Source: Desulfogranum japonicum DSM 18378
Lineage (GTDB): Bacteria > Desulfobacterota > Desulfobulbia > Desulfobulbales > Desulfobulbaceae
DNA: 64,000 nt
Assembly (NCBI RefSeq): GCF_000429945.1
Contig: NZ_AUCV01000001.1
Coordinates: forward strand, 310,001 to 374,000
Reading direction: 5' to 3'
Numbering within the stretch: the stretch's first letter is position 1; each line of letters opens with the position of its first letter. The notes below the pieces were generated by a model, which was not told the origin of the DNA, did no database searches, and worked only from the letters and a program-made list of their open reading frames with translations. Below are positions 1-64,000 of the stretch, in pieces. A program made the position numbers and the translations under genes.

Positions 1-295
1 AAGGCAGGAGGCCATTGCCAGAAATCTCATCTTTAAATCTACGTATCTGCAACAAAAACGACTCTGTTAGCTTCCTTCGTGACTTGACTGAGTCCAGGTT
101 GTTCAGGTCTGCGATGGCTTTCTTATATTTTGCATTAAGAACTGCATAACAGCGAAGGTGCCTGGTAAGTTCCGTTCCCAGGTCTATGAGATGATTTGGA
201 GCGCCTTGTCGGTCGACATGTCCATGGGGAAGAAGAATGAGAATATTGTTATTTCCCAGAGTGGTGTGGATAGTCGGAACGGCAGATCTGTCCAT
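1..295 (-). CDS. Unknown protein, C-terminus cut by window edge
   Basis: An open frame runs from an ATG at 295 leftwards off the window with no stop, giving 98 visible residues that start MDRSAVPTIHTTLGNNNILI. An AGAG run lies just upstream of the ATG. The frame begins 9 bases after the stop of the BrkB-family gene on the same strand, so it is probably the next gene of that operon. A short hydrophobic stretch near residues 17-22 (ILILLPHGH) is followed by a basic helical segment. I do not recognise the family, and too little is visible to assign a function. Confidence 0.55.
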   Translation of the reverse strand, partial: MDRSAVPTIHTTLGNNNILILLPHGHVDRQGAPNHLIDLGTELTRHLRCYAVLNAKYKKAIADLNNLDSVKSRRKLTESFLLQIRRFKDEISGNGLLP

Positions 296-303
296 GTTGA
301 TCT

Positions 304-1686
304 CTATAAACTGGTTAGCGGAAATGAATGTTGATTAACTGCTTTCTTGGCACCTTGGAGAGCGAGTTCGCTGAGGTGTGCACCTGGAGATGTGTTTTGT
401 TCTGCCCCAAGAACAATGTCTATGACTTCGCCTGGATTCAGTTGCTTTGCCACTGTAACCGGGAGGAAGTTGTCTTCGTCGTTGACAGAGGCAACCCGAA
501 GCAGGTTTCCTTCAACCAGGTGTTGGGCAATCCACTCAACTTCTGTTAAGAAAGCCCATGGGATATCCGAGGCAAGATGCTCTGCTGTTGCAGGAAGACG
601 TTTAACATGCCTGTGGAAGGTTGCGTTCAGTACATCATAAGCCAGTTGAAGCTGACGCTGTGGGGACAGTTTCTCTTCATGTGTCATATAGTGCTTCTGA
701 TTCTGTACGGCATAGGCTAAGGTCGCACCAAGTAAAATAATGATCCATCCTAGATGCATCCAGATTAAAAACAGGGGAACCGTGGCAAATGAACCATATA
801 TGGCGTTGTAGTTGGCAACCCCGACTTGCAGGAAAATGTATATTTTTTGTACTATAAACCAGAAAATAGCTGCAAAAAGAGCACCTGACAATGCTGCGGC
901 TGTGGTCACCCTGGCTCTGGAAAAAAAGAGGTACATTGCCATTAAGCTGAGGACAATAAACAGGAAAGGAAGGAGGCTTAAGAGCATTTTTAACAGCCAG
1001 GGAATGGGGATTACAGTGTGCAGGTGCTTTAAAATTTTGTCGCTGGCCAAAATCGCTTCCCCTGCAAAAGCTGTATTTATAGATAATGGCAAAAGAATAA
1101 GCAGGGCAACATAATCCATTATCTTGCGAAAAAGTGAGCGGCCTCGATGTGCTCTCCATATAGAATTCATGGCATCTTCCACAGCACTGAATACGCCAAT
1201 GGCTACCACAAGAAAGCCGATGACCCCGAAAACTCCCAATGCTGCAAAATTCGTGTTGTCCACATAATTGAAGATGGTGTCCACTGCCTCATGTAGATGA
1301 TCTGACAGGGTTTTTCCTTCGATACTATCATTTTCATCGGTAGGGGAAGTATATGTGTTGGCAGGTACTACCTGGTCAATCACTCGTTCTGCAGCCAGCC
1401 TGAGCTGGCCTCCGCTGCCAATGCCTTTCAAAATCGCAGTGGATAGTGCGAGCATGGGGACCATGGCCAGAATAATTGAGTAGGTCAGCGCAGAAGCGCG
1501 GATGGTAACCTTTGCACGCATGGCTTCAAGTGTCATAATGGTGAGTACTCTGACAACTATGCGGCAAAGGCGGATGTAGGCATTGTCGTGTAATGTTGAA
1601 CGAAATGCCCAGTTGTGAATCCGATTCAGTCGGTTTTGGCCGTTGATATCATTGTGGTTGGTTGTTTCACCAGCTTCAGAAGACAT
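304..1686 (-). CDS. YihY/BrkB family inner-membrane protein
   Basis: The product is about 460 residues with a BrkB/YihY-type core of several hydrophobic segments between roughly residues 50 and 330. It carries the family-like early segment ASALTYSIILAMVPMLAL, then GVFGVIGFLVVAIGVF and later LFLIWMHLGWIIILLGA. Members are often mislabelled ribonuclease BN, and their true role is unsettled. The soluble tail after residue 330 (AYDVLNATFHRHVKRLP onward) resembles the winged-helix-like tail common in longer homologues. I chose the ATG at 1686 over a TTG at 1692 because an AAGG lies 7 bases upstream. It follows the histidine kinase gene by 9 bases, which suggests co-transcription. Confidence 0.85.
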   Translation of the reverse strand: MSSEAGETTNHNDINGQNRLNRIHNWAFRSTLHDNAYIRLCRIVVRVLTIMTLEAMRAKVTIRASALTYSIILAMVPMLALSTAILKGIGSGGQLRLAAERVIDQVVPANTYTSPTDENDSIEGKTLSDHLHEAVDTIFNYVDNTNFAALGVFGVIGFLVVAIGVFSAVEDAMNSIWRAHRGRSLFRKIMDYVALLILLPLSINTAFAGEAILASDKILKHLHTVIPIPWLLKMLLSLLPFLFIVLSLMAMYLFFSRARVTTAAALSGALFAAIFWFIVQKIYIFLQVGVANYNAIYGSFATVPLFLIWMHLGWIIILLGATLAYAVQNQKHYMTHEEKLSPQRQLQLAYDVLNATFHRHVKRLPATAEHLASDIPWAFLTEVEWIAQHLVEGNLLRVASVNDEDNFLPVTVAKQLNPGEVIDIVLGAEQNTSPGAHLSELALQGAKKAVNQHSFPLTSL

Positions 1687-1695
1687 GAGCAAGCC

Positions 1696-3855
1696 TTATC
1701 TCCCGAGCTCTCGGAATAACCATTTTTCAATTATTTCAAAGACAATTTCTCTTTTTATCGGTTTGCTGATGTAATCATTCATGCCTGCTTCCAGGCAGAT
1801 TTCTCTGTCCCCTTTCATGGCATTTGCCGTCATGGCGATAATTGGAACACCGGTATAACCTTTTTCCCTCAATGTTCTGGTCGCCTCAAGGCCATCCATC
1901 TCTGGCATTTGAATATCCATGAGAATGAGATCAATATTTTCAGAATCTTCCATATACAGATCTACAGCTATTTTCCCATTGTCTGCAACCTGTACATTGT
2001 AGCCAGCTTTGCTTAGAATCAGGGTGGCTAATTTCTGATTTACCAGATTGTCTTCTGCCAGGAGTATACGAATGGATTGCTTAATCTCTTCACGAACGCT
2101 GTACTGGGTGATGAGTTTCTCCTTTGAGATTTTATCTGACATCTGCTCCTCCTCACCGAGAAGTTTTTCTATGGTCTTAAAAAGTATTTCTCGACGGGTA
2201 GGTTTGGTTAAAAATGCGTCAAACCCCGCTTCGTTGCAGCGTTGGGCATTTCTTTCGGTGGTAGAGGTGTAAGCAAGCAGAGGGATATTGCGAGTTTCGG
2301 CTAATTCATGTCGTAAAAGGTTTGCCAGGGCGTATCCGTCAGGCTGTGGCATTTGAATATCAAGGATAATGAGGTCGAAAAGTTGATTTTCGATTTTTGC
2401 CTTTTCAATAATCTGCTCCACCTTTTCACTGTCACATTCAGCTGTCACCACAAGGCCGGCGGAAGAAAGGATGTGATTAAGAATACTTAAATTGCTTTTG
2501 TTATCATCAACAATGAGTACACGTTTACCTATCAGTGAAATTTTACGAAATTTTTTAATGTGCTGTTGTTTGGATTTCTTCAGGGTTGCCGTAAAATGAA
2601 ATACACTTCCCCCTTTTTCTCCACCGGATTCTGCCCAAACCGAGCCATGCATCAGTCCTGCAATTTTTCGACAGATGGATAACCCCAAACCTGTACCACC
2701 GTATTCTCTGGTGGTTGAACCATCAGCCTGTTGGAATGCCTCGAAAATGGAATCAAGCTTATCTTCGGGGATACCAATACCGGTATCGCGAATATAAGAG
2801 TGCAGTGTGATGGTATCCTCTGTTTCATCGTCAACCATAATGGCCAACTCAACCTCTCCCTTTTTGGTGAATTTAGCCGAATTTCCCATAAGATTGACAA
2901 GAACCTGGCGAAAACGTCCGGGATCTCCCATAACATTGGCCGGAAGGTTATCGTCAATACGGCAGAGTACTTCTATCGGACGAAAACTCACCTTTGGCCG
3001 GATAAGGTCGCAAACATCCTGGGCCGTGATTTCCGGATCAAAGTCAATGACTTCCAAGTCCAGTTTGCCAGCTTCGACTTTGGAAAAGTCCAGGATGTCG
3101 TTGATGAGTGACAGCAGTGCTTCTGCGCTTCGTTTTATGGTTTGGGCAAATTCATCCTGTGCTTCATCAAGATCAGTGTCCAGCAGCATATCTGTGAAGC
3201 CGATAACTCCGTTCATAGGTGTACGAATCTCGTGACTCATCGCGGCAAGGAATTCGCTTTTGGCCACATTGGCTGATTCGGCTGCTTTTTTTGCTTTCCG
3301 GAGTTCGGCTGTCTGTTGTTTTATCTCCTCTTGCAATCGTTTGGAATAACTGAGCTGTTGTTCTTGTATTTTTCTGTAGTTCTGTTCGTTTTCAGCCATG
3401 ATGTCCTGGAATTTTTTTTCCAGAACCGCTGTCTTCCGGTCGTACTGTTTTTTCTGTATACGGAGACGGTTTATGGTTTCCTCTGTTTCTCTGTGTGCAA
3501 GGAAGAGGCGAACTACGGAACGTAGCGAGGTGGTTAGCAAATCTGATTGCGGGAGTTCTGGCACCGACGACGAAGGCGTTGCCAGTACAAAACTCATCAG
3601 GTCCGGCACTGCCTGGAGTGCGTAATGTCTGCCGCCGTGTTCAAGGAGTATTTCAGAAGACTGGTCCATGGATTTGTTTATAATATCCAGGGCTTCTTCA
3701 GAAGACAGGGGAAAAGATTTTGTTGCAGAAAAATTTCCGTTGGTGTCGGCACAAAAAAAGAGCAGTGCATCGGTTTCCTGCTCAAGGCGATCACACAGAG
3801 TTGTTAATTCTTGAACCGGATCAACCAGGTCTGGAAAAAGTTGATTCAGAACCAT
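1696..3855 (-). CDS. Hybrid sensor histidine kinase with two receiver domains
   Basis: This 719-residue cytoplasmic protein has a short N-terminal region (1-115) without a recognisable sensor, a coiled coil (about 120-200), and a HisKA domain with the phospho-acceptor His208 in [15 protein letters not shown]. An HATPase domain follows (about 310-425; N-box GNSAKF, G1 DTGIGIP, G2 GGTGLGLS). Two receiver domains come next, with phospho-Asp near D499 (LIILDIQMP) and D647 (LILMDIQMP) and lysines in FLTKP and YISKP. No membrane segment is visible, so it should sense a cytoplasmic signal or a partner. No output domain is encoded. It starts 11 bases after the stop of the HDOD gene, so the two probably work together. 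Confidence 0.93.
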
Positions 3856-3866
3856 GTAGATACCCT

Positions 3867-4709
3867 CTATTGACCGTACATTGCTTTTGTATTTTCCAAC
3901 TCTTCCGGCAGATCTTCAGCCAGCACTTTATATTCTTCCATATTGCTCTGAATGTGCATGGTTAATTCCGGTGCAAGGCTTCCTGGTACGCCTTCCTTGA
4001 CAGCAATGCCAAGCTGATTGACAATATATTCAGCCATTTGCAGTATTCCTGTTGCGGATTGAGCCTGCTGGTCAACATTGACGCCGTGATGGTCTCTGAT
4101 AGCCTCGGACAGCTGATCGGCAACCTGCCATTCCTGCGCTAGGATATAGCCGATCTCACAGTGATCGGTACCGAGAATTTCTCGTTCTATAACCATAATA
4201 TCAGGGCCACCGGGTTCCAGGCGCTGAATAATTTCCAAAAAGCCTTCAGATGCAGCTTCATATTCAACAATAAGGCCGATGTCATGAAGAATTCCGCAGA
4301 GATACGCATCATCTCCATTGATACTGAAAATACGTTCAGCAATCATCTTGCAGCAGATACCGACAGCCGCACTGTGGGACCATAGTCTATCAGGAGAAAA
4401 ACCTGCAGGCTTGATGTTCGTGTCGATCATGCCTTTGATAGCATCTGTGATGGCTATGTTGTGCAAATTTTTCATACCAAGCAAGGCGACAGCTCTGGAT
4501 ATGGAGTCCACCTTTCTTGCCATGCCGAAATAGGAACTGTTGACCAGGGTGAGGAGGCGTGCCACAAGGGTAGGATCAAGTTTGATAACTTCCTCAAAAT
4601 CTTGCAGTGTGGAATCCTCATCATTGATAAGCTCAGCCAATCTGGTCACAATGTGTGGCAGAGTTTTTGTTTTTTTGAATTTTTTGATAAGAGATTTGGC
4701 CGAGGTCAT
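3867..4709 (-). CDS. HDOD domain protein
   Basis: The product is 280 residues with an HDOD domain over most of its length. Diagnostic stretches are [64 protein letters not shown] and [23 protein letters not shown] proteins are HD-like domains usually found in signalling and regulation, and they often pair with histidine kinases or receiver proteins. An AGGGA motif lies 8 bases before the ATG. Being immediately upstream of the hybrid kinase suggests one two-gene signalling unit. No catalytic activity can be claimed from sequence. Confidence 0.9.
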
Positions 4710-4745
4710 GACAATTTCCCTGAAGGTTTGAGGTTCAAGGTCTCA

Positions 4746-4824
4746 GGATGCGTTGCCTGTCCAACCGAACTACATATATGAACAGGCCGGGGGCTGATTG
4801 GCATCGCATCCTGTAGCTCGGTTG
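4746..4824. other. Overlapping inverted repeats upstream of the HDOD gene
   Basis: Two mutually exclusive stems can form in this 79-base interval. CAACCGAACTACA (4762-4774) pairs with TGTAGCTCGGTTG (4812-4824) at 12 of 13 positions. GGATGCG (4746-4752) pairs perfectly with CGCATCC (4805-4811). The interval lies between the MoaE-like gene stop (4863) and the HDOD start (4709), both on the minus strand. It could be a terminator without a U tract, an alternative-structure leader or a dispersed palindrome. Confidence 0.4.
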
Positions 4825-4862
4825 CGTAAGGAAACAGTGTATCCGTAACTGATAACGTATAT

Positions 4863-5222
4863 TTATTCTATTTCTGTTTTGGAAACAGCTTCAGCTTTGA
4901 TTCTGTCAAGCAGGTCAGAAAGGACTGGTTTGATGTTTTCCCTGATGTCTCCGGCGACAAGAATAAAGAGTAGGTCATCTCCTGGCTTGAATGTCCCTGA
5001 ATGGGCTTCAACAAGTATTTCGTAGATCCCTTCGGATTTCAGATATTCCTGACGAAGTTGTTCGATTTTATCAAAGTCAACCGTTGTCTGTAACTCGCTT
5101 ACCTGCTGTTTATCTTTTCTCGACCAGTTGCGAACCGTGCCGTTATGAACGAGGATCATTCCAACATTATCGGTAAAGTCGGGGCGTTGTTTAAGTTCTG
5201 CGATGGTTTTAGATATATCCAT
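4863..5222 (-). CDS. MoaE-like molybdopterin synthase large subunit homologue
   Basis: This 119-residue protein matches the MoaE layout. It has the early GMILVHNGTVRNWSR stretch (GTVR at 28-31), a central EGIYEILVEAHSGTFKPGDDLLFILVAG and a terminal DRIKAEAVSKTE that corresponds to the IDRIKxxxPIWKKE end of MoaE. MoaE with MoaD converts precursor Z to molybdopterin. The conserved lysine region is only loosely kept (VSKTE), and no moaD or other moa gene is adjacent, so activity is uncertain. It lies 16 bases after the transglycosylase stop, probably in one transcript. Confidence 0.68.
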   Translation of the reverse strand: MDISKTIAELKQRPDFTDNVGMILVHNGTVRNWSRKDKQQVSELQTTVDFDKIEQLRQEYLKSEGIYEILVEAHSGTFKPGDDLLFILVAGDIRENIKPVLSDLLDRIKAEAVSKTEIE

Positions 5223-5237
5223 AACTAACTAACTCGA

Positions 5238-6626
5238 TTAATTGGGTTTTGTTTTTCCTTTCCCAATAACAAGGGTGGGCCTCGTTGACTGGAGGGGAAG
5301 GAATAATTGCTGTCCTGCTATGATTGTAGCGGTTTTGTCTAATTTGTTCAGTTTTTTAAGCACATTTATGGAAATTTTATTTCGTTTTGCGATCTGACTG
5401 AGTGTGTCTCCCTTTTTTACAATATAAATAGTGTGGTTATGTTGACGCTTATGATAGGGAAATTGACGCATTTGCATGCAACGCAGTCGTATCCGTTTAT
5501 TTTTGGGAAGTCTGACTTCGTATCCCTTAGGTATATACGATATACCTTTGACAACCGGTGAAAGGAGTGCCGGGTTAAGTCGCGTTATATCTTCTTGAGA
5601 GATTCGAAAGAACGTACATATATCAGATACTGAAGCGAAGCCTGTCATCGGTACCAGAAGGGTGGCTTCCGGTCTCTCCAGAATAATAGTACTATCTGCC
5701 TCAATGCGCTTGGCAACCTTTACGGCGGCAAGGAATTCCGAATAGAAGTTTCGGGAGGCAAATTTAAAGAGCCCTGTTTCATGTTTGCTGAAAATGGTTT
5801 CGTAATCTTTGTGACTTGCCACAGCACGGACCATACCGGGCCGTCCGTAATTGTATGCCGTCAAGGCTAGGGGCCAGCTTTGCAGGTGTTTGTAATTTTC
5901 CTTGAGGAGTTCTGCGGCAGCATGAGTTGATAGCCATGGGTCGTAACGCTCATCAACATGTTCGTTTATGGTCGTATACATGAGGCCTGTACTTTTTGTA
6001 AATTGCCATAAGCCAACCGCACCTGCTTTGCTGCTTGCCGTGGGATTAAAAGATGACTCAACGTGGGGAAGATAGGCCAGAGCTTCTGGAAGACCATGCT
6101 CTTTGAAAATCTTCTTTATAGCAGGCATATACTTACCTGAACGTATGACTCCCTCTATAAAACGGTTTTTTTGCCCGAGTTGGAGCCTGATGTTATCCTT
6201 TGCCTTGAGATACGATGTCCGCCTGGCTTTTGGAAAGAGCGCGGCAATACGTTTTTCCTCTTCAGTAGATGGGGATCGGCCGTGACCAAGCTTATCCAGG
6301 GTATCCTTGAGCTGAATTTTTGCAAGCTTGATCAGGTTGCTGTTAATCTTTGATGAGCCGGGTGTTCCCCATGGGACGAGTTGGACAACAGCATAGATTC
6401 TGTTGATTTCTTCCCGGTCGTGTAATACCGCTTCCCTGGTGGAATATTTTCCGTATATATCTTCCCAGAAGGATACATTGGGCCGTATGATTTGGTACTC
6501 GGGAAAGGTTGCGCAAAGACAACTTCTGGGAGACAGAGCACCGGCCAGAAAGAATAAAAGAATAACGGGAAGTGCGAATTGCATCGGCCCAATCTTTATT
6601 ATGCGTGTATAAGATGTTGAAAACAT
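5238..6626 (-). CDS. MltD-like membrane-bound lytic transglycosylase with LysM
   Basis: The product is 462 residues. A hydrophobic export segment (about residues 15-40) is followed by an SLT-type lysozyme-like domain (about 160-300). The catalytic glutamate is E190 in PHVESSFNP, followed by the family signature SKAGAVGLWQFTKSTG. A LysM domain lies at the C-terminus (about 400-446, YIVKKGDTLSQIAKRNKIS). It should cleave the glycan strand of peptidoglycan in the periplasm, producing 1,6-anhydromuropeptides. The middle region (310-390) resembles a degenerate second LysM. An alternative start at 6584 (MQFALPVILL) would give a more typical signal peptide; neither start has a clear ribosome site. 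Confidence 0.92.
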   Translation of the reverse strand: MFSTSYTRIIKIGPMQFALPVILLFFLAGALSPRSCLCATFPEYQIIRPNVSFWEDIYGKYSTREAVLHDREEINRIYAVVQLVPWGTPGSSKINSNLIKLAKIQLKDTLDKLGHGRSPSTEEEKRIAALFPKARRTSYLKAKDNIRLQLGQKNRFIEGVIRSGKYMPAIKKIFKEHGLPEALAYLPHVESSFNPTASSKAGAVGLWQFTKSTGLMYTTINEHVDERYDPWLSTHAAAELLKENYKHLQSWPLALTAYNYGRPGMVRAVASHKDYETIFSKHETGLFKFASRNFYSEFLAAVKVAKRIEADSTIILERPEATLLVPMTGFASVSDICTFFRISQEDITRLNPALLSPVVKGISYIPKGYEVRLPKNKRIRLRCMQMRQFPYHKRQHNHTIYIVKKGDTLSQIAKRNKISINVLKKLNKLDKTATIIAGQQLFLPLQSTRPTLVIGKGKTKPN

Positions 6627-6803
6627 GGTTATATGTCTGCAGTCAGGCCCAGTTGGTTAGGTGAGGCTTTAGCTACTGTTTGTAAAGAACGAATAGTACT
6701 GATTGTCTGGCTGAGAACTTGTTGATAGTTTATCACAGAATAGAAATACCAGATGGAAATTTTTTCTTTTGAAAATGATAATATATATTACATAGAGTAG
6801 CAC

Positions 6804-7301
6804 ATGGAAAAACAGACCTATCAAAGTATTATAGGCACACTGGGATTTATTTTATCTGCCGATGGGCAGGAAACACTTCTTGTGTACAGAAATGCCAGGA
6901 AAGATGACCAGCATTTGGGTAAATATAATGGACTTGGCGGGAAATTGGAAGAAGGAGAGGACGTGGTAACCTGTATGCGCAGGGAGATTATGGAAGAAGC
7001 CGGGATCTATTGTGAGCGTATGGAGTTACGGGGAACGGTTCATTGGCCTGGCTTTGGCCCCAATGGAGAAAATTGGCTGGGGTTTATTTTTCTCATCCAT
7101 TCCTTCAGAGGTACACCACGAACACATAATGAAGAAGGTGAATTGGCCTGGCATAAAATCGAAATGCTGCACAAACTCCCCATGTGGGAGGGGGACAGGT
7201 ATTTTCTTCCCCTTGTTTTTGATAAAGACCCAAGGGTTTTTCATGGTCATATGCCCTATTCTCAGGGACGACCTGTTTCATGGCAATATAGAAGATGCTG
7301 A
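6804..7301 (+). CDS. Nudix hydrolase, 8-oxo-dGTP-type
   Basis: The 165-residue protein carries a complete Nudix box at residues 46-68 (GX5EX7REUXEEXGU, seen as GKLEEGE...REIMEEAGI). The GLGGKLEEGE and later WHKIEMLHKLPMWEGDRYFLPLVF segments resemble the MTH1/MutT subgroup that hydrolyses oxidised purine nucleotides. The substrate is an inference. It is a single gene, divergent from the transglycosylase, with no partner downstream. Confidence 0.88.
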   Translation: MEKQTYQSIIGTLGFILSADGQETLLVYRNARKDDQHLGKYNGLGGKLEEGEDVVTCMRREIMEEAGIYCERMELRGTVHWPGFGPNGENWLGFIFLIHSFRGTPRTHNEEGELAWHKIEMLHKLPMWEGDRYFLPLVFDKDPRVFHGHMPYSQGRPVSWQYRRC

Positions 7302-7395
7302 GCTTCGTGTTTGAATGTTACTCTGTGGAAAGGCGACTTCGTTATAAGCCTGCAGCGTGATTTATATGAAGACTGAAAAACAGAATGGCCTAATC

Positions 7396-7424
7396 CCGCC
7401 CCCAGGTGGGTATCTTTTTGCTCA
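7396..7424 (+). terminator. Candidate terminator after the Nudix gene
   Basis: CCCGCC, a CCCA loop and GGTGGG form a short GC-rich hairpin with one G-U pair, followed by TATCTTTTT. It is about 100 bases after the Nudix stop on the same strand, so it is a plausible intrinsic terminator. Confidence 0.45.
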
Positions 7425-7963
7425 ACGTGAGTAAACATCCGTATTGATGGGCAGGTGCCAAGTAATATCGTGAATATAGGACCCTCCGCGAATCTTTGAG
7501 GATGAGGATTTGCGTGAAAAACAATGGTTGCTTGAAACGCGTGTTAATGGACAGGTGAAAAATAGGAACACGCAAGCAGGAATGTAAATAAACTCTCTGA
7601 ACGAGAGTCACTAACCTGCCCTAAAAATCTTGCGTAAGCATTGTACGGTCGGTATAGTGAAAGTCTCTTGCCGGAGCCTGTACAAAAAGGCCTATAGCCC
7701 GTCAGGAAAGAGATTTTTACTCCGATAGCTGAACCAGACTTTATATCTTATACACAGAATGCAGCTTTGTGTATACTGCGGTAAAATGCATCGCGTGCTT
7801 TAGCCTGAGGCTAAAATACTATTTCCGGAGAAGGCTTTGCAGAGAGAGTTTTTTTCTTACATATAGGAGAAACGTCCTGTAACGGGACATTTGTTTAGAG
7901 AGTACGTAGCACCAGTTTAAAATACCTTCGGCATTGCCGGATAAATTTGTACAAGGGGATGAT
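7425..7963 (+). other. Structure-rich leader region upstream of zapB
   Basis: No credible gene is present here. Several perfect hairpins stand out. ACTCTC/GAGAGT (7592-7608) is nested in GCAGG/CCTGC (7576-7619). TATACACA/TGTGTATA lies at 7749-7775, and TTTAGCC-TGA-GGCTAAA at 7799-7815. The stretch leads directly into the zapB-zapA pair and may be a long 5' leader or hold a small RNA. I do not recognise a known riboswitch class. Confidence 0.35.
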
Positions 7964-8281
7964 ATGGATCAAAACGCTGAAATGGTTCGGCTGGAAGAAC
8001 TTGTTGACAAACTGCTTTCAAAGTATACTCAACTTCAGGCCGATTATCAGGCTATAGAGGAGATGCTTCAGGAAAGGGATATGGAGTGTGCTGAGCTGAA
8101 GCGTAATATCGAAAACCTCAGTGATGAACAGGCAACTGTCAGCAACAGGGTGGCGAGCCTGCTCGACAGAATTACCCAGTGGGAATCTGAACAGAATGGT
8201 GAGACTGTATCTGCCGGGCAAGAGGAAGAAAACCCCCAGGGGTTTGCTGTTCAGGGAGAATCTGAAGGAAACTTCGGTTAA
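7964..8281 (+). CDS. zapB: ZapB-like coiled-coil cell division protein
   Basis: The product is 105 residues, almost entirely an amphipathic coiled coil (about residues 5-80: leucine-rich heptads around VRLEELVDKLLSKYTQLQAD) with an acidic tail. ZapB-like proteins bind ZapA and stabilise the FtsZ ring at midcell. The assignment rests on the coiled coil plus its position 14 bases upstream of zapA. I chose the ATG at 7964 because AAGGGG precedes it at good spacing; the upstream in-frame start at 7934 has no such site. Coiled-coil similarity alone is weak evidence, so the name is tentative. Confidence 0.7.
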   Translation: MDQNAEMVRLEELVDKLLSKYTQLQADYQAIEEMLQERDMECAELKRNIENLSDEQATVSNRVASLLDRITQWESEQNGETVSAGQEEENPQGFAVQGESEGNFG

Positions 8282-8295
8282 GTTGTTGAGCGGTT

Positions 8296-8583
8296 ATGAA
8301 AGATCGCCTTGTTCAATTTGAACTTTTCGGGCAGGAATTCGCCTTTTACAGTGATGCTCCCGATGACGAGGTGGAGAAGGCGATCAAGTTGCTCCGTGAT
8401 GAGCTGGAAGGAGACGAACATTATGGTAGAAGTCATCTACCTTCCAGCAAAATGTTAGTATTGGGTTGTCTTCGGCTTGCTGCAAAATATGTGCAGATGG
8501 AGCGGGAACACGCTGTGTTATATCAGGAACAATCTCGCTCTATTGCCAATTTGATTCGTAAAATGACTGTGAGCATTGAGTAA
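8296..8583 (+). CDS. zapA: Cell division protein ZapA
   Basis: The 95-residue protein has the ZapA layout: an N-terminal beta/alpha segment (VQFELFGQEFAFYSDAPDDEVEKAIKLL is typical) then a long helix (about 50-92) that dimerises. ZapA bundles FtsZ filaments at the division ring. It follows the zapB-like gene closely, and a probable 6S RNA gene begins 60 bases after its stop, an arrangement seen in many proteobacteria. Confidence 0.87.
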   Translation: MKDRLVQFELFGQEFAFYSDAPDDEVEKAIKLLRDELEGDEHYGRSHLPSSKMLVLGCLRLAAKYVQMEREHAVLYQEQSRSIANLIRKMTVSIE

Positions 8584-8608
8584 TTTGATTCAGTAAGAAA
8601 TATTATCG

Positions 8609-8637
8609 TTTAGTTTCAGTCCGTATTCTGCTATATT
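8609..8637 (+). promoter_or_regulatory. Probable promoter of the 6S RNA gene
   Basis: TATATT at 8632-8637 is a good -10 hexamer and lies about 9-12 bases before the predicted 5' end of the 6S RNA. The -35 region around 8609-8614 (TTTAGT) is weak. It overlaps nothing coding. Confidence 0.4.
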
Positions 8638-8645
8638 GATAATAA

Positions 8646-8825
8646 GGAACACCCCTGCTCTGTTGGTGATTATCGGAGTATTGAGCCAACTCTCATGACA
8701 AGGGTAGCTTCATTGCATAAGGATGGAAATCTTTATTGATTACCTGATTTGTGTAAGATGCATTGCCCACCTAATTTTATTAGGTTTAATCATTTCGTTA
8801 ACACGGCAGCGCGGGGGTTCTTTTT
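8646..8825 (+). ncRNA. ssrS: Probable 6S RNA (SsrS)
   Basis: An interval of about 180 bases directly after zapA has the 6S architecture. A GC-rich closing stem forms between GGAACACCCCTGCTCTGTTG (8646-8665) and AACACGGCAGCGCGGGGGTT (8800-8819). Less paired sequence on both sides (8666-8680 and 8785-8800) would form the central bubble, and an internal hairpin such as CCTAATTTTATTAGG lies at 8770-8784. 6S RNA mimics an open promoter and sequesters sigma-70 RNA polymerase in stationary phase. The position after zapA is the classical one. Ends are approximate. Confidence 0.72.
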
Positions 8826-9214
8826 GATGAATCAGTGAGCACGTAGACTTACTGTATATATATACAAAACCGTCTTGGGTGGTGAGGTCGGGATGGTTAC
8901 AGGAAGCATAATGGGCACCGGTAGGTCCAGTAAAAAAAGACAACTCTGATGAGATCAGGTTTATATAGAACCCCCTTCAACTGGGCTGTTTTTCAGAGAA
9001 AATTATTGCTATGTCAAGGTGGATTTTCTCTTGAGGGTCTTCATACATGATGAAAACGCGTATACACTGAGTTTCCACCGCAGGCCGTCTCCCCCCTCCT
9101 GTAGCAGCTTTCCTGCATGCTGAAATGTATGCTGAAAAGACTTCTTTGTCTCCCGCCTGTAGTATTTTCGCAGTGATTTCAAACTTTACTGCACTACACA
9201 TTTAGGAAATATAC
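8826..9214. other. Non-coding interval before rny
   Basis: About 390 bases lie between the 6S RNA and rny. Short open frames here have no ribosome sites or recognisable products. It presumably holds the rny promoter; a TAGGAA ribosome site lies just before the start. Confidence 0.3.
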
Positions 9215-10780
9215 ATGGAACTCAATGTTATGACCATGGTTCTGGCAGTGGTCAATTTTGTCATTGGTGTCGTACTGGGGGTGTATTTCAGGAAAAGACT
9301 TATTGAAGGAAATCAGCGTAACCTGGAGTCTCAGGGACGCCAGATAATTGAAAATGCCATCAGTGAAGCTGAACAGATCAAGAAAGAAGCAATCATCCAG
9401 GCTAAAGAGGATGCCTACCATATAAAACAGGAAGCCGACAGGGAAATAAAGGTAAGCAGGCAGGAACTCAAAGACGATCAACGTCGGCTGAATCGCAAAT
9501 TTGACGAAGTACAGAAAGATTTTCAACTCCTTGAAGAACGCCAGTCTATTCTCCGTGAACGCGAAGAGATAGTCACCGCAGCTGAAAAGGTGGCCGAAGA
9601 ACAGAAAGATAAACTCGAGACGCTCGTTAATGAGCAGCGTTACAAATTGGAGCAGATCGCAGGTATAGATCGTGAAGAAGCCAAAGTGCAACTCATGCAG
9701 TCCATTGAGAGCGAGGCCAGGATGGAGTGTGCAAAACGGCTTTCCAGAATTGAAAATGAAATGAAAATAGAGGCAGACAGGAAAGGGAAAAATATCCTGG
9801 CCCTGGCCATCGCAAGGTATGCCGGCGATTATGTTGCTGATAAAACCGTATCCATGGTGCCTTTGCCAAATGACGAGATGAAAGGGCGGATCATCGGTCG
9901 TGAAGGACGAAATATCAGAGCCATTGAAGCTGCAACCGGCATTGACATAATTATAGATGATACGCCTGAAGCCGTAATTCTTTCTGGGTTTAATCCCATT
10001 CGCCGTGAAGTTGCCCGCCTTGCCCTGGAACAGCTTATCTCCGATGGTAGGATTCATCCGGCTCGGATTGAGGAAGTGGTACAGAAAGTAACAGAAGAGC
10101 TTGAAGTAAGCATTCGCGAATCCGGCGAGCAGGCCACCTTTGATGTAGGTGCCCACGGTATTCACGTCGAACTTGTTAATCTTATAGGCAGACTTAAGTA
10201 TCGTACCAGTTATGGACAAAATATTCTGCAGCACTCCCTGGAAGTAGCCTTTCTCTGTGGCATAATGGCCTCTGAACTCGGTTTGGATGTGAAAAAAGCA
10301 AAGCGGGCTGGTCTGTTGCACGACATCGGCAAGGCTGTTGATCATGAGGTTGAAGGGAGTCATGCGATCATTGGCCGGGATCTGGCAAGAAAATATGGTG
10401 AGGCAGAGGACATCGTCTACGCTATCGGGGCCCATCATGAAGATCAACCTCCTAAAAGCGTTCTTGATGTTTTGGTGCAATCTGCAGATGCCCTGTCAGG
10501 TGCCAGACCTGGTGCCAGAAAGGAAATGCTGCAGAGCTATGTTAAAAGGCTGGAAGATCTCGAAAATATAGCCAATTCATTTACAGGTGTTGAAAAATCG
10601 TACGCCATTCAGGCTGGTAGAGAATTGCGAATCATAGTTGACAGCCATAAAATAGCTGACGAAGCCGCATTTCTGATGAGTAGAGATATTGCAAAGGCTG
10701 TGGAAGAACAACTTACATATCCTGGTCAGATCCGGGTGACTGTCATCCGTGAAACTCGAGCTGTAGAATATGCAAAATAG
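9215..10780 (+). CDS. rny: Ribonuclease Y
   Basis: The 521-residue protein has an N-terminal membrane anchor (about residues 5-25), a long coiled coil (30-190), a KH RNA-binding domain (about 210-275, with [17 protein letters not shown]) and an HD domain (about 335-430, with [14 protein letters not shown] and [12 protein letters not shown]). RNase Y is a membrane-tethered endoribonuclease that starts mRNA decay. Length and domain order match the family closely. TAGGAA precedes the ATG. Confidence 0.97.
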
Positions 10781-10872
10781 GCGGTAGGATGAGACAAAGC
10801 AAAATGCCTTGATTGGGGAAAAATGCTTATTTTCGCACGAAGATTCTCACGTATTGACAGACACCATACTTT

Positions 10873-10908
10873 ACGGTAGCCCCACTGGTTTGGTGCTGCC
10901 GTTTTTTT
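10873..10908 (+). terminator. Intrinsic terminator downstream of rny
   Basis: ACGGTAGC pairs with GCTGCCGT around a 14-nt middle, followed by a run of seven Ts. It lies about 90 bases after the rny stop. Confidence 0.7.
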
Positions 10909-10992
10909 GTTCATGGGCAGTGCGAGGCCTGGGATCTTCGCTGTTAAAAGATGAGGAAGTATGCTAGGTTGCTTCCGTACGTCACTGTGCAG

Positions 10993-11053
10993 AGCCTGGG
11001 TTTGTTCACCTGCTACAAAACGTCATAACACATGGGCAATTGAACTCAGGCTC
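10993..11053. repeat. Inverted repeat in the rny/fur intergenic region
   Basis: GAGCCTGGGTT (10993-11003) and AACTCAGGCTC (11043-11053) pair at 10 of 11 positions around a 39-base loop. No gene is seen in the 363-base interval 10781-11143 apart from this and the rny terminator. Confidence 0.35.
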
Positions 11054-11143
11054 AAGGCAATCCGTAATCTGGAGATACAACAAGCTTTGGACAGTATAAA
11101 GGTGTGTCTTTCTACAGTAACTGAAAGAGCAGAATTTCTGTCG

Positions 11144-11563
11144 TTATTCCTCGTATTCATCTTCTTGAATTTTCTGGCATTCTGGACAAATACCCGTAAA
11201 TTCTATATGGTGACCAAGAATTTGATAGGAGCTTGCCGTAGATGCTTCTTCGGTCAGCGTGTTGAAAACAGGGATTTCCAGATCATCAACCTTGCCGCAT
11301 CGTGCGCAACGAATATGATAGTGGTTGTCTGTTGTTGCATCAAATCTTTTTTGTGTTCCCCCTACTTCCAGTTTGAGTATCATGCCGTTTTCTGCCATTA
11401 ACTCAAGGTTTCGGTATACGGTACCCAATCCTATACGTGGAAGCCGTTTTCGGACCATATCGTAGATTTCACTTGCCGTAGGATGGGTTTTAACTTTGGA
11501 GAGCTCTTCTAATATGACTTGGCGCTGGGTTGTCAACCGCAGCATGGGTGCTGGAGCATTCAT
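11144..11563 (-). CDS. Fur/PerR family transcriptional regulator
   Basis: This 139-residue protein has a winged-helix DNA-binding half (LRLTTQRQVILEELSK, IGLGTVYRNLELM) and a metal-binding half with the structural zinc cysteine pairs C86/C89 (CARC) and C126/C129 (CPEC). The histidine-rich stretch DNHYHIRCARCG is typical. Such proteins repress peroxide-stress or iron genes. The length and two CXXC pairs are closest to PerR-like members, but which metal it senses cannot be read from sequence. A perfect palindrome in the divergent promoter suggests autoregulation. Confidence 0.92.
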   Translation of the reverse strand: MNAPAPMLRLTTQRQVILEELSKVKTHPTASEIYDMVRKRLPRIGLGTVYRNLELMAENGMILKLEVGGTQKRFDATTDNHYHIRCARCGKVDDLEIPVFNTLTEEASTASSYQILGHHIEFTGICPECQKIQEDEYEE

Positions 11564-11603
11564 GTGTATAACTCAATTTACAAATTATTAATAAGGAATC
11601 ATT

Positions 11604-11620
11604 ATCAGTATAATACTGAT
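11604..11620. promoter_or_regulatory. Probable Fur/PerR-type operator
   Basis: ATCAGTATAATACTGAT is a perfect 8-1-8 palindrome between the divergent Fur/PerR-type gene (start 11563) and the dus gene (start 11646). It is preceded by AATCATTATC (11597-11606), which matches the right half of a classical Fur box. Placement and symmetry suggest that it binds the adjacent regulator and controls both genes. Confidence 0.6.
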
Positions 11621-11645
11621 CCATGATGAAATTTTCAAGTATGAA

Positions 11646-12686
11646 ATGAATCATTATTCAGAGAAAGAAAATCTACAGAAAGCCAATATACAAGTGAGAG
11701 GCTTGGAGATCAGCCCTCCATTACTCCTGGCACCCATGGCAGGGCTTACCCACTCTGCTCTGCGAACAACAATTCAATCCTGTGGCGGGATAGGTTTGCT
11801 CAGTACCGAGATGCTTGCTGCATGGCGTCTGCCTAACGAAAATGCAACTGTTTCACCTTTTCTATTTCGAACAAAAAGTGAAAAACCTCTTTCCTATCAG
11901 ATTCTTATCAATGATGTTTCGCAATTGGAGCCAGCTGTACAGGCTTTGCATCGGTTACAAGCTGATGCCATTGATATCAATATAGGGTGCCCTGCACCCA
12001 GGGTGCGTAAGGCGGGTGGTGGGAGTGCTCTAGTTGAAAAACCTCAGCTGTTAAGAGATATACTTTCCCGTGCCCGAAACATAACCGAAGGTCCATTGAC
12101 TGCAAAAATACGACTCGGCGATGGCAACGAAGCAGTCCTGAAGCCATTTTGTCAGATGTTGGTGGATCAGGGCGTTGATATGTTGAGTATTCATGCCCGG
12201 TTGCAGGGCGAATCCTTTGCAAGGAAGCCGCATTGGTCGATGATAGCTGAAATTAAGAAATGGGTGAATGTTCCAGTTATTGCAAACGGGGGCATTGATT
12301 CTGTTAATACCGCCAGGGCATGTCTTGACCAGAGTGGGGCAGACGGTCTCATGATTGGAAGAGCAGCCGCAGCAAAGCCCTGGCTCTTTGCAGAGATCGC
12401 AAGAGATCTTTATAATGAAAAAGGCCTGGATACAAACTATAGCAAAGTGGAACTGTACAACCAATTCTGCAAGGCTCTCAATGAACGTTTTCGAATTGAG
12501 AGAAGATTGGGCAGGCTCAAGGAATTCACCCATTATTTTGCAACGAATTATGCGTATGGGCATCATCTTGCCAGCAAAGTACAGGCCAGTAATACTATGG
12601 AGCAGGCAGTTGAAAGGGCCCAACATTTTTTTTCCGTGCATGACCCGGAAGGTTTTGCACGGGTGTGGAGCCAGCCGGCTGATTAG
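11646..12686 (+). CDS. dus: tRNA-dihydrouridine synthase
   Basis: The 346-residue FMN-dependent TIM-barrel enzyme reduces uridines in tRNA D-loops. It shows LLLAPMAGLTHSALR near the start, the catalytic cysteine C115 in INIGCPAPRVRKAGGGSAL, ARLQGESFARKPHW, the FMN-binding VPVIANGGI, and GADGLMIGRAAAAKPWLF. It is closest in style to DusB. It is divergent from the Fur/PerR-type gene and shares its promoter palindrome. Confidence 0.93.
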   Translation: MNHYSEKENLQKANIQVRGLEISPPLLLAPMAGLTHSALRTTIQSCGGIGLLSTEMLAAWRLPNENATVSPFLFRTKSEKPLSYQILINDVSQLEPAVQALHRLQADAIDINIGCPAPRVRKAGGGSALVEKPQLLRDILSRARNITEGPLTAKIRLGDGNEAVLKPFCQMLVDQGVDMLSIHARLQGESFARKPHWSMIAEIKKWVNVPVIANGGIDSVNTARACLDQSGADGLMIGRAAAAKPWLFAEIARDLYNEKGLDTNYSKVELYNQFCKALNERFRIERRLGRLKEFTHYFATNYAYGHHLASKVQASNTMEQAVERAQHFFSVHDPEGFARVWSQPAD

Positions 12687-12750
12687 TGCAGCCGGTCATT
12701 CATTGAAGGTAGCGGGCATGTCCGGCAATGTATTACAACCATGTAAACTT

Positions 12751-14046
12751 TTATTCAACGTGAACAGGGGGGTTATAGTACCCGTAACGCAAGTTTGGAA
12801 AGGTACTGCGAAGTTCTTGGAACCATTTCCGCATCCCCATTGCTGCATCAGCCTGGTGTAAGGTGGCTTTGAGATATACCTCAGGGTCAATATTCAAGTT
12901 TCGCAATTGGATAAAGTCTGGTCGGTGGGCTGTAATGAGTTGACAGAGAGCCTCAAATTCAGAGGGATGATCTGTAAAACCGGGAAGGATAAAGTAATTG
13001 AGGGAGACATGGCGGTTATACTCTTTCATGACATCAATGGATTGCATGACGTCGGCAAAGGCAAAGCCTTTTGGACGATAGTAAAGAGTATGTTGCTTTT
13101 CCCTGGCACTATTGAGCGATATTCGTATCGAATCCAGTCCTGCCTGCGCCAGCCGTCTTACCGCATGAGGCAGGCTGCCATTGGTATTCAAATTGATTGT
13201 TCCCTGATGGGTTGCCTTGCGAATACGCTGTATGGCTTTCTCCATCACCTCTGCCTGAAGAAGAGGCTCACCTTCACACCCTTGTCCGAAACTCACAATT
13301 GGCTTTTCTGCTGTTTCCAGATGCTCAACTGCTATTTCGGCAATTTCCAGCGGTGTAGGAACAAAGGTGATTCTGTCTTGTGTAGATGCACAGCATCCTG
13401 AAGGTTGCAGGGAAATGCATCCGATGCAGGATGCATTGCATTGGGGAGAGCATGGAAGAGGCGCTTCCCATCGATTGAGAAAGTAATTTTTTGCTGCAGG
13501 ACAACAGTATGTCAGGCAGCATTTTCCCAGGTGCTGAATAAGACGGTTGTGAGGATGGCGCTGTAATTTTGCCCTGGTCTGTTTCTCAAGAAGGGACTGA
13601 TTGAAATGGGCCACATCCTGACGAACATCAGCATCGGAACGAAATCCTGTTACCCAGAATTTACCGTCCAGCCAACCCACGGCAGCATAGGAAAAAAGCG
13701 GCAGCATTGGACTCTGTGAATCAGTTGTCAAATATCCTGCTGTATAGAGGGCCGTATGCGCTGGAGCCATGAAAGCTGCCACAGCTTGAACCTGCTCACC
13801 TGCTTCATAAGGGTTTTCTGCAAGCAGTGCCGCTTCATTGCTATCAAGCTCTATACCAACCGGTTGTCTTCCTGGAAGTATGAAAAGCTCACTTCCTTCG
13901 GGCAGTTCTATGAGATCCTCAAGTTCAGGTTCATAAAAGTTGCCGGCACTGCTTCCGGACATTTTCAATCCGTCATATTCCAGAATTTCTCCTTCCGCAT
14001 TGGCAAACACCAAAAAGGGAGTTGTCCGTGGGTGTAGCATATCCAT
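12751..14046 (-). CDS. Radical SAM protein, function unknown
   Basis: The 431-residue protein has the radical SAM cluster motif C203-x3-C207-x2-C210 (CNASCIGC). The SAM-domain landmarks FGQGCEGEPLL, INLNTNGSLP and LDSIRISLNS follow. The first 160 residues are an extra domain, and a cysteine-rich stretch (KCCLTYCCPAAKNYF, about 175-190) just before the motif may bind another cluster. The substrate is not evident. It lies 20 bases after the stop of a small conserved-looking gene on the same strand, suggesting a pair. Confidence 0.85.
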   Translation of the reverse strand: MDMLHPRTTPFLVFANAEGEILEYDGLKMSGSSAGNFYEPELEDLIELPEGSELFILPGRQPVGIELDSNEAALLAENPYEAGEQVQAVAAFMAPAHTALYTAGYLTTDSQSPMLPLFSYAAVGWLDGKFWVTGFRSDADVRQDVAHFNQSLLEKQTRAKLQRHPHNRLIQHLGKCCLTYCCPAAKNYFLNRWEAPLPCSPQCNASCIGCISLQPSGCCASTQDRITFVPTPLEIAEIAVEHLETAEKPIVSFGQGCEGEPLLQAEVMEKAIQRIRKATHQGTINLNTNGSLPHAVRRLAQAGLDSIRISLNSAREKQHTLYYRPKGFAFADVMQSIDVMKEYNRHVSLNYFILPGFTDHPSEFEALCQLITAHRPDFIQLRNLNIDPEVYLKATLHQADAAMGMRKWFQELRSTFPNLRYGYYNPPVHVE

Positions 14047-14066
14047 AGTGTTGAGCGTACCTGGCT

Positions 14067-14486
14067 TCAGGGACGCAATACGCGCATCACGCTGTCGACA
14101 GCTCGATAGACGTCAAGATCATCTCCAAACACATCCTGTATATTGGAGTGATCAATAAGGTCCTCAACAATGTATTGGGTGAGATAGAGGCTGATAAGGT
14201 TAGGGTCCTGGGTTAAGTTTCGAATGGGAGCTATTTTATAGCGCATTTCAAACTCTTCCAGGTCTATCATTGTTCGTAATTGCTTTTCGATTACTTCTTG
14301 AATTTTACCCACAGAATCAGTTTCGATAATATGGGTGTCGAGCAATCTTTGTACTAACGTAATAGCCAGATCCTTGGAATTATCTCGCGCTTTTTTCAAC
14401 ATGAACATTCGTTCACGTTCGCGTTTTCGATCGATGGCATCGATAGTCTTGTTGGTCGAGTTACTGGGATTAATATGACGGGCCAT
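14067..14486 (-). CDS. Uncharacterised 139-residue protein
   Basis: No family is recognised. The protein is highly charged and helical: a basic N-terminus (DRKRERERMFMLKKARD), then QRLLDTHIIETDSVGKIQEVIEKQL and an acidic C-terminus. It has no signal peptide or membrane segment. AGGAG lies 8 bases before the ATG, so it is a real gene. It sits directly upstream of the radical SAM gene. Confidence 0.75.
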   Translation of the reverse strand: MARHINPSNSTNKTIDAIDRKRERERMFMLKKARDNSKDLAITLVQRLLDTHIIETDSVGKIQEVIEKQLRTMIDLEEFEMRYKIAPIRNLTQDPNLISLYLTQYIVEDLIDHSNIQDVFGDDLDVYRAVDSVMRVLRP

Positions 14487-14558
14487 GGGTTTTGCTCCTT
14501 ATATGCATAAATGGCGCGAATAACCGTATCGTATTTCAACAGGAAGCATTCCACGTGA

Positions 14559-14730
14559 GGTAACTGGTCACGGGTATCTTCTTGGTTTCACTAACCTCTA
14601 AACTGCAAACGGGCCACAAGTGCTTCATTTTGGATTAGTGCGATTTTACGCAGGCAAGCATAGATTCCGTAGGATTAGCTATGCGTGAAATTGCGATCCA
14701 TCAAAGATGGAGTGCCTGTGATCCGTTACC
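14559..14730. repeat. Dispersed palindromic element, family B (copy 1)
   Basis: The ends are inverted: GGTAACTGGTCACGGG (14559-14574) and GTGCCTGTGATCCGTTACC (14712-14730). The interior contains, in reverse orientation, the family core CACGCATAG...CGGAATCT...GCTTGCCTG shared with the copies at 29289 and 43568. The terminal CATCAAAGATGGAGTGCCTG matches the end of the copy at 40543. No gene is present in this 562-base gap (14487-15048). Confidence 0.65.
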
Positions 14731-14975
14731 TGGTAACAGCTGCGGTAGTTCAGTGGTGATACATACGAAGAATTGGCTTGCATTCAAGCTTCATGCGATC
14801 ATCGTTGAATCTTAAAACCTTTGCTGTTTTCCTCATCCTCCTGAAATAACTGGTATGTCAGGTTTTACAGGGCTCGTAGACAACACAAGCTTCGCCATAT
14901 TACGCAAACAAGCCATTCTTTGCATCCTCTATTTGCATGAAGTTGTTATTTCCCCTCAATGACTTCGCTCTACAG

Positions 14976-15000
14976 GCTAATACCATGATGGTATCAGCCG
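14976..15000 (-). terminator. Hairpin downstream of the glucan phosphorylase gene
   Basis: GGCTAATACCAT and ATGGTATCAGCC pair at 11 of 12 positions with a single-base loop, about 50 bases after the stop at 15049. No U tract follows, so a terminator role is uncertain. Confidence 0.35.
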
Positions 15001-15048
15001 ATCAAGGATGCGTGGATGTATGTAAGGGCTGAATAGATGCATATATCG

Positions 15049-17229
15049 TCAAAAATCGCTGGGAAGATCGCTTTGATACAGTTCCTTGAAGCTGTTAATT
15101 TTTGCAGCTGCATCAGGCTCCAAATGTAAGTTGTACGTTTGAATGTATTCAGCTGCCATTCTGTGTGTATTGAATATTGGGACATTCAGCTTCAGGTTAT
15201 TGACAGCTATATCAAGAAATTCGTCATGTTTACTGTAAAATGTTTCGAGCACCGATGGCAGGAGATTGTAAAATGAATCGGCATCTTCTGCGTACAGGAG
15301 GCTTTCCCGATCTTCACTCAGGTCCGAATCTTCAATCGGCCCTTCATAACCAAATTTCCATCCTGTAGCACCGTTATGATACCCTTCCACCCACCATCCA
15401 TCCATGACACTGATGTTTGGTACACCGTTCATCGCGGCTTTCATTCCACTTGTTCCGCTGGCCTCAAGTGGACGTTTGGGACAATTCAGCCATGAGTGAA
15501 CGCCTGAGACGAGAAGTTTGGCGATACACATGTCATAGCCGGGAATAAATACAAGTTTACCGAGACCATTGCTGAGTTTATAAAGTCGTTCCTGATTATC
15601 AAGGATGAGTTTGAGAACCATTTTTCCAGGTTCGTCTTCCGGGTGGGCTTTTCCGGCAAAAAGAAAATTGATTTTCCAGTTGTTTTTTACCAGAATTTCA
15701 GCCAGCCTTGAAATATCGTCGAAAATGAGATCCGCTCGTTTATAGGTGGAAAACCGGCGGGCAAAGCCCACTGTGAACACATTAGGTTCCAGCCAGTCCG
15801 GGACCGAAAGATGGGAAAGATAATTTGGCGGATCTATCCAGGTTTCTGTCATCTGCCGACGATGATTATCCAACATGTGGTTGGTGTAGGCTATCAGGCG
15901 CTGGTTATCAATCAGCCATGCCTTACGGAGGCCTGATACAAGCTCTGGATAGTCAGAACGGGAAAGTGAGGAAAAACAACCTGGGGCTGTACGCCAGTCA
16001 CGTGTGGAGGCAATACTGTCAAAGAGAGCTGCCCGACTGTTACTGGTCCAGGTCAAATGGTGCACTCCGTTGGTTATTGCTTTAATTTTTGATGCAAAGG
16101 ATGGAAATTGTTTACGCGTGACATCACGATGCAGACGGCTTACACTGTTGATCCCTCGATTAATACGCATGGCCATTGCTGTGAAATTGTATTCATGCTG
16201 ATTGTCCTCATCATGGGCCACCAGATCAAGAATACGTTCAACCGTACCATGACTGAAGGAAGAATAGAGATCTCTGCTGAAACGGTCATGTCCCGCCTTT
16301 ACGGGGGTGTGAATGGTGTATATAATCTGTTGACCAACTTTTTCAGCTGCATGTATAATGTCTTCTTTTGACATGCGCTGTATGTAATCAGGCCCAAGTG
16401 CTTTCTCCAGTTCTTTTACAATGAGGTGAAGAGTGACGGTAACACCGTGTTGTTCGTTGAGATGTATGGTGTTTGCCGTAAAGCCGAATGCTTCCATTAT
16501 AGGAAGTACTGCACTTCCGAGCATTCTTCGTTGATTGGCCTTTACAAGATTGGACTTGGCATTGTAAAGTTGCTGTGAAGCTTCGCTCAACCATTTGGGT
16601 GCGCCTGGCAAGTCGTAATCCAGAAGGAATTCGGGGGTAAAGTAGTCAAGATTGTCGGAGCATTCCAGTTTCATCCAGACTTGAGCTGTGCAGTAAACGG
16701 GATCTTCATGTTCACTGAAAAACGGGACTTCAATCTCCAGGGGCAGTTCCGGTTTTTCAGGGTCTTTGAGCTGGTAGAGTGTTGGTGTGGTTTCCGGGGT
16801 CCAGGTGGTGGCTTGATCAATTTGGCCGATTTTGGAATCAACAAATTGAGAGAAATATCCACCCCTGTATAAAAGGCTGACTGCAAGAACCGGCATATGC
16901 AGGTCAGCAAAGCTTTTCAGCGTGTCGCCGGCAAGGACGCCAAGGCCACCGCTATAATTTGGGATTTTACGCGGGCCGTCCAGGTATTGTTTGAGAAAAT
17001 GACTCAGAATACGATGAGAACTTTCCAGAATGCCTTCCTGTTGTAAATAATTTTTCACAGGAGAAAAAACATCGGGATCTGCACCAATCTCCATGGAAAT
17101 ATAGACAACTGAGTTACCTGTAGGTGAGCAGAGACGTTTCCAGACACGATCAAAAGTGGCCTGAGAAATACCGAAGTATGTCCCAAAATCATTACAGGAC
17201 AAGAGCTTTGAGGCTAAGTCTGGTTTCAT
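15049..17229 (-). CDS. glgP: Alpha-glucan family phosphorylase
   Basis: The 726-residue enzyme releases glucose-1-phosphate from glycogen or maltodextrin. It has the glycosyltransferase-35 layout with NYSGGLGVLAGDTLKSFADL near the start, NEQHGVTVTLHLIVKEL and the PLP-binding lysine K597 in EASGTSGMKAAMNGVPNISV. It is shorter than the E. coli type and belongs to the archaeal/bacterial phosphorylase subgroup, without the extra N-terminal DUF3417 domain some members carry. It stands alone, with no glycogen genes beside it. Confidence 0.93.
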   Translation of the reverse strand: MKPDLASKLLSCNDFGTYFGISQATFDRVWKRLCSPTGNSVVYISMEIGADPDVFSPVKNYLQQEGILESSHRILSHFLKQYLDGPRKIPNYSGGLGVLAGDTLKSFADLHMPVLAVSLLYRGGYFSQFVDSKIGQIDQATTWTPETTPTLYQLKDPEKPELPLEIEVPFFSEHEDPVYCTAQVWMKLECSDNLDYFTPEFLLDYDLPGAPKWLSEASQQLYNAKSNLVKANQRRMLGSAVLPIMEAFGFTANTIHLNEQHGVTVTLHLIVKELEKALGPDYIQRMSKEDIIHAAEKVGQQIIYTIHTPVKAGHDRFSRDLYSSFSHGTVERILDLVAHDEDNQHEYNFTAMAMRINRGINSVSRLHRDVTRKQFPSFASKIKAITNGVHHLTWTSNSRAALFDSIASTRDWRTAPGCFSSLSRSDYPELVSGLRKAWLIDNQRLIAYTNHMLDNHRRQMTETWIDPPNYLSHLSVPDWLEPNVFTVGFARRFSTYKRADLIFDDISRLAEILVKNNWKINFLFAGKAHPEDEPGKMVLKLILDNQERLYKLSNGLGKLVFIPGYDMCIAKLLVSGVHSWLNCPKRPLEASGTSGMKAAMNGVPNISVMDGWWVEGYHNGATGWKFGYEGPIEDSDLSEDRESLLYAEDADSFYNLLPSVLETFYSKHDEFLDIAVNNLKLNVPIFNTHRMAAEYIQTYNLHLEPDAAAKINSFKELYQSDLPSDF

Positions 17230-17456
17230 GTTAAAAAAATCCGATGGATTGAATTAAAAAGTAATTGTCTCAATAGTCAAAAGATAATAAGGAATGTTTC
17301 TCGAAAAGCCAAGTAGGCAAAGTGTAGATTCACACTAATAGTTTTGCAAGGAAATTTCTTGAATGGAAAAAAATGTTGTATTCCTTCGTGGGTTAGGTAG
17401 AATCGACGCTTATTTTATACATGTTGTCAAATAATTATTACTTTTGGGAGGATGTG

Positions 17457-17969
17457 ATGCGCATCAATAAACCGTTGTATTTAGTCATAGCCATGTTGGT
17501 GTTTATCACCTTGGGTCTTACCGCCGGTTGCAGCAAAAAAGCACCTGAGACCAATCCGGAACCACCGGCAGAGGGGTTAGGGCCGGAAGAGCCTTTGGAA
17601 AGCCAGGATACGGGCATTATGGAAGGCCGCACATCTGGGCCAATGCTGCCAGTGTACTTTGCCTTTGATGATTCGAATATTACTGGCGATCAGGTACAGC
17701 GGATAGAAGGGAATGCTGCCTTCTTGTCCGAGAGTGCAGATGTTACTATTCGTATCGAGGGCAATTGTGATCCTCGCGGGACCAAAGAATACAATCTGGC
17801 ACTTGGTGAAAGAAGGGCACAGAGCGCAAAAGCATATTTAATCAATCTGGGCATTGACTCTGAACGCCTCAGCACGGTAAGCTGGGGAGAAGAGAAGTTG
17901 CTGTTGTTTGGACATGATGAGCTTTCCTGGGCCCAAAATCGTCGGGCAGACTTTGTTATTGTAAAATAG
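17457..17969 (+). CDS. pal: Peptidoglycan-associated lipoprotein (Pal)
   Basis: The 170-residue lipoprotein has a signal peptide ending in lipobox LTAGC (C25), a proline-rich linker and an OmpA-like domain (about 65-170: VYFAFDDSNITGDQ, IEGNCDPRGTKEYNLALGERRA, GEEKLLLFGHDELSWAQNRR). Pal tethers the outer membrane to peptidoglycan and normally works with Tol proteins, none of which are nearby. I chose the ATG at 17457 because GGGAGG precedes it by 5 bases; an upstream in-frame ATG would spoil the signal peptide. Confidence 0.93.
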   Translation: MRINKPLYLVIAMLVFITLGLTAGCSKKAPETNPEPPAEGLGPEEPLESQDTGIMEGRTSGPMLPVYFAFDDSNITGDQVQRIEGNAAFLSESADVTIRIEGNCDPRGTKEYNLALGERRAQSAKAYLINLGIDSERLSTVSWGEEKLLLFGHDELSWAQNRRADFVIVK

Positions 17970-17989
17970 GAACAGAGTAAATGTTCGCG

Positions 17990-18030
17990 AAACCGGGCTG
18001 GGACGGGTCCCATGCCCGGTTTTCTTTTTT
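17990..18030 (+). terminator. Intrinsic terminator after pal
   Basis: AACCGGGC and GCCCGGTT form a perfect 8-bp stem followed by TTCTTTTTT, 20 bases past the pal stop. Confidence 0.85.
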
Positions 18031-18131
18031 AGGTTGAATTGTAGCTGAATACGCGTTATTCGGAGCAGACCGCTTCTGAAGGTATCCAGAGGCTGACAAT
18101 TCGATTCATAAACATTTATGAGGGGAATACT

Positions 18132-18662
18132 GTGATATACAATAAAATGATTGGTGCGTTGCTGTGTACTATTCTGGCATTGGGGGTACAATTTCCGTTA
18201 TCCCAGGCGCAGGCTGCAGATCTCAAAATCGGGATAATAGACATGCAGCGCGTGGTTGTTACTTCAACAGGCGGGAAGAAGGCTCAGGAAATTGTAAATA
18301 AAAGAATGAAGGAACTCCAGGGAGACTTCAAAAAGGATGAAGACGCTCTGCTGGGCCTTCAGAAAGAAATTGAAAAGAAGAGCTCTGCCTGGAGCGATGA
18401 AATGAAGCAGGAAAAGGCCAATGAATTTCGAAAAATGCGCAGAGACCTCATGGCAAAGCAGGAAGATGCCAATGTGGAAATCAAACAGCTGCGTGAAGAA
18501 AATTTAGGGCCAATTCTCCAGGAACTGCAGAAGGTCGTATCCCAGCTGGGCGAGAAAGAGGGATATACGTTGATTTTGCCACGCCAGGCGGCTATTCACG
18601 TAGATAAAGAAATTGATCTGACTGACAAAGTCATCAAAGCATTGAACGAAGCCAGTAAATGA
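18132..18662 (+). CDS. OmpH/Skp family periplasmic chaperone
   Basis: The 176-residue exported protein has a signal peptide ending SQAQA, then the OmpH/Skp start DLKIGIIDMQRVV, a long charged coiled coil (about 55-140) and a C-terminal VSQLGEKEGYTLILPR segment. Skp-type trimers hold unfolded outer-membrane proteins in the periplasm. The GTG at 18132 is preceded by GAGGGG at suitable spacing. It is not next to bamA or lpxD as in many genomes. Confidence 0.88.
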   Translation: MIYNKMIGALLCTILALGVQFPLSQAQAADLKIGIIDMQRVVVTSTGGKKAQEIVNKRMKELQGDFKKDEDALLGLQKEIEKKSSAWSDEMKQEKANEFRKMRRDLMAKQEDANVEIKQLREENLGPILQELQKVVSQLGEKEGYTLILPRQAAIHVDKEIDLTDKVIKALNEASK

Positions 18663-18817
18663 GTTGATAAGCGATCATCGGCCTCTCCCCCCTTCCTGGG
18701 GAATCTGTTGGTCGCGTCCTTCCTTGCATGGGCGCGATTGCCCGTATTAATATGATGTTGTCTTGCCAATCCGGCCATTTTTACGAGCGATCACGCCTGC
18801 ACAGATTAGAGCATCTC

Positions 18818-18845
18818 TTGGTAGTTACAGAGTATGTGGTATAAT
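18818..18845 (+). promoter_or_regulatory. Probable sigma-70 promoter of hldA
   Basis: TTGGTA (18818-18823) and a consensus TATAAT (18840-18845) are separated by 16 bases, about 70 bases before the kinase start codon. Confidence 0.5.
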
Positions 18846-18916
18846 ACATATTGAATCACACTGCCCGTAATGGGCATATGGAGATCAATATAAATCATTA
18901 AGGTATATTATCTGCA

Positions 18917-19921
18917 ATGATGCAGCACGCATATATAGACATGGTCAACCAATTCAAGGGCTGCAATGTACTTGTAATTGGTGATATCATCATAGATCAT
19001 TTTATCTGGGGATCGGTAACCAGAATTTCTCCGGAAGCTCCTGTTCCGGTTGTCAACGTCAAGAAAGAAGAATTATTGCTGGGTGGAAGTGCAAATGTCT
19101 TGCGCAACATCATATCCCTTGGAGGCAGAGGAGCGCTCTGTGGCCTCATTGGCAGTGATGCCATGGGAGAGCAAGTAGTTACATTAGTAGAAGAACTTGG
19201 CGCCGGAGGGCAGGGGATAATACAAGGCCAACGGCCAACGACGGTTAAGACTCGAATTATTGCCCAGGGGCAGCAGGTAGTCCGTTTTGATCGTGAACAG
19301 ACAGGTGACCCATCCCCGGAAACTTTTTCATATCTCATCGGTTATTTACAAGAACATGTGCATCAATTTGACGCTGTCATGATATCTGATTATGCCAAAG
19401 GTGTTGTTCATGAACAGTTGATGATAGAGCTTCGTCGTCTTCTTCAGCAGCATGCCGATAAAACGGGCAGGCGTTTACCTGTAATTGTTGACCCCAAACC
19501 GTCAAATATGCACTGTTTTGTTGGGTGTTCGGTTATAACCCCGAATCACCATGAAGCATCACAGATGAGTGGTATCCGCATTCATGATGAGCAGACGTTA
19601 CTTGCTGCTGCACGTCAGATTCGGGAGGACATCGGTTGCGAAGGGGTTCTTATTACCCGTGGAGAAGCTGGAATGGCCCTTCTTGAGGGAAATCATGATC
19701 TTGTTACCATTCCTACAATGGCGAAAGAAGTCTATGACGTCACAGGCGCGGGTGATACCGTTGCAGCGACCATGGCTTTGGGGATGGCTGCAGGGTGTTC
19801 GCTTGCAGATGCTGCCGTTCTTGCCAACCACGCCGCAAGTGTTGTTGTCGGTAAGGTAGGAACAGCTTCTGTGAGCACAGAAGAATTACTTGAAGCCCTG
19901 CCCAGGAGCACGTCGCGCTAG
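18917..19921 (+). CDS. hldA: D-glycero-beta-D-manno-heptose-7-phosphate kinase
   Basis: The 334-residue PfkB-family sugar kinase matches the kinase half of HldE/RfaE. It has VLVIGDIIIDHFIWGSVTRISPEAPVP with changes only in detail, LLLGGSANVLRNIISLGG, VISDYAKGV, and the anion-hole/catalytic motif DVTGAGDT with base D280. It adds phosphate at C1 of heptose-7-phosphate, on the way to ADP-heptose for the LPS core. No nucleotidyltransferase half is attached, so a separate HldC-type enzyme is expected elsewhere. Confidence 0.93.
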   Translation: MMQHAYIDMVNQFKGCNVLVIGDIIIDHFIWGSVTRISPEAPVPVVNVKKEELLLGGSANVLRNIISLGGRGALCGLIGSDAMGEQVVTLVEELGAGGQGIIQGQRPTTVKTRIIAQGQQVVRFDREQTGDPSPETFSYLIGYLQEHVHQFDAVMISDYAKGVVHEQLMIELRRLLQQHADKTGRRLPVIVDPKPSNMHCFVGCSVITPNHHEASQMSGIRIHDEQTLLAAARQIREDIGCEGVLITRGEAGMALLEGNHDLVTIPTMAKEVYDVTGAGDTVAATMALGMAAGCSLADAAVLANHAASVVVGKVGTASVSTEELLEALPRSTSR

Positions 19922-20049
19922 GCAACTGCCAGCACTCCGTCTGTATGAGCTGACTGACCTGGCATAGAGAAATCATGGCCTGCCAGCCGATTTGTGCACA
20001 GGCGAAGTCTTGGTGGTCTTACTGTGATGATGTGAAAGCGAGTAAGGCG

Positions 20050-20064
20050 TTATATACCTGTGAT
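20050..20064. repeat. Family B element end, interrupted by an A element
   Basis: CCTGTGATCAGTTA just left of 20071 and CAGTTACC just right of 20211 join to give CCTGTGATCAGTTACC when the A element and one CAGTTA are removed. That is the reverse complement of the family B end GGTAACTGATCACAGG. The other end of this B copy is not clear. No gene is seen in the interval 19922-20250. Confidence 0.5.
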
Positions 20065-20070
20065 CAGTTA

Positions 20071-20211
20071 GTGCCTGTCCGTAAATAGTCTTTTTGCCCA
20101 ATTATTTGTATTATGCTTAAAGCTTTATCAATGAAATATCGGGTAGATGTTTGTGGTGAAACTTGTCGCATGCCTTAAATGTAGCAAGAAAGCCTATTTC
20201 CGGACAGACAC
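20071..20211. repeat. MITE-like element, family A (copy 1) with target duplication
   Basis: The 141-base element has terminal inverted repeats GTGCCTGTCCG...CGGACAGACAC, extending with mismatches through TAAATAG/CTATTT. It is flanked exactly by CAGTTA at 20065-20070 and 20212-20217, a 6-bp target duplication. It has no coding capacity. It resembles the copy at 23229 along its length. Confidence 0.75.
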
Positions 20212-20250
20212 CAGTTACCTAAATATTGTTACCCCAGAGGAGAATCGTCT

Positions 20251-21135
20251 ATGGGACGTCCCAGAAGTATGACCGGTTTTGGGCGAGGAGAAGCTGAAGC
20301 CCAGGGTCGCACCTGGATTGCAGAGGTTCGAACGGTTAATCATCGTTTTTTGGACCAGCGTGTCGTGTTACCTAGAAGATTTGCAGCCTGTGAAGAGCAG
20401 GTTAAAAAGACTGTCGCACAGGCAATGGATCGTGGCCGGGTTGACATTTCATTGACAGCCAAAGGTGATCTGGCAGATCGTGGGAGTTTTTCAGTGGATC
20501 ATGGCATTGCCGAGCAGTACCACCGCTGCCTCAGTCAACTGCAGGACACCTATGAATTATCAGGTGGAATTACTGTTTCCGACATGTTGACCATCAGGGA
20601 TATCATCAGTCAGGAAGAGGTTGACCCTGATATGGATGCAGAGCTTAAAATCATTATTACATCGGTACAACGAGCTCTTCTGGCCTGCGATCAGATGAGG
20701 GAGCAGGAAGGACAGTCTTTGAAACGCGAATTGTTAGAGCGGCTGGCTGGCTTTGAAAAGATTGTATCAACCATTGAAACGAACAGCCCGAAAATTTTGG
20801 AACAGCGGCAGCAGGAATTGCAGGTGAGATTAGCTAAACTTCTCAGCAATGTTGATATTGATCCTGCTCGGCTGGCCCAGGAATCTGCTATCATGGCTGA
20901 CAAGAGTGATATCACTGAGGAGATAGTGCGTCTACATAGTCATATTGAACAGTTTCGCCAATATTTGGAGAGTGATGAAGCGGTTGGCAGACGGCTCGAT
21001 TTTCTTTTACAGGAATTTCTGCGAGAAGTGAATACACTGGCTTCAAAAATTACAAACGCCAGCATCGCTCACCTTGGTGTTGAAATGAAAAATGAGATTG
21101 AAAAACTGCGTGAGCAGGTACAGAATATTGAATAG
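20251..21135 (+). CDS. yicC: YicC/YloC family endoribonuclease
   Basis: The 294-residue protein has the typical N-terminus SMTGFGRGEAE, EVRTVNHRFLD, the middle MLTIRDIISQEE and the C-terminal DUF1732 segment GRRLDFLLQEFLREVNTLASKI. YicC/YloC proteins were shown in other bacteria to be RNA endonucleases. It begins the conserved yicC-remA-gmk-rlmB run and is preceded by CCAGAGGAG. Confidence 0.95.
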   Translation: MGRPRSMTGFGRGEAEAQGRTWIAEVRTVNHRFLDQRVVLPRRFAACEEQVKKTVAQAMDRGRVDISLTAKGDLADRGSFSVDHGIAEQYHRCLSQLQDTYELSGGITVSDMLTIRDIISQEEVDPDMDAELKIIITSVQRALLACDQMREQEGQSLKRELLERLAGFEKIVSTIETNSPKILEQRQQELQVRLAKLLSNVDIDPARLAQESAIMADKSDITEEIVRLHSHIEQFRQYLESDEAVGRRLDFLLQEFLREVNTLASKITNASIAHLGVEMKNEIEKLREQVQNIE

Positions 21136-21249
21136 TATTAATGTCGTCCATGGCGTTGTCGTATTGATTAGCCTGTCCAACAGGCTGTCACTCTTAAAGC
21201 ATACCATTTTGTACAAGAGCTTGGGTTTTCATCTTTCAGGGAATATCAT

Positions 21250-21549
21250 ATGATAAACAGTCGCTTGGTAAATATAGGGTTTGGTAATGCTGTCAAGGTT
21301 AACAGAATTCTTGCAGTAGTGAATCCTGGATCTTCTCCCATTCGAAAACTGAAAGATGATGCACGCACAGAAAAAAAGTTGATTGATGTTACAGAAGGCA
21401 GGCGTACTCGGGCTATCATAATCCTTGATACCGGTCATCTGGTTTTATCATCTGTTCAACCTGAAACAATCAATCAAAGACTGGCTGCCTTGGATATGGA
21501 GCATGTTGATCCGGCAGGAGCGCTATCCTCTAAACTGTATGGAGAGTAG
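21250..21549 (+). CDS. remA: RemA/DUF370 family regulator
   Basis: The 99-residue protein matches the DUF370/RemA family: LVNIGFGNAVKVNRILAVVNPGSSPIRKL is diagnostic, followed by AIIILDTGHLVLSSVQPETI. In Bacillus, RemA is a ring-forming DNA-binding activator of matrix genes; its role in this lineage is less clear. It lies 114 bases after yicC and 2 bases before gmk, the usual neighbourhood. Confidence 0.9.
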   Translation: MINSRLVNIGFGNAVKVNRILAVVNPGSSPIRKLKDDARTEKKLIDVTEGRRTRAIIILDTGHLVLSSVQPETINQRLAALDMEHVDPAGALSSKLYGE

Positions 21550-21551
21550 GG

Positions 21552-22166
21552 ATGAGTAACGGTTCTCTTTTCGTACTTTCAGCACCTTCAGGCTGTGGGA
21601 AGACCACAATGGTCTCTCTGGTTATGCAGAGACTCAACGGGATTTCTTTTTCCATCTCCCATACCACCAGGTCCGCAAGGGATAAGGAAGTTCATGGAAA
21701 AGACTACTATTTTGTAAACCATGAAGAGTTCATTCGCATACGGGATGAAGAAAATCGAGGGTTTATCGAATGGGCAGAGGTACATGGCAATTATTATGGA
21801 ACCAGTTGTCAGGAAGTGGACAGGCTATTGGCGACGGGAAGTGATGTCCTTCTTGATATTGATGTGCAGGGGGCTCTACAGGTGATGCACTCAACGTATC
21901 ATCCTGTAACTATTTTCATTGCTCCCCCTTCTCTCGATGAACTTGAAAGAAGGTTGCGTGGCCGTATGACCGATGATGAACATACCATCGAGGTGCGTTT
22001 GCGAAATGCCAGAGGAGAAATACGGCAGGCTACCAAATATCAATACCTCATAGTAAACGACAACTTGGATGAAGCCGTACAAAGTCTGGAATCCATTATC
22101 ATCTCTGAGCGTTGCAGGACTCGGAGAACTCTGCATGGCGAACCTGCACGTTATACACATCGATGA
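21552..22166 (+). CDS. gmk: Guanylate kinase
   Basis: The 204-residue enzyme phosphorylates GMP to GDP. The P-loop APSGCGKTT is at residues 11-19, followed by SHTTRSARDKEVHGKDYYFV (GMP-binding), GFIEWAEVHGNYYGTS, DVLLDIDVQGA and the lid region RLRGRMTDD. Its TGA overlaps the next gene's ATG as ATGA. Confidence 0.96.
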   Translation: MSNGSLFVLSAPSGCGKTTMVSLVMQRLNGISFSISHTTRSARDKEVHGKDYYFVNHEEFIRIRDEENRGFIEWAEVHGNYYGTSCQEVDRLLATGSDVLLDIDVQGALQVMHSTYHPVTIFIAPPSLDELERRLRGRMTDDEHTIEVRLRNARGEIRQATKYQYLIVNDNLDEAVQSLESIIISERCRTRRTLHGEPARYTHR

Positions 22167-22972
22167 AGAATAACAGTAAAAAAACACAGTATAAAGAAAG
22201 CAAACCCGGCCATGAGCAGGTAGAGCAAAGTGAAGTAATCTGGGGCATTCACTCTGTTACTGAGGCGTTGAATAGTAATCCCAATGGCATTAATGAAATT
22301 AAAGTGCAGAAAGGGAAATCCAATGCCAGGTTACAGCATATCATAGACCTTGCCCGGGAACACAGTGTAAGGTTGCGTTTTCTTGATCCGGCAAGATTTG
22401 GTGTGGGGAGGCAATGTAACCATCAGGGGGTTGTTGCCCAACTTTCTGAATTGCCTGTGCAATCATTTGAGGACCTTAGAGAGTTTCTTAGCAGAACAGA
22501 AGCGGACGCTGCACCTAGAATTCTGGCTCTTGATTCCATTCAGGATCCTCGAAATCTAGGCTCAATTCTTCGGTCTGCACTTGCAGCCGGTTTCACCCAC
22601 ATTTGTATGACCCGTGAGCGGAGTGTTTCCATAACACCGACGGTGGTACGCACCTCGGCTGGTGCCACTGCGCACCTTCACATTTTTCAAGCTGTCAATA
22701 TGGCTGATGCGTTAACCAGAATAAAAGAATTTGGTTATTGGGTATATGGGGCGGTGGTTGACAGGGAAAAAAGCCAATCCATTTATCAGGTGGATTTTGC
22801 GCAGCAGGTGTGCCTGGTCATTGGCAGCGAAGGCAAGGGTATTCGTCCGTTGGTACAAAAGCAATGTGATCAACTGGTAACCATACCTATGTATGGAGAT
22901 TTTGATTCACTTAATGCGTCGGTAGCTGCAGCGGTTGTCATGTTTGAGGTGAACCGCCGCAGGCTTTCGTAG
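22163..22972 (+). CDS. rlmB: 23S rRNA 2'-O-methyltransferase, RlmB/TrmH family
   Basis: The 269-residue SPOUT-fold methyltransferase has an N-terminal RNA-binding region (VIWGIHSVTEALNSNP, VAQLSELPV) and SPOUT motifs 1-3: DSIQDPRNLGSILRSALAAG, VIGSEGKGIRPLV and IPMYGDFDSLNASVAAAVVMFE. It should methylate a guanosine in 23S rRNA (G2251 in E. coli). I chose the ATG at 22163 because it overlaps the gmk stop as ATGA; a longer frame from 22112 would run deep into gmk. Confidence 0.92.
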   Translation: MKNNSKKTQYKESKPGHEQVEQSEVIWGIHSVTEALNSNPNGINEIKVQKGKSNARLQHIIDLAREHSVRLRFLDPARFGVGRQCNHQGVVAQLSELPVQSFEDLREFLSRTEADAAPRILALDSIQDPRNLGSILRSALAAGFTHICMTRERSVSITPTVVRTSAGATAHLHIFQAVNMADALTRIKEFGYWVYGAVVDREKSQSIYQVDFAQQVCLVIGSEGKGIRPLVQKQCDQLVTIPMYGDFDSLNASVAAAVVMFEVNRRRLS

Positions 22973-22992
22973 AGTATTGGTGTAAGGGGCAC

Positions 22993-23123
22993 GGAAAAAA
23001 TAAATTATCCAATCTTGTTTGTCTCTCAACTCGGTAACGTCGTTGCGTCAGTGGTTCAATACGACCACTATAGAACCATTGACGCGACGACGTTACCAGG
23101 CCGATATTCTACGCAATTTTTGG
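22993..23123 (+). repeat. Dispersed element, family C (copy 1) with long hairpin
   Basis: This 131-base element has a second, inverted copy at 62327-62455. Shared ends are AATTATCCAATCTTGTTTGT (left) and CCGATATNCTNCGCAATTTT (right). In this copy the middle is a 25-bp stem, 23033-23057 with 23073-23097 (23 of 25 paired), beginning GGTAACGTCGT and ending ACGACGTTACC. It has no coding capacity and starts 20 bases after the rlmB stop. Confidence 0.65.
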
Positions 23124-23228
23124 ATATCTATTATTTTCCGCAACCCTAACGTATCTGAATCCATGAACAGTGGGCCAGACCCGGCTTTGCGTGCTGTTAA
23201 CTCGATCAGTTTCAGCTCCCGTAACTAA

Positions 23229-23368
23229 GTGCCTGCCCATAAATGGCTTTTTATGCCAATTTTAGCGTTATGCTTTAAATTTTTCCTCGAAATATCAATT
23301 GTATATCTATGGAAAAATGTATCGCATTTTTTAAGCTTGAGCAAAAAAACTCATTTATGAACAGACAC
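23229..23368. repeat. MITE-like element, family A (copy 2)
   Basis: The 140-base element has ends GTGCCTGCCCATAAATGG and TCATTTATGAACAGACAC and resembles the copy at 20071. TAACTA occurs on both sides (23222-23227 and 23369-23374), consistent with a 6-bp target duplication with one extra base at the left junction. The rest of the 478-base gap (22973-23450) holds only the C element. Confidence 0.65.
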
Positions 23369-23450
23369 TAACTAGCGATGGCTTCGTTTCCAGTAATTAC
23401 GGAGTTGTTCGGATTCTGGTGTCGAATTCGCTACGGATTCCGGAACCAGT

Positions 23451-24611
23451 CTATTTATTTCTGTTAAGCTGAGCTTTCAGCAGGTCACCCAACGTTCCCA
23501 TGGAGCGGGTTTCTTTTTCCGCTGCCGGTGGAGGTGTGTAGCTTTTTTCTTCAGACTTTTCCTGATAATCATCAGGCACCAGGGAAATCCTCTGTTGGTC
23601 CGTGTCAATAGAATCAATGCGGACCGTTATCTCCTGACCAGCTTCCAATACCTCGCGCGGATGATTTATTTTACGCCCGCTTCCAAGTTTGGAAATATGA
23701 AGAAGGCCGTCAATGCCTGATTCCAAAGTGACAAAAGCCCCGAAAGGAACAAGCCTGGAAACTGTGGCGATATGTGTACTGCCGACAGGGTAGTTTTCCT
23801 CAACCTTATCCCAGGGATTTGGTAGCGTTTCTTTCAGGCTCAGGGATATTTTATCATTTTCCCAGTCCAGACGTTTAATAATAACTTCAACCTGCTGACC
23901 GAGTTGGAGCACATCTTCCACCTTGTCTGTCTGTCCCCATGCAAGTTCTGAAATGGGAATAAGACCATCAATCCCTCCGATATCGACAAAGGCACCAAAA
24001 TTGCGGATAGCGGTTACTGTACCGCTGGCCTGCATGCCTTCTTCCAGGGACTCGCGAAGTTTCTCTCGCTCCTCTGCGCGCTGCTCCTCAAGGAGTACCC
24101 TGGCGGATAATATGATATTGCGGCCCCGATTACCAAACTCTATAACTCGAAAAGCCAGGGTTTGCTCCAGGTAATCTTCTGGGCGTTCGATACGACGTAT
24201 ATCCATCTGAGAGTACGGGCAGAATGCTCTGGAACCGGCAACATCAACGGAAAAACCACCCTTGATTTCACCAGTGACCTTGCCTTGGACAGGGATTCCT
24301 GATTGAAAAGCATCTTCCACTTCCTGTAGGGAAGCTTGGCCAGAGCCAATCCGAGTAGTGAAGAGCAATTCACCTCCTCGATTGGACAGAAGAAAAACCT
24401 GGATGCTTTCACCAGGCGCATATTGCATATTGCCTTCTTCATCAACAAGTTCAGCTTTGTTTATCACTCCTTCACTTTTTGCTCCAATGTCGAGAAACAC
24501 ATTTTCTCCGGAGATCTCAGCTATAACTGCTTTGACCTTATCACCAGGCTTCAGTTTTGGGCCATCAATAGGGGTTTCTTGGAACAGGTCGGCAAATTTG
24601 TCGTCACTCAT
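23451..24611 (-). CDS. Ribosomal protein S1-like protein with four S1 domains
   Basis: The product is 386 residues carrying four S1 RNA-binding repeats. Examples are LKPGDKVKAVIAEISGENVFLDIG, GIPVQGKVTGEIKGGFSVDVAG, GTVTAIRNFGAFVDIGGIDGLIPISEL and STHIATVSRLVPFGAFVTLESGIDGLLHISKL. A lysine/glutamate-rich tail follows. Bacterial S1 proper usually has six repeats, so this is an S1 paralogue or a short S1-type RNA-binding protein. I chose the ATG at 24611 over a TTG at 24623; neither has a clear ribosome site. Confidence 0.85.
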   Translation of the reverse strand: MSDDKFADLFQETPIDGPKLKPGDKVKAVIAEISGENVFLDIGAKSEGVINKAELVDEEGNMQYAPGESIQVFLLSNRGGELLFTTRIGSGQASLQEVEDAFQSGIPVQGKVTGEIKGGFSVDVAGSRAFCPYSQMDIRRIERPEDYLEQTLAFRVIEFGNRGRNIILSARVLLEEQRAEEREKLRESLEEGMQASGTVTAIRNFGAFVDIGGIDGLIPISELAWGQTDKVEDVLQLGQQVEVIIKRLDWENDKISLSLKETLPNPWDKVEENYPVGSTHIATVSRLVPFGAFVTLESGIDGLLHISKLGSGRKINHPREVLEAGQEITVRIDSIDTDQQRISLVPDDYQEKSEEKSYTPPPAAEKETRSMGTLGDLLKAQLNRNK

Positions 24612-24660
24612 AACAATGGGCAATTGGTTTAGGTTTATAATATTAAAGGTTATTGGATGT

Positions 24661-25212
24661 TTATTGAGGGGTAATTACAGAGATAGTGTTTTCAAATTCC
24701 TTCTGAAAATCCATCGAGTCTCCAACGCGAATATGTTGAATGGTTGAAGTTTTTGTATCAAGGAGGATGAATCCTGGTGCCACTTCCTTACCAAGAAGAT
24801 CCCCTGGGTTGATAAGCAGGCATTTTCCTATTTTCTGGACTCGGCATATGTGGTTGTGTCCACAGCATACATAGTCAAATCTTCCTGATTGCGCCAAAGG
24901 TAATGCCAGCTCAGGGTAATGGTGAAAGCCAACGCGTTTGCCATCCACCTCCACTGAACCGAGTATTCCGTGATGTGTGAATTGATCTTTCTGCTTTTCA
25001 CAACGTGTGGAAATCAAATGTTGATCACCTACATTGTTTCCGTAAATCAGGTGAACATGGCCTGTAAACTTGTCGAGTTGGTTCAGCATGAAGGGAGAAA
25101 CCAGATCTCCGCAATGGATAAGTATTTCGGCTCCAGCCCTGTTGGCATGGGAGACAGCCCTGTGTACATGAACTATGGCATCGTGGCTGTCTGAAAGTAT
25201 GGCAATAATCAT
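24661..25212 (-). CDS. YfcE/MJ0936-type metallophosphodiesterase
   Basis: The 183-residue calcineurin-like phosphoesterase shows the metal motifs SDSHD (7-11), CGDLVSP, YGNNVGD and CGHNH. NPGDLLG near the C-terminus is typical of YfcE and MJ0936, which hydrolyse phosphodiesters in vitro. The physiological substrate is unknown. It is on the same strand as lolA and the S1-type gene. Confidence 0.9.
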   Translation of the reverse strand: MIIAILSDSHDAIVHVHRAVSHANRAGAEILIHCGDLVSPFMLNQLDKFTGHVHLIYGNNVGDQHLISTRCEKQKDQFTHHGILGSVEVDGKRVGFHHYPELALPLAQSGRFDYVCCGHNHICRVQKIGKCLLINPGDLLGKEVAPGFILLDTKTSTIQHIRVGDSMDFQKEFENTISVITPQ

Positions 25213-25317
25213 GAAACAAATATTTTGTAATGTGAGACAATAGAAAGAACTGTGTGCTCTTTGACAAGGATTTTTTACACGGGTTATCTCCGTGAAGCAA
25301 CCATTCTTTTTTGGTCT

Positions 25318-26010
25318 CTATTGACGAATGATCTCTGTTTCAGGGGGAATATCAAGATGACCGAGCTCCATTAAAACCTCTGCAGAGGATGTTTTGATAG
25401 AATTCACCGCAAAATCTGAAAGAGTGAGCATGGTTTGGGTGCCAAAATGATCATCTATGCGTATTCTTTCCAGAGTGTGATTGTCATCAAACCATATTTG
25501 AATGGCTTGTACCTGTTGTTGTGCTTTTTTGGGTGTGAGTATGGCTGTTGATATCCCAGGAGTGTGTGCATTGTCATCAGCGGGGTCAATATTGAAGGCT
25601 TCATCCAGCGAAAGATGTCCTGAGAACAGAGAAAATGTAATATCATTGTCCATTGATTCGGCAGGCGTAATGATCAACTGGTTATCCTGTTTCGTATAAA
25701 TCTGCATTTCTGCGCCTGTACTGAGAATGATTTGCTCATAAGGGGTGAGGTAATTCCAGCGCATGAGTGGGGTCGAGGAAGGTGCGGGCCCTGTCCGTAC
25801 GAATGTTGCGTTTCCGCTGCCTTTTCTGTTTCGGCCATTACTGTATGTCTGCTGTTCAAAGTCAAAGGTAATGGATTCAAGTGACTGGTAATACTGCTGC
25901 AGTTTTTTCACCTTACTCACAAGCTCGGCGTTTGAGGCAAAGGAGATAGCAGGAAGCAGTAACGATAGCAGAAGGATACATGCTTGTAAAGTGAGCGGGA
26001 ATTTCCGCAT
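25318..26010 (-). CDS. lolA: LolA-like outer-membrane lipoprotein carrier
   Basis: The 230-residue protein has a clear signal peptide (residues 1-25, ACILLLSLLLPAISFA) followed by a LolA fold: LQQYYQSLESITFDFEQQTYS, LMRWNYLTPYEQIILSTG, and ILTPKKAQQQVQAIQIWF. LolA ferries lipoproteins across the periplasm to the outer membrane. I chose the ATG at 26010 because it gives the signal peptide; longer frames overlap murI and lack one. Confidence 0.85.
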   Translation of the reverse strand: MRKFPLTLQACILLLSLLLPAISFASNAELVSKVKKLQQYYQSLESITFDFEQQTYSNGRNRKGSGNATFVRTGPAPSSTPLMRWNYLTPYEQIILSTGAEMQIYTKQDNQLIITPAESMDNDITFSLFSGHLSLDEAFNIDPADDNAHTPGISTAILTPKKAQQQVQAIQIWFDDNHTLERIRIDDHFGTQTMLTLSDFAVNSIKTSSAEVLMELGHLDIPPETEIIRQ

Positions 26011-26122
26011 AGATGATCTGAAAGAGTGTGTACATATCTTAAATCCGAGTGCCTTGCCGTGCAGGCAGGCAGTGTTCGCTGAGGGACAATGTGCTCGGTT
26101 GCGGTGAAAAGGTAAGAGGAGG

Positions 26123-26911
26123 TTAAACATGTACTTTCTCCAGTTGGATTGTTCGGCCAAAAATAGCGTTTGCCATGGGGCTAACCGGGGCAGGGAGATC
26201 AGAAACAAAATATCTGCTTGCTTTCTTTGGATTATATAGTTTTTCCCTGATGTCTGTATTTGCTTCCAGGTAAGTGTGCAGAGCTTTGGCTGCTTCAATT
26301 GACGAGTCTACAATATGTACCCTGTTTCCTATTCTTGGCGCAATGATTGATTTGAGTAATGGGTAGTGGGTGCAGCCGAGTATGAGAGTATCCACCTGTT
26401 GCCTGCGTAGTGGTTGGATGTATTTTTTTACTATCATTTTTGTTTCCCGTCTGTTAATCCATCCTTCCTCAACCAGGGGAACCAGCAAAGGGCAGGCCTG
26501 GGTGTAGGTGGCGGCAGCAGGGTTACGTTCTTTGATGCAGCGCTGATAGATTTCTGAGGCGATGGTCGCCCGGGTGCCAATAATCCCAACTCGTCCGGTA
26601 TGGCTCCGGGTAACGGCATTTTCCACAGCCGGGGCGATTACATCGATGATAGGATATGAAAATCGCTGCCGCATGATTTCTCCAGCAGCACTGGCTGCGG
26701 AGTTGCACGCTATGACTATAAGCGTTGCACCATGCTCGGCAAGAAATTCGATGTTTTTTTGAGAATATTCAATAAGCCGCTCTGTACTTTTGGACCCGTA
26801 AGGAGTGCGGGCAAGGTCTCCAAAATACAGAAGAGGGAATCCTGGGCAGAGGCTTTCGATGGCTCGAGCAACGGTCATGCCACCGAGTCCGGAGTCAAAA
26901 ATACCGATCAT
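26123..26911 (-). CDS. murI: Glutamate racemase
   Basis: The 262-residue enzyme makes D-glutamate for peptidoglycan. It shows IGIFDSGLGGMTVARAI at the start, the catalytic cysteines C69 (IACNSAAS) and C180 (LGCTHYPLL), and GDLARTPYGSKS. All family landmarks are intact. It lies 112 bases upstream of lolA on the same strand. Confidence 0.96.
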   Translation of the reverse strand: MIGIFDSGLGGMTVARAIESLCPGFPLLYFGDLARTPYGSKSTERLIEYSQKNIEFLAEHGATLIVIACNSAASAAGEIMRQRFSYPIIDVIAPAVENAVTRSHTGRVGIIGTRATIASEIYQRCIKERNPAAATYTQACPLLVPLVEEGWINRRETKMIVKKYIQPLRRQQVDTLILGCTHYPLLKSIIAPRIGNRVHIVDSSIEAAKALHTYLEANTDIREKLYNPKKASRYFVSDLPAPVSPMANAIFGRTIQLEKVHV

Positions 26912-27036
26912 GACAGTAAAGATATATATGTGTGTTCTTATAAGAATCAGGCAGTCCGAGAGAAGACGACTGTAGCTTAAGAAATTGATCTGTTATTTTA
27001 CGGTAAGCGGTCAGAATGTATGGAACACTTACAGGA

Positions 27037-27076
27037 CTCAGTCCTCTGGGCCAAAGCATTTACCAAGAGGACTGAG
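27037..27076. terminator. Perfect 11-bp inverted repeat after the mucR-like gene
   Basis: CTCAGTCCTCT (27037-27047) and AGAGGACTGAG (27066-27076) are perfectly complementary with an 18-base loop. The repeat begins 15 bases past the stop of the MucR-family gene (minus strand). No U tract follows on that strand, so it is a hairpin of uncertain role rather than a standard terminator. Confidence 0.4.
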
Positions 27077-27090
27077 GGTGACGGAGGTTT

Positions 27091-27528
27091 TTATTTCTTT
27101 TTGTTTTTTGTACGTGCTTCAATAGCTTTCCGCAGATTCTCCGGTAACCCCCTTTCCTTTCCAGATTGTGAACGTCGTTCTGAAAGAGAACGCGCACAGA
27201 GGGGCTGGCGAGCAGAGAATCCATATTTTTTACGATATTCTTTAGAGGTGAGACCATGAGATTTAAGGTGCTTTGGAGAAAGCATCTTAAACTCTTGACC
27301 ACATTCCAGACAAACAACTTTATTTTTTTGGATTGACTTTTTGGGGTCCATGACAGGACCAGCCTCTTCCTCCGTGGCTTCCAATCCTGTTACTTCAGCA
27401 TCCTGAAGAGTTTTAAGTGTTTGGAATGTATCGTTTAATGCAGTCTTTATTTCGTCAGTGGTCATTTCTTTGCTGCCGATCTGCGACTGGATAATTTCAG
27501 CGGTCATTTCAACAAGAGTTTTGCTCAT
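27091..27528 (-). CDS. MucR family transcriptional regulator
   Basis: The 145-residue protein has a Ros/MucR zinc-finger domain: VVCLECGQEFKMLSPKHLKSH supplies the C2H2-type ligands, followed by LTSKEYRKKYGFS and a basic tail. The N-terminal 60 residues are helical and acidic, unlike the classic alphaproteobacterial proteins but common in Desulfobacterota members. It likely regulates exopolysaccharide or surface genes by binding AT-rich DNA; no target is evident here. Confidence 0.9.
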   Translation of the reverse strand: MSKTLVEMTAEIIQSQIGSKEMTTDEIKTALNDTFQTLKTLQDAEVTGLEATEEEAGPVMDPKKSIQKNKVVCLECGQEFKMLSPKHLKSHGLTSKEYRKKYGFSARQPLCARSLSERRSQSGKERGLPENLRKAIEARTKNKKK

Positions 27529-28145
27529 TGTCTACTCCTATGAAAAAAATAAAGATAAAAGTAACTGGTATTATCACTATTACATTAGAACACGTTGATA
27601 AATAACGCAATTAAAATATAACATGTTTGTAAATTGTCTCTTTTCCTGATTTTTTTTGTCATAAGTGCCTCAATGTTGGTAACGAATCATAGGGGATGGC
27701 AATATTTGCACAACCCGTATCGAGCCAGTTCATGTTTGGTCTTCCCGGAGCAGCGTTCTTCATCTACCACTCAGATCGCCAATTTATTACAAATGATGTG
27801 TCCTCGTGCGGAATCCAGAGGAGAGGAATTTTTCGTTTTTGTGTTGTGACTCTGCGGGTACTGGAAATACATGGCTGAAGGTTGACAGGTTTGGGTGGAG
27901 ATATTACTATTTGGCCCATCTGGAAGTGCCTGTACATACATGGCCTTGTCGGAGTCCCGTTCTTCGCTTGCTGGTCCGATAAACGTGTTGTATGCAAAAT
28001 TTTATCCTTGGAATATCAGTGATATGCCAGGGGTAAAGTTTTGAATAGACCCTGCTCTCGGTCGAAAATTCCCATTTATGGCCAGGCACAGTGTAAAACA
28101 TTTTAACGTTACTACTAATTTTTAAGATTGTTTCGAGGTATTACT
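27529..28145. other. Gap without a recognised gene
   Basis: About 617 bases lie between the divergent mucR-like and fmdB-like genes. Short open frames on both strands have no ribosome sites or recognisable products. It presumably holds the promoters of both genes. I see no strong repeat. Confidence 0.3.
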
Positions 28146-28409
28146 ATGCCTGTATATGAGTATGAGTGCTCTGGGTGCAAAAAGGTTTTTGAAGTTCAAC
28201 AAAAAATTTCAGAAGCTCCTTTGGAAAACTGCCCGGAGTGCGGAGATGCTGTGAAAAAAATCGTTTCAATGAGTTCTTTTCAATTGAAAGGTGGCGGTTG
28301 GTATTCTGACGGGTACAGTGGATCTTCCAATGGAAAGGGAAGTTCTTCGCCAGCCCCGGCCTGTCCTGCCGGCGGAAGTGCATGTAAGGGCTGTGCAGCC
28401 GCATCGTGA
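28146..28409 (+). CDS. FmdB-type zinc-ribbon protein
   Basis: This is an 87-residue FmdB/CxxC family protein. It has PVYEYECSGCKKVFEVQQKI, then ENCPECGDAVKKIVS, giving two CXXC pairs for zinc. The tail is glycine/serine-rich and ends in extra cysteines (CPAGGSACKGCAAAS). FmdB was linked to formamide-inducible amidase expression in one species; general function is unknown. The ATG at 28146 is preceded by GAGG and gives the standard N-terminus. Confidence 0.88.
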   Translation: MPVYEYECSGCKKVFEVQQKISEAPLENCPECGDAVKKIVSMSSFQLKGGGWYSDGYSGSSNGKGSSSPAPACPAGGSACKGCAAAS

Positions 28410-28603
28410 GTCGTTTCCGGATGACTGTTTTTAGCGGTTTAAGACGTATTCCATCCAGTTTTTTATGTTGTTTGGCCTGTCCTGCATATTGTTATACTTT
28501 TCTGCGGTGACCATATAAAACTGAAACAACTAATGTCACTCTGTTTTCTTTCATATTTTTTCTGGTTGGGCCAGTTCCCCTGTTACAGTCTCGAGGAGAA
28601 TGT

Positions 28604-29254
28604 ATGCGTTTTCTACAAAGATACTTTGTTGTCACGGTTATCACCTTGCTGATGGTCGGATGTTCCTCGGCGTATTACGGAACATTGGAAAAATTCGGGG
28701 TTCATAAGCGAGATGTTCTGGTCGACCGTGTCGGAGAAGCAAGAGATGCGCAGGAACAGGCTAAAGATCAGTTCCAGACAGCATATGAACAATTCGCAAC
28801 TGTAGTTGAGGTTGATGGTGGAGATCTTGAGAAACAGTATACCATTCTTAACAGGGCTTACGAGCATAGTGTGCAGAAAGCTGAAGCCGTACACGATCGA
28901 ATTGATGCAGTGGAATCGGTGAGCGAGGCCTTGTTTGATGAATGGGAAGATGAGCTCGATGATTATTCCAGCAAGGCTTTGCGTCGAGATAGTGAAAGAA
29001 AATTACAAGATACCCGTCGACAGTATGAACAACTGATAACCGCCATGAAAAAAGCGGAAGAGAAGATTGATCCGGTATTGACGGTGTTTCATGATCAGGT
29101 GCTTTATCTGAAGCACAATCTGAATGCACGGGCAATAGCTGCTCTGCAGGGGGAAATGATGAGTCTTGAAAAGGATGTAGAGCGTTTGTTACGTGAGATG
29201 GAGGCTTCCATTCAAGAGGCTGATGAGTTCATATCGCACTTACAACAGGGGTAA
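28604..29254 (+). CDS. DUF2959 family lipoprotein
   Basis: The 216-residue protein has a lipoprotein signal ending in LMVGC (C20) and then long amphipathic helices, with SAYYGTLEKFGVHKRDVLVDRV at the start and repeated EEKIDPVLTVFHDQVLYLKHNLNARAI near the end. This matches the DUF2959 family, whose role is unknown. The mature part is predicted to lie in the periplasm anchored to a membrane. It is a single gene. Confidence 0.83.
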   Translation: MRFLQRYFVVTVITLLMVGCSSAYYGTLEKFGVHKRDVLVDRVGEARDAQEQAKDQFQTAYEQFATVVEVDGGDLEKQYTILNRAYEHSVQKAEAVHDRIDAVESVSEALFDEWEDELDDYSSKALRRDSERKLQDTRRQYEQLITAMKKAEEKIDPVLTVFHDQVLYLKHNLNARAIAALQGEMMSLEKDVERLLREMEASIQEADEFISHLQQG

Positions 29255-29288
29255 GGCTGTTACCACTGGGATGTGTTACGCTATCATC

Positions 29289-29414
29289 GGTAACTGATCA
29301 CAGGCACGTTATGTTTGAACGGTTGCGGTTTCACGCATAGATTGGCTAGCGGACTCTGTGCTTACCTGCTCAAAATTGCGATTGTTCAAATATAAAGCGC
29401 CTGTGGTCAGTTGC
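29289..29414. repeat. Dispersed palindromic element, family B (copy 2)
   Basis: The ends GGTAACTGATCACAGGCAC (29289-29307) and GCGCCTGTGGTCAGTTGC (29397-29414) are inverted. The core 29331-29369 (CACGCATAGATTGGC..., CGGACTCTGTGCTTACCTG) matches the core of the copy at 43568 at about 33 of 37 positions. It occupies part of the 323-base gap between the DUF2959 gene and queA. Confidence 0.7.
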
Positions 29415-29577
29415 TGTTCGGAGGTAAGTGACATCAAAAAGATACAGACTCTGTGATTAGTTCCTTCTTTTTTCAAGCCTGAGTCCATACCGGCGTGCTG
29501 TCTGGTTTTGAACAATTTCGTCTTGCTGCATACTCTTCCATTATTCGAGCCCTCTCAAAGTATTTCGCTGTTATTCC

Positions 29578-30687
29578 TCATCTCATTATAATAGCCATGG
29601 CATCGCCGTAAGAAAAGAAGCGATAGCCAGACCGGACTGCTTCTCTGTATGCGTCAAGGATGTTTTGCCTTCCTGCAAGCGCTGAAACCAGAAATAATAA
29701 AGATGATTTTGGGAGATGGAAATTCGTGATCAGATTATCCACCACGGCAAAGGTGTGGCCAGGATAGATAAAAAGGTCACAATTTCCCGAGCAGGCTGTT
29801 ACTTTACCATGTTGAGCTGCCACGTATTCCAGAGTGCGGACCGTGGTTGTTCCAACAGCCCATATTTTCCCTCCCTTTTCTTTTGTGTTGTTTATTGCAT
29901 CTGCTGTGTCTTGAGAGACGGTGAAATGTTCGCTGTGGATCTGGTGGTCTCGAATGTCCTGGGTTCGTACCGGAGCAAAGGTGCCGTAACCAACATGCAG
30001 TGTGACCTCTGCGGTGGAGATGCCCTGATTACTGAGCTGGTGAAGGAGTTCAGTGCTGAAATGAAGGCCTGCCGTGGGAGCGGCCACAGATCCTGTATGC
30101 CGTGCATAGAGGGTTTGATAGCGTTCCCTGTCGGTTGCCGTGGTTCCGCTTTCACGATGAATGTAAGGCGGAAGAGGAATTTGTCCCATACGATAGAGGA
30201 GGTGTTCTAGTGCATGTTCCTGTTCCGCATGGGATGAGCAGGGAAAATGCAGTATGACATCTACTTTGCCGTCATCATGATACCCTGCAACTTCAGCAAC
30301 CAGGTCATGTTCAAACAGAAGCTCACTGCCAGGGCGAGGCCTTTTCGAACTTTTAAGCAAAGCTGTTGCTTTGGCCCTGCCTATTTTCAGGGATGTTGTC
30401 AGGGGAGGAAGAACTATGGGAAAGTGCAGTAAAAAAAGCTCAACTTTTCCCCCTGATGCTTTCTTACCATACAGTCTTGCAGGAAAAACCTTTGTATTAT
30501 TAACAACCAGGAGATCTTTTGGAGAAATATAGTTGATGATATCAGAAAATATTCCGTGGGCAACTTGTTGTTTTGGCTGCAAAATCATCAGTCTGCTGGC
30601 ATCTCTTTTATCAGCGGGATGCTGGGCGATTTGCTGTTCAGGCAGGTGAAAATCGTAATCCGTGAGTTGAAACAGGTCTTCAGACAT
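29578..30687 (-). CDS. queA: tRNA preQ1(34) ribosyltransferase-isomerase
   Basis: The 369-residue enzyme transfers and rearranges the ribosyl of SAM onto preQ1 in tRNA to make epoxyqueuosine. Landmarks include FDYHLP-type start DYDFHLPEQQIAQHPADKRD, NNTKVFPARLYGKK, GQIPLPPYI, VAAPTAGLHF, TLHVGYGTFAPV and NLITNFHLPKSSLLFLVSALAG. All are typical of QueA. It is a single gene on the minus strand. Confidence 0.96.
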   Translation of the reverse strand: MSEDLFQLTDYDFHLPEQQIAQHPADKRDASRLMILQPKQQVAHGIFSDIINYISPKDLLVVNNTKVFPARLYGKKASGGKVELFLLHFPIVLPPLTTSLKIGRAKATALLKSSKRPRPGSELLFEHDLVAEVAGYHDDGKVDVILHFPCSSHAEQEHALEHLLYRMGQIPLPPYIHRESGTTATDRERYQTLYARHTGSVAAPTAGLHFSTELLHQLSNQGISTAEVTLHVGYGTFAPVRTQDIRDHQIHSEHFTVSQDTADAINNTKEKGGKIWAVGTTTVRTLEYVAAQHGKVTACSGNCDLFIYPGHTFAVVDNLITNFHLPKSSLLFLVSALAGRQNILDAYREAVRSGYRFFSYGDAMAIIMR

Positions 30688-31008
30688 AAAAAATCGGTTG
30701 GGTTGTGGATAGTAAAGGGTAGTGAATCACAGGTGTTGAGGTCTTGAATTTGTCCCATGGCCTTTGTTACACAGGCCGGGAAATACAACCATGAGACCTT
30801 TGGATGAGTGTAGGCTCTTGCCAAAAAAGACGGAAATGGTTACACACTTTCTGTGTTCTTCCAGCGCTTTTGTGTCCTATGGTAAAAAGTCGGCTAAAAT
30901 AACAAAAGTAACGAAAAATTGCGAGGCTCTTTCACGATTTTTCAAAGAGAATTTAACGCATGTGTTTGCGATAACCTCGTGAGAAGTGCGGGCTGAGAGG
31001 TGGCTCCG
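30688..31008. other. Divergent promoter region, queA/mqnB
   Basis: This 321-base gap separates divergent genes. GGCCT and AGGCC near 30764-30783 form a small hairpin. A CTGAGA next to the mqnB ribosome site recalls part of a TPP riboswitch, but the remaining riboswitch elements are absent. No gene is seen. Confidence 0.3.
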
Positions 31009-31671
31009 ATGATATTGGTAACTGCAGCAACAGAGATGGAACTGGATGCTTTTACAAGCAAATGTACAAGGCGAACTCAAATCGAGACCTGCCTGACAGG
31101 GATTGGGCCAGTGGAAGCTGCTACTCGTGTAGCCTTGTTCCTTGCTTCTACTGATAGTCTGCCTGCAATGGTTCTAAATATTGGTGTTGCCGGTGCCTTT
31201 GTTTATTCACAACCTCATCCCGAAATCCTTGACCTCTGTTTGGCAGAGCGTGAAATTCTTGGTGATTTAGGGATCTGCAATCATGAACAGGTTAAAAAAT
31301 TTTCTTCATCCGCTTTGCATATTCGCGATGATTTTATCCTGGACAAAGATCTACGTTCCAGGGCCCTGGAGATCCTTTACGCAAATGGAGAAAAGGTAAG
31401 CACAGGTCCTTTTGTAACGGTAAATTGTGTGTCAGCCACTCGTCGGCGTGGTGATTTACTCGGCAGGCAACACTGTGCTATTTGCGAAAATATGGAAGGC
31501 GCTGCCGTGGCAAGGGTCTGTGAGACTTTTGCTCTGCCTATGCTGGAAATTCGCTGTATTTCTAATCTGGTGGAAGATCGTGATACAAAAAAATGGAAAT
31601 TACAAGAGGCTTGTACCCGATGTGGGGAAATCGCAGCCATTCTCGTCGAGGGGTTTGTGAATGCATTGTAA
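31009..31671 (+). CDS. mqnB: Futalosine hydrolase
   Basis: The 220-residue nucleosidase of the MTAN/PNP fold has ILVTAATEMELDAFT, a GIGPVEAATRVALFLA stretch, NIGVAGAF, and the nucleoside-binding CENMEGAAVARVCE. It cleaves futalosine in the alternative menaquinone pathway. The neighbour mqnD supports this over a methylthioadenosine nucleosidase. I chose the ATG at 31009 because GAGAGG lies 9 bases before it; a GTG at 31000 would have no spacing. It overlaps mqnD by 11 bases. Confidence 0.88.
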   Translation: MILVTAATEMELDAFTSKCTRRTQIETCLTGIGPVEAATRVALFLASTDSLPAMVLNIGVAGAFVYSQPHPEILDLCLAEREILGDLGICNHEQVKKFSSSALHIRDDFILDKDLRSRALEILYANGEKVSTGPFVTVNCVSATRRRGDLLGRQHCAICENMEGAAVARVCETFALPMLEIRCISNLVEDRDTKKWKLQEACTRCGEIAAILVEGFVNAL

Positions 31672-32512
31672 ACAGCTTACATTAGGATATTCTCCCTGTC
31701 CCAATGATACATTTATCTTCTATGCGCTTGTTCATGGATTGATACCATTGCGTTACATCCAATTGAAGGAGCCACGGTTGGAGGATGTGGAGACTTTGAA
31801 TCGAATGGCCATGTCAGCAACCCTTGACGTGACCAAACTTTCTTTCCATGCACTGGGGCATACTCTCAATGACTATTCTCTCCTCAGATCAGGGGCTGCA
31901 CTGGGAAGAGGGTGCGGGCCACTGCTGATTACCTCATCTCAGTCCAAAAGAAGCGATGTGAAGACATGGTCCATCGCTTTGCCCGGCGAGATGACTACTG
32001 CGGCATTGCTGCTCAAATTATACTGTCCTCAGGTACGTGAACTGCACATTATGCCTTTTGAGACTATACTTTCCGCTGTTGCAGAAGGGGCCGTGGATGG
32101 AGGGGTAATTATTCACGAAAGTCGTTTTACGTATCAGCAGTACGGTCTTGAATGCGTCCAGGATCTGGGGCAATGGTGGGAAGAAACGACTGGTTTGCCC
32201 ATACCGCTTGGCTGTATAGCTGCAAAAAGAAGTTTACCCTTACAGGATGTTCATGAGATCGAACAGGCTATTGCCGCCAGTCTGCAATGGGCATGGAGAC
32301 ATCCTGAAAAATGCAACTCATATATCAAAGAATACGCTCAGGAAATGGAAAGTGACGTTGTTACCAGTCACATTAATCTCTATGTGAATGCATTTTCAGA
32401 AGACTTGGGCGAAGACGGCATCGCGGCCGTCGAAGAGCTTTTTCAGCGTGCCAGTATGGCCGGTCTTTTTCATGGCTATACAGGTATGAAACAGGAGTTG
32501 ATTAGGCTGTGA
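31661..32512 (+). CDS. mqnD: 1,4-dihydroxy-6-naphthoate synthase
   Basis: The 283-residue periplasmic-binding-protein-like enzyme has the family start LTLGYSPCPNDTFIFYAL, then TLDVTKLSFHALGHTLNDY, RSGAALGRGCGPLLI, and VDGGVIIHESRFTYQQ. MqnD converts the cyclic de-hypoxanthine futalosine to 1,4-dihydroxy-6-naphthoate. It overlaps mqnB by 11 bases, so the two are co-translated. mqnA, mqnC and mqnE are not in the window. Confidence 0.94.
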   Translation: MHCKQLTLGYSPCPNDTFIFYALVHGLIPLRYIQLKEPRLEDVETLNRMAMSATLDVTKLSFHALGHTLNDYSLLRSGAALGRGCGPLLITSSQSKRSDVKTWSIALPGEMTTAALLLKLYCPQVRELHIMPFETILSAVAEGAVDGGVIIHESRFTYQQYGLECVQDLGQWWEETTGLPIPLGCIAAKRSLPLQDVHEIEQAIAASLQWAWRHPEKCNSYIKEYAQEMESDVVTSHINLYVNAFSEDLGEDGIAAVEELFQRASMAGLFHGYTGMKQELIRL

Positions 32513-33477
32513 TGACGCATCCCATGGTGCAGCTGTGGGATGGGGCCACACCTGTCGTTTTGATTTATGATGGCAGTGCTGAGCAGCGCAAAAATCTTGC
32601 ATCGAGATGTTCAGTTGTTTTGGAAACAACTGAGAGCATCGTAGAGTGTCTGTATGTACAGAAAAATACAGATGGAGCCCGCATTGTATCTCAACTGGAC
32701 CTGATAGTACGTAGTTGTGACGTTTTTGTTCTCGTCAGTGAAAAGTGGCTGCCTCTTGATACGCTTATTGCTGGAGTCTCGGCAAGCACAGAAAAAGATC
32801 CCTCTTCTGCAGGACTGGAGCAAAGTCTCTCCATGGGCTCTAATGCAGAAATATCAGAACCTGTTGCTCTCAAATTTATTCATTGGTTTGTAAGCCGATG
32901 GACAGCCGCTGAAGTGGGCGCCTGTTTGCTTGTAGGGGGAAAGAGCAGTCGAATGGGGCGAGCCAAACATCTCATTCAGGATCTGGATGGAATTACATGG
33001 GCGGAAAAAACTGTACAAACCTTGCAGCTACGTCTCAATCGGCTTGTCATTTCCGGGGCCGGTGAATTGCCAGATGCTATTTCGCATCTGCCAAGGGTGC
33101 CAGACGAACCTGGAGTCGCCGGACCCATTGCAGGTATCTTGTCGGTTTTAAAACACTATCCAGGAATTTCCTGGGTTGTTACTGCCTGCGATATGCCAGA
33201 AATGCGGGTTGAAGCATTGGACTGGCTTCTTTCGTGTCGTAGACCAGGTGTCCGTGGCATTTTTCCTGATTTATCCGGTCAGGGAAGGGTTGAACCGTTG
33301 CTGGCATATTACGATTTTCGAGTGCTGGATGCTGTGCAGAATATTGTGGACAGTGGTTCCTGGCGAATAAGCAGGCTCAAAGAAGTTGAGGGAGTATTGG
33401 CGCCACGCCCGCCGTCCCGGTTATTTCGATGCTGGCGTAATATCAATACTCCCAGGGAATTACTAGACAACACCTGA
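32512..33477 (+). CDS. MobA-like nucleotidyltransferase with extra N-terminal domain
   Basis: The 321-residue protein has a C-terminal MobA-like domain (about residues 133-315): ACLLVGGKSSRMGRAKHLI is the LXGGXSSRMGXXK nucleotide-binding motif, followed by PGVAGPIAGIL and WVVTACDMPEM. MobA adds GMP to molybdopterin. The N-terminal 130 residues are unusual; VFVLVSEKWLPLDTLIAG recalls MobB, but the P-loop is missing. It overlaps the mqnD stop by one base (TGATG), so it is in the menaquinone operon. Confidence 0.78.
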   Translation: MTHPMVQLWDGATPVVLIYDGSAEQRKNLASRCSVVLETTESIVECLYVQKNTDGARIVSQLDLIVRSCDVFVLVSEKWLPLDTLIAGVSASTEKDPSSAGLEQSLSMGSNAEISEPVALKFIHWFVSRWTAAEVGACLLVGGKSSRMGRAKHLIQDLDGITWAEKTVQTLQLRLNRLVISGAGELPDAISHLPRVPDEPGVAGPIAGILSVLKHYPGISWVVTACDMPEMRVEALDWLLSCRRPGVRGIFPDLSGQGRVEPLLAYYDFRVLDAVQNIVDSGSWRISRLKEVEGVLAPRPPSRLFRCWRNINTPRELLDNT

Positions 33478-33573
33478 TGGGATTGATCAGGCGTTGATAT
33501 TTAGTGTCTGTCTTGCCAGGAGTACTACTGCAATCCGCATTTTTCAGGATTGTCAGCTCGTAAGAAATCCCGG

Positions 33574-34794
33574 CTAGAAGAAGCTGAGTGTTTTTGATAC
33601 ATCATGCACCAGTTCTCTTTTGGATCCGTTGATATAGTAGTACAGTTTCGCATCTATACGAACTTCATCCGTGTCAGTGTCAAAGTGGATAAGGTACTGT
33701 TCTTTTTGAGTGGCAAGTGGAGGGAGGGTGAGGTCTATTATTTCTTTGATCTGCCATGCTCCGTAGCGCATGTCTTTGTCTGGATCTATACCGATTTCAA
33801 ACCATTTTTTTTCGTTTTTAAAGAGTTCGTTACCTTCAGCGTCTTTTGCGGTCACTTCCAGGACCACTTTTCCAGACCAGAGTCAGCCGTCTGGAATACG
33901 ATGACCAGCCCTGTTTTCGATAAAGGCAGTAACGATGGCGCTCGGCACCCATTTATTGGCATCTTTCACAGATGTGATTTGACCGGGCAGATGTTTGTAT
34001 TTGGCAATCTGGACATTAAATCCCAATCCCTGTTTTACTGTATCGAGATCATGGCCACCTGGAAACATGTGCCCTTTAGCAGAATGACATTCCTGACAGG
34101 TTTTGCTGCCTCCAGCTGCCAGGTATCCATGCCTGTAACTCCCTGAGAGGGTGTTGCATTGGATAGTTTCTCCGTCAGGTGCATGATATACGCCATGACA
34201 TTGCATACAGAACGCAGAGGTCTTGAGGTCAACTGTTTCTACAGACGTGTGAAAATCGTCGCCGTCTTCACCGGTTGGCCCATACATAACCCCTTCTTGC
34301 GGACGTCCCCTGAGACCTGGAGCCACTCCGGTTGCCTTGATGTTGTGGCACGCGTAACAGCCCACGTTAAGCTTCGCAAGTTCCTTTAGGGCTTCCGTGC
34401 CTGTAGGAGTCGTAGGGAAATCTTTAGCTGTAACGATAAGTCGACCAATGTCTCTGGCAAGTTCTTCTGAGGCGAAATTGACAATCGGTGCGTGACAATC
34501 CAGGCATTTCAGCACTTCATTCTTGGTTAAGGGGGTATTCCATTCCTTTTTCAGACCCACTTCGATAAAATTCCTGATCCCGCCTAACGACGAGTTGACT
34601 GCTTTTGCGTGCCAGGAATTTTGCCATTCCTGGTAAATTTCCTCGTGGCATCCTCCGCATTTTTGAGAGTCATATTTTTCAACAAGTTCATCGATGGTGG
34701 TTGCTTCAGGGGTACATTGCCCGGCAATAGGGTATGAAACGACCCAGAATAGGGAAGAGCAAAGTAAAAGCCATGTGTTTTTGTATTTCCTCAT
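33574..34794 (-). CDS. Multiheme cytochrome c with in-frame UGA, probable selenoprotein
   Basis: Read through one in-frame UGA, this is a 406-residue exported protein. It has a signal peptide (about 1-25) and five haem-binding CXXCH motifs at 46-50, 97-101, 146-150, 196-200 and 233-237, as in cytochrome c554-type proteins. The UGA is codon 304 (33883-33885), within RAGHRIPDG-U-LWSGKVVLEV, and 102 sense codons follow in the same frame. A hairpin GTGGTC/GACCGC starts 15 nt after the UGA with loop CTGGAAGT 21 nt away, in the range for a bacterial SECIS, though the loop is not canonical. AAAGGAGGT precedes the ATG. The alternative is a nonsense-mutated pseudogene. Confidence 0.72.
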
Positions 34795-35365
34795 GATACC
34801 TCCTTTGGAAAATGATGATGGGGGTGTTGTGTTGATCCTCCTTGATGAAACTGTATAGAATTATCTTTTCGAAATAACTGCCTTTACACTGGAGATACGT
34901 ATTTGCTTAAAGTTGTGTTGTGATCGATATGAATATTATCCCTCAATGTAGGAGAACTGTAAAGGGATGCTGTGAGGAATTGAGAGAGTATGTCTTGTGT
35001 CTATCCTAAGCGTAACGCCTTGTATGTGTGGGACGCTTGGGTGTTCACTTTTTAAGCCGTCAGCATGTATATTAAAATGATGCGTTGTCTGGTGGAAAAG
35101 TTGTTTTCGAATGTGTTTATGGATACCATACGTTATAAGGTGGGCAAAATATGCGGGTGCCTTCTGTTCCTTTCCTGAAAGATTCTTCTGGGCAACTTGC
35201 TTCCCACCCCATTGCCAGGTGATGCGTAAGGTGTAATATTCGCATCTTTGATATTTTTGAGAGGTCTGTGTCAAAAGGCAGCATTTGTTTGGTTTATTGC
35301 AGTCCATCAGCAGGTGTACACACGAACCGATCAATCATCGTACAGCGTTGGACGTGGTGTGATTC
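34795..35365. other. Divergent promoter region, no clear gene
   Basis: This 571-base gap lies between the cytochrome and the PEP-binding-protein gene. A 132-codon minus-strand frame (34936-35334) lacks a convincing ribosome site and has an atypical composition (rich in His, Cys and Gln), so I do not call it. No repeat-family member is seen. Confidence 0.3.
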
Positions 35366-38300
35366 ATGAAAAGAACTCGACCTGATGTTCACATGTTAGG
35401 CTATGATCCTCATTTTAAGATTTTTCATGAGCTTATGCGATATAAGGTTCGGGAAATCTTATTGGTATCAAGTCCTTATGATGCCTATATCATGGAGGAA
35501 GACGGAAGCCTGACTTCCCGGATTATTAATGAATACTTTGGGCTTAATCTCAGTCAGCCTCCGCGCATTACAAGAGTTGCCGCAGGCGAAGATGCCCTCG
35601 CCGCCCTGGAGCGAAAAAAATTCGATCTCATTGTTACCATGCCCCATGTGGGTGGTATGGATGCCTGTACATTTAGTGCAAAAGTAAAAGAGAAGAATTC
35701 AAAAATTCCTGTTGTTCTCCTTTCCCATACCAAGAGGGATCTCGTAGAGGACACTCATAGTATGGGTTCCAAGTGTATTGATAATAGTTTTGTCTGGTGT
35801 TGTGATTCCGATTTATTGCTGGCGATTGTTAAAAATGTAGAAGATCAGCAAAATGTGGATTTTGACACCCAAAGGGCCATGGTCAGGGTGATTTTGCTGG
35901 TTGAAGATACCGCTTTACATCGATCACGGCTTTTACCCATGCTCTATGGCGAGTTGGTCAAGCAAACTCAGTCTGTGTTGGGAGAAGGTTTGAATGAACA
36001 GCATCGGTTGCTCAAGATGAGAGCACGTCCGAAAATATTGACAGCTTCCAACTATGAGCAGGCGGAAAGTCTTTTTAGAAAGTACAAGCCTTATATTTTC
36101 GCTGTTATGTCTGATGCCAGGTTTCCTAGGAACGGGGTGGTAAGGGACGATTCTGGTTTTCATTTATTGACTATGATCCGCGATGAAAAACAGGATCTGC
36201 CTCTTCTTATGCTCAGCACCGATTCGGACAACAAAAAGGTGGCAGAGAAAATTCCCGCGGTCTTTATAGATAAAAGTGATCATGATATTGAAGAAAGAGT
36301 GCATGATTTTTTCCTTCGATATCTTGGGTTCGGCGATTTTGTATTTCGTTTGCCGGATATGACCCAGGTAGGCAGGGCAACAAGTTTTTATGAATTCGAG
36401 CAGCAATTGAACAGTATTCCCCTGGAGTCTATTCGGTATCATGCTGAAAATAATCATTTTTTTAATTGGGTGATGGCCCGTGCAGAGGTGGCGTTGGCGG
36501 CACGGCTTCATAAGCATCATTTTGCCTCCATAAAGGATGATCAACAATTGAAAGAAGATATAGTTGCAAAGGTTCATGCACTGAGGAAATTACGCCAGCA
36601 AGGCGTTATTACGCAGTTTAATCGCCGTCGATTTGACCCAAAGATTTCAGACTTTATTCGTATAGGCAAGGGATCCTTAGGGGGAAAGGCGAGAGGGATC
36701 GCCTTTATGGCAGCAGAGTTGTATCGAGCAGGGCGTGACTATCCTCTACTGAACCAGTACTGTATCAGAATACCGCAAACTTGTGTTGTTTCGGATGTGG
36801 GATTTGATGATTTTATTGCTCTCAATAATCTTCGCTGTTGCGAAGAGGAAAGCGATGAACAGATAGCAGAGCGTTTTCTTGACGCGCGTTTTCCCGAATG
36901 GCTGGAAAAAGATTTAACAGCGTACCTTTCTTCAATTACCTTTCCCATATCGGTACGTTCGTCAAGTATGTTGGAAGACGCACAGTTTCGTCCATATGCA
37001 GGTTTGTATAAGACATTTATGCTGGCAAATAATCATTCCCGTTTTGAGGTCAGGCTTGAGCAGTTGCTTCAGGCAATAAAATTGGTTTACGCGTCAACCT
37101 GGTTTGAGGCACCACGAGCGTTTTCACGTTCAACCGGGCAGACCCAGGAAGATTCCATGGGCGTTATTATACAGCAACTGATAGGCAGTTTTCAGGGGCA
37201 GTTTTATTATCCGGCCCTTTCTGGCGTTGTGCAATCCTATAATTATTATCCTGTAGGGAAAATGCAGGCAGACGAAGGGATTGCTCATATTGCCCTTGGT
37301 TTTGGAAAAACTGTGGTGGAAGGTGAAAAAAGTCTGCGTTTTTCTCCCCGTTATCCACAATATTTACCACAATTTTCAACTGTTCCTGACATTTTAAAAA
37401 CATCTCAGCGCTCTTTCTATGCCCTGGATTGTTCGGAAAACACCACGCTGGCAACCGCAAATAGTAATCTTGTTTCCCGAGAAGTCTGCGATGCGGCGGA
37501 TGAGTTTCCCGTACGATTTTTATGCTCAACATATAATAGCCAGGAAGACAGGATTCGCGATGCCGATCTCCCTGGGTATAAAATCGTTACGTTTGCGCCT
37601 ATCTTAAAATATGATGTTTATCCTCTACCTGAGCTGCTTTCTGTTCTGGCTGACATGGGTAAAGCAGGTATGGGGTGTGAGGTGGAAGTGGAGTTCGCCC
37701 TTGATCTGAATAAGGATGCTGGTAAAAGTGAGCTGTATTTTTTGCAAATTCGGCCCATCGTGACCGGTGGTGAAAAAACACATACTGCAATTACAGAGGA
37801 GGACAGGAAAAAGGCCTTCTTGCATTCCAGTCGTTCCCTTGGGCATGGCATCTATGAAAACATATGGGATATTGTTTACGTTAAACCCAAATGTTTTGAC
37901 CGTGCCGCAACCCGGCAGATAGCAACTGAAATCGGTCGGGTAAATGCTATTCTTGAAAAAGCAGAGAGATCTTACATTCTTATAGGGCCAGGAAGGTGGG
38001 GTACTGCTGATCCATGGCTTGGCATCCCGGTACAGTGGAATGATATATCAGGCGTGACAGCCATTGTCGAGTTACAGAATAGTGGGGTGCATGCGGAACC
38101 ATCACAGGGGTCACATTTTTTTCAGAACATAACTTCTCTGGATATACCGTATTTATTGATCAATAGCGAGCATAGCAGCAGAGAAGATGATATAGGAGAA
38201 GAGCGAATATCCTGGGAAGTGGTCGAGCGTGTGTCTGCTGTATATGAGGGGCGTTATATACGCCACGTTCGCCTGACCAGTGCTGTGGTTTTAAAGGTTG

Positions 38301-38371
38301 ACGGCACTACCTCTGAAGCTGTTGCCAGAGCGATGCCGGACAAGATGAGAGGGCAGCTGGTACTTGGTTAA
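35366..38371 (+). CDS. PEP/pyruvate-binding domain protein with receiver-like N-terminus
   Basis: The 1001-residue protein begins with two receiver-like regions. The first (about 25-160) has a threonine where the phospho-Asp is expected (DLIVTMPHVGGMD). The second (about 175-330) keeps VMSDARFPRNG. A PPDK/PEP-synthase-type ATP-binding domain follows from about 430 (GKGSLGGKARGIAFM, FPISVRSSSMLEDAQFRPYAGLY). The swivelling phosphohistidine domain and PEP-binding barrel are not seen, so it cannot be a complete PEP synthase. Its role is unknown, possibly regulatory phosphotransfer. It is divergent from the cytochrome gene. Confidence 0.8.
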   Translation: MKRTRPDVHMLGYDPHFKIFHELMRYKVREILLVSSPYDAYIMEEDGSLTSRIINEYFGLNLSQPPRITRVAAGEDALAALERKKFDLIVTMPHVGGMDACTFSAKVKEKNSKIPVVLLSHTKRDLVEDTHSMGSKCIDNSFVWCCDSDLLLAIVKNVEDQQNVDFDTQRAMVRVILLVEDTALHRSRLLPMLYGELVKQTQSVLGEGLNEQHRLLKMRARPKILTASNYEQAESLFRKYKPYIFAVMSDARFPRNGVVRDDSGFHLLTMIRDEKQDLPLLMLSTDSDNKKVAEKIPAVFIDKSDHDIEERVHDFFLRYLGFGDFVFRLPDMTQVGRATSFYEFEQQLNSIPLESIRYHAENNHFFNWVMARAEVALAARLHKHHFASIKDDQQLKEDIVAKVHALRKLRQQGVITQFNRRRFDPKISDFIRIGKGSLGGKARGIAFMAAELYRAGRDYPLLNQYCIRIPQTCVVSDVGFDDFIALNNLRCCEEESDEQIAERFLDARFPEWLEKDLTAYLSSITFPISVRSSSMLEDAQFRPYAGLYKTFMLANNHSRFEVRLEQLLQAIKLVYASTWFEAPRAFSRSTGQTQEDSMGVIIQQLIGSFQGQFYYPALSGVVQSYNYYPVGKMQADEGIAHIALGFGKTVVEGEKSLRFSPRYPQYLPQFSTVPDILKTSQRSFYALDCSENTTLATANSNLVSREVCDAADEFPVRFLCSTYNSQEDRIRDADLPGYKIVTFAPILKYDVYPLPELLSVLADMGKAGMGCEVEVEFALDLNKDAGKSELYFLQIRPIVTGGEKTHTAITEEDRKKAFLHSSRSLGHGIYENIWDIVYVKPKCFDRAATRQIATEIGRVNAILEKAERSYILIGPGRWGTADPWLGIPVQWNDISGVTAIVELQNSGVHAEPSQGSHFFQNITSLDIPYLLINSEHSSREDDIGEERISWEVVERVSAVYEGRYIRHVRLTSAVVLKVDGTTSEAVARAMPDKMRGQLVLG

Positions 38372-38415
38372 AATCAATTGATGAAGCCCTGTGTGATCGG
38401 TTGGGGAGAAAATAT

Positions 38416-39765
38416 ATGGAAAAAGCAGTAACAAAAATTATTCATCGAGATCCTGAACAAAAAGAATTTCAACAGGCTGTACAGGAAGTTTTGGAAACAG
38501 TTCGTCCTGTACTCGAGCGTAATCCGGAGTATCGAAAACAGGCGGTACTGCAACGTATCGTAGAGCCTGAAAGAGTCATTATGTTTCGTGTTCCTTGGAT
38601 GGACGACCAGGGGCAGGTTCACGTAAACCGGGGGTTCCGGGTGGAAATGAACTCCGCCATAGGACCGTATAAAGGGGGGCTGAGATTTCATCCGTCTGTG
38701 AATTTGTCAATAATTAAATTCCTGGCGTTTGAACAGGTTTTTAAGAATAGCCTTACTACATTGCATATGGGAGGTGGTAAGGGTGGCTCGGATTTTGATC
38801 CCAAGGGGCGCTCTGATGCCGAAGTAATGCGATTTTGCCAGGCATTCATGGCAGAACTGTTTCGCCATATAGGTCCGAATACCGATGTGCCTGCCGGTGA
38901 TATAGGGGTTGGCTCCCGGGAAATCGGATACCTTTTTGGCATGTATAAAAAATTATGTAACGAGTTCACCGGAGTACTGACAGGGAAAAGCCTTGCATGG
39001 GGAGGTAGCCTGGTTCGTCCTGAAGCGACAGGGTACGGAGTTGTTTACTTTGCTGCGGAAATGCTTGCAACGAGAAAAGAGGTTTTTGAAGGGAAAACCT
39101 GCCTGGTTTCCGGCTCTGGTAATGTCGCACAATTTACCACTGAAAAGATTTTGGAGCTTGGTGGTAAGGTCGTGACCCTGTCTGACTCATCGGGCTATAT
39201 TTATGATGAAGAAGGCATTGATGCGGAAAAACTTTCTTTTGTAAAAGAGCTGAAAAACATCCGCCGGGGTAGAATCAGGGAATACTGTGAACGATATCCA
39301 CATACTGTATACAGAGATGCTGATTCATCGTTAGATCATAATCCATTGTGGGATCATAAGGCCGATTGTGCCATGCCGTGCGCTACCCAGAATGAGATCA
39401 ATGAAAATGACGCCATAACTTTAATTAATAATGGAGTATTTCTGGTGAGCGAAGGGGCAAATATGCCATGTTCTCCCAGTGCAGTTGATATTTTTCTCGA
39501 AAATGCTATTTTGTACGGTCCGGGAAAGGCTGCCAATGCTGGCGGGGTAGCCGTATCCGGGCTGGAAATGGCCCAAAATTCCATGCGATTGAAGTGGCCC
39601 CGCGAGGAGGTGGACGCACGATTGAAACAGATTATGAAATCTATCCACACTACGTGTGTGGATGCAGCAGAGGAATATGGGCTGAAAGGGAATTATGTGG
39701 CTGGCGCCAATATTGCAGGTTTTGTCAACGTGGTAAATGCAATGCTGGATCAAGGGCTTGTGTAG
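38416..39765 (+). CDS. gdhA: NADP-type glutamate dehydrogenase
   Basis: The 449-residue enzyme forms glutamate from 2-oxoglutarate and ammonia. It has the hexameric GdhA layout: RVPWMDDQGQVHVNRGFRV, GPYKGGLRFHPSVNLSI, the active-site GGGKGGSDFDPKGRS, and VSGSGNVAQFTTEKILELGG for the cofactor. I chose the ATG at 38416 because GGGGAG lies 8 bases upstream; a TTG at 38401 is also in frame. Confidence 0.95.
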   Translation: MEKAVTKIIHRDPEQKEFQQAVQEVLETVRPVLERNPEYRKQAVLQRIVEPERVIMFRVPWMDDQGQVHVNRGFRVEMNSAIGPYKGGLRFHPSVNLSIIKFLAFEQVFKNSLTTLHMGGGKGGSDFDPKGRSDAEVMRFCQAFMAELFRHIGPNTDVPAGDIGVGSREIGYLFGMYKKLCNEFTGVLTGKSLAWGGSLVRPEATGYGVVYFAAEMLATRKEVFEGKTCLVSGSGNVAQFTTEKILELGGKVVTLSDSSGYIYDEEGIDAEKLSFVKELKNIRRGRIREYCERYPHTVYRDADSSLDHNPLWDHKADCAMPCATQNEINENDAITLINNGVFLVSEGANMPCSPSAVDIFLENAILYGPGKAANAGGVAVSGLEMAQNSMRLKWPREEVDARLKQIMKSIHTTCVDAAEEYGLKGNYVAGANIAGFVNVVNAMLDQGLV

Positions 39766-39793
39766 TAATCGGCTGGTGAAGGTGGACCGTACC

Positions 39794-40531
39794 GTGAATA
39801 ATCGTAGATATGAAGGCCATAGAGAAATAGAACCATTGTGGGATAATATCGAAAAATATTTCGTTGATGTATCCTCTCGATGTCCATATGGCCTGGACCA
39901 GAAAGCTATGTATCATCAGGCCGTATTTGGTTGGTTGGACGATTATACTATGGAGCGCTTTTTGGAAAAGGGGTATCGACGAAACGGAAACAGTATGTAT
40001 AACATGCGGTGCCCAAATTGTTCGTTGTGCGTCCCTATTCGCATACGGCCAGAGAGATTTGTGCCGAACAGAAATCAGAAACGGGTGCTCAAAAAAAACA
40101 GAGATGTAGTAGCCGGCGTTGCTCCCCTTTCCATGTCACGCGAAAATTTGTATCTGCTGGAGAAATTTCTCTGTACGAGGTTCCCTGGAAGTAACAGTCA
40201 TGCAGAGGGCTACTATACAGGTTTTTTTATCACCAGCATTACACGATGCTTTGAAATCAGGTATAGAGTTGGGGAAAAACTTATTGGCGTGGCTGTTGTG
40301 GATGGCAGCATGGATTGGCTGAATGCTGTCTATTTTTATTTTGACCCTGAGGAAAGCTGGCGAAGTCCGGGGGTATTTAACATCCAGTATCTTATTAACT
40401 TTTGTGCAAACCAAAAGATAGCACATCTGTATCTAGGCTATTGGATAGAAAACCTTTCTGAAATGGATTATAAAAGACATTTCCGTGCTCATGAAATACT
40501 CCAGGGCGGAAGTTGGAAAGAGGTCAGGTAA
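39794..40531 (+). CDS. bpt: Aminoacyl-tRNA--protein transferase (Bpt/Ate family)
   Basis: The 245-residue protein belongs to the ATE/Bpt family, which attaches an amino acid (Leu in bacterial Bpt) to the N-terminus of proteins for degradation. It has an N-terminal cysteine cluster (SSRCPYGLDQ, then MRCPNCSLCVPIRI) and a C-terminal GNAT-like half (CFEIRYRVGEKLIGVAVVD, YLYLGYWI-type HLYLGYWIENLSEMDYKRHF). I chose the GTG at 39794 because AAGGTGG precedes it by 8 bases; a longer frame from 39737 overlaps gdhA. Confidence 0.83.
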   Translation: MNNRRYEGHREIEPLWDNIEKYFVDVSSRCPYGLDQKAMYHQAVFGWLDDYTMERFLEKGYRRNGNSMYNMRCPNCSLCVPIRIRPERFVPNRNQKRVLKKNRDVVAGVAPLSMSRENLYLLEKFLCTRFPGSNSHAEGYYTGFFITSITRCFEIRYRVGEKLIGVAVVDGSMDWLNAVYFYFDPEESWRSPGVFNIQYLINFCANQKIAHLYLGYWIENLSEMDYKRHFRAHEILQGGSWKEVR

Positions 40532-40542
40532 TTGAGTTGTAA

Positions 40543-40864
40543 GGTAACTGATCACGGGGTTAACAACACAGATATTTCAATTAATTCTGAGTCGTAAGTG
40601 ATCACAGGCGCCGTATATGTTGTCAGTATGTTAAACATTGATAGCTTTTCATAAGGATCTTCATCGTCTATTCTCAAAGGCGTAGTTACCGATAGAACAA
40701 ACAGGGGAAAATGAGCCCAGGTTATATAACGGCTTGGTTTCATTTCCCTTTGAATCGTATCTGGTGACAGGTGTTTTAGATTTGGATAAGTGTGATTTCT
40801 CGCTATAGCCTGACTATGCGGGGAAGCATGGGCATCCAAAGATGGAATGCCTGTGATCAGTTGC
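40543..40864. repeat. Dispersed palindromic element, family B (copy 3, composite)
   Basis: The left end GGTAACTGATCACGG (40543) is followed by a second left-type end GTAAGTGATCACAGGCGCC (40594-40612). The right end GATGGAATGCCTGTGATCAG (40841-40860) is followed by TTGC. The right-end sequence matches the copy at 14559 closely (CATCNAAAGATGGARTGCCT). It fills most of the 504-base gap before the ABC transporter genes. Confidence 0.6.
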
Positions 40865-41047
40865 AATCAAGGTGATGATGCTTTTTTGATGGATAGGTCT
40901 GCACGTAAGAGTTCACTGATTGTAACAATGTATTACTCAAGAAACTATATATATTATCACGAGCATGTTGAATGTACGTTGATAGGCGCCTCTGCTCTGT
41001 TTTTATAACATTAAGAAATAAGAAAAAATTGTCTTGTGATACATTAT

Positions 41048-41863
41048 ATGATTGATCTATTACGTACCATCGCAAGTGTTATCGTTCATATGAGCAAGGA
41101 AAAAGAACTTCTTGTTACGCTCATTATCAACGACTTTCGAAAACAATATCTAGGCTCTTACCTGGGATTATCCTGGGCATTTCTGCAGCCATTGGTTTTT
41201 ATCCTGGTAATATGGACTGTTTTTGAACATGGATTTAAGGTAAAGCCGGTTTCAGATGAATTACCCTTTTTTGTCTGGCTTGTCTGCGGGATGGTACCAT
41301 GGTTTTTTTTCTCAAACAGCCTTGCTATGGGCGTTGATGCCATTACCTCCAATTCGTTTTTAGTCAAAAAAGTCTCTTTTCGAGTGGGTATTCTGCCTGT
41401 AGTGGTAATCTGTTCTGAAATGATAATACACTTGGGACTCATACTCTGTGTGATGGTAATTTTAATGCTATATGGTTTGTATCCAACTCTCTATTGGCTA
41501 CAATTTATTTACTATTTGGGGTGTCAGTTTTTGTTGTTGATTGGGCTTACGCTGTTGTTTTCAGCTTTACGTGTCTTTATAAAAGACATGAGCAATATTA
41601 TTTCAGTAATGCTCCAGATAGGTTTTTGGTGCACACCTATTTTTTGGAATTCAGAGATGCTATCGCCGAAGCATCAAATTTTTATTAAAATTAATCCTCT
41701 GTACTATATAATAAATGGTTATAGAGAAACGTTCACCGGGGAAGTTTGGTTTTGGCATCATTATAAATTAGCAGTTTTCTTTTTCTGTATTAGTTTCTTT
41801 TTTATTATAATTGGCTCGCTCTTTTTCAAAAGATTGAGGCCCCATTTTGGAGATGTGCTGTGA
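41048..41863 (+). CDS. Polysaccharide ABC exporter permease (Wzm/KpsM-like)
   Basis: The product is 271 residues with six hydrophobic segments and the ABC-2 exporter landmarks RKQYLGSYLGLSWAFLQPL, WFFFSNSLAMGVDAITSNS and FWCTPIFWNSEMLS. With its partner it should export a lipid-linked polysaccharide. A GTG at 41036 is an alternative start; no good ribosome site distinguishes them. Its TGA overlaps the GTG of the ATP-binding gene. Confidence 0.9.
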   Translation: MIDLLRTIASVIVHMSKEKELLVTLIINDFRKQYLGSYLGLSWAFLQPLVFILVIWTVFEHGFKVKPVSDELPFFVWLVCGMVPWFFFSNSLAMGVDAITSNSFLVKKVSFRVGILPVVVICSEMIIHLGLILCVMVILMLYGLYPTLYWLQFIYYLGCQFLLLIGLTLLFSALRVFIKDMSNIISVMLQIGFWCTPIFWNSEMLSPKHQIFIKINPLYYIINGYRETFTGEVWFWHHYKLAVFFFCISFFFIIIGSLFFKRLRPHFGDVL

Positions 41864-43179
41864 CCGAAAAAGAAATTGCTATTATTGTTGATGATGTAGT
41901 TAAAACATATAAACTGTACGGTTCTATATCTGATCGTATGAAAGAGGCTCTTGATCCTTTTCGTCGTCGATTCAGCAAAGATCATCACGCATTAAAAAAT
42001 ATACAACTGAAGATTCATAAAGGCGAGTCTATCGGTATTATTGGTAATAATGGAAGTGGAAAATCCACATTGCTAAAAATAATTACAGGGGTAGTAAGTC
42101 CTTCACAGGGGCAGATATATGTGAATGGAAAGATATCCGCTATCCTCGAATTAGCCTCTGGCTTTAATCAGGATCTGAATGGTATAGATAATATATTTCT
42201 CAATGCCTCTCTTAATGGTTTGTCAAGAGAGGAGACGAAAAAAAAGCTTGGCCAAATTATTGACTTTGCAGAGTTGGGAGATTTTATATATCAACCTATA
42301 AAAACTTACAGTAGTGGTATGAATGCGAGGCTGGCTTTTTCCGTTGCAGTCTGTATTGATCCTGATGTTTTTATTGTGGATGAGGCGTTAAGTGTTGGTG
42401 ATGCTGCTTTTTCAAGGAAATGTATTGCTCGGATGGAGCAGATAAAGAAAAACAATGCAACAATACTTTTTGTATCTCACGGTATTTCTAGTATTGTCAG
42501 TCTGTGTGAACGTGTCATCTGGTTGGATAAGGGACAGGTTGTACTTGATGGTGATCCTAAGTTGGTTACTGGACTCTATCTGAGGAATTCTGGAGATGCC
42601 AGCATCGATATCAATAAGGTGAGAGAACAGTATCATGAAATCCTTGGCGGACAAGATCCTCGGGAAAGAGAGAAAAAGAAGTCATCTTCTCAGGCCGTCC
42701 TCACTGAAGCGTACGATATCAATCTAAAAACAAAATCAATTATTAGCTACCCTGAAAATGGGGCAGTTCTATCAAATTTCGGAATCCTTAATGAACATCG
42801 TGACTCTGTGAATATTTTGAGCAGCGGTAAGCTGTATAGATATCATTACGACGTAACTTTTGAAAAAGGGTTATATAAAGTTCAGTATAGTTTTTTAATA
42901 AAAGATAAAGATGGTGTGAATATAGCTGGTGGAGTTTTGCCATCTATAAATGAATGGTTTGATTTTCAGGATGGCAGGAAGCATGTCGAGATAGCCTTTA
43001 AATGTGATTTAAATCCTGGGTATTATTATTTTAACGCGGGTGTTGTTGCTCTGCTTGATGATAAAATTGATTACGCCCACAGAGTACTGGATGCATATAT
43101 GTTTCGTGTTGAGGGGGGAAAAAATATGGGTACAGGGTTTCTTGATCTTATAGATGAGTATTCTGTAGAGGCCGTATGA
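41860..43179 (+). CDS. Polysaccharide ABC exporter ATPase with C-terminal extension (Wzt-like)
   Basis: The 439-residue protein has an ATPase domain (about 1-250: Walker A GIIGNNGSGKST, signature YSSGMNARLAF, Walker B VFIVDEALSVGD, H-loop LFVSHG). A C-terminal beta-rich region (about 285-430) is like the Wzt domain that recognises the finished glycan end. It starts with a GTG that overlaps the permease stop. Together they form a Wzm/Wzt-type O-antigen or capsule exporter. Confidence 0.93.
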   Translation: MTEKEIAIIVDDVVKTYKLYGSISDRMKEALDPFRRRFSKDHHALKNIQLKIHKGESIGIIGNNGSGKSTLLKIITGVVSPSQGQIYVNGKISAILELASGFNQDLNGIDNIFLNASLNGLSREETKKKLGQIIDFAELGDFIYQPIKTYSSGMNARLAFSVAVCIDPDVFIVDEALSVGDAAFSRKCIARMEQIKKNNATILFVSHGISSIVSLCERVIWLDKGQVVLDGDPKLVTGLYLRNSGDASIDINKVREQYHEILGGQDPREREKKKSSSQAVLTEAYDINLKTKSIISYPENGAVLSNFGILNEHRDSVNILSSGKLYRYHYDVTFEKGLYKVQYSFLIKDKDGVNIAGGVLPSINEWFDFQDGRKHVEIAFKCDLNPGYYYFNAGVVALLDDKIDYAHRVLDAYMFRVEGGKNMGTGFLDLIDEYSVEAV

Positions 43180-43567
43180 TTGGTGGGGAAATGAGCGCAG
43201 TGTGCCCTGCTTTTCTTGTTTACCCTGACCCTTTCTCAATGAAGAATTTGTAGGATACTTGCTTTGCTGTTAATCAAATGAAAAAGCACGCATCTGATAT
43301 GTAGTCATTGTAGCCAGCCCGTTTCTTTTTTTGCTCCATGTCAGTAATTAGTCACTGGGAGTACCGCTTCCGCTTTCATGTACATCAGGGCTGTGATTGT
43401 AATTGTCCTGTATTTGCCAAACTATCATAATGGCGCGAGTGTTGCGTGTTTTGATCTGGCGCTTGATGGAGACTTTGTGAGGTATCGGTGAACGCTTGCT
43501 GCTCACCGAATGGATAGAACTCTGGGTAGGTCACTTGTATGAATGTGGTTGAACGAAAAATACAGGT
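43180..43567. other. Gap after the ABC exporter, possible gene remnant
   Basis: No intact gene is seen. A 37-codon frame from an ATG at 43378 begins MYIRAVIVIVLYLPNYHNGA, ends at TGA near 43490 and lacks a ribosome site; it might be a decayed coding remnant. A hairpin TCGGTGA/TCACCGA lies at about 43485-43510. This breaks the glycan locus into two parts. Confidence 0.25.
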
Positions 43568-43717
43568 GTAAGTGATAACAGGCGCTCCGCGAACTCTCCC
43601 GCTGGTCGCTTATCTCTTTGGGTGATCTCAAATTCACGCATAGATAGGCGAACGGAATCTGGGCTTACCTGGGAACAATCACGCGTGCATAAATCTGGAA
43701 CGCCTGAAATCATTTAC
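43568..43717. repeat. Dispersed palindromic element, family B (copy 4)
   Basis: The ends GTAAGTGATAACAGGCGCTC (43568) and GGAACGCCTGAAATCATTTA (43697-43716) are inverted. The core 43633-43671 matches the copy at 29289 (CACGCATAGATAGGC..., CGGAATCTGGGCTTACCTG). A further CATGATCAGTTAT at 43756-43768 resembles another B end. Confidence 0.7.
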
Positions 43718-43785
43718 AATTATGATAGAGATGAAAGCAAGAGGGGTATATACCCCATGATCAGTTATATAAAGGTTATGGTAAA

Positions 43786-44937
43786 ATGAAACAAACCTGT
43801 CTGTTGATATTGGGTATGCATAGAAGTGGAACATCTGCTTTAACAGGAACATTGAATATATTAGATGTTTATGTTGGCAGTGATTTGATGGGTGGTGATT
43901 CAGGTAATAGAAAAGGCTACTTTGAGAACAATGTACTATATAATATAAACGAGATGCTGTTGTCTCAAATTGGAAGTTCGTGGCAAGATTTATTTTATTC
44001 TGCTGATAAACTTGAGGCAAGCGTTGACAAAGATAAACTCAAGTTTACGCTTGAAAAAGAATTTCGCAATAAAGAAATTTTTGCGATTAAGGATCCTAGA
44101 ATAATTTTACTGTTTCCTTTGTATCAAAAGGTGTTGAATGAACTGGATATAGAAATAAAAATTATTATTCCGTATAGAAATCCTGTGGAAGTTGCTATGT
44201 CATTGCATAAGCGAAATAACTTTTCCTTTGAAAAAGGATTTCTTCTTTGGTGTTATCACCTTTTGTATGCAGAAAAATATTCTCGAAATTGCTGTAGGGT
44301 TGTTCTTGAATATGAAAAATTACTTTCGCATACAGAAGAGACTCTCCGATATATTTCCAGGGAAATTGGGGTTGACTTTATTACCAAATACAATGAAAGA
44401 CGTGGTCAGGTCGAAGATTTTCTTGATCCTCAATTAAGACATCACGATACAACTGTGACTGAGAATGTAGTATCTGTTCCAGGTGTAGTGAGGAAAATTG
44501 TTCAAAGGTTGGAGGGTTTTAATGTTGAAAACGTTCAGGCTGAATTTGACCTGTTAATGTCCGAATTTGTAGAGTATAAAAAATTATTTCTTAATAAAGA
44601 AATACATAACATGTGTTCGGCCTACGTCAAGATTGCAGGCTATGATGAGCAGATTGGTCAGTGTGAAAAATTCAATGATGAGTATATTGAAACAGCATAT
44701 GTTAAAAAATTCTTACTGGAACAATCAGATATAATATCCTCTTTGGAAGAAAAATATCAAGAATTGAAACACAGAATGAAACATAAAGAGGACATGTTGG
44801 ATGAATGTCATAGGGATATTATAAAAAAACAGTCAAATATTGATAGTCTACAACGTGAACTCTCAAATATTTATTGTAGCCTAAGCTGGAGATTGACTCG
44901 TCCTTTGAGAAAGGTTATGAGGAAATTGGAAAAATGA
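43786..44937 (+). CDS. Sulfotransferase-like protein with coiled-coil tail
   Basis: The 383-residue protein begins LLILGMHRSGTSALTG, the 5'-phosphosulfate-binding loop of PAPS-dependent sulfotransferases. It continues with FAIKDPRIILLFPLYQ and IIIPYRNPVEVAMSLHKR, which match the 3'-phosphate-binding part. The last 120 residues form a coiled coil, ending in the SLSWRLTRPLRK motif typical of glycosyltransferase-associated proteins. It may sulfate the exported glycan. The region is distinctly AT-rich compared with the neighbours, suggesting transfer. Confidence 0.8.
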   Translation: MKQTCLLILGMHRSGTSALTGTLNILDVYVGSDLMGGDSGNRKGYFENNVLYNINEMLLSQIGSSWQDLFYSADKLEASVDKDKLKFTLEKEFRNKEIFAIKDPRIILLFPLYQKVLNELDIEIKIIIPYRNPVEVAMSLHKRNNFSFEKGFLLWCYHLLYAEKYSRNCCRVVLEYEKLLSHTEETLRYISREIGVDFITKYNERRGQVEDFLDPQLRHHDTTVTENVVSVPGVVRKIVQRLEGFNVENVQAEFDLLMSEFVEYKKLFLNKEIHNMCSAYVKIAGYDEQIGQCEKFNDEYIETAYVKKFLLEQSDIISSLEEKYQELKHRMKHKEDMLDECHRDIIKKQSNIDSLQRELSNIYCSLSWRLTRPLRKVMRKLEK

Positions 44938-45503
44938 ATAATATCCTGACTTTTTATAAGTGGAAAAAAATAATAACAAAAAGTAAATTGTTTGATTTTA
45001 GATATTATTTCTTTACGTATTCAGATATTAGGTTGGGTGATATTGATCCTGTTTCACATTATATAAAGTATGGTGAAAAGGAAGGACGTTTTCCTAATAG
45101 AAATTTTGATCCAAAATATTATAGAGATACATATCCAGACGTTGATGCAAGTGAACTGAATGCATTTGTACATTATATTTTATATGGAAAACAACAAGAT
45201 CGATTTGTTAATCATGGTCAATATATACAAAATGAAGAAGAATTGTATTGGTATAAAATAATTAGTGAAAGCGGTATGTTTGATGTTAGCTATTATTTGG
45301 AAAGTAATAGTGAAGTGTTAAACGCTTCTGTGGATCCAATCATGCATTATATAAAAAATGGTGTTTCTCAAAAGAAAAATCCTTCTAAATCTTTTGATAC
45401 GTATTTCTATTTGCATTTCCATAAGGATGTTCAGGCCAGTAATATGAATCCGTTTGTACACTATATTTTATATGGTAAAAAAGAGGGAAGATGTTGTTCT
45501 TAG
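44934..45503 (+). CDS. Tandem-repeat protein of the FDxxYY/HYIxxGxxEGR type
   Basis: The 189-residue protein is built of four repeats of about 38 residues (start points near residues 19, 57, 107 and 145). Each has the pattern FDxxYY...D...HYIxYGxxEGR (for example FDPKYYRDTYPDVDASELNA then FVHYILYGKQQDR). These repeats usually precede glycosyltransferase domains, but this gene has no catalytic domain. It overlaps the sulfotransferase-like gene by 4 bases (ATGA) and its 3' end abuts the next gene, which begins with four more such repeats. It may be a split-off N-terminus. Confidence 0.75.
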   Translation: MNNILTFYKWKKIITKSKLFDFRYYFFTYSDIRLGDIDPVSHYIKYGEKEGRFPNRNFDPKYYRDTYPDVDASELNAFVHYILYGKQQDRFVNHGQYIQNEEELYWYKIISESGMFDVSYYLESNSEVLNASVDPIMHYIKNGVSQKKNPSKSFDTYFYLHFHKDVQASNMNPFVHYILYGKKEGRCCS

Positions 45504-45588
45504 ATGGAAAAATAGCTATGTATACAAAACCGTTTTTTGTAACTATGAGATATTATGTAGATCGAGGAAACAGAGACCAGTAGAAAAT

Positions 45589-47841
45589 ATGAATGTTGCG
45601 CTTAGACAAAAATTACGGCATCTGAGAAGAAAAATACTAAAATTACGTTTTAGTCTTTATAGGCCTTATCAAAAAATTCTTCAGTCTGGCCTGTTTGATG
45701 AAGAATATTATTTTCGAACGAACGAAGATTTATCTCGAGACGAAATTGATCCCCTTATTCATTATCTGCAATATGGTCATGCTGAGGGGCGTAAACCCAA
45801 TTGTCTTTTCGAAACTGCCTGGTATCCTGGGAAATATCGGAAGGTATTGATCAAGGGTACAAATCCTCTCTACCATTATATTTGCAAAGGGTGGAAGGAA
45901 GGAAAGAATCCTTGTGCACTCTTTGAGACACGGTACTATCTGCAGTCTCACCCTGAGATAGCGAATAAAGGCATTAATCCTTTATTTCACTACCTACAGT
46001 ATGGAGCATGGAATGGCAGTTGGCCAAACCCACGGTTTGACTCCGCATTTTATCTGAGTTTAAGTCCTGAACTCTTTGAAACTAAAGAGAATCCTCTAGC
46101 CCATTATATGAGGCGCGGTAAATGGGAAGGCCGGTCAACCATGGAGCGGGAGATCGAGTTTGATTATGCTCCTACCATAAGCTTATTGACTCCGGTTTAT
46201 AACGTACCTGAATCATTTTTGCGCGATTGTGTGCAATCTGTACTTCTGCAAAGTTATCCCCATTGGGAGCTTTGTCTAGCGGATGACGGGAGTTCAGCAG
46301 CGCATATTCGTCCGGTATTGGAAGAGTTAAGCAGGAAGGATACCCGTATAAAAGTTGTCTGTTTAGACGAAAATAAAGGTATAGCTGGTGCCACAAATGC
46401 CGCAGCATCTCTTGCTACAGGTGAGTATATAGGATTTTTGGATAATGACGATGAACTGACCCGTGACGCATTGCTGGAGGTGGTTCGTCTACTCAACGAG
46501 CAAAAAGCGGATATTATATATTCCGATGAATGTATTGTTAACAGCGCCGGAGAATTACTTGAGTGCCATTATAAACCGGATTATTCTCCGGATTTGCTCC
46601 GCACTCACAATTATATTACCCATTTTCTGGTTATTCGGAGAGAACTTTTCCAACAGGTTGGAGGGGTGGGAACAGAGTATAATGGTGCTCAGGACTACGA
46701 TCTTCTCCTTAAAGTAACAGATAAAACCAATGCGATTCGGCACATACCTCAGGTCTTATATCGTTGGCGAACCATAGAAACTTCAACAAGTGCCAATCCT
46801 GATGCGAAATCGTATGCCCATGATGCCGGCAAAAAGGCGTTGCAGGCCTCACTGCAAAGGCAAAACGTTGCTGCTGATGTTCTTGATGCCAATCTTCCTT
46901 TCTATTATAGAGTAAGAAGGCAACTTACGCATCAGCCATTGGTTTCAATAATTATTCCCTTCCATAATCAGCCCCAATTGCTCCAGCAGTGCATTGAATC
47001 GGTTGTAACTGTTACCTCCTACGATAATATCGAGATTCTTGGGGTGAGTAATAACAGCGATGATCCGGCAGTGTTTGAGCTGATGAATGCATTGAGTCAC
47101 AAGTATGAACAGGTTCGTTTTTTCGAATTCAACCATCCGTTCAACTATTCGGAAATCAATAATTATGCAGTGAATTTGAGCAAGGGGGAACATGTCGTTT
47201 TGATGAATAACGACATAGAGGTTCTAAATCATGACTGGCTTGCTTGTATGCTTGAGCATTCACAACGTGAGGATGTCGGCGCTGTTGGGGCTAAACTGTA
47301 TTATCCCGACGACACCATTCAGCATGCCGGGGTTATTCTTGGCATTGGCGGATTTGCCGGACACGCGCACAGACACGCTGACCGAAAGGATCCCGGCTAC
47401 TTCAACAGATTAAACTGTATACAGGATTTCAGTGCTGTAACTGCAGCCTTGCTCATGGTAAAAAGGCGTTTGTATGATCATGTCGGAGGACTTGATGAAG
47501 AGCACTTGGGGATAGCGCTGAACGATGTTGATTTTTGCTTGAAACTTCGTGAAGCAGGGTTTCTTAATGTGTTTACTCCATATGCAGAGGCATATCATCA
47601 CGAATCTGCGTCACGCGGTTATGAGGATACTGCTGCCAAAAAGAAACGATTCAATAAAGAGGTGGCGTATTTTAAAGAGCGATGGGCTGAAATTTTGGAG
47701 CATGGCGACCCCTATTACAACCTCAACCTTTGTACGTATCGAGAAGATTTTGCTCGTGATACCTATGTGAGCTGGTATACCTCTGATGAAGAGCGAAAGG
47801 CGATTCTTACACAACTTGGAGTGAGAATTTCTGATCAATAG
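45589..47841 (+). CDS. Two-domain GT2 glycosyltransferase with N-terminal repeats
   Basis: The product is about 750 residues. The first 185 contain four FDxxYY...HYLxxGxxEGR repeats. A first GT2 domain follows (PTISLLTPVYNVPESFLRDC, ADDGSS, FLDNDDELTRDA), and then a second (VSIIIPFHNQPQLLQQCIES, VLMNNDIEV, LNDVDFCLKLREAGF, AYHHESASRG). It likely adds one or two sugars to the exported glycan. I chose the ATG at 45589; the frame is open back to 45454 but that part overlaps the repeat gene and has no repeat signature. Confidence 0.85.
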   Translation: MNVALRQKLRHLRRKILKLRFSLYRPYQKILQSGLFDEEYYFRTNEDLSRDEIDPLIHYLQYGHAEGRKPNCLFETAWYPGKYRKVLIKGTNPLYHYICKGWKEGKNPCALFETRYYLQSHPEIANKGINPLFHYLQYGAWNGSWPNPRFDSAFYLSLSPELFETKENPLAHYMRRGKWEGRSTMEREIEFDYAPTISLLTPVYNVPESFLRDCVQSVLLQSYPHWELCLADDGSSAAHIRPVLEELSRKDTRIKVVCLDENKGIAGATNAAASLATGEYIGFLDNDDELTRDALLEVVRLLNEQKADIIYSDECIVNSAGELLECHYKPDYSPDLLRTHNYITHFLVIRRELFQQVGGVGTEYNGAQDYDLLLKVTDKTNAIRHIPQVLYRWRTIETSTSANPDAKSYAHDAGKKALQASLQRQNVAADVLDANLPFYYRVRRQLTHQPLVSIIIPFHNQPQLLQQCIESVVTVTSYDNIEILGVSNNSDDPAVFELMNALSHKYEQVRFFEFNHPFNYSEINNYAVNLSKGEHVVLMNNDIEVLNHDWLACMLEHSQREDVGAVGAKLYYPDDTIQHAGVILGIGGFAGHAHRHADRKDPGYFNRLNCIQDFSAVTAALLMVKRRLYDHVGGLDEEHLGIALNDVDFCLKLREAGFLNVFTPYAEAYHHESASRGYEDTAAKKKRFNKEVAYFKERWAEILEHGDPYYNLNLCTYREDFARDTYVSWYTSDEERKAILTQLGVRISDQ

Positions 47842-47960
47842 TCCATATCCGTGAAGGGATGTTGACACAGGTGTGGATATGCTTGACATAATACTGAAAA
47901 TACAATCATTATTCGATGGCACCCGTAACAGGGAGGTTTCGTTGATTGATTTAAATAGTC

Positions 47961-49970
47961 ATGAGGGACACAGGCTGGTCTATGCAGGATAATCATTCGT
48001 CGGAGCAGGAACGTTTAATTCGTGAACAGGCTCGAACCATCGAACGTCTGAATAAGCAAATACAGGAAATGGAGCAATCCAAGGTTTGGCGTATTGCGGA
48101 ATTTTTTCGCAGGCTTATCCGGGTACATTTCTTGAACTGGTTTCCGTCCATTCAGATATATTATTTGCCCCTTTTCAAAAGGACCTTCCGGCGTTATGTG
48201 TTACAACCTTTAATACGTGGTGGCTTCGTCGCTGATTCCTATACCAAGTGGATGCGCCTGGAAGAACAGTTCGTAAAGCAAACCGTTGCAAGAAGTAAGA
48301 AGATGGAGAGTTCTGCTAAACTGCCAACCATAAGTCTCCTGATGCCTGTCTATAACGTCGAGCCCGTCTGGCTTGAGGCTGCGATTTGCTCGGTGCTTGA
48401 CCAGTCATATGGCCGTTGGCAGTTGTGCATTGCAGATGACTGTTCTACCAAGCCAGGCATAAGGCCGATGCTTGAGGCGTTTGCTCGGAAAGATGAACGT
48501 ATTACCATTTCATTTTTAGCGGAAAATCTTGGCATAGTTGGTGCCTCAAACGCTGCTCTTGAAATGGCGACGGGTGATTATATCGGTCTGCTGGATAATG
48601 ATGACACCCTGGCTCCCCACGCTTTACAACTGGTGGCAGAAGCTATTGATGAAAAGCCGGAAGCAGAATGTTTTTATAGTGACGAGGATAAGATATCTGA
48701 GCAAGGCAGACGCTACGAACCATTTTTTAAGCCTGATTGGTCCCCAGATACCCTGCGAAGCTATAATTACTTGTGTCATTTCACGGTCATCAAGAGAGAT
48801 TTGTTCCTTTCTCTGGGCGGCTTTCGCCCTGGGTATGATGGATCCCAGGATTATGATCTATTTCTTCGTGTAAGCGAACAGGCTCGTGAAATCGAACATA
48901 TCCCGCATATCCTCTATCACTGGAGAGCAATTGAGGGGTCGGTAGGAAAACGGGGAGATGCGAAAATGTATGCTTACGACAGCGCAAAAAAAGCTCTGAA
49001 CGATCATCTTGACCGCCTGCACCTGCCAGCAAAAGTCGAAGATGGTCTTTTTCTGGGATCCTATAGAATTCGCTACCAGCTTGCCGGTCAGCATCGCGTA
49101 GCAATAATTATTCCGACCAAAGACAAGGTTTCTGTGCTCAAACGATGCGTGGACTCCATTCTATCCTGCTCCACCTACGGGAACTACCACGTCTATATTG
49201 TGGATAATGGGAGTAGCGAACAGGCAACTTTTGAATATTACGCATCTCTGGATGAGCAGAAAAGGGTTTCTCTCTTTCATTTTGACGAGCCGTTTAATTT
49301 TTCCAAAATCAATAATTTTGCCGTTCGAGAAACAAAAGAGGAGTTTCTTGTGTTTCTCAATAACGACACCGAGATCCTTTCTCCGGAGTGGCTTGAAGAA
49401 ATGCTTGGATATGCCCAGCGGCAAGATGTCGGAGCTGTTGGCTCGTTGCTCTATTACCCCAACAATACCGTACAACATGGGGGGATAATTATGGGCATTG
49501 GCGGGGTCGCAGGACACAGTCATAAATATTTTCATCGGCGGGAATACGGGTATTTCGGCAGGTTGAAAATCGTCCAGAATTTAAGCGGGGTTACGGCTGC
49601 CTGTCTTATGATGAGACGCTCGGTGTTCGAGGAGGTCGGGGGATTCGAGGAGTTCCTCAGTCATGCCTTTAATGATGTGGACCTCTGTCTGAAAGTCAGA
49701 AGCAGGGGATACCTGATTGTGTATACTCCATTCGCAGAATTGTATCATCACGAATCAATAAGCCGTGGGTATGAGACAACCCCTGAAAAAAAAGACCGTT
49801 TTCATCAGGAATGGGCTTTTTGTGATAACAGATGGGGGCATATGTTTCAGGCAGGTGATCCATATTATAATTGCCACCTGACTTTATTGAGAGAAGACTT
49901 CTCCATTGGTTTAGGTGAAGCAGCAAGATACAAATCTGATAAATCCGGGGTTGTAGATAAAGGTTTATAA
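47961..49970 (+). CDS. Two-domain GT2 glycosyltransferase
   Basis: The 669-residue protein has a short coiled coil (10-45), then one GT2 domain (PTISLLMPVYNVEPVWLEAA, ADDCSTKPG, LLDNDDTLAPHA) and a second (VAIIIPTKDKVSVLKRCVDS, FLNNDTEILSPEW, NDVDLCLKVRSRG, LYHHESISRG). The architecture matches the preceding gene without the repeats, and many motifs are shared, so the two may be ancient duplicates. An ATG at 47982 is an alternative start. Confidence 0.88.
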   Translation: MRDTGWSMQDNHSSEQERLIREQARTIERLNKQIQEMEQSKVWRIAEFFRRLIRVHFLNWFPSIQIYYLPLFKRTFRRYVLQPLIRGGFVADSYTKWMRLEEQFVKQTVARSKKMESSAKLPTISLLMPVYNVEPVWLEAAICSVLDQSYGRWQLCIADDCSTKPGIRPMLEAFARKDERITISFLAENLGIVGASNAALEMATGDYIGLLDNDDTLAPHALQLVAEAIDEKPEAECFYSDEDKISEQGRRYEPFFKPDWSPDTLRSYNYLCHFTVIKRDLFLSLGGFRPGYDGSQDYDLFLRVSEQAREIEHIPHILYHWRAIEGSVGKRGDAKMYAYDSAKKALNDHLDRLHLPAKVEDGLFLGSYRIRYQLAGQHRVAIIIPTKDKVSVLKRCVDSILSCSTYGNYHVYIVDNGSSEQATFEYYASLDEQKRVSLFHFDEPFNFSKINNFAVRETKEEFLVFLNNDTEILSPEWLEEMLGYAQRQDVGAVGSLLYYPNNTVQHGGIIMGIGGVAGHSHKYFHRREYGYFGRLKIVQNLSGVTAACLMMRRSVFEEVGGFEEFLSHAFNDVDLCLKVRSRGYLIVYTPFAELYHHESISRGYETTPEKKDRFHQEWAFCDNRWGHMFQAGDPYYNCHLTLLREDFSIGLGEAARYKSDKSGVVDKGL

Positions 49971-49991
49971 TTTCAAAGAGATTGGGTGGTG

Positions 49992-52433
49992 ATGACAAGC
50001 AGATGCGATACAGTTACTGAGACGCCTTCACGGAATAATGTCTTTTCGCTGATGTCCGGCCGAACCTGGTTGGTAATAGCCTTTACACTTATTTGGAGCA
50101 TCGTCTTCTATAAATACCTTGTTCTTGATAAAGTATTTATTTTCAGTCAGTTGGCCATTGACTCGGTGAGCCAGTTTTATCCGGTCGATTATTTTCGCAT
50201 TAAGAATTATCTTGCTGGCCAAATACCTTTCTGGTCGTTTCAATTGGATCTGGGAACGAATATTTATGGTATAATGACCAACATCAGCCCTTTTGACATA
50301 CTGCTGGTGCCATTTGGTCCAGATCATTTTCACACTGCAATACATCTTGCTGTTTTTTTAAAGCTTTTTGGGTGCTGTGTTTTTTTTCATGCCTTTTTAC
50401 GCCGGTTGAACATAGCCACTCCCTGGGCTTTGACAGGTGCTCTTCTATTTACCTTCAACGGATATCTGTTAGTCAACAGTCACTGGTACCATTATTCCAA
50501 TTATGCGGTTTTCATCGCTTTGTTTCTTCTCTTCTTTGAGGTCTGGTTTCAAGATGGTCGCTGGCTGCCCCTGGTACTTGTACTCGGCCTTATTCCTCTC
50601 AAGGGGGAATTGCAGTTGCTGCAAATGGTTGCTTTTGGCAGTGTGTACGTATTTTTTCGTGCTGTAAATGTTTTTGGTTGGTCATGGCACGTAGTACGAA
50701 CTTTTTTTTGGTTAGGTGTGTTTTTTTCCCTTGGGGTATGCATTCAGTCGTATCTATTACTGCCAAATATTCTTACTATTCTCTCTTCTTCCCGTGCGGC
50801 TGCTGCTGTCGATCACATTTCTCTTGGAGAAAAAATCGCCTACATTCTGCGTGTGGAAAATTGGGAAGTCATTAAGATTATCTTTGCCCGAATGACAGCC
50901 AATGATTTGCTTGGTTCCTGGACTGGCTATCATGGCATGTATAATTATTTTGAAGATTCCACGCTCTATTCAGGGATTCTTACCTTACTACTCTTGCCTC
51001 TGTGTTTTGTAAGAACTGCAGGGACAAGACTTTTATGGAGTTTTCCTTTCGTATGCAGCATTATTTTCCTCTTTCCTCAAATGCGTTGGGCATTGAATGG
51101 CTTTGCAAGCGGCACGTTTAAGTACATATCTCTCTATGTCAGTACGTTTTCCATTATCTGCTGTGTATTTCTGCTTCAAAATTGGGTAGATAAGAACTCC
51201 CGGAGTAATATCGTTACTACTGGCAGCGGGCGAATCAACTGGTTGATTGTTTTACTCTGTTGGGCCGGTCTCATTGTTGTTTGTCTGATTGACCTGTTGT
51301 TCGGATCTTTTTTAAGCTTACGCGCAGATTCAAAAGTTGTTCAGCAGGCACTTTTTCTGGTTGTCACGTATGTATCTCTTCTTGTTGTATCCTGGAAATT
51401 TCCCCGGTGTTCTTGGTCGAGATATCTGTTGGTGGCAGTGATAATTATTGAGATAGTTCTTTTTTCCAGACAAACCGTTAGTCGAAACCGTGGCGCTCTT
51501 CCCCCTACTTTTGTGCAACAGGGCCGGTTTTATTTTTCCCCCTCAACACAATCTGCTTTACATCAGATACAGTCCACAGACACTTCCTTTTATCGTATAG
51601 AGAAGGGGTATAATGACGGCCACCTTAATGATGCCATGATCCAGGGGTATAATGGTACTTCTGCCTATTTTGGGTTTGTCAGTTCAGGCGTTGTCCAGTT
51701 TTATCGACATTTTGGACTTTCTCTGAACTCACCGAGATTGTCTTCGTATCGATACGGTATGGAAAAACGGGCCGACCTGCAGACATTGCTTGCAGTTAAG
51801 TATTTTTTGTGTCGAACTGATGAAGAGTGTGGCGGGCTGCAAAATTTCACCTTACGTGATGAGATTGATGGGGTAAAAATATATCAAAATCAAAATGTTA
51901 ATGGGTTTGCACGGATGTACTATGCCCAATGTCCTGCTATAGATTTTCAATCCTATTCTTCTGTTCAAAAAGATAGACTGACCAAAACAGCTGTGATTAC
52001 GGAGCAAAAACTTCCAGATGTCCAGCTGGATTGCAGAGGGGCAGGTGATATTGAAGGGGAGGCAAGGAACCAAGACCAGTTTATTTTGGAACAGTGGCAG
52101 CAGGATTACTTCAAGGGTAACATACAGGTAACCCGGCCCGGTATACTGTTTTTCCCAATCCCCTATGATCGGGGCTGGCAGGTTATGGTGAATGGGATTC
52201 CGGCAGATCTCTATCCTCTTGATTATGGTTTTATGGGTATTGCCCTGCAAGACAGGGGCCCAAAGGAAGTCGTACTGCACTACCAACCACCATTCATGGG
52301 GCTTGCCATTGTCGTGTCAGTTCTGGCACTTGCCTTCAGCTTGTTAATGTATTGGCGATATCCTTGTGTGGCGGGCTATCGCAACAGAGAAAAAGGAAAA
52401 CCGAATTATAGGGGAACGGATGACAATAAATAA
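49992..52433 (+). CDS. YfhO-like multi-pass membrane protein
   Basis: The product is about 813 residues with roughly ten to twelve hydrophobic segments in the first 520, then a soluble C-terminal half ending in one more membrane segment (MGLAIVVSVLALAFSLLMYW). YfhO-family proteins belong to the GT-C superfamily and modify polymers on the outer face of the inner membrane using lipid-linked sugars. The stretch QLAIDSVSQFYPVDYFRI in the first loop and FPIPYDRGWQVMVNGIPADL near the end are characteristic. GTG starts at 49986/49989 are also in frame. Confidence 0.82.
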   Translation: MTSRCDTVTETPSRNNVFSLMSGRTWLVIAFTLIWSIVFYKYLVLDKVFIFSQLAIDSVSQFYPVDYFRIKNYLAGQIPFWSFQLDLGTNIYGIMTNISPFDILLVPFGPDHFHTAIHLAVFLKLFGCCVFFHAFLRRLNIATPWALTGALLFTFNGYLLVNSHWYHYSNYAVFIALFLLFFEVWFQDGRWLPLVLVLGLIPLKGELQLLQMVAFGSVYVFFRAVNVFGWSWHVVRTFFWLGVFFSLGVCIQSYLLLPNILTILSSSRAAAAVDHISLGEKIAYILRVENWEVIKIIFARMTANDLLGSWTGYHGMYNYFEDSTLYSGILTLLLLPLCFVRTAGTRLLWSFPFVCSIIFLFPQMRWALNGFASGTFKYISLYVSTFSIICCVFLLQNWVDKNSRSNIVTTGSGRINWLIVLLCWAGLIVVCLIDLLFGSFLSLRADSKVVQQALFLVVTYVSLLVVSWKFPRCSWSRYLLVAVIIIEIVLFSRQTVSRNRGALPPTFVQQGRFYFSPSTQSALHQIQSTDTSFYRIEKGYNDGHLNDAMIQGYNGTSAYFGFVSSGVVQFYRHFGLSLNSPRLSSYRYGMEKRADLQTLLAVKYFLCRTDEECGGLQNFTLRDEIDGVKIYQNQNVNGFARMYYAQCPAIDFQSYSSVQKDRLTKTAVITEQKLPDVQLDCRGAGDIEGEARNQDQFILEQWQQDYFKGNIQVTRPGILFFPIPYDRGWQVMVNGIPADLYPLDYGFMGIALQDRGPKEVVLHYQPPFMGLAIVVSVLALAFSLLMYWRYPCVAGYRNREKGKPNYRGTDDNK

Positions 52434-52584
52434 TCCGATCTTTTCAGGCTCTCAATTCAATCCCATTGGTTGTTCAATGGGGACAATGCGGCAAACTTTC
52501 TTAAAGAGTACCTGAAGACAGTTTTATGTTACAACAGGTTGTTATTTCATTGTGTAAAAAAAATATGAGGAATACGAAGTAGTA

Positions 52585-53418
52585 ATGGCGGAATCGTCTT
52601 CTGTAACCATCATTATTGTTACCCATAATGCTGATGCATATTTTGCAGCCTGTCTTGATTCGCTCTATGGGCAGTCCCTGGCGCCTCGACAAGTTCTGGT
52701 TGTGGATTCTGGCTCCCGATCCGTTGATTATCTTGAGAAACTTGGAAACGCGTATCCTTTTATAACTGTTCAAGAAGATAATATCGGTTTTTCCAGAGCA
52801 AATAATGCAGGGTTATCATGTTGTGACATGGAGAGCGATTTTTTTATATTTCTTAATCCCGATACCGTGTTGCCTTCAAAATGTCTGGAAACTGCATGTG
52901 CAGAATTGAAAAGTTGCCCTGAAGCCGGATGCCTCACCCCACGGCTGCTAGGATATGACTTGCAAGGGCAGGCTCCAAGCGGCAGACTGGATTCAACGGG
53001 CATTTTCCGCAAAGCGTATGGCAGGTGGTATGATCGTGGTCAGGGGGAAGTGGAGCATGGGCAGTATTCATCGCGAGAGTTTGTTCCTGCTGCATGCGGT
53101 GCTTTTTTTTTCATGAGAAAAGAGGCGCTGCAAGATGTCTTATTGGCTCCTGACACCTTGTTTGAGCCGGAGTTTTTTCTGTATAAAGAGGATATTGAAT
53201 TAAGTCTTCGGCTACGCAGAAAAGGGTGGCGTATCCTATACAGCCCGAGTGTGATCGCTTATCACGGCCGTGGCTGGCAGGCAGATCGAAAAAAAATGGA
53301 GTACGGATTGCGAATGCAGGCTGCCCGAAATGAAATGATATTGTACAGGAAACATCCTTCGCCATACTTCTTCTGGGCAATGTTGAAATGGCTGCTGGTA
53401 AAATATTTTCGCATTTAA
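52585..53418 (+). CDS. GT2 glycosyltransferase, rhamnosyltransferase-like
   Basis: The 277-residue GT2-family enzyme has VTIIIVTHNADAYFAACLDSL, VVDSGSRS, NIGFSRANNAGLSC, FFIFLNPDTVLP, AACGAFFFMRKEAL and FLYKEDIELSLRLRRKGWRI. It resembles WbbL-type dTDP-rhamnose transferases, but the sugar is an inference. It follows the YfhO-like gene by about 150 bases on the same strand. Confidence 0.88.
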   Translation: MAESSSVTIIIVTHNADAYFAACLDSLYGQSLAPRQVLVVDSGSRSVDYLEKLGNAYPFITVQEDNIGFSRANNAGLSCCDMESDFFIFLNPDTVLPSKCLETACAELKSCPEAGCLTPRLLGYDLQGQAPSGRLDSTGIFRKAYGRWYDRGQGEVEHGQYSSREFVPAACGAFFFMRKEALQDVLLAPDTLFEPEFFLYKEDIELSLRLRRKGWRILYSPSVIAYHGRGWQADRKKMEYGLRMQAARNEMILYRKHPSPYFFWAMLKWLLVKYFRI

Positions 53419-53472
53419 TACATAGTTCACGGTGAACACCATTTCACTGTATTCCCCAAAGAGATATCCGTT

Positions 53473-54396
53473 GTGCAACAACCAATACCTGCAGTTTCCG
53501 TTATTATACCGACGCTGAACGCTGAGTCCTGTCTTGAAGGCCTCCTTGAGAGCCTTTCACGGCAGACAGTTCTCCCTGACGAAATTCTCGTTATTGATTC
53601 CAGTTCGTCGGACAGCACTCATGCCATTTGTCGGAAATACCAAGTCAATCTTAGAATTATTTCCCGTGAAACGTTCGATCATGGCAATACTCGAACTCTC
53701 GCAGCACAAAAGGCGATTGGCGATCTACTTGTTTACTTTACCCAGGATGCTTTGCCTATGGATGATACAGCGCTGGAAAAGTTGCTGCGTCCATTGCTTG
53801 AGCATAAAGAGATCGCTGCGTCATATGGTCGGCAATTGGCTCATCCTGGAGCTTCGTTGATCAGTGAACATCTACGCCTCTTCAATTATCCGGGCATTTC
53901 TGAAAAAAGATGCTTCCATGACCGGCATACATTCGGTTTTAAAACTGTTTTCATCTCCAATTCGTTTGCAGCGTATAAAAGAAAACCTTTAACCGATGCA
54001 GGGTATTTCCCGCAACGGCAGATTTTTGGTGAAGACACCTGTGCTTTGGCTCGGATGTTGCGAGATGGGTATTGTGTGCAGTATGTACATGATGCCTGTG
54101 TGTATCACTCCCATGACTATACTGTGGCCCAGGATTTTAAACGGTATTTTGACATTGGGGTACTGCATACGTATCGAAAGGATATTTTTGCTCCCTTTGG
54201 TACTCCTGCCGGCACTGGAAAAAAATATGTTCTCTCTGAGATACGCTTTCTTTTAAGGAAGAAAGCATATATACTTGCAGCCCAAAGTGTGTTGCGTAAT
54301 ATGGCAAAATACATTGGCTATATTATTGGTAAAAAATACGAATATTTACCGCGTGTAGTGACTCGCGCGATGAGTATGCATTCTCGTTGGTGGTAA
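53473..54396 (+). CDS. GT2 glycosyltransferase, rhamnosyltransferase-like
   Basis: The 307-residue GT2 enzyme has VSVIIPTLNAESCLEGLLES, VIDSSSSDSTH, DHGNTRTLAAQKAIGDLLVY, FTQDALPMDD and FGEDTCALARMLRDGY. The pattern HGxTRxxA and FLTQDA-like FTQDA is typical of rhamnosyltransferase-type GT2 members. It starts with a GTG at 53473, preceded by AGAG. Confidence 0.88.
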   Translation: MQQPIPAVSVIIPTLNAESCLEGLLESLSRQTVLPDEILVIDSSSSDSTHAICRKYQVNLRIISRETFDHGNTRTLAAQKAIGDLLVYFTQDALPMDDTALEKLLRPLLEHKEIAASYGRQLAHPGASLISEHLRLFNYPGISEKRCFHDRHTFGFKTVFISNSFAAYKRKPLTDAGYFPQRQIFGEDTCALARMLRDGYCVQYVHDACVYHSHDYTVAQDFKRYFDIGVLHTYRKDIFAPFGTPAGTGKKYVLSEIRFLLRKKAYILAAQSVLRNMAKYIGYIIGKKYEYLPRVVTRAMSMHSRWW

Positions 54397-54417
54397 AAAG
54401 ACCACATAGTGTAATTC

Positions 54418-55848
54418 ATGTCTCCTATTCTATCCTGGAATTTACGTGAACGGAGTTCGGTTATTTACCGAATTCTCCATATCGTTGATTGTCTGTTGGT
54501 TTGTTTTCTTCTGTGGTTCTACGTCTGGATCTATGAGGTACCATGGAATTTTTATTATACGCGCCTGGAGTTGATAGTCTTTTTTTCTTCCTTTATAAGC
54601 TTTCATTCTTTTCAACTTTATCGTTCCTGGCGTGGCTGGAAGTACTACCGTGAATTTATGGTAATCATCCAGGCGTGGTCGGTGGTTGTAGGAGTGTTGC
54701 TCTTATACTTTTTTATCTTTAAAATATCAGAGGCGTATTCACGTGCAGTGTTTACCCTTTTGACTACGACAACGCCGTTAGTGCTTTTTGCCGGTCATTT
54801 TCTCGTGCGGAGATTGTTACGGTTTTATCGAAGCCAGGGCAAAAATATCAGGCATGCTGTGATTGTGGGGGCAGGTGAGCTTGGAATTCGTATGGCACGG
54901 CAGTTGGAAACCATTCCGTGGGCCGGTATCGAGGTTGTTGGTTTTTTTGATGACAAGCTTGAAAAAAAGGAGCTTTTTAATCAGTTTAACAGGCCGTTAT
55001 TGGGAGCCATTGATGGTATACAGTCCTACCTGAAAAACAATGATATCGATTATGTATATATTGCTCTGCCCATGCGGGCCGAACGGAAAATATTCCGAAT
55101 TCTCCAGGAGTGTCGTGACCTGGGCGCACAGATTCTTCTCGTTCCTGACATCTATATTTTCGGCCTTCATCATGCCGAAATTCAATCGCTGGGTGATATG
55201 CTTGTGCTTAATTTCAACCCTGATACACAATGGAAAAGAGGGTTTGATGTTATTTTTTCAAGCATGGTACTTTTGTTTGGGGCTCCAATTTTCTTATGTA
55301 TCGCTCTCGCAATAAAACTCGAGAGCAGAGGGCCGGTTTTCTACAAGCATAGGCGAATCATGGCAACAGGCAGAGAATTTCCCTGTCTGAAATTCAGGAC
55401 CATGGTGCAGAATGCTGATAAACAGCTCAACGAAATTTTAAAAAATGATCCTGAGCTCCGCCAGGAGTGGGAAACCCACTATAAACTCAAGAATGATCCT
55501 CGTATTACAAGGGTTGGAAAATTTTTGCGAAGAACTAGCTTGGACGAAATTCCACAGTTTTTTAACGTGCTGAAAGGCGAAATGAGTGTGGTTGGCGCCA
55601 GGCCTATTGTTGGAAAAGAGTTGGAAAACTTTTACAAGGGAAACGGCGAGCAGAGCGCAGGCCGCTATTGTTCAATGAAACCTGGCATTACCGGTCCCTG
55701 GCAGGTCATGAAGCGCAGTGATGTGGTTGATTATAAAGAAAGAGTTGAACTTGATGATTGGTATGTTCTTAATTATTCGTTGAAAACTGATATAAAAATT
55801 ATTCTTAAAACCATTGTCTGCATGTTCAGCGGAAAGGGGGCGTATTAA
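54418..55848 (+). CDS. Undecaprenyl-phosphate sugar-phosphate transferase
   Basis: The 476-residue polyprenyl glycosyl-1-phosphate transferase has four hydrophobic segments in the first 125 residues, a Rossmann-like middle domain (RHAVIVGAGELGIRMARQL) and a C-terminal bacterial sugar transferase domain (from 280: KRGFDVIFSSMVLLFGAPIF, PCLKFRTMV, RRTSLDEIPQFFNVLKGEMS, VVGARPIV). It starts the glycan on undecaprenyl phosphate at the inner membrane. It is WbaP/WcaJ-like; the exact sugar is unknown. It is the last gene of the polysaccharide locus. Confidence 0.94.
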   Translation: MSPILSWNLRERSSVIYRILHIVDCLLVCFLLWFYVWIYEVPWNFYYTRLELIVFFSSFISFHSFQLYRSWRGWKYYREFMVIIQAWSVVVGVLLLYFFIFKISEAYSRAVFTLLTTTTPLVLFAGHFLVRRLLRFYRSQGKNIRHAVIVGAGELGIRMARQLETIPWAGIEVVGFFDDKLEKKELFNQFNRPLLGAIDGIQSYLKNNDIDYVYIALPMRAERKIFRILQECRDLGAQILLVPDIYIFGLHHAEIQSLGDMLVLNFNPDTQWKRGFDVIFSSMVLLFGAPIFLCIALAIKLESRGPVFYKHRRIMATGREFPCLKFRTMVQNADKQLNEILKNDPELRQEWETHYKLKNDPRITRVGKFLRRTSLDEIPQFFNVLKGEMSVVGARPIVGKELENFYKGNGEQSAGRYCSMKPGITGPWQVMKRSDVVDYKERVELDDWYVLNYSLKTDIKIILKTIVCMFSGKGAY

Positions 55849-55953
55849 GTTCTCAAATATTGGTATTCCTCAAAAATATGTTTATAGTGTCAGTTATGTA
55901 TACTGTGTGAGCCTATTTTTTTCCCCGAATATTTAAGCGATAAGGAGTATGTG

Positions 55954-56667
55954 ATGCAAACGCAGACAGGAACAGGGCAGGTTACTCTTGCCCAGGCCAG
56001 ACTTGAGGCTTCGACCGTATTTCTGGCAAAGGTTTTTAACTGGATGGCTATAGGATTGGCTGTCACCGGCGGGTTGGCCTATCTTGTAGCTCAGACAGAC
56101 CTGGCATTACGTATTGCCAGCAGCCCATTGCTAATAGTACTGCTGCTCGCGGAGCTCGGACTGGTTTTTTTTCTCTCAGCCCGAATTGACAAAATTCAGC
56201 CGGGTACGGCTACAGGACTGTTTTTGTTTTACTCTGCCCTGAACGGTCTTACTCTTTCCGTCATTTTTCTGGCATATACGAGAACATCCATAGGTGGAAC
56301 ATTTTTAATCACAGCAGGCATGTTTGCAGGCATGGCCATATATGGAATGGTGACTAAAAGGGATTTATCCGGCATGGGTTCCTTTTTGTTTATGGGGCTG
56401 ATTGGTATTATTTTAGCGTCGGTGGTTAATATGTTTTTGCAAAGTTCCAGTCTTTACTGGACGATTTCCCTTATAGGAGTACTTATTTTTGTTGGCTTGA
56501 CCGCCTATGATGTACAGAAAATAAAAACCATGGGTGAACAGGGGATTATGGAGCAGGGAGAAGCTGCTGTTCAGCGCGGAGCAATTCTAGGGGCTTTAAC
56601 CCTGTATCTGGATTTTATTAATCTGTTCCTGCTTCTGCTGCGTTTTTTTGGCGGAAGTCGCGATTAA
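55954..56667 (+). CDS. Bax inhibitor-1/YccA family membrane protein
   Basis: The 237-residue protein has about seven membrane segments and family landmarks FLAKVFNWMAIGLAVTGGLA, FLFYSALNGLTLSVIF, FVGLTAYDVQKIKTMGEQG and ALTLYLDFINLFLLLLRFFG. Bacterial members act as proton-sensitive calcium leak channels or bind FtsH. I chose the ATG at 55954 because AAGGAG lies 8 bases upstream. It is not part of the polysaccharide locus by function. Confidence 0.94.
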   Translation: MQTQTGTGQVTLAQARLEASTVFLAKVFNWMAIGLAVTGGLAYLVAQTDLALRIASSPLLIVLLLAELGLVFFLSARIDKIQPGTATGLFLFYSALNGLTLSVIFLAYTRTSIGGTFLITAGMFAGMAIYGMVTKRDLSGMGSFLFMGLIGIILASVVNMFLQSSSLYWTISLIGVLIFVGLTAYDVQKIKTMGEQGIMEQGEAAVQRGAILGALTLYLDFINLFLLLLRFFGGSRD

Positions 56668-56880
56668 CCAGGATTTCCCACCAGTATATTCTGTGGTAGT
56701 AGCGAGGTCCCGGACGTACAGCTGTAGCGTACTGGAGAAGTTTGCACTGCCTGCAAATGTTGGGTAACAAGCAAGGTACTACACCATAAGGAAACTCTTG
56801 TGAGGTGACACAACAACTTGAGGATAGGCTGAGATGGTATCTGTCGAGTGGTGATTGCAGAGAGAGAACGGAATATTGAA

Positions 56881-56910
56881 AAAAGGCAGCCATAAAAGGC
56901 TGCCTTTTTT
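56881..56910. terminator. Bidirectional intrinsic terminator
   Basis: AAAAGGCAGCC and GGCTGCCTTTTTT form a perfect stem with A and T runs on both sides, between the convergent BI-1 family gene and the unknown gene at 56941. Confidence 0.88.
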
Positions 56911-56940
56911 CGTTTGGCAGTACTTGAGTGAGGCTATCAG

Positions 56941-57957
56941 TTACTCCTGTTGGCTTGTTTCAAGCAATTCGTACAGGGTGTCCAGGTATTGTTCTTTGTA
57001 AATGAGTTGGTTGGATGATTCAATTTCATTGATTAACAGAGGTATGCTCTGCGCAATATTGATTCCATGTCTGTTGCGTCCCCTTTTCTGCATCTGGTCA
57101 GTGATCAGAACAGCATAGTAGTTGATAAGAATACGGGACCGACTGTCTCGTCTGAAAAGATACGAACGGCCTCCCATGGTATTAAGAAAGAAGCCTGCGT
57201 ATTCATAAAGCTCTTCCAGAGGGGCTGTGAGTTCAAAAGTTTTCTGACTACAATTTCCGTAAATAGCCCAGGTGTAAAGATTTTTAAAGACATCCTCGAT
57301 CTTTTCTCTCTCATGGCCCAGCACGGCTTTGCTTAACGAAATGTTATCCTTGCCCATAATGCGGAAGAAATGGGCCATGTTGGTGAGAATGGTGTATAGA
57401 TCATCAGTCTCTCTTGTGACCACAGGAGGAGTTTCAAGCAATTTTTTCAACAGCATGATGAAATGTTCCTGGGTCGACGTTTTCAGGCCGTAAGATTGGA
57501 TATATGGCTTGCTGTCCAAATCAAGAAAAAAAGCATGCAAATCATTGGCGAGTCCATTGCATGTTGGGGGGGATTGAAAATTGCCAGTGGAATGTTCCGG
57601 GGCGAATATTTGTCCCGATGAGGGCGTTTCCAGAGGTTCTGCTATCTCCTCCAGTAGATTGGAGTCTACGTGATCTGTCCCGGCTTTATCTGCATGTTCT
57701 TTGTTGTCGGCAAGCAGGTTCTGCCCGGTGGAGGATGATTCCGGCTGGGCAGTATCTTGTGGAGAGACAGGTTGGGTAGTGTGCCGTATCCCCTCATCCT
57801 GCTGGTCAGCAGCGTCTTTTTTTTCTTTCCAGATTGGTCCTAAAAAAAGAGTGGCGCCTGCAAGAAGGATGAAAAAAGTGAGAATGAGTTTCGGTAAGAT
57901 TCTCTTTTTTCCTTGTGATGAAGGATCGTCGTGTGATGAAGAGTTGTGTGCTGTCAT
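56941..57957 (-). CDS. Unknown membrane-anchored protein
   Basis: I do not recognise the family. The 338-residue protein has one N-terminal membrane segment (about 23-45, LPKLILTFFILLAGATLFL), a low-complexity linker (50-125, rich in Gln, Ser, Thr, Asp) and a helical C-terminal domain (135-335). The C-terminal domain includes CNGLANDLHAFFLDLDSKPY and GRSYLFRRDSRSRILINYYA. The domain would face the periplasm. It is convergent with the BI-1 gene and separated from ppaC by a repeat-bearing gap. Confidence 0.72.
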   Translation of the reverse strand: MTAHNSSSHDDPSSQGKKRILPKLILTFFILLAGATLFLGPIWKEKKDAADQQDEGIRHTTQPVSPQDTAQPESSSTGQNLLADNKEHADKAGTDHVDSNLLEEIAEPLETPSSGQIFAPEHSTGNFQSPPTCNGLANDLHAFFLDLDSKPYIQSYGLKTSTQEHFIMLLKKLLETPPVVTRETDDLYTILTNMAHFFRIMGKDNISLSKAVLGHEREKIEDVFKNLYTWAIYGNCSQKTFELTAPLEELYEYAGFFLNTMGGRSYLFRRDSRSRILINYYAVLITDQMQKRGRNRHGINIAQSIPLLINEIESSNQLIYKEQYLDTLYELLETSQQE

Positions 57958-57981
57958 AGACGTCTCTTGGTTGACTTGTTA

Positions 57982-58125
57982 GTGCCTGTCCATAAATGGC
58001 CTTTCGGCCCGATAGATTGAAGTGCCTTCGTATATTTTATTCTCCGTAATACACAGTGCATCTGTCTTTACTTCGCTTTATTCAAGCTGCAGGTAAATGG
58101 TTATAGTGAGTCACTTTACCGAACC
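57982..58125. repeat. MITE-like element, family A (copy 3, one end decayed)
   Basis: The left end GTGCCTGTCCATAAATGGC matches the family A end exactly as in the copies at 20071 and 23229. The right end is poorly kept (GTAAATGGTTATAGTGAGTC near 58095-58115 may be its remnant), so the limit is approximate. Confidence 0.5.
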
Positions 58126-58229
58126 TGGCAAGATCTGCCTCAAAAAAAACAGGACTGAATTTCTAATGTTCTAATTATCAGGTGACATCAGGTAAATAGA
58201 AGTGAATCCTGAGGATTCTGTTTTTCTGC

Positions 58230-58256
58230 TTGACCGATATAAGTATCCGTTATAAA
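58230..58256 (+). promoter_or_regulatory. Possible promoter of ppaC
   Basis: TTGACC (58230-58235) and TATAAA (58251-58256) are separated by 15 bases, slightly short. A stem AGACC...GGTCT (58280-58302) lies between it and the ppaC ribosome site and may be part of the leader. Confidence 0.4.
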
Positions 58257-58356
58257 GTCGTTCAATTTTATTGTTCTTGAGACCCCGTCAATGACGAGGT
58301 CTGGAAAAGCTACACATAACAGTGTCATTTATCAAGTTTCTGGGAGGAAATACGCT

Positions 58357-59277
58357 ATGTCTGTTTATGTTTTTGGTCACAAGAGTCCTGATACCGATTC
58401 TGTAACTGCGGCTATTGCTTATGCTGAATTGATGAAAGCGAAAGGCGAGGATTTTATTCCCGTCATGCAGGGAGAGGCTAATCCAGAGACAGTAACTGTC
58501 CTGGAACGTTTTGGTGTTGCTGCTCCTGAAATTATGACAGATGCCGCTGGCAAGCAGGTTGCACTCGTAGATCACAGTGATCTCTCCCAGGCTCCAGATA
58601 ACCTGAGTGAAGGAGAAGTTGTTGCAGTAGTTGATCATCATAAAATTGGTGATGTAACCACAAACAGCCCAATCTTTTTCTGCAACATGCCTGTAGGCTG
58701 TACAGGTACTGTTCTGAAAATTCTTTACGATTTGGAAGGCATTGCCGTTGACCCTAAGGTTGCAGGGCTTATGCTGGCTGCGATTTTGAGCGATACTGTT
58801 AACTTCAAATCACCAACCTGCACCGATGCAGATAAAAAAGCTGTCGCAGAATTAGCTCCTATCGCTGGCGTTACCGATACTGATGCACTGTTCATGGACA
58901 TGCTGAAAGCAAAAAGTGCTGTAGCTGGTGTACCTGCCATGGATCTTCTGAACCGTGACTACAAAGATTTTGATATGAAGGGTAAAAAAGTTGGCGTTGG
59001 ACAGCTTGAGCTTGCAACCCTTGATCAGGTAGCTGATATGCGCGGAGATCTGATGAAGGCAATGGAGGAAATGAAAGCTGATGGTCGTCATTCCATCCTG
59101 CTGATGCTCACCGATGTTGTTAAGGAAGGAACAGACTTGGTCGTTCTTTCAGATGAGCCTGAAGTTATCGAGAAGGCTTTTGATGGTAAATTGACCGACA
59201 ACACCATGTGGATTGACGGTATGATGAGCCGTAAAAAACAGACTGTTCCAAATCTGCAAAAAGCTTTTGGCTGCTAA
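58357..59277 (+). CDS. ppaC: Manganese-dependent inorganic pyrophosphatase
   Basis: The 306-residue family II enzyme hydrolyses pyrophosphate. It has DHH-family motifs: GHKSPDTDSVTAAIAYAEL at the start, VDHSD, VVDHHKIGD, and a DHHA2 domain ending MMSRKKQTVPNL with the substrate-binding SRKKQ. Sulfate reducers often use it to pull sulfate activation forward by removing pyrophosphate. I chose the ATG at 58357 because GGGAGG precedes it by 9 bases. Confidence 0.97.
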   Translation: MSVYVFGHKSPDTDSVTAAIAYAELMKAKGEDFIPVMQGEANPETVTVLERFGVAAPEIMTDAAGKQVALVDHSDLSQAPDNLSEGEVVAVVDHHKIGDVTTNSPIFFCNMPVGCTGTVLKILYDLEGIAVDPKVAGLMLAAILSDTVNFKSPTCTDADKKAVAELAPIAGVTDTDALFMDMLKAKSAVAGVPAMDLLNRDYKDFDMKGKKVGVGQLELATLDQVADMRGDLMKAMEEMKADGRHSILLMLTDVVKEGTDLVVLSDEPEVIEKAFDGKLTDNTMWIDGMMSRKKQTVPNLQKAFGC

Positions 59278-59300
59278 AACAGCACGGTTGTTGTAGGTAA

Positions 59301-59337
59301 AAGAGAAGCAGTGTCACGCTGCTTCTCTTTTTTTTTG
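59301..59337 (+). terminator. Intrinsic terminator of ppaC
   Basis: AGAGAAGCAG and CTGCTTCTCT form a perfect 10-bp stem with a 7-base loop, followed by a long T run. It ends just before the stop of the convergent gene at 59342. Confidence 0.9.
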
Positions 59338-59341
59338 CTGA

Positions 59342-60481
59342 TTATTTTTTCAAAAGTGCTTTCCGTTTTTCCAGTGCTTCCTTGACATGACGACTGACCT
59401 GTTCATCTTCAGGTAAAGAGTCGTGCAGAGGCATAAACCTGTTTGTGTAAAGATCTCCCTTGCCTTTGGTTTGCTGGGTACCTTGCAGGTAAAGGGCTTT
59501 TTTCTGCTGCAACTGTTCCAGCATGGCCTGCAGCTTTTCCTGTTTGAACTTTTCATTTTCAGAAAGCTGGTCTTTTTGGGCATAGGGCGATAGTAACCTG
59601 GTAACCTGGGTAATCTCCCGTTCCATCTGTCTATATTCCCCTGTGTGCTTCTTTTCCCAGAATCCGTTTCCTTCAAGGGAAATTTTGAGTACTCCAAGAT
59701 ATTTCCCCCGTTTTTCCGTTTGGCAGATAATAGCGTTATTCACCTGCTGCGGAGCAAGATTGCTGGCGCGATATCCGGATTGGAGAATGATTCGTATGTT
59801 GCTGAATTGTTCAGCAATACGAACATTTTCCTTGTAGGCATAGTTAGACAGCAGCATAATGAAATCGCTTTGCTGACTGAGCTGCTCAAGTTCGCTGCTA
59901 ATCGCCTTTTCCCAGGGAAGAGCCTGGATATCCTGTGCATTATCAAGCAGACTGTGATCTGTGAGCGCGATAATCCCCAGGGTATGTGGCCCTGCCTGTA
60001 CGGTTGTTGCAGGTGTAAAAAGCAGTTGGTTTTTGCTGTCAAAAATATTGGCTGAAAGTGCAGTGAACGCGTGTATGTTCAACAGCGTTTTCAGGTATTC
60101 AATTCCTGGCGCAAGATCACCGGATCCAATCCCATACACAGCACTTTGTCCATGCAGGTAGTCTTTTGCGATGACATTGAGTTCTGGCAACCTTGAGGAA
60201 ATCTGCTGTTTTACCCTGATTGATGGGCTGAAAAAACAGTTTCCTCCTTCCAGCAGCAACGTATGCTGTTCCTTTGACTGCAGCGTTTGTATCAGTTCGA
60301 TTCTTTTGGACAGACCGCCCAATGAGTTGTGGCCTCAGCCACAGGAATCGAGTTCACCCTGGAGATCATTGCCATAGAGGATCTGCACTACTGTCGGAAC
60401 AGCGGCTGCTGATGCCATTTGCAGCTGGGTTACGAGACATACAGAAAAGAAGAAGAAACATATTCTATGTAAAAATTGCAT
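59342..60481 (-). CDS. Selenoprotein: degenerate metallophosphoesterase-like protein with CGU motif
   Basis: Read through one UGA, this is a 379-residue exported protein. A signal peptide (about 1-27) is followed by LYGNDLQGELDSCG-U-GHN then LGGLSKRIELI. UGA is codon 49 (60335-60337). Homologues in the 5'-nucleotidase/calcineurin superfamily that I recall carry a CGC motif here before GGLARR, so the Sec replaces the second Cys. A SECIS-like hairpin (60306-60322, TTGGGCGGTCTGTCCAA) lies 12 nt after the UGA, with loop GGUCU. Usual metal ligands are changed: NDxHG reads NDLQG, and the GD region reads GGN81. It may be a redox protein on a dead phosphoesterase fold. Confidence 0.85.
60306..60322 (-). 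promoter_or_regulatory. SECIS-like hairpin for selenocysteine insertion
   Basis: On the mRNA strand, TTGGGC and GTCCAA pair (one G-U) around loop GGTCT. The loop begins 18 nt after the UGA. Position and loop closely match the E. coli fdhF SECIS (loop AGGUCU, 17 nt after its UGA). It lies inside the coding sequence, as expected in bacteria. Confidence 0.8.
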
Positions 60482-60759
60482 GGTGTCACACTCGTCTGTA
60501 ATACTAAAGTAATTGATTTTTGTAGGGCCCGTGTTGTACTCAGACTCTCATCTGCTTGAGCAAAATCTTTCTGGTATCCAGCCTTGACCATGGAAATACT
60601 TCGGTTCCGTGCAAGCAGATGCCTCACTATTGGAAGGCGGTAAAATAGTCCTGAAAAATTAGGCTGTTCAGAACGATAAAATATATAGCTGAGCTTTACT
60701 TGACCGCAATGACATGGTACTGTTTTACAAATACTTCTTAAGCTTATTCACGTCACCAT

Positions 60760-62322
60760 ATGAGACATAGTATCCTGCTTGTAACACAAGATGACGATGT
60801 AGCCGCATGTGTTGCGGCCGCTTTGTCTCAGTATACACTCTTATTGAGTAAGAGTGAAGAGGAGGCGTTGGATCTCCTTGCCGATAACGAGGTTGCGTTG
60901 GCACTCATTGATGACGCAATATCAGGTTATGACGGTAGAGAGCTATTTGCCAGCCTCAATCTTCAACATCCTGCAATAGCTGGAATCTTGTTAATCCACA
61001 CACCAGAGAATGAGCAACTTCGAGCTTCTTTTGAAGCTGGTTTTTCCGGTGTTGCCATAAAACCTCTGAAGCCGGTACATCTGCAAAAAGTAGTTCGTCA
61101 GGCCTTTGATCGAATAACCCTGCAGGCGGAAAATATACAGTTAAGGACTCTGCTTCCTCTATATAAATTGGCAGAGCAGTTTTTAGCATCAACAGACGAA
61201 CAAGGAGTGCTGGACTGTCTTCTTGCCACCATAGAGCAACTGACGGACGCGAAAAATATATCCATAATGCTTTATGATGAGTCGTCGGCCTGTCTGCGCA
61301 TAGCCAGAGCCAAAGGACTGGACCAGGGAGTAATCAAATCCATCAGAATGCAACCCGGTGAGCAGATAGCCGGATGGGTTTTTGCAGAGGGGAAACCTGT
61401 AATTCTCAATAAGGAAGACCAGTACCATTCCATTTTTGCTCCTTTTCTCAAGCGGAATGATATTGTCTCTGCCATTTCTTATCCGTTGTCAGTTCGTAGT
61501 CATATTCTCGGCGTGTTGAATATCAGCCTGACCTCCAGTGACCGGCGGTTTAGCGAAGCAGACAAAGAGATGCTCAGTATTGTTACCAGCCAGGCAGCCC
61601 TCGCCCTTGAAAATGTACGTGCTCTCGTTCAAGTGGAGTCTGCCGTGCGTACCAGGACTTTGCTGGAACAATTTGTAGCCCCCCAGGTTGCAGAACTGCT
61701 TATCAATAAACAGGCAGACCCCGTGGATTTGGGAGAAGTTCTCAGGGCTACGGTGCTGTTTGCAGATATCAGAAATTTTACAGGTTTAGTACAGCATCTT
61801 GCACTGGACCAGCTTCGTCTTTTCCTGAATGATTTTTTTAAAATATTTATTGATGCTATTTTTCAGGAACAGGGCACCATAGACAAATTTATGGGAGACG
61901 CTGTACTTGCCGTATTCGGGGCTCCTGTATCCATGGAAAAACCCAACCACGCTGCAATGAGAACCGCGCTTATAATTAGACAGAGGTTTCATGAACTGCG
62001 TGAAAAATGGACTGTAAAATGCGATGTTCTAGCTTCCGTTGATTTGGGAATAGGAGTAACCTGCGGCGATGTGTTTTTGGGGAATGTCGGCTCGGTGCAG
62101 CGTTTTGACTATACGGTGATTGGTCACGATGTCAACTTGGCCCAGCGTCTGGCAGCACTCTCTTCATCCTGCAGTATTTATGTGACGAGCCGGGTAAAGG
62201 AGAATGTAAAAGACGCGTTTGTTCTGGAGAGCAGGGGCCCTACTCAGCTCAGGGGCATTGAACATCCACTTGAAGTTTTTTCTCTCAAAGGTATGAAAGA
62301 TAAGGGCTGTGGCAAATACTAA
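60760..62322 (+). CDS. Adenylate/guanylate cyclase with receiver and GAF domains
   Basis: The 520-residue cytoplasmic protein has a receiver-like domain (1-120: ILLVTQDDD, ALIDDAISGYDG, VAIKPLKP), a GAF domain (about 140-285: ISIMLYDESSACLRIARAKG, AGWVFAEGKPVILN), and a class III cyclase domain (about 325-490: VLFADIRNFTGLVQHL, KFMGDAVLAVFGAP, GIGVTCGDVFLGNVGS, YTVIGHDVNLAQRLA). The two metal Asp are within ADIRNF and GDAVLA. It makes cAMP or cGMP in response to phosphorylation or a ligand. A cognate kinase is not adjacent. Confidence 0.93.
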   Translation: MRHSILLVTQDDDVAACVAAALSQYTLLLSKSEEEALDLLADNEVALALIDDAISGYDGRELFASLNLQHPAIAGILLIHTPENEQLRASFEAGFSGVAIKPLKPVHLQKVVRQAFDRITLQAENIQLRTLLPLYKLAEQFLASTDEQGVLDCLLATIEQLTDAKNISIMLYDESSACLRIARAKGLDQGVIKSIRMQPGEQIAGWVFAEGKPVILNKEDQYHSIFAPFLKRNDIVSAISYPLSVRSHILGVLNISLTSSDRRFSEADKEMLSIVTSQAALALENVRALVQVESAVRTRTLLEQFVAPQVAELLINKQADPVDLGEVLRATVLFADIRNFTGLVQHLALDQLRLFLNDFFKIFIDAIFQEQGTIDKFMGDAVLAVFGAPVSMEKPNHAAMRTALIIRQRFHELREKWTVKCDVLASVDLGIGVTCGDVFLGNVGSVQRFDYTVIGHDVNLAQRLAALSSSCSIYVTSRVKENVKDAFVLESRGPTQLRGIEHPLEVFSLKGMKDKGCGKY

Positions 62323-62326
62323 CTAT

Positions 62327-62455
62327 CCCAAAATTGCGCAGGATATCGGCTCATTTTCATAATTGTTCCAATGCTTTCATACTGCCCGTATTGATCCCTT
62401 GGTAGAGTTATGGGAATGAGTTGAGGGACAAACAAGATTGGATAATTAATTTTTC
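62327..62455 (-). repeat. Dispersed element, family C (copy 2)
   Basis: This 129-base element is the inverted counterpart of 22993-23123. Read on the minus strand it begins AATTAATTATCCAATCTTGT, keeps the central GATCAATACG...CATTGG spacing and ends CCGATATCCTGCGCAATTTT. The long palindrome of the other copy is only weakly kept here. It lies 4 bases after the cyclase stop. Confidence 0.65.
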
Positions 62456-62491
62456 CCGCGGCTCTGAGATCAAGGTGCGGATGGAGGATTT

Positions 62492-62986
62492 TTATCGATT
62501 GTCAGAGGGGCTGAACAGGCCGCTTACTTCTTCCCACCAGGCTTTTCGTGTAGTACTCCCTTTTTGTAATATTGTTTTTATGTTGTTCATGTGTGCTCCC
62601 CGTGGGTTGTCAGTAAACTCAACGCCAAGCTTGTATGCACACACATTTTTATGCCTGAATAAATTCATCCAAATCGGTTTTGCTTTAATGGTGACGTTGT
62701 TGAGGTTCGGAGGAAGATCAATCGTCAACTGCAGAAGGTATGCCGTGTGCTCCATCGTAGAGTGAAAGATATGGAAATTACCCTGCATTACCTGGGTAAT
62801 GAGCAGGCATGAACCATGTTCAGAGATGTCAATAATACGGGTAGAAAATGGACCAGCCAGGATTTCGCCAGTGTCATTGTTTATGGCATGAATAGCAATG
62901 GGAAGGTAATCCGGCTCCCGTTTTGATCTGCGTTTGTCAATTGTCATGTTATCATGGAGAAGTAAGTGTTTTTCGTATGATATCAC
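62492..62986 (-). CDS. PilZ domain protein
   Basis: The 164-residue protein has the c-di-GMP-binding PilZ signature: RRSKREPDYLPIAI (RxxxR box) and, after a loop, IIDISEHGSCLLI (D/NxSxxG box), then KLGVEFTDN. It should bind c-di-GMP and control motility or matrix by partner interaction. The GTG at 62986 has a TGGAG ribosome site 7 bases upstream; an in-frame ATG at 62947 has none, so I keep the GTG. Confidence 0.85.
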   Translation of the reverse strand: MISYEKHLLLHDNMTIDKRRSKREPDYLPIAIHAINNDTGEILAGPFSTRIIDISEHGSCLLITQVMQGNFHIFHSTMEHTAYLLQLTIDLPPNLNNVTIKAKPIWMNLFRHKNVCAYKLGVEFTDNPRGAHMNNIKTILQKGSTTRKAWWEEVSGLFSPSDNR

Positions 62987-63017
62987 ACAACAACTCCAGG
63001 GAAAATTAAAATAACGT

Positions 63018-63126
63018 GTAACTACTCGCAGAAGAGACGTATAAGCTTGAAAGTCTCCAATATTTGTAACCAGTTACAAATACTGAAGTTAATCGAAGGT
63101 CTAGGTCTTCTCCTGTGAGTAGTTAC
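63018..63126. repeat. Nested palindrome between folE2 and the PilZ gene
   Basis: An outer imperfect pair, GTAACTACTCGCAG (63018-63031) with CTGTGAGTAGTTAC (63113-63126), encloses a perfect 10-2-10 palindrome at 63061-63082 (TATTTGTAAC and its complement). It begins 3 bases past the folE2 stop. It may be a terminator, a dispersed element or a regulator site. Confidence 0.55.
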
Positions 63127-63129
63127 CAA

Positions 63130-63879
63130 TCAGCAACAGGAGGAGTCCAGGTCCTTGCTGTCAATATACGCATAAGCGCTGTGTTTGTGTATTGATTCGA
63201 AACTTTCAACCTCTACAGAAAACCAGTCGATTTCTTTACGTTTGCGTAATTCCATGGTCACTTTGCGGGCTACGTCTTCAACAAACATGGGGGTATTATA
63301 TGCTTTTTCCGTGACAAATTTTTCGTCAGGTCGCTTTAAGAGAGCATATACTTCACAAGATCCACATTGTTCAATGAGCCTGATCAGGTCTTCGAGCCAT
63401 ATAAAACCGCTTGGCTGCACTGTTAAGGTTACTTGCGCCCGCTGGTTATGTGCACCGAATTCACTGATTTCTTTGGAGCATGGACATAACGTGGTGAGGG
63501 GAACTGTTACACTAAGTCGTGGAGAAGGGTTGGGCTCTGAAGAACCGGTAATACGGCATTGATACTCCATGATGCTGGTTGTTCCTGAGACCGGAGCAAC
63601 CTTTTGAATAAAATAGGGGAACGTGAAGCTCATTCGAGCTTCTTCTGCCTGGAGTTGTTGCTTCACTTCCCTTAGCAGCGTTGGCAGTATACCAACGTGA
63701 AGATCTTCTGTATACGTCCCCAGCAAGGGGATTATCTGTTCGATGCAGGAGTCTTTGTCACCATGTACCATATGCACATGGAGGTCGACTGTGGCGATGC
63801 TTTGTTGGATTGTTCCTTCTTTGGTTCTAATGGAAATGGGGCGGCTGAGTTGATGGATGCCGACTGCCTGTAGGGTCAT
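63130..63879 (-). CDS. folE2: GTP cyclohydrolase FolE2 (type IB)
   Basis: The 249-residue enzyme opens GTP to dihydroneopterin triphosphate for folate or queuosine. It has the FolE2 landmarks VDLHVHMVHGDKDSC, VTVPLTTLCPCSKEISEFGAHNQRA, and VEDVARKVTMELRKRKEIDW. FolE2 works with metals other than zinc and replaces FolE in many anaerobes and metal-starved cells. QueA (29578) in the same window fits the queuosine branch. The protein ends in a double cysteine (SSCC). Confidence 0.94.
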   Translation of the reverse strand: MTLQAVGIHQLSRPISIRTKEGTIQQSIATVDLHVHMVHGDKDSCIEQIIPLLGTYTEDLHVGILPTLLREVKQQLQAEEARMSFTFPYFIQKVAPVSGTTSIMEYQCRITGSSEPNPSPRLSVTVPLTTLCPCSKEISEFGAHNQRAQVTLTVQPSGFIWLEDLIRLIEQCGSCEVYALLKRPDEKFVTEKAYNTPMFVEDVARKVTMELRKRKEIDWFSVEVESFESIHKHSAYAYIDSKDLDSSCC

Positions 63880-64000
63880 TTACGATCTCTTCCTCTCTGT
63901 AATAAAAAAAAGTATTGCTTCTTTCTACCATGAACCGGCGGGTTAATGGAAGATGATTTGCAAGGCCAGCGAGCGAAAAAGGTAGCTGGTTGCACCAACT
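63880..64000. other. Right edge, nothing recognised
   Basis: The last 121 bases after the folE2 start hold no recognisable gene or structure; they probably include its promoter. Confidence 0.3.

Follow-up and report, generated by a model that had tools for sequence, protein, structure and literature searches.

UshA-like selenoproteins are already on record as a group. They were listed in 2008 under COG0737 with a CxU motif, with 76 selenoprotein sequences in the Global Ocean Sampling data (PMC2398784); the same combination of UshA-like, COG0737 and CxU is tabulated in PMC9312934, and the NCBIfam profile NF041198, "UshA-like (seleno)protein" (UshA_like_PCGU), is tabulated with CxU in PMC13188914. 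The passages of these three papers that deal with the group state no function for the Sec form, and in the literature searched we met no earlier report of a dead metal site or of a heme fusion in UshA-like selenoproteins.

Here we describe a member of this group encoded in a 64-kb window, by which we mean the whole stretch of DNA that was analysed. The best profile for the window protein is NF041198, at 254.3 bits against a cut-off of 275; model positions 2-380 of 519 are aligned and the last quarter, including the C-terminal region at positions about 391-519, is unmatched. The core C-G-U of the profile's P-C-G-U motif is present as S-C-G-U, with Ser for Pro, and the protein belongs with the published COG0737 UshA-like, CxU family. 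The first-pass annotation knew of no described selenoprotein of this type; with NF041198 in existence and such entries in papers since at least 2008, that claim is not supported, and we rejected the idea of an undescribed type. Because the protein scores under the cut-off of NF041198 and lacks its C-terminal domain, we file the gene as a variant without hemes within an established selenoprotein family. The equivalog cut-off of NF041198 misses heme-less variants like this one.

Reading frame, UGA codon and hairpin

The gene occupies 59342..60481 on the minus strand (coding 59345-60481, TAA 59342-59344) and is complete, giving 379 residues when UGA is read as selenocysteine. On re-reading, the frame from ATG 60481 to the stop at 59342 is interrupted only by a UGA at codon 49 (60335..60337, minus strand), in the context DSCG-U-GHNSLGGLSKR, just as first annotated. 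Homologues align to the 379-residue frame over its whole length. A probable Sec-type signal peptide covers about residues 1-26 (60404..60481, minus strand), recognized by eye from a hydrophobic core followed by ASAAA; residues 2-22 form a helix in the structure model of the protein. Cys47-Gly48 (60338..60343, minus strand) completes C-G-U with Sec49, and this Cys is missing in some relatives.

Two sets of homologues were used to read the codon 49 column. The first, of 53 close homologues, combines 48 loci of same-order relatives with 5 from named contigs; it drops L001 (the same gene as L032), the distant L044 and L045, and nine further loci, seven of them identical to kept rows and two, L075 and L069, 96% and 73% identical to L030 and both carrying UGA. 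Seven active-type loci were also excluded, four of which served as controls. The second set, of 99 rows across the phylum, is part of the profile matches—loci returned plus 40 picked regions—with five repeats dropped (L099, L103, L106, L107, L109) and a few near-copies left in. At the Sec column the 53 rows have UGA in 46 and TGC or TGT in 7, so that relatives with the CGC motif named in the first-pass annotation do exist. The 99 rows have TGA in 91, Cys in 7 and CGA in 1, a count to be read with the fact that wider-search matches without TGA lie mostly outside this set and may carry Cys or other residues. The distant matches L044 and L045 (153.1 and 129.5 bits) show Cys at the column once aligned. 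Homologues with a residue other than Cys had been named beforehand as evidence against selenocysteine; one was found among the 99, the tetraheme homologue L091, whose codon there is CGA (Arg) and whose partner Cys is replaced by Ser, and we judge that it does not outweigh the remainder. Since L091 branches in the tree with relatives that carry UGA, its state looks secondary, and its redox site has probably been lost.

The genome encodes complete Sec machinery, each component above its curated score: selA at 611.7 bits (cut-off 268), selB at 359.6 (cut-off 242), selD (L059) at 366.8 (cut-off 125) and tRNA-Sec (selC) at 75 (cut-off 47), with anticodon tca (UCA). The matched region of selD itself contains one in-frame TGA; this selD is probably a selenoprotein too.

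A 17-nt SECIS-like hairpin, UUGGGC-GGUCU-GUCCAA (60306..60322, minus strand), starts exactly 12 nt 3' of the UGA and has the GGUCU loop described for it; presumably it resembles the SECIS of E. coli fdhF. When all TGAs on both strands were scanned for six pairs around a five-base loop beginning GGTC, 8-20 nt downstream, this was the only UGA in the 64-kb window with such a hairpin. The folding energy of the 48-nt hairpin region is ordinary (z = -0.48), so support comes from conservation and not from stability. At gathering scores, Rfam gives no match at the selenoprotein gene; elsewhere in the window it places a 6S RNA at 8649-8821 on the plus strand (RF00013, 59.5 bits).

That conservation is close to complete. 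The hairpin codons are GGC in 46/46 UGA genes, GGT in 42/46 and CTG in 46/46; outside the hairpin, GGT accounts for 17% of the Gly codons of these genes. Binomial significance values for these codons are overstated because the sequences share kinship. Within the stem, four of the six pairs are invariant across these 46 genes, and a fifth reads G-T in 38 and G-C in 8. The outer pair occurs as C-G (22 genes), T-A (15) or T-G (2), and seven genes leave it unpaired. In the seven Cys genes the hairpin is fully paired in L066 and L068, has one broken pair in L003 and L025, and is gone in L016, L017 and L039. Across the 99-row set, GGCGGTCT stands just 3' of the UGA in 73 of the 91 UGA rows and GGGGGTCT in five more; the remaining 13 have variants of the downstream sequence.

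Bacterial selenoproteins are marked by an in-frame UGA, a hairpin immediately 3' of it and a genome that encodes Sec machinery, and all three are found here. Under translation table 11 the same DNA offers a 326-residue ORF from TTG 60322, 3' of the UGA, which is what a reading of the UGA as a true stop has in its favour, whether the gene is decaying, makes a shorter protein from that TTG, or carries a sequencing error for TGC or TGT. We regard this as barely credible given a UGA at the same column in 91/99 rows, conserved protein on both sides of it, frozen hairpin codons and the complete Sec machinery, and on the shared column we rejected pseudogene, true stop and sequencing error alike. Column conservation, the near-frozen codons and the machinery together uphold the first-pass call of selenocysteine, which, judged from sequence, is very likely inserted at codon 49, with the hairpin just after it guiding SelB to the UGA. 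Since the listed ORF begins after the UGA, a standard gene caller would probably drop the signal peptide and motif, as was anticipated, and the same would probably hold for the signal peptide and active site of other such variants.

The gene stands between a divergent upstream neighbour, a GAF/adenylate-guanylate cyclase gene (60760-62322, plus strand), and a convergent downstream one, a DHH/DHHA2 gene (58291-59277, plus strand). Genes identified by Pfam nearby are the DHH/DHHA2 protein, the cyclase with GAF domains, folE2 and Bax1-I. An operon context was rejected, the neighbours being divergent and convergent and the nearby Pfam genes suggesting no pathway. By eye, the DHH/DHHA2 gene is kept downstream in the genus relatives L064, L067 and L071; upstream of the selenoprotein gene, the relative L062 has an AAA+ ATPase of the MgsA/RarA type.

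Fold, metal site and partner cysteine

Residues 29-379 (59345..60397, minus strand) form a pseudo-metallophosphoesterase domain with the fold of the 5'-nucleotidase/SoxB N-terminal domain. The model of the window protein has a mean pLDDT of 85.6, and in a structure search it resembles 5'-nucleotidases and SoxB across residues 28-379: the top solved 5'-nucleotidase, 5h7w, gives a VIA Z of 31.1 (275 aligned, rmsd 2.4), and SoxB 2wdc a Z of 30.3 (271 aligned, rmsd 2.9). Compared with active-type relatives, the window protein keeps D39 alone among the metal ligands and has Q41, N81, S120, G121 and N213 at other metal positions, with no GHxH; the degenerate site (NDLQG, GGN, no GHxH) is present as first described, and the dinuclear ligand set of UshA/SoxB metallophosphoesterases is lacking. 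Five ligand motifs were scored—DxH, GD, GNH[E/D], TH and GHxH. Among the 99 family rows, D.H is kept in 12, GD in 25, [TS]H in 15, and GNH[E/D] and GHxH in none; no row keeps more than two of the five, whereas all four active-type relatives keep each of them. Because the ligand motifs are degenerate across the 99 rows, the dead metal site is a trait of the sampled family and not peculiar to the window gene. The window protein is rather more probably than otherwise an exported redox selenoprotein, a pseudo-metallophosphoesterase on a dead 5'-nucleotidase/SoxB fold.

The partner cysteine of the published CxU pair is not found in every member. At the aligned position, with the last place Cys or Sec, 78 of the 99 rows read CxU and 13 read CxxU; the other eight lack Cys at all three positions preceding the site. 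Among them, L034 reads CGSGU, and L091 has lost Sec as well. The remaining six carry UGA without any Cys over the six positions that precede it: L036, L037, L120, L121, L122 and L129, with the sites RLGU, PGGU, PSGU, PAGU, PVGU and PLRLU. Spacing is altered in L034 and L040. Six UGA rows without the Cys mean that a selenenylsulfide within the loop is not essential to all members; as the aligned sequences have it, the partner Cys is dispensable, not obligatory. Cys253 is found in each of the seven rows from the genus of the window (26/99 overall), and it is possibly the alternative partner in that genus.

These observations bear on a second use for the selenium, in which Sec is incorporated and acts as a metal ligand, or as a heavy-metal or selenium site, in a remodelled centre. 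Part of the site does survive, with Asp39 retained by 47 of the 53 close homologues and Asp122 by 52 of them, and a dispensable partner Cys fits a ligand as well as it fits a lone selenolate. The other ligand motifs, however, are rarely or never kept, position 81 is Asp in only 1 of the 53 rows, the His positions vary freely, and the heme fusion in many relatives points to electron transfer; we consider such a role unlikely.

Tetraheme domain across the family

Four CxxCH motifs stand at the C-terminus, the part of NF041198 that the window protein leaves unmatched, in 64 of the 99 aligned relatives, a set whose heme-less share is enriched by choice because the second batch of picked regions was mostly heme-less forms. 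Pfam Cytochrome_C554 matches 3/3 heme-bearing members scanned; the model of a tetraheme relative is poor in the heme region. No CxxCH occurs in the window protein or in six relatives read from its genus, whose records are named Desulfogranum and Desulfobulbus, and five rows of two further genera, g7 and g12, are also heme-less. Two of the heme-less relatives are identical to proteins recorded for Desulfogranum marinum DSM 2058 (L064) and D. mediterraneum DSM 13871 (L067), so that small heme-less members are on record for these strains; two more, L062 and L071, are identical to proteins of MAGs labelled Desulfobulbus propionicus. The first-pass description of the protein type overlooked the missing C-terminal tetraheme domain, common in relatives.

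In a 52-row tree, 12 heme-less rows from the family of the window group together with support 84, and around them stand heme-bearing rows of that family (23-row node, 96). Constraining the 26 heme-less rows tested to one clade gives a tree that is rejected (p-AU 1.4e-6). Together these are most simply explained by one loss, separate from the other heme-less forms. A smaller tree with fewer relatives placed heme-less rows near the base, compatible with a later gain of the hemes; the better-sampled trees, which replaced it, nest heme-less rows inside heme-bearing ones. The tetraheme domain, then, has probably been lost in the window's genus and its neighbours g7 and g12. What is new here is a lineage that probably dropped the four-heme tail yet kept the selenium site. 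Searching the whole genome of the window with the L028 heme segment turned up no stand-alone copy, in a run that had no positive control.

In three cases (L123/G068, L124/G221 and L125/G105) a heme-less member with PCAU directly adjoins a tetraheme one with PCGU, and both genes have a UGA of their own; such a pair is possibly a two-subunit cassette.

Proposed mechanism and comparison with known systems

We propose that the protein is exported; it keeps the N-terminal fold of UshA, CD73 and SoxB with the dinuclear metal site gone. Sec lies in the loop that follows the first strand, the one bearing the DxH ligands in true phosphoesterases. Its selenolate, sitting in the abandoned substrate cleft, would most likely act as redox centre or nucleophile. 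In heme-bearing relatives the fused tetraheme cytochrome domain may feed or drain the Sec electrons; with that domain probably lost in the window's genus, a separate partner would have to carry them, and a periplasmic thiol or cytochrome would take over electron transfer. As substrate our favoured guess is a sulfur or selenium compound because of the resemblance to SoxB.

The resemblance can be pressed further, to a metal-free, SoxB-like action in which a carrier protein or small molecule brings a bound persulfide or selenide and Sec accepts or cleaves the group. It is true that 39/41 members match TIGR04486, the nearest named cellular family by member count, and that SoxB is among the top fold matches; the SoxB-type metal motifs are missing, however, and the window protein itself scores only 26.3 bits against the SoxB cut-off of 550, so we hold this to be quite improbable. 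The explanation we favour, with fair though not strong confidence and from sequence data, is an exported protein whose Sec serves as a redox centre or nucleophile within an abandoned cleft, electrons passing through hemes or a separate partner. More tentatively, as a generalization that could well prove wrong, UshA-like selenoproteins may be phylum-wide pseudo-metallophosphoesterases with a lone Sec as redox centre at the old metal site, often tetraheme-wired; the window's lineage would have shed the hemes and some close relatives the partner Cys, leaving a Sec-only periplasmic redox protein. What makes the function testable is that the metal site is dead across the sampled family, that Sec outlasts the hemes and even the partner Cys, and that small heme-less members are on record for D. 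marinum DSM 2058 and D. mediterraneum DSM 13871.

Among known systems, NF049981 (UshA-like (seleno)protein family 2) is a distant N-terminal match at 37.5 bits, far below its cut-off of 140, and its motif is CxxU in the entry of PMC13188914. With the SoxB thiosulfohydrolase and the UshA and CD73 5'-nucleotidases the window protein has the N-terminal-domain fold in common; it differs from them in that the metal ligands are gone, their second (C-terminal) domain is missing and Sec is present. The closest likeness is to NF041198: the window protein lies under the cut-off, is without the C-terminal tetraheme domain and has SCGU for PCGU, but it likewise has the N-terminal fold and C-G-U, and its place in the tree is among heme-bearing members, many of them above the cut-off.
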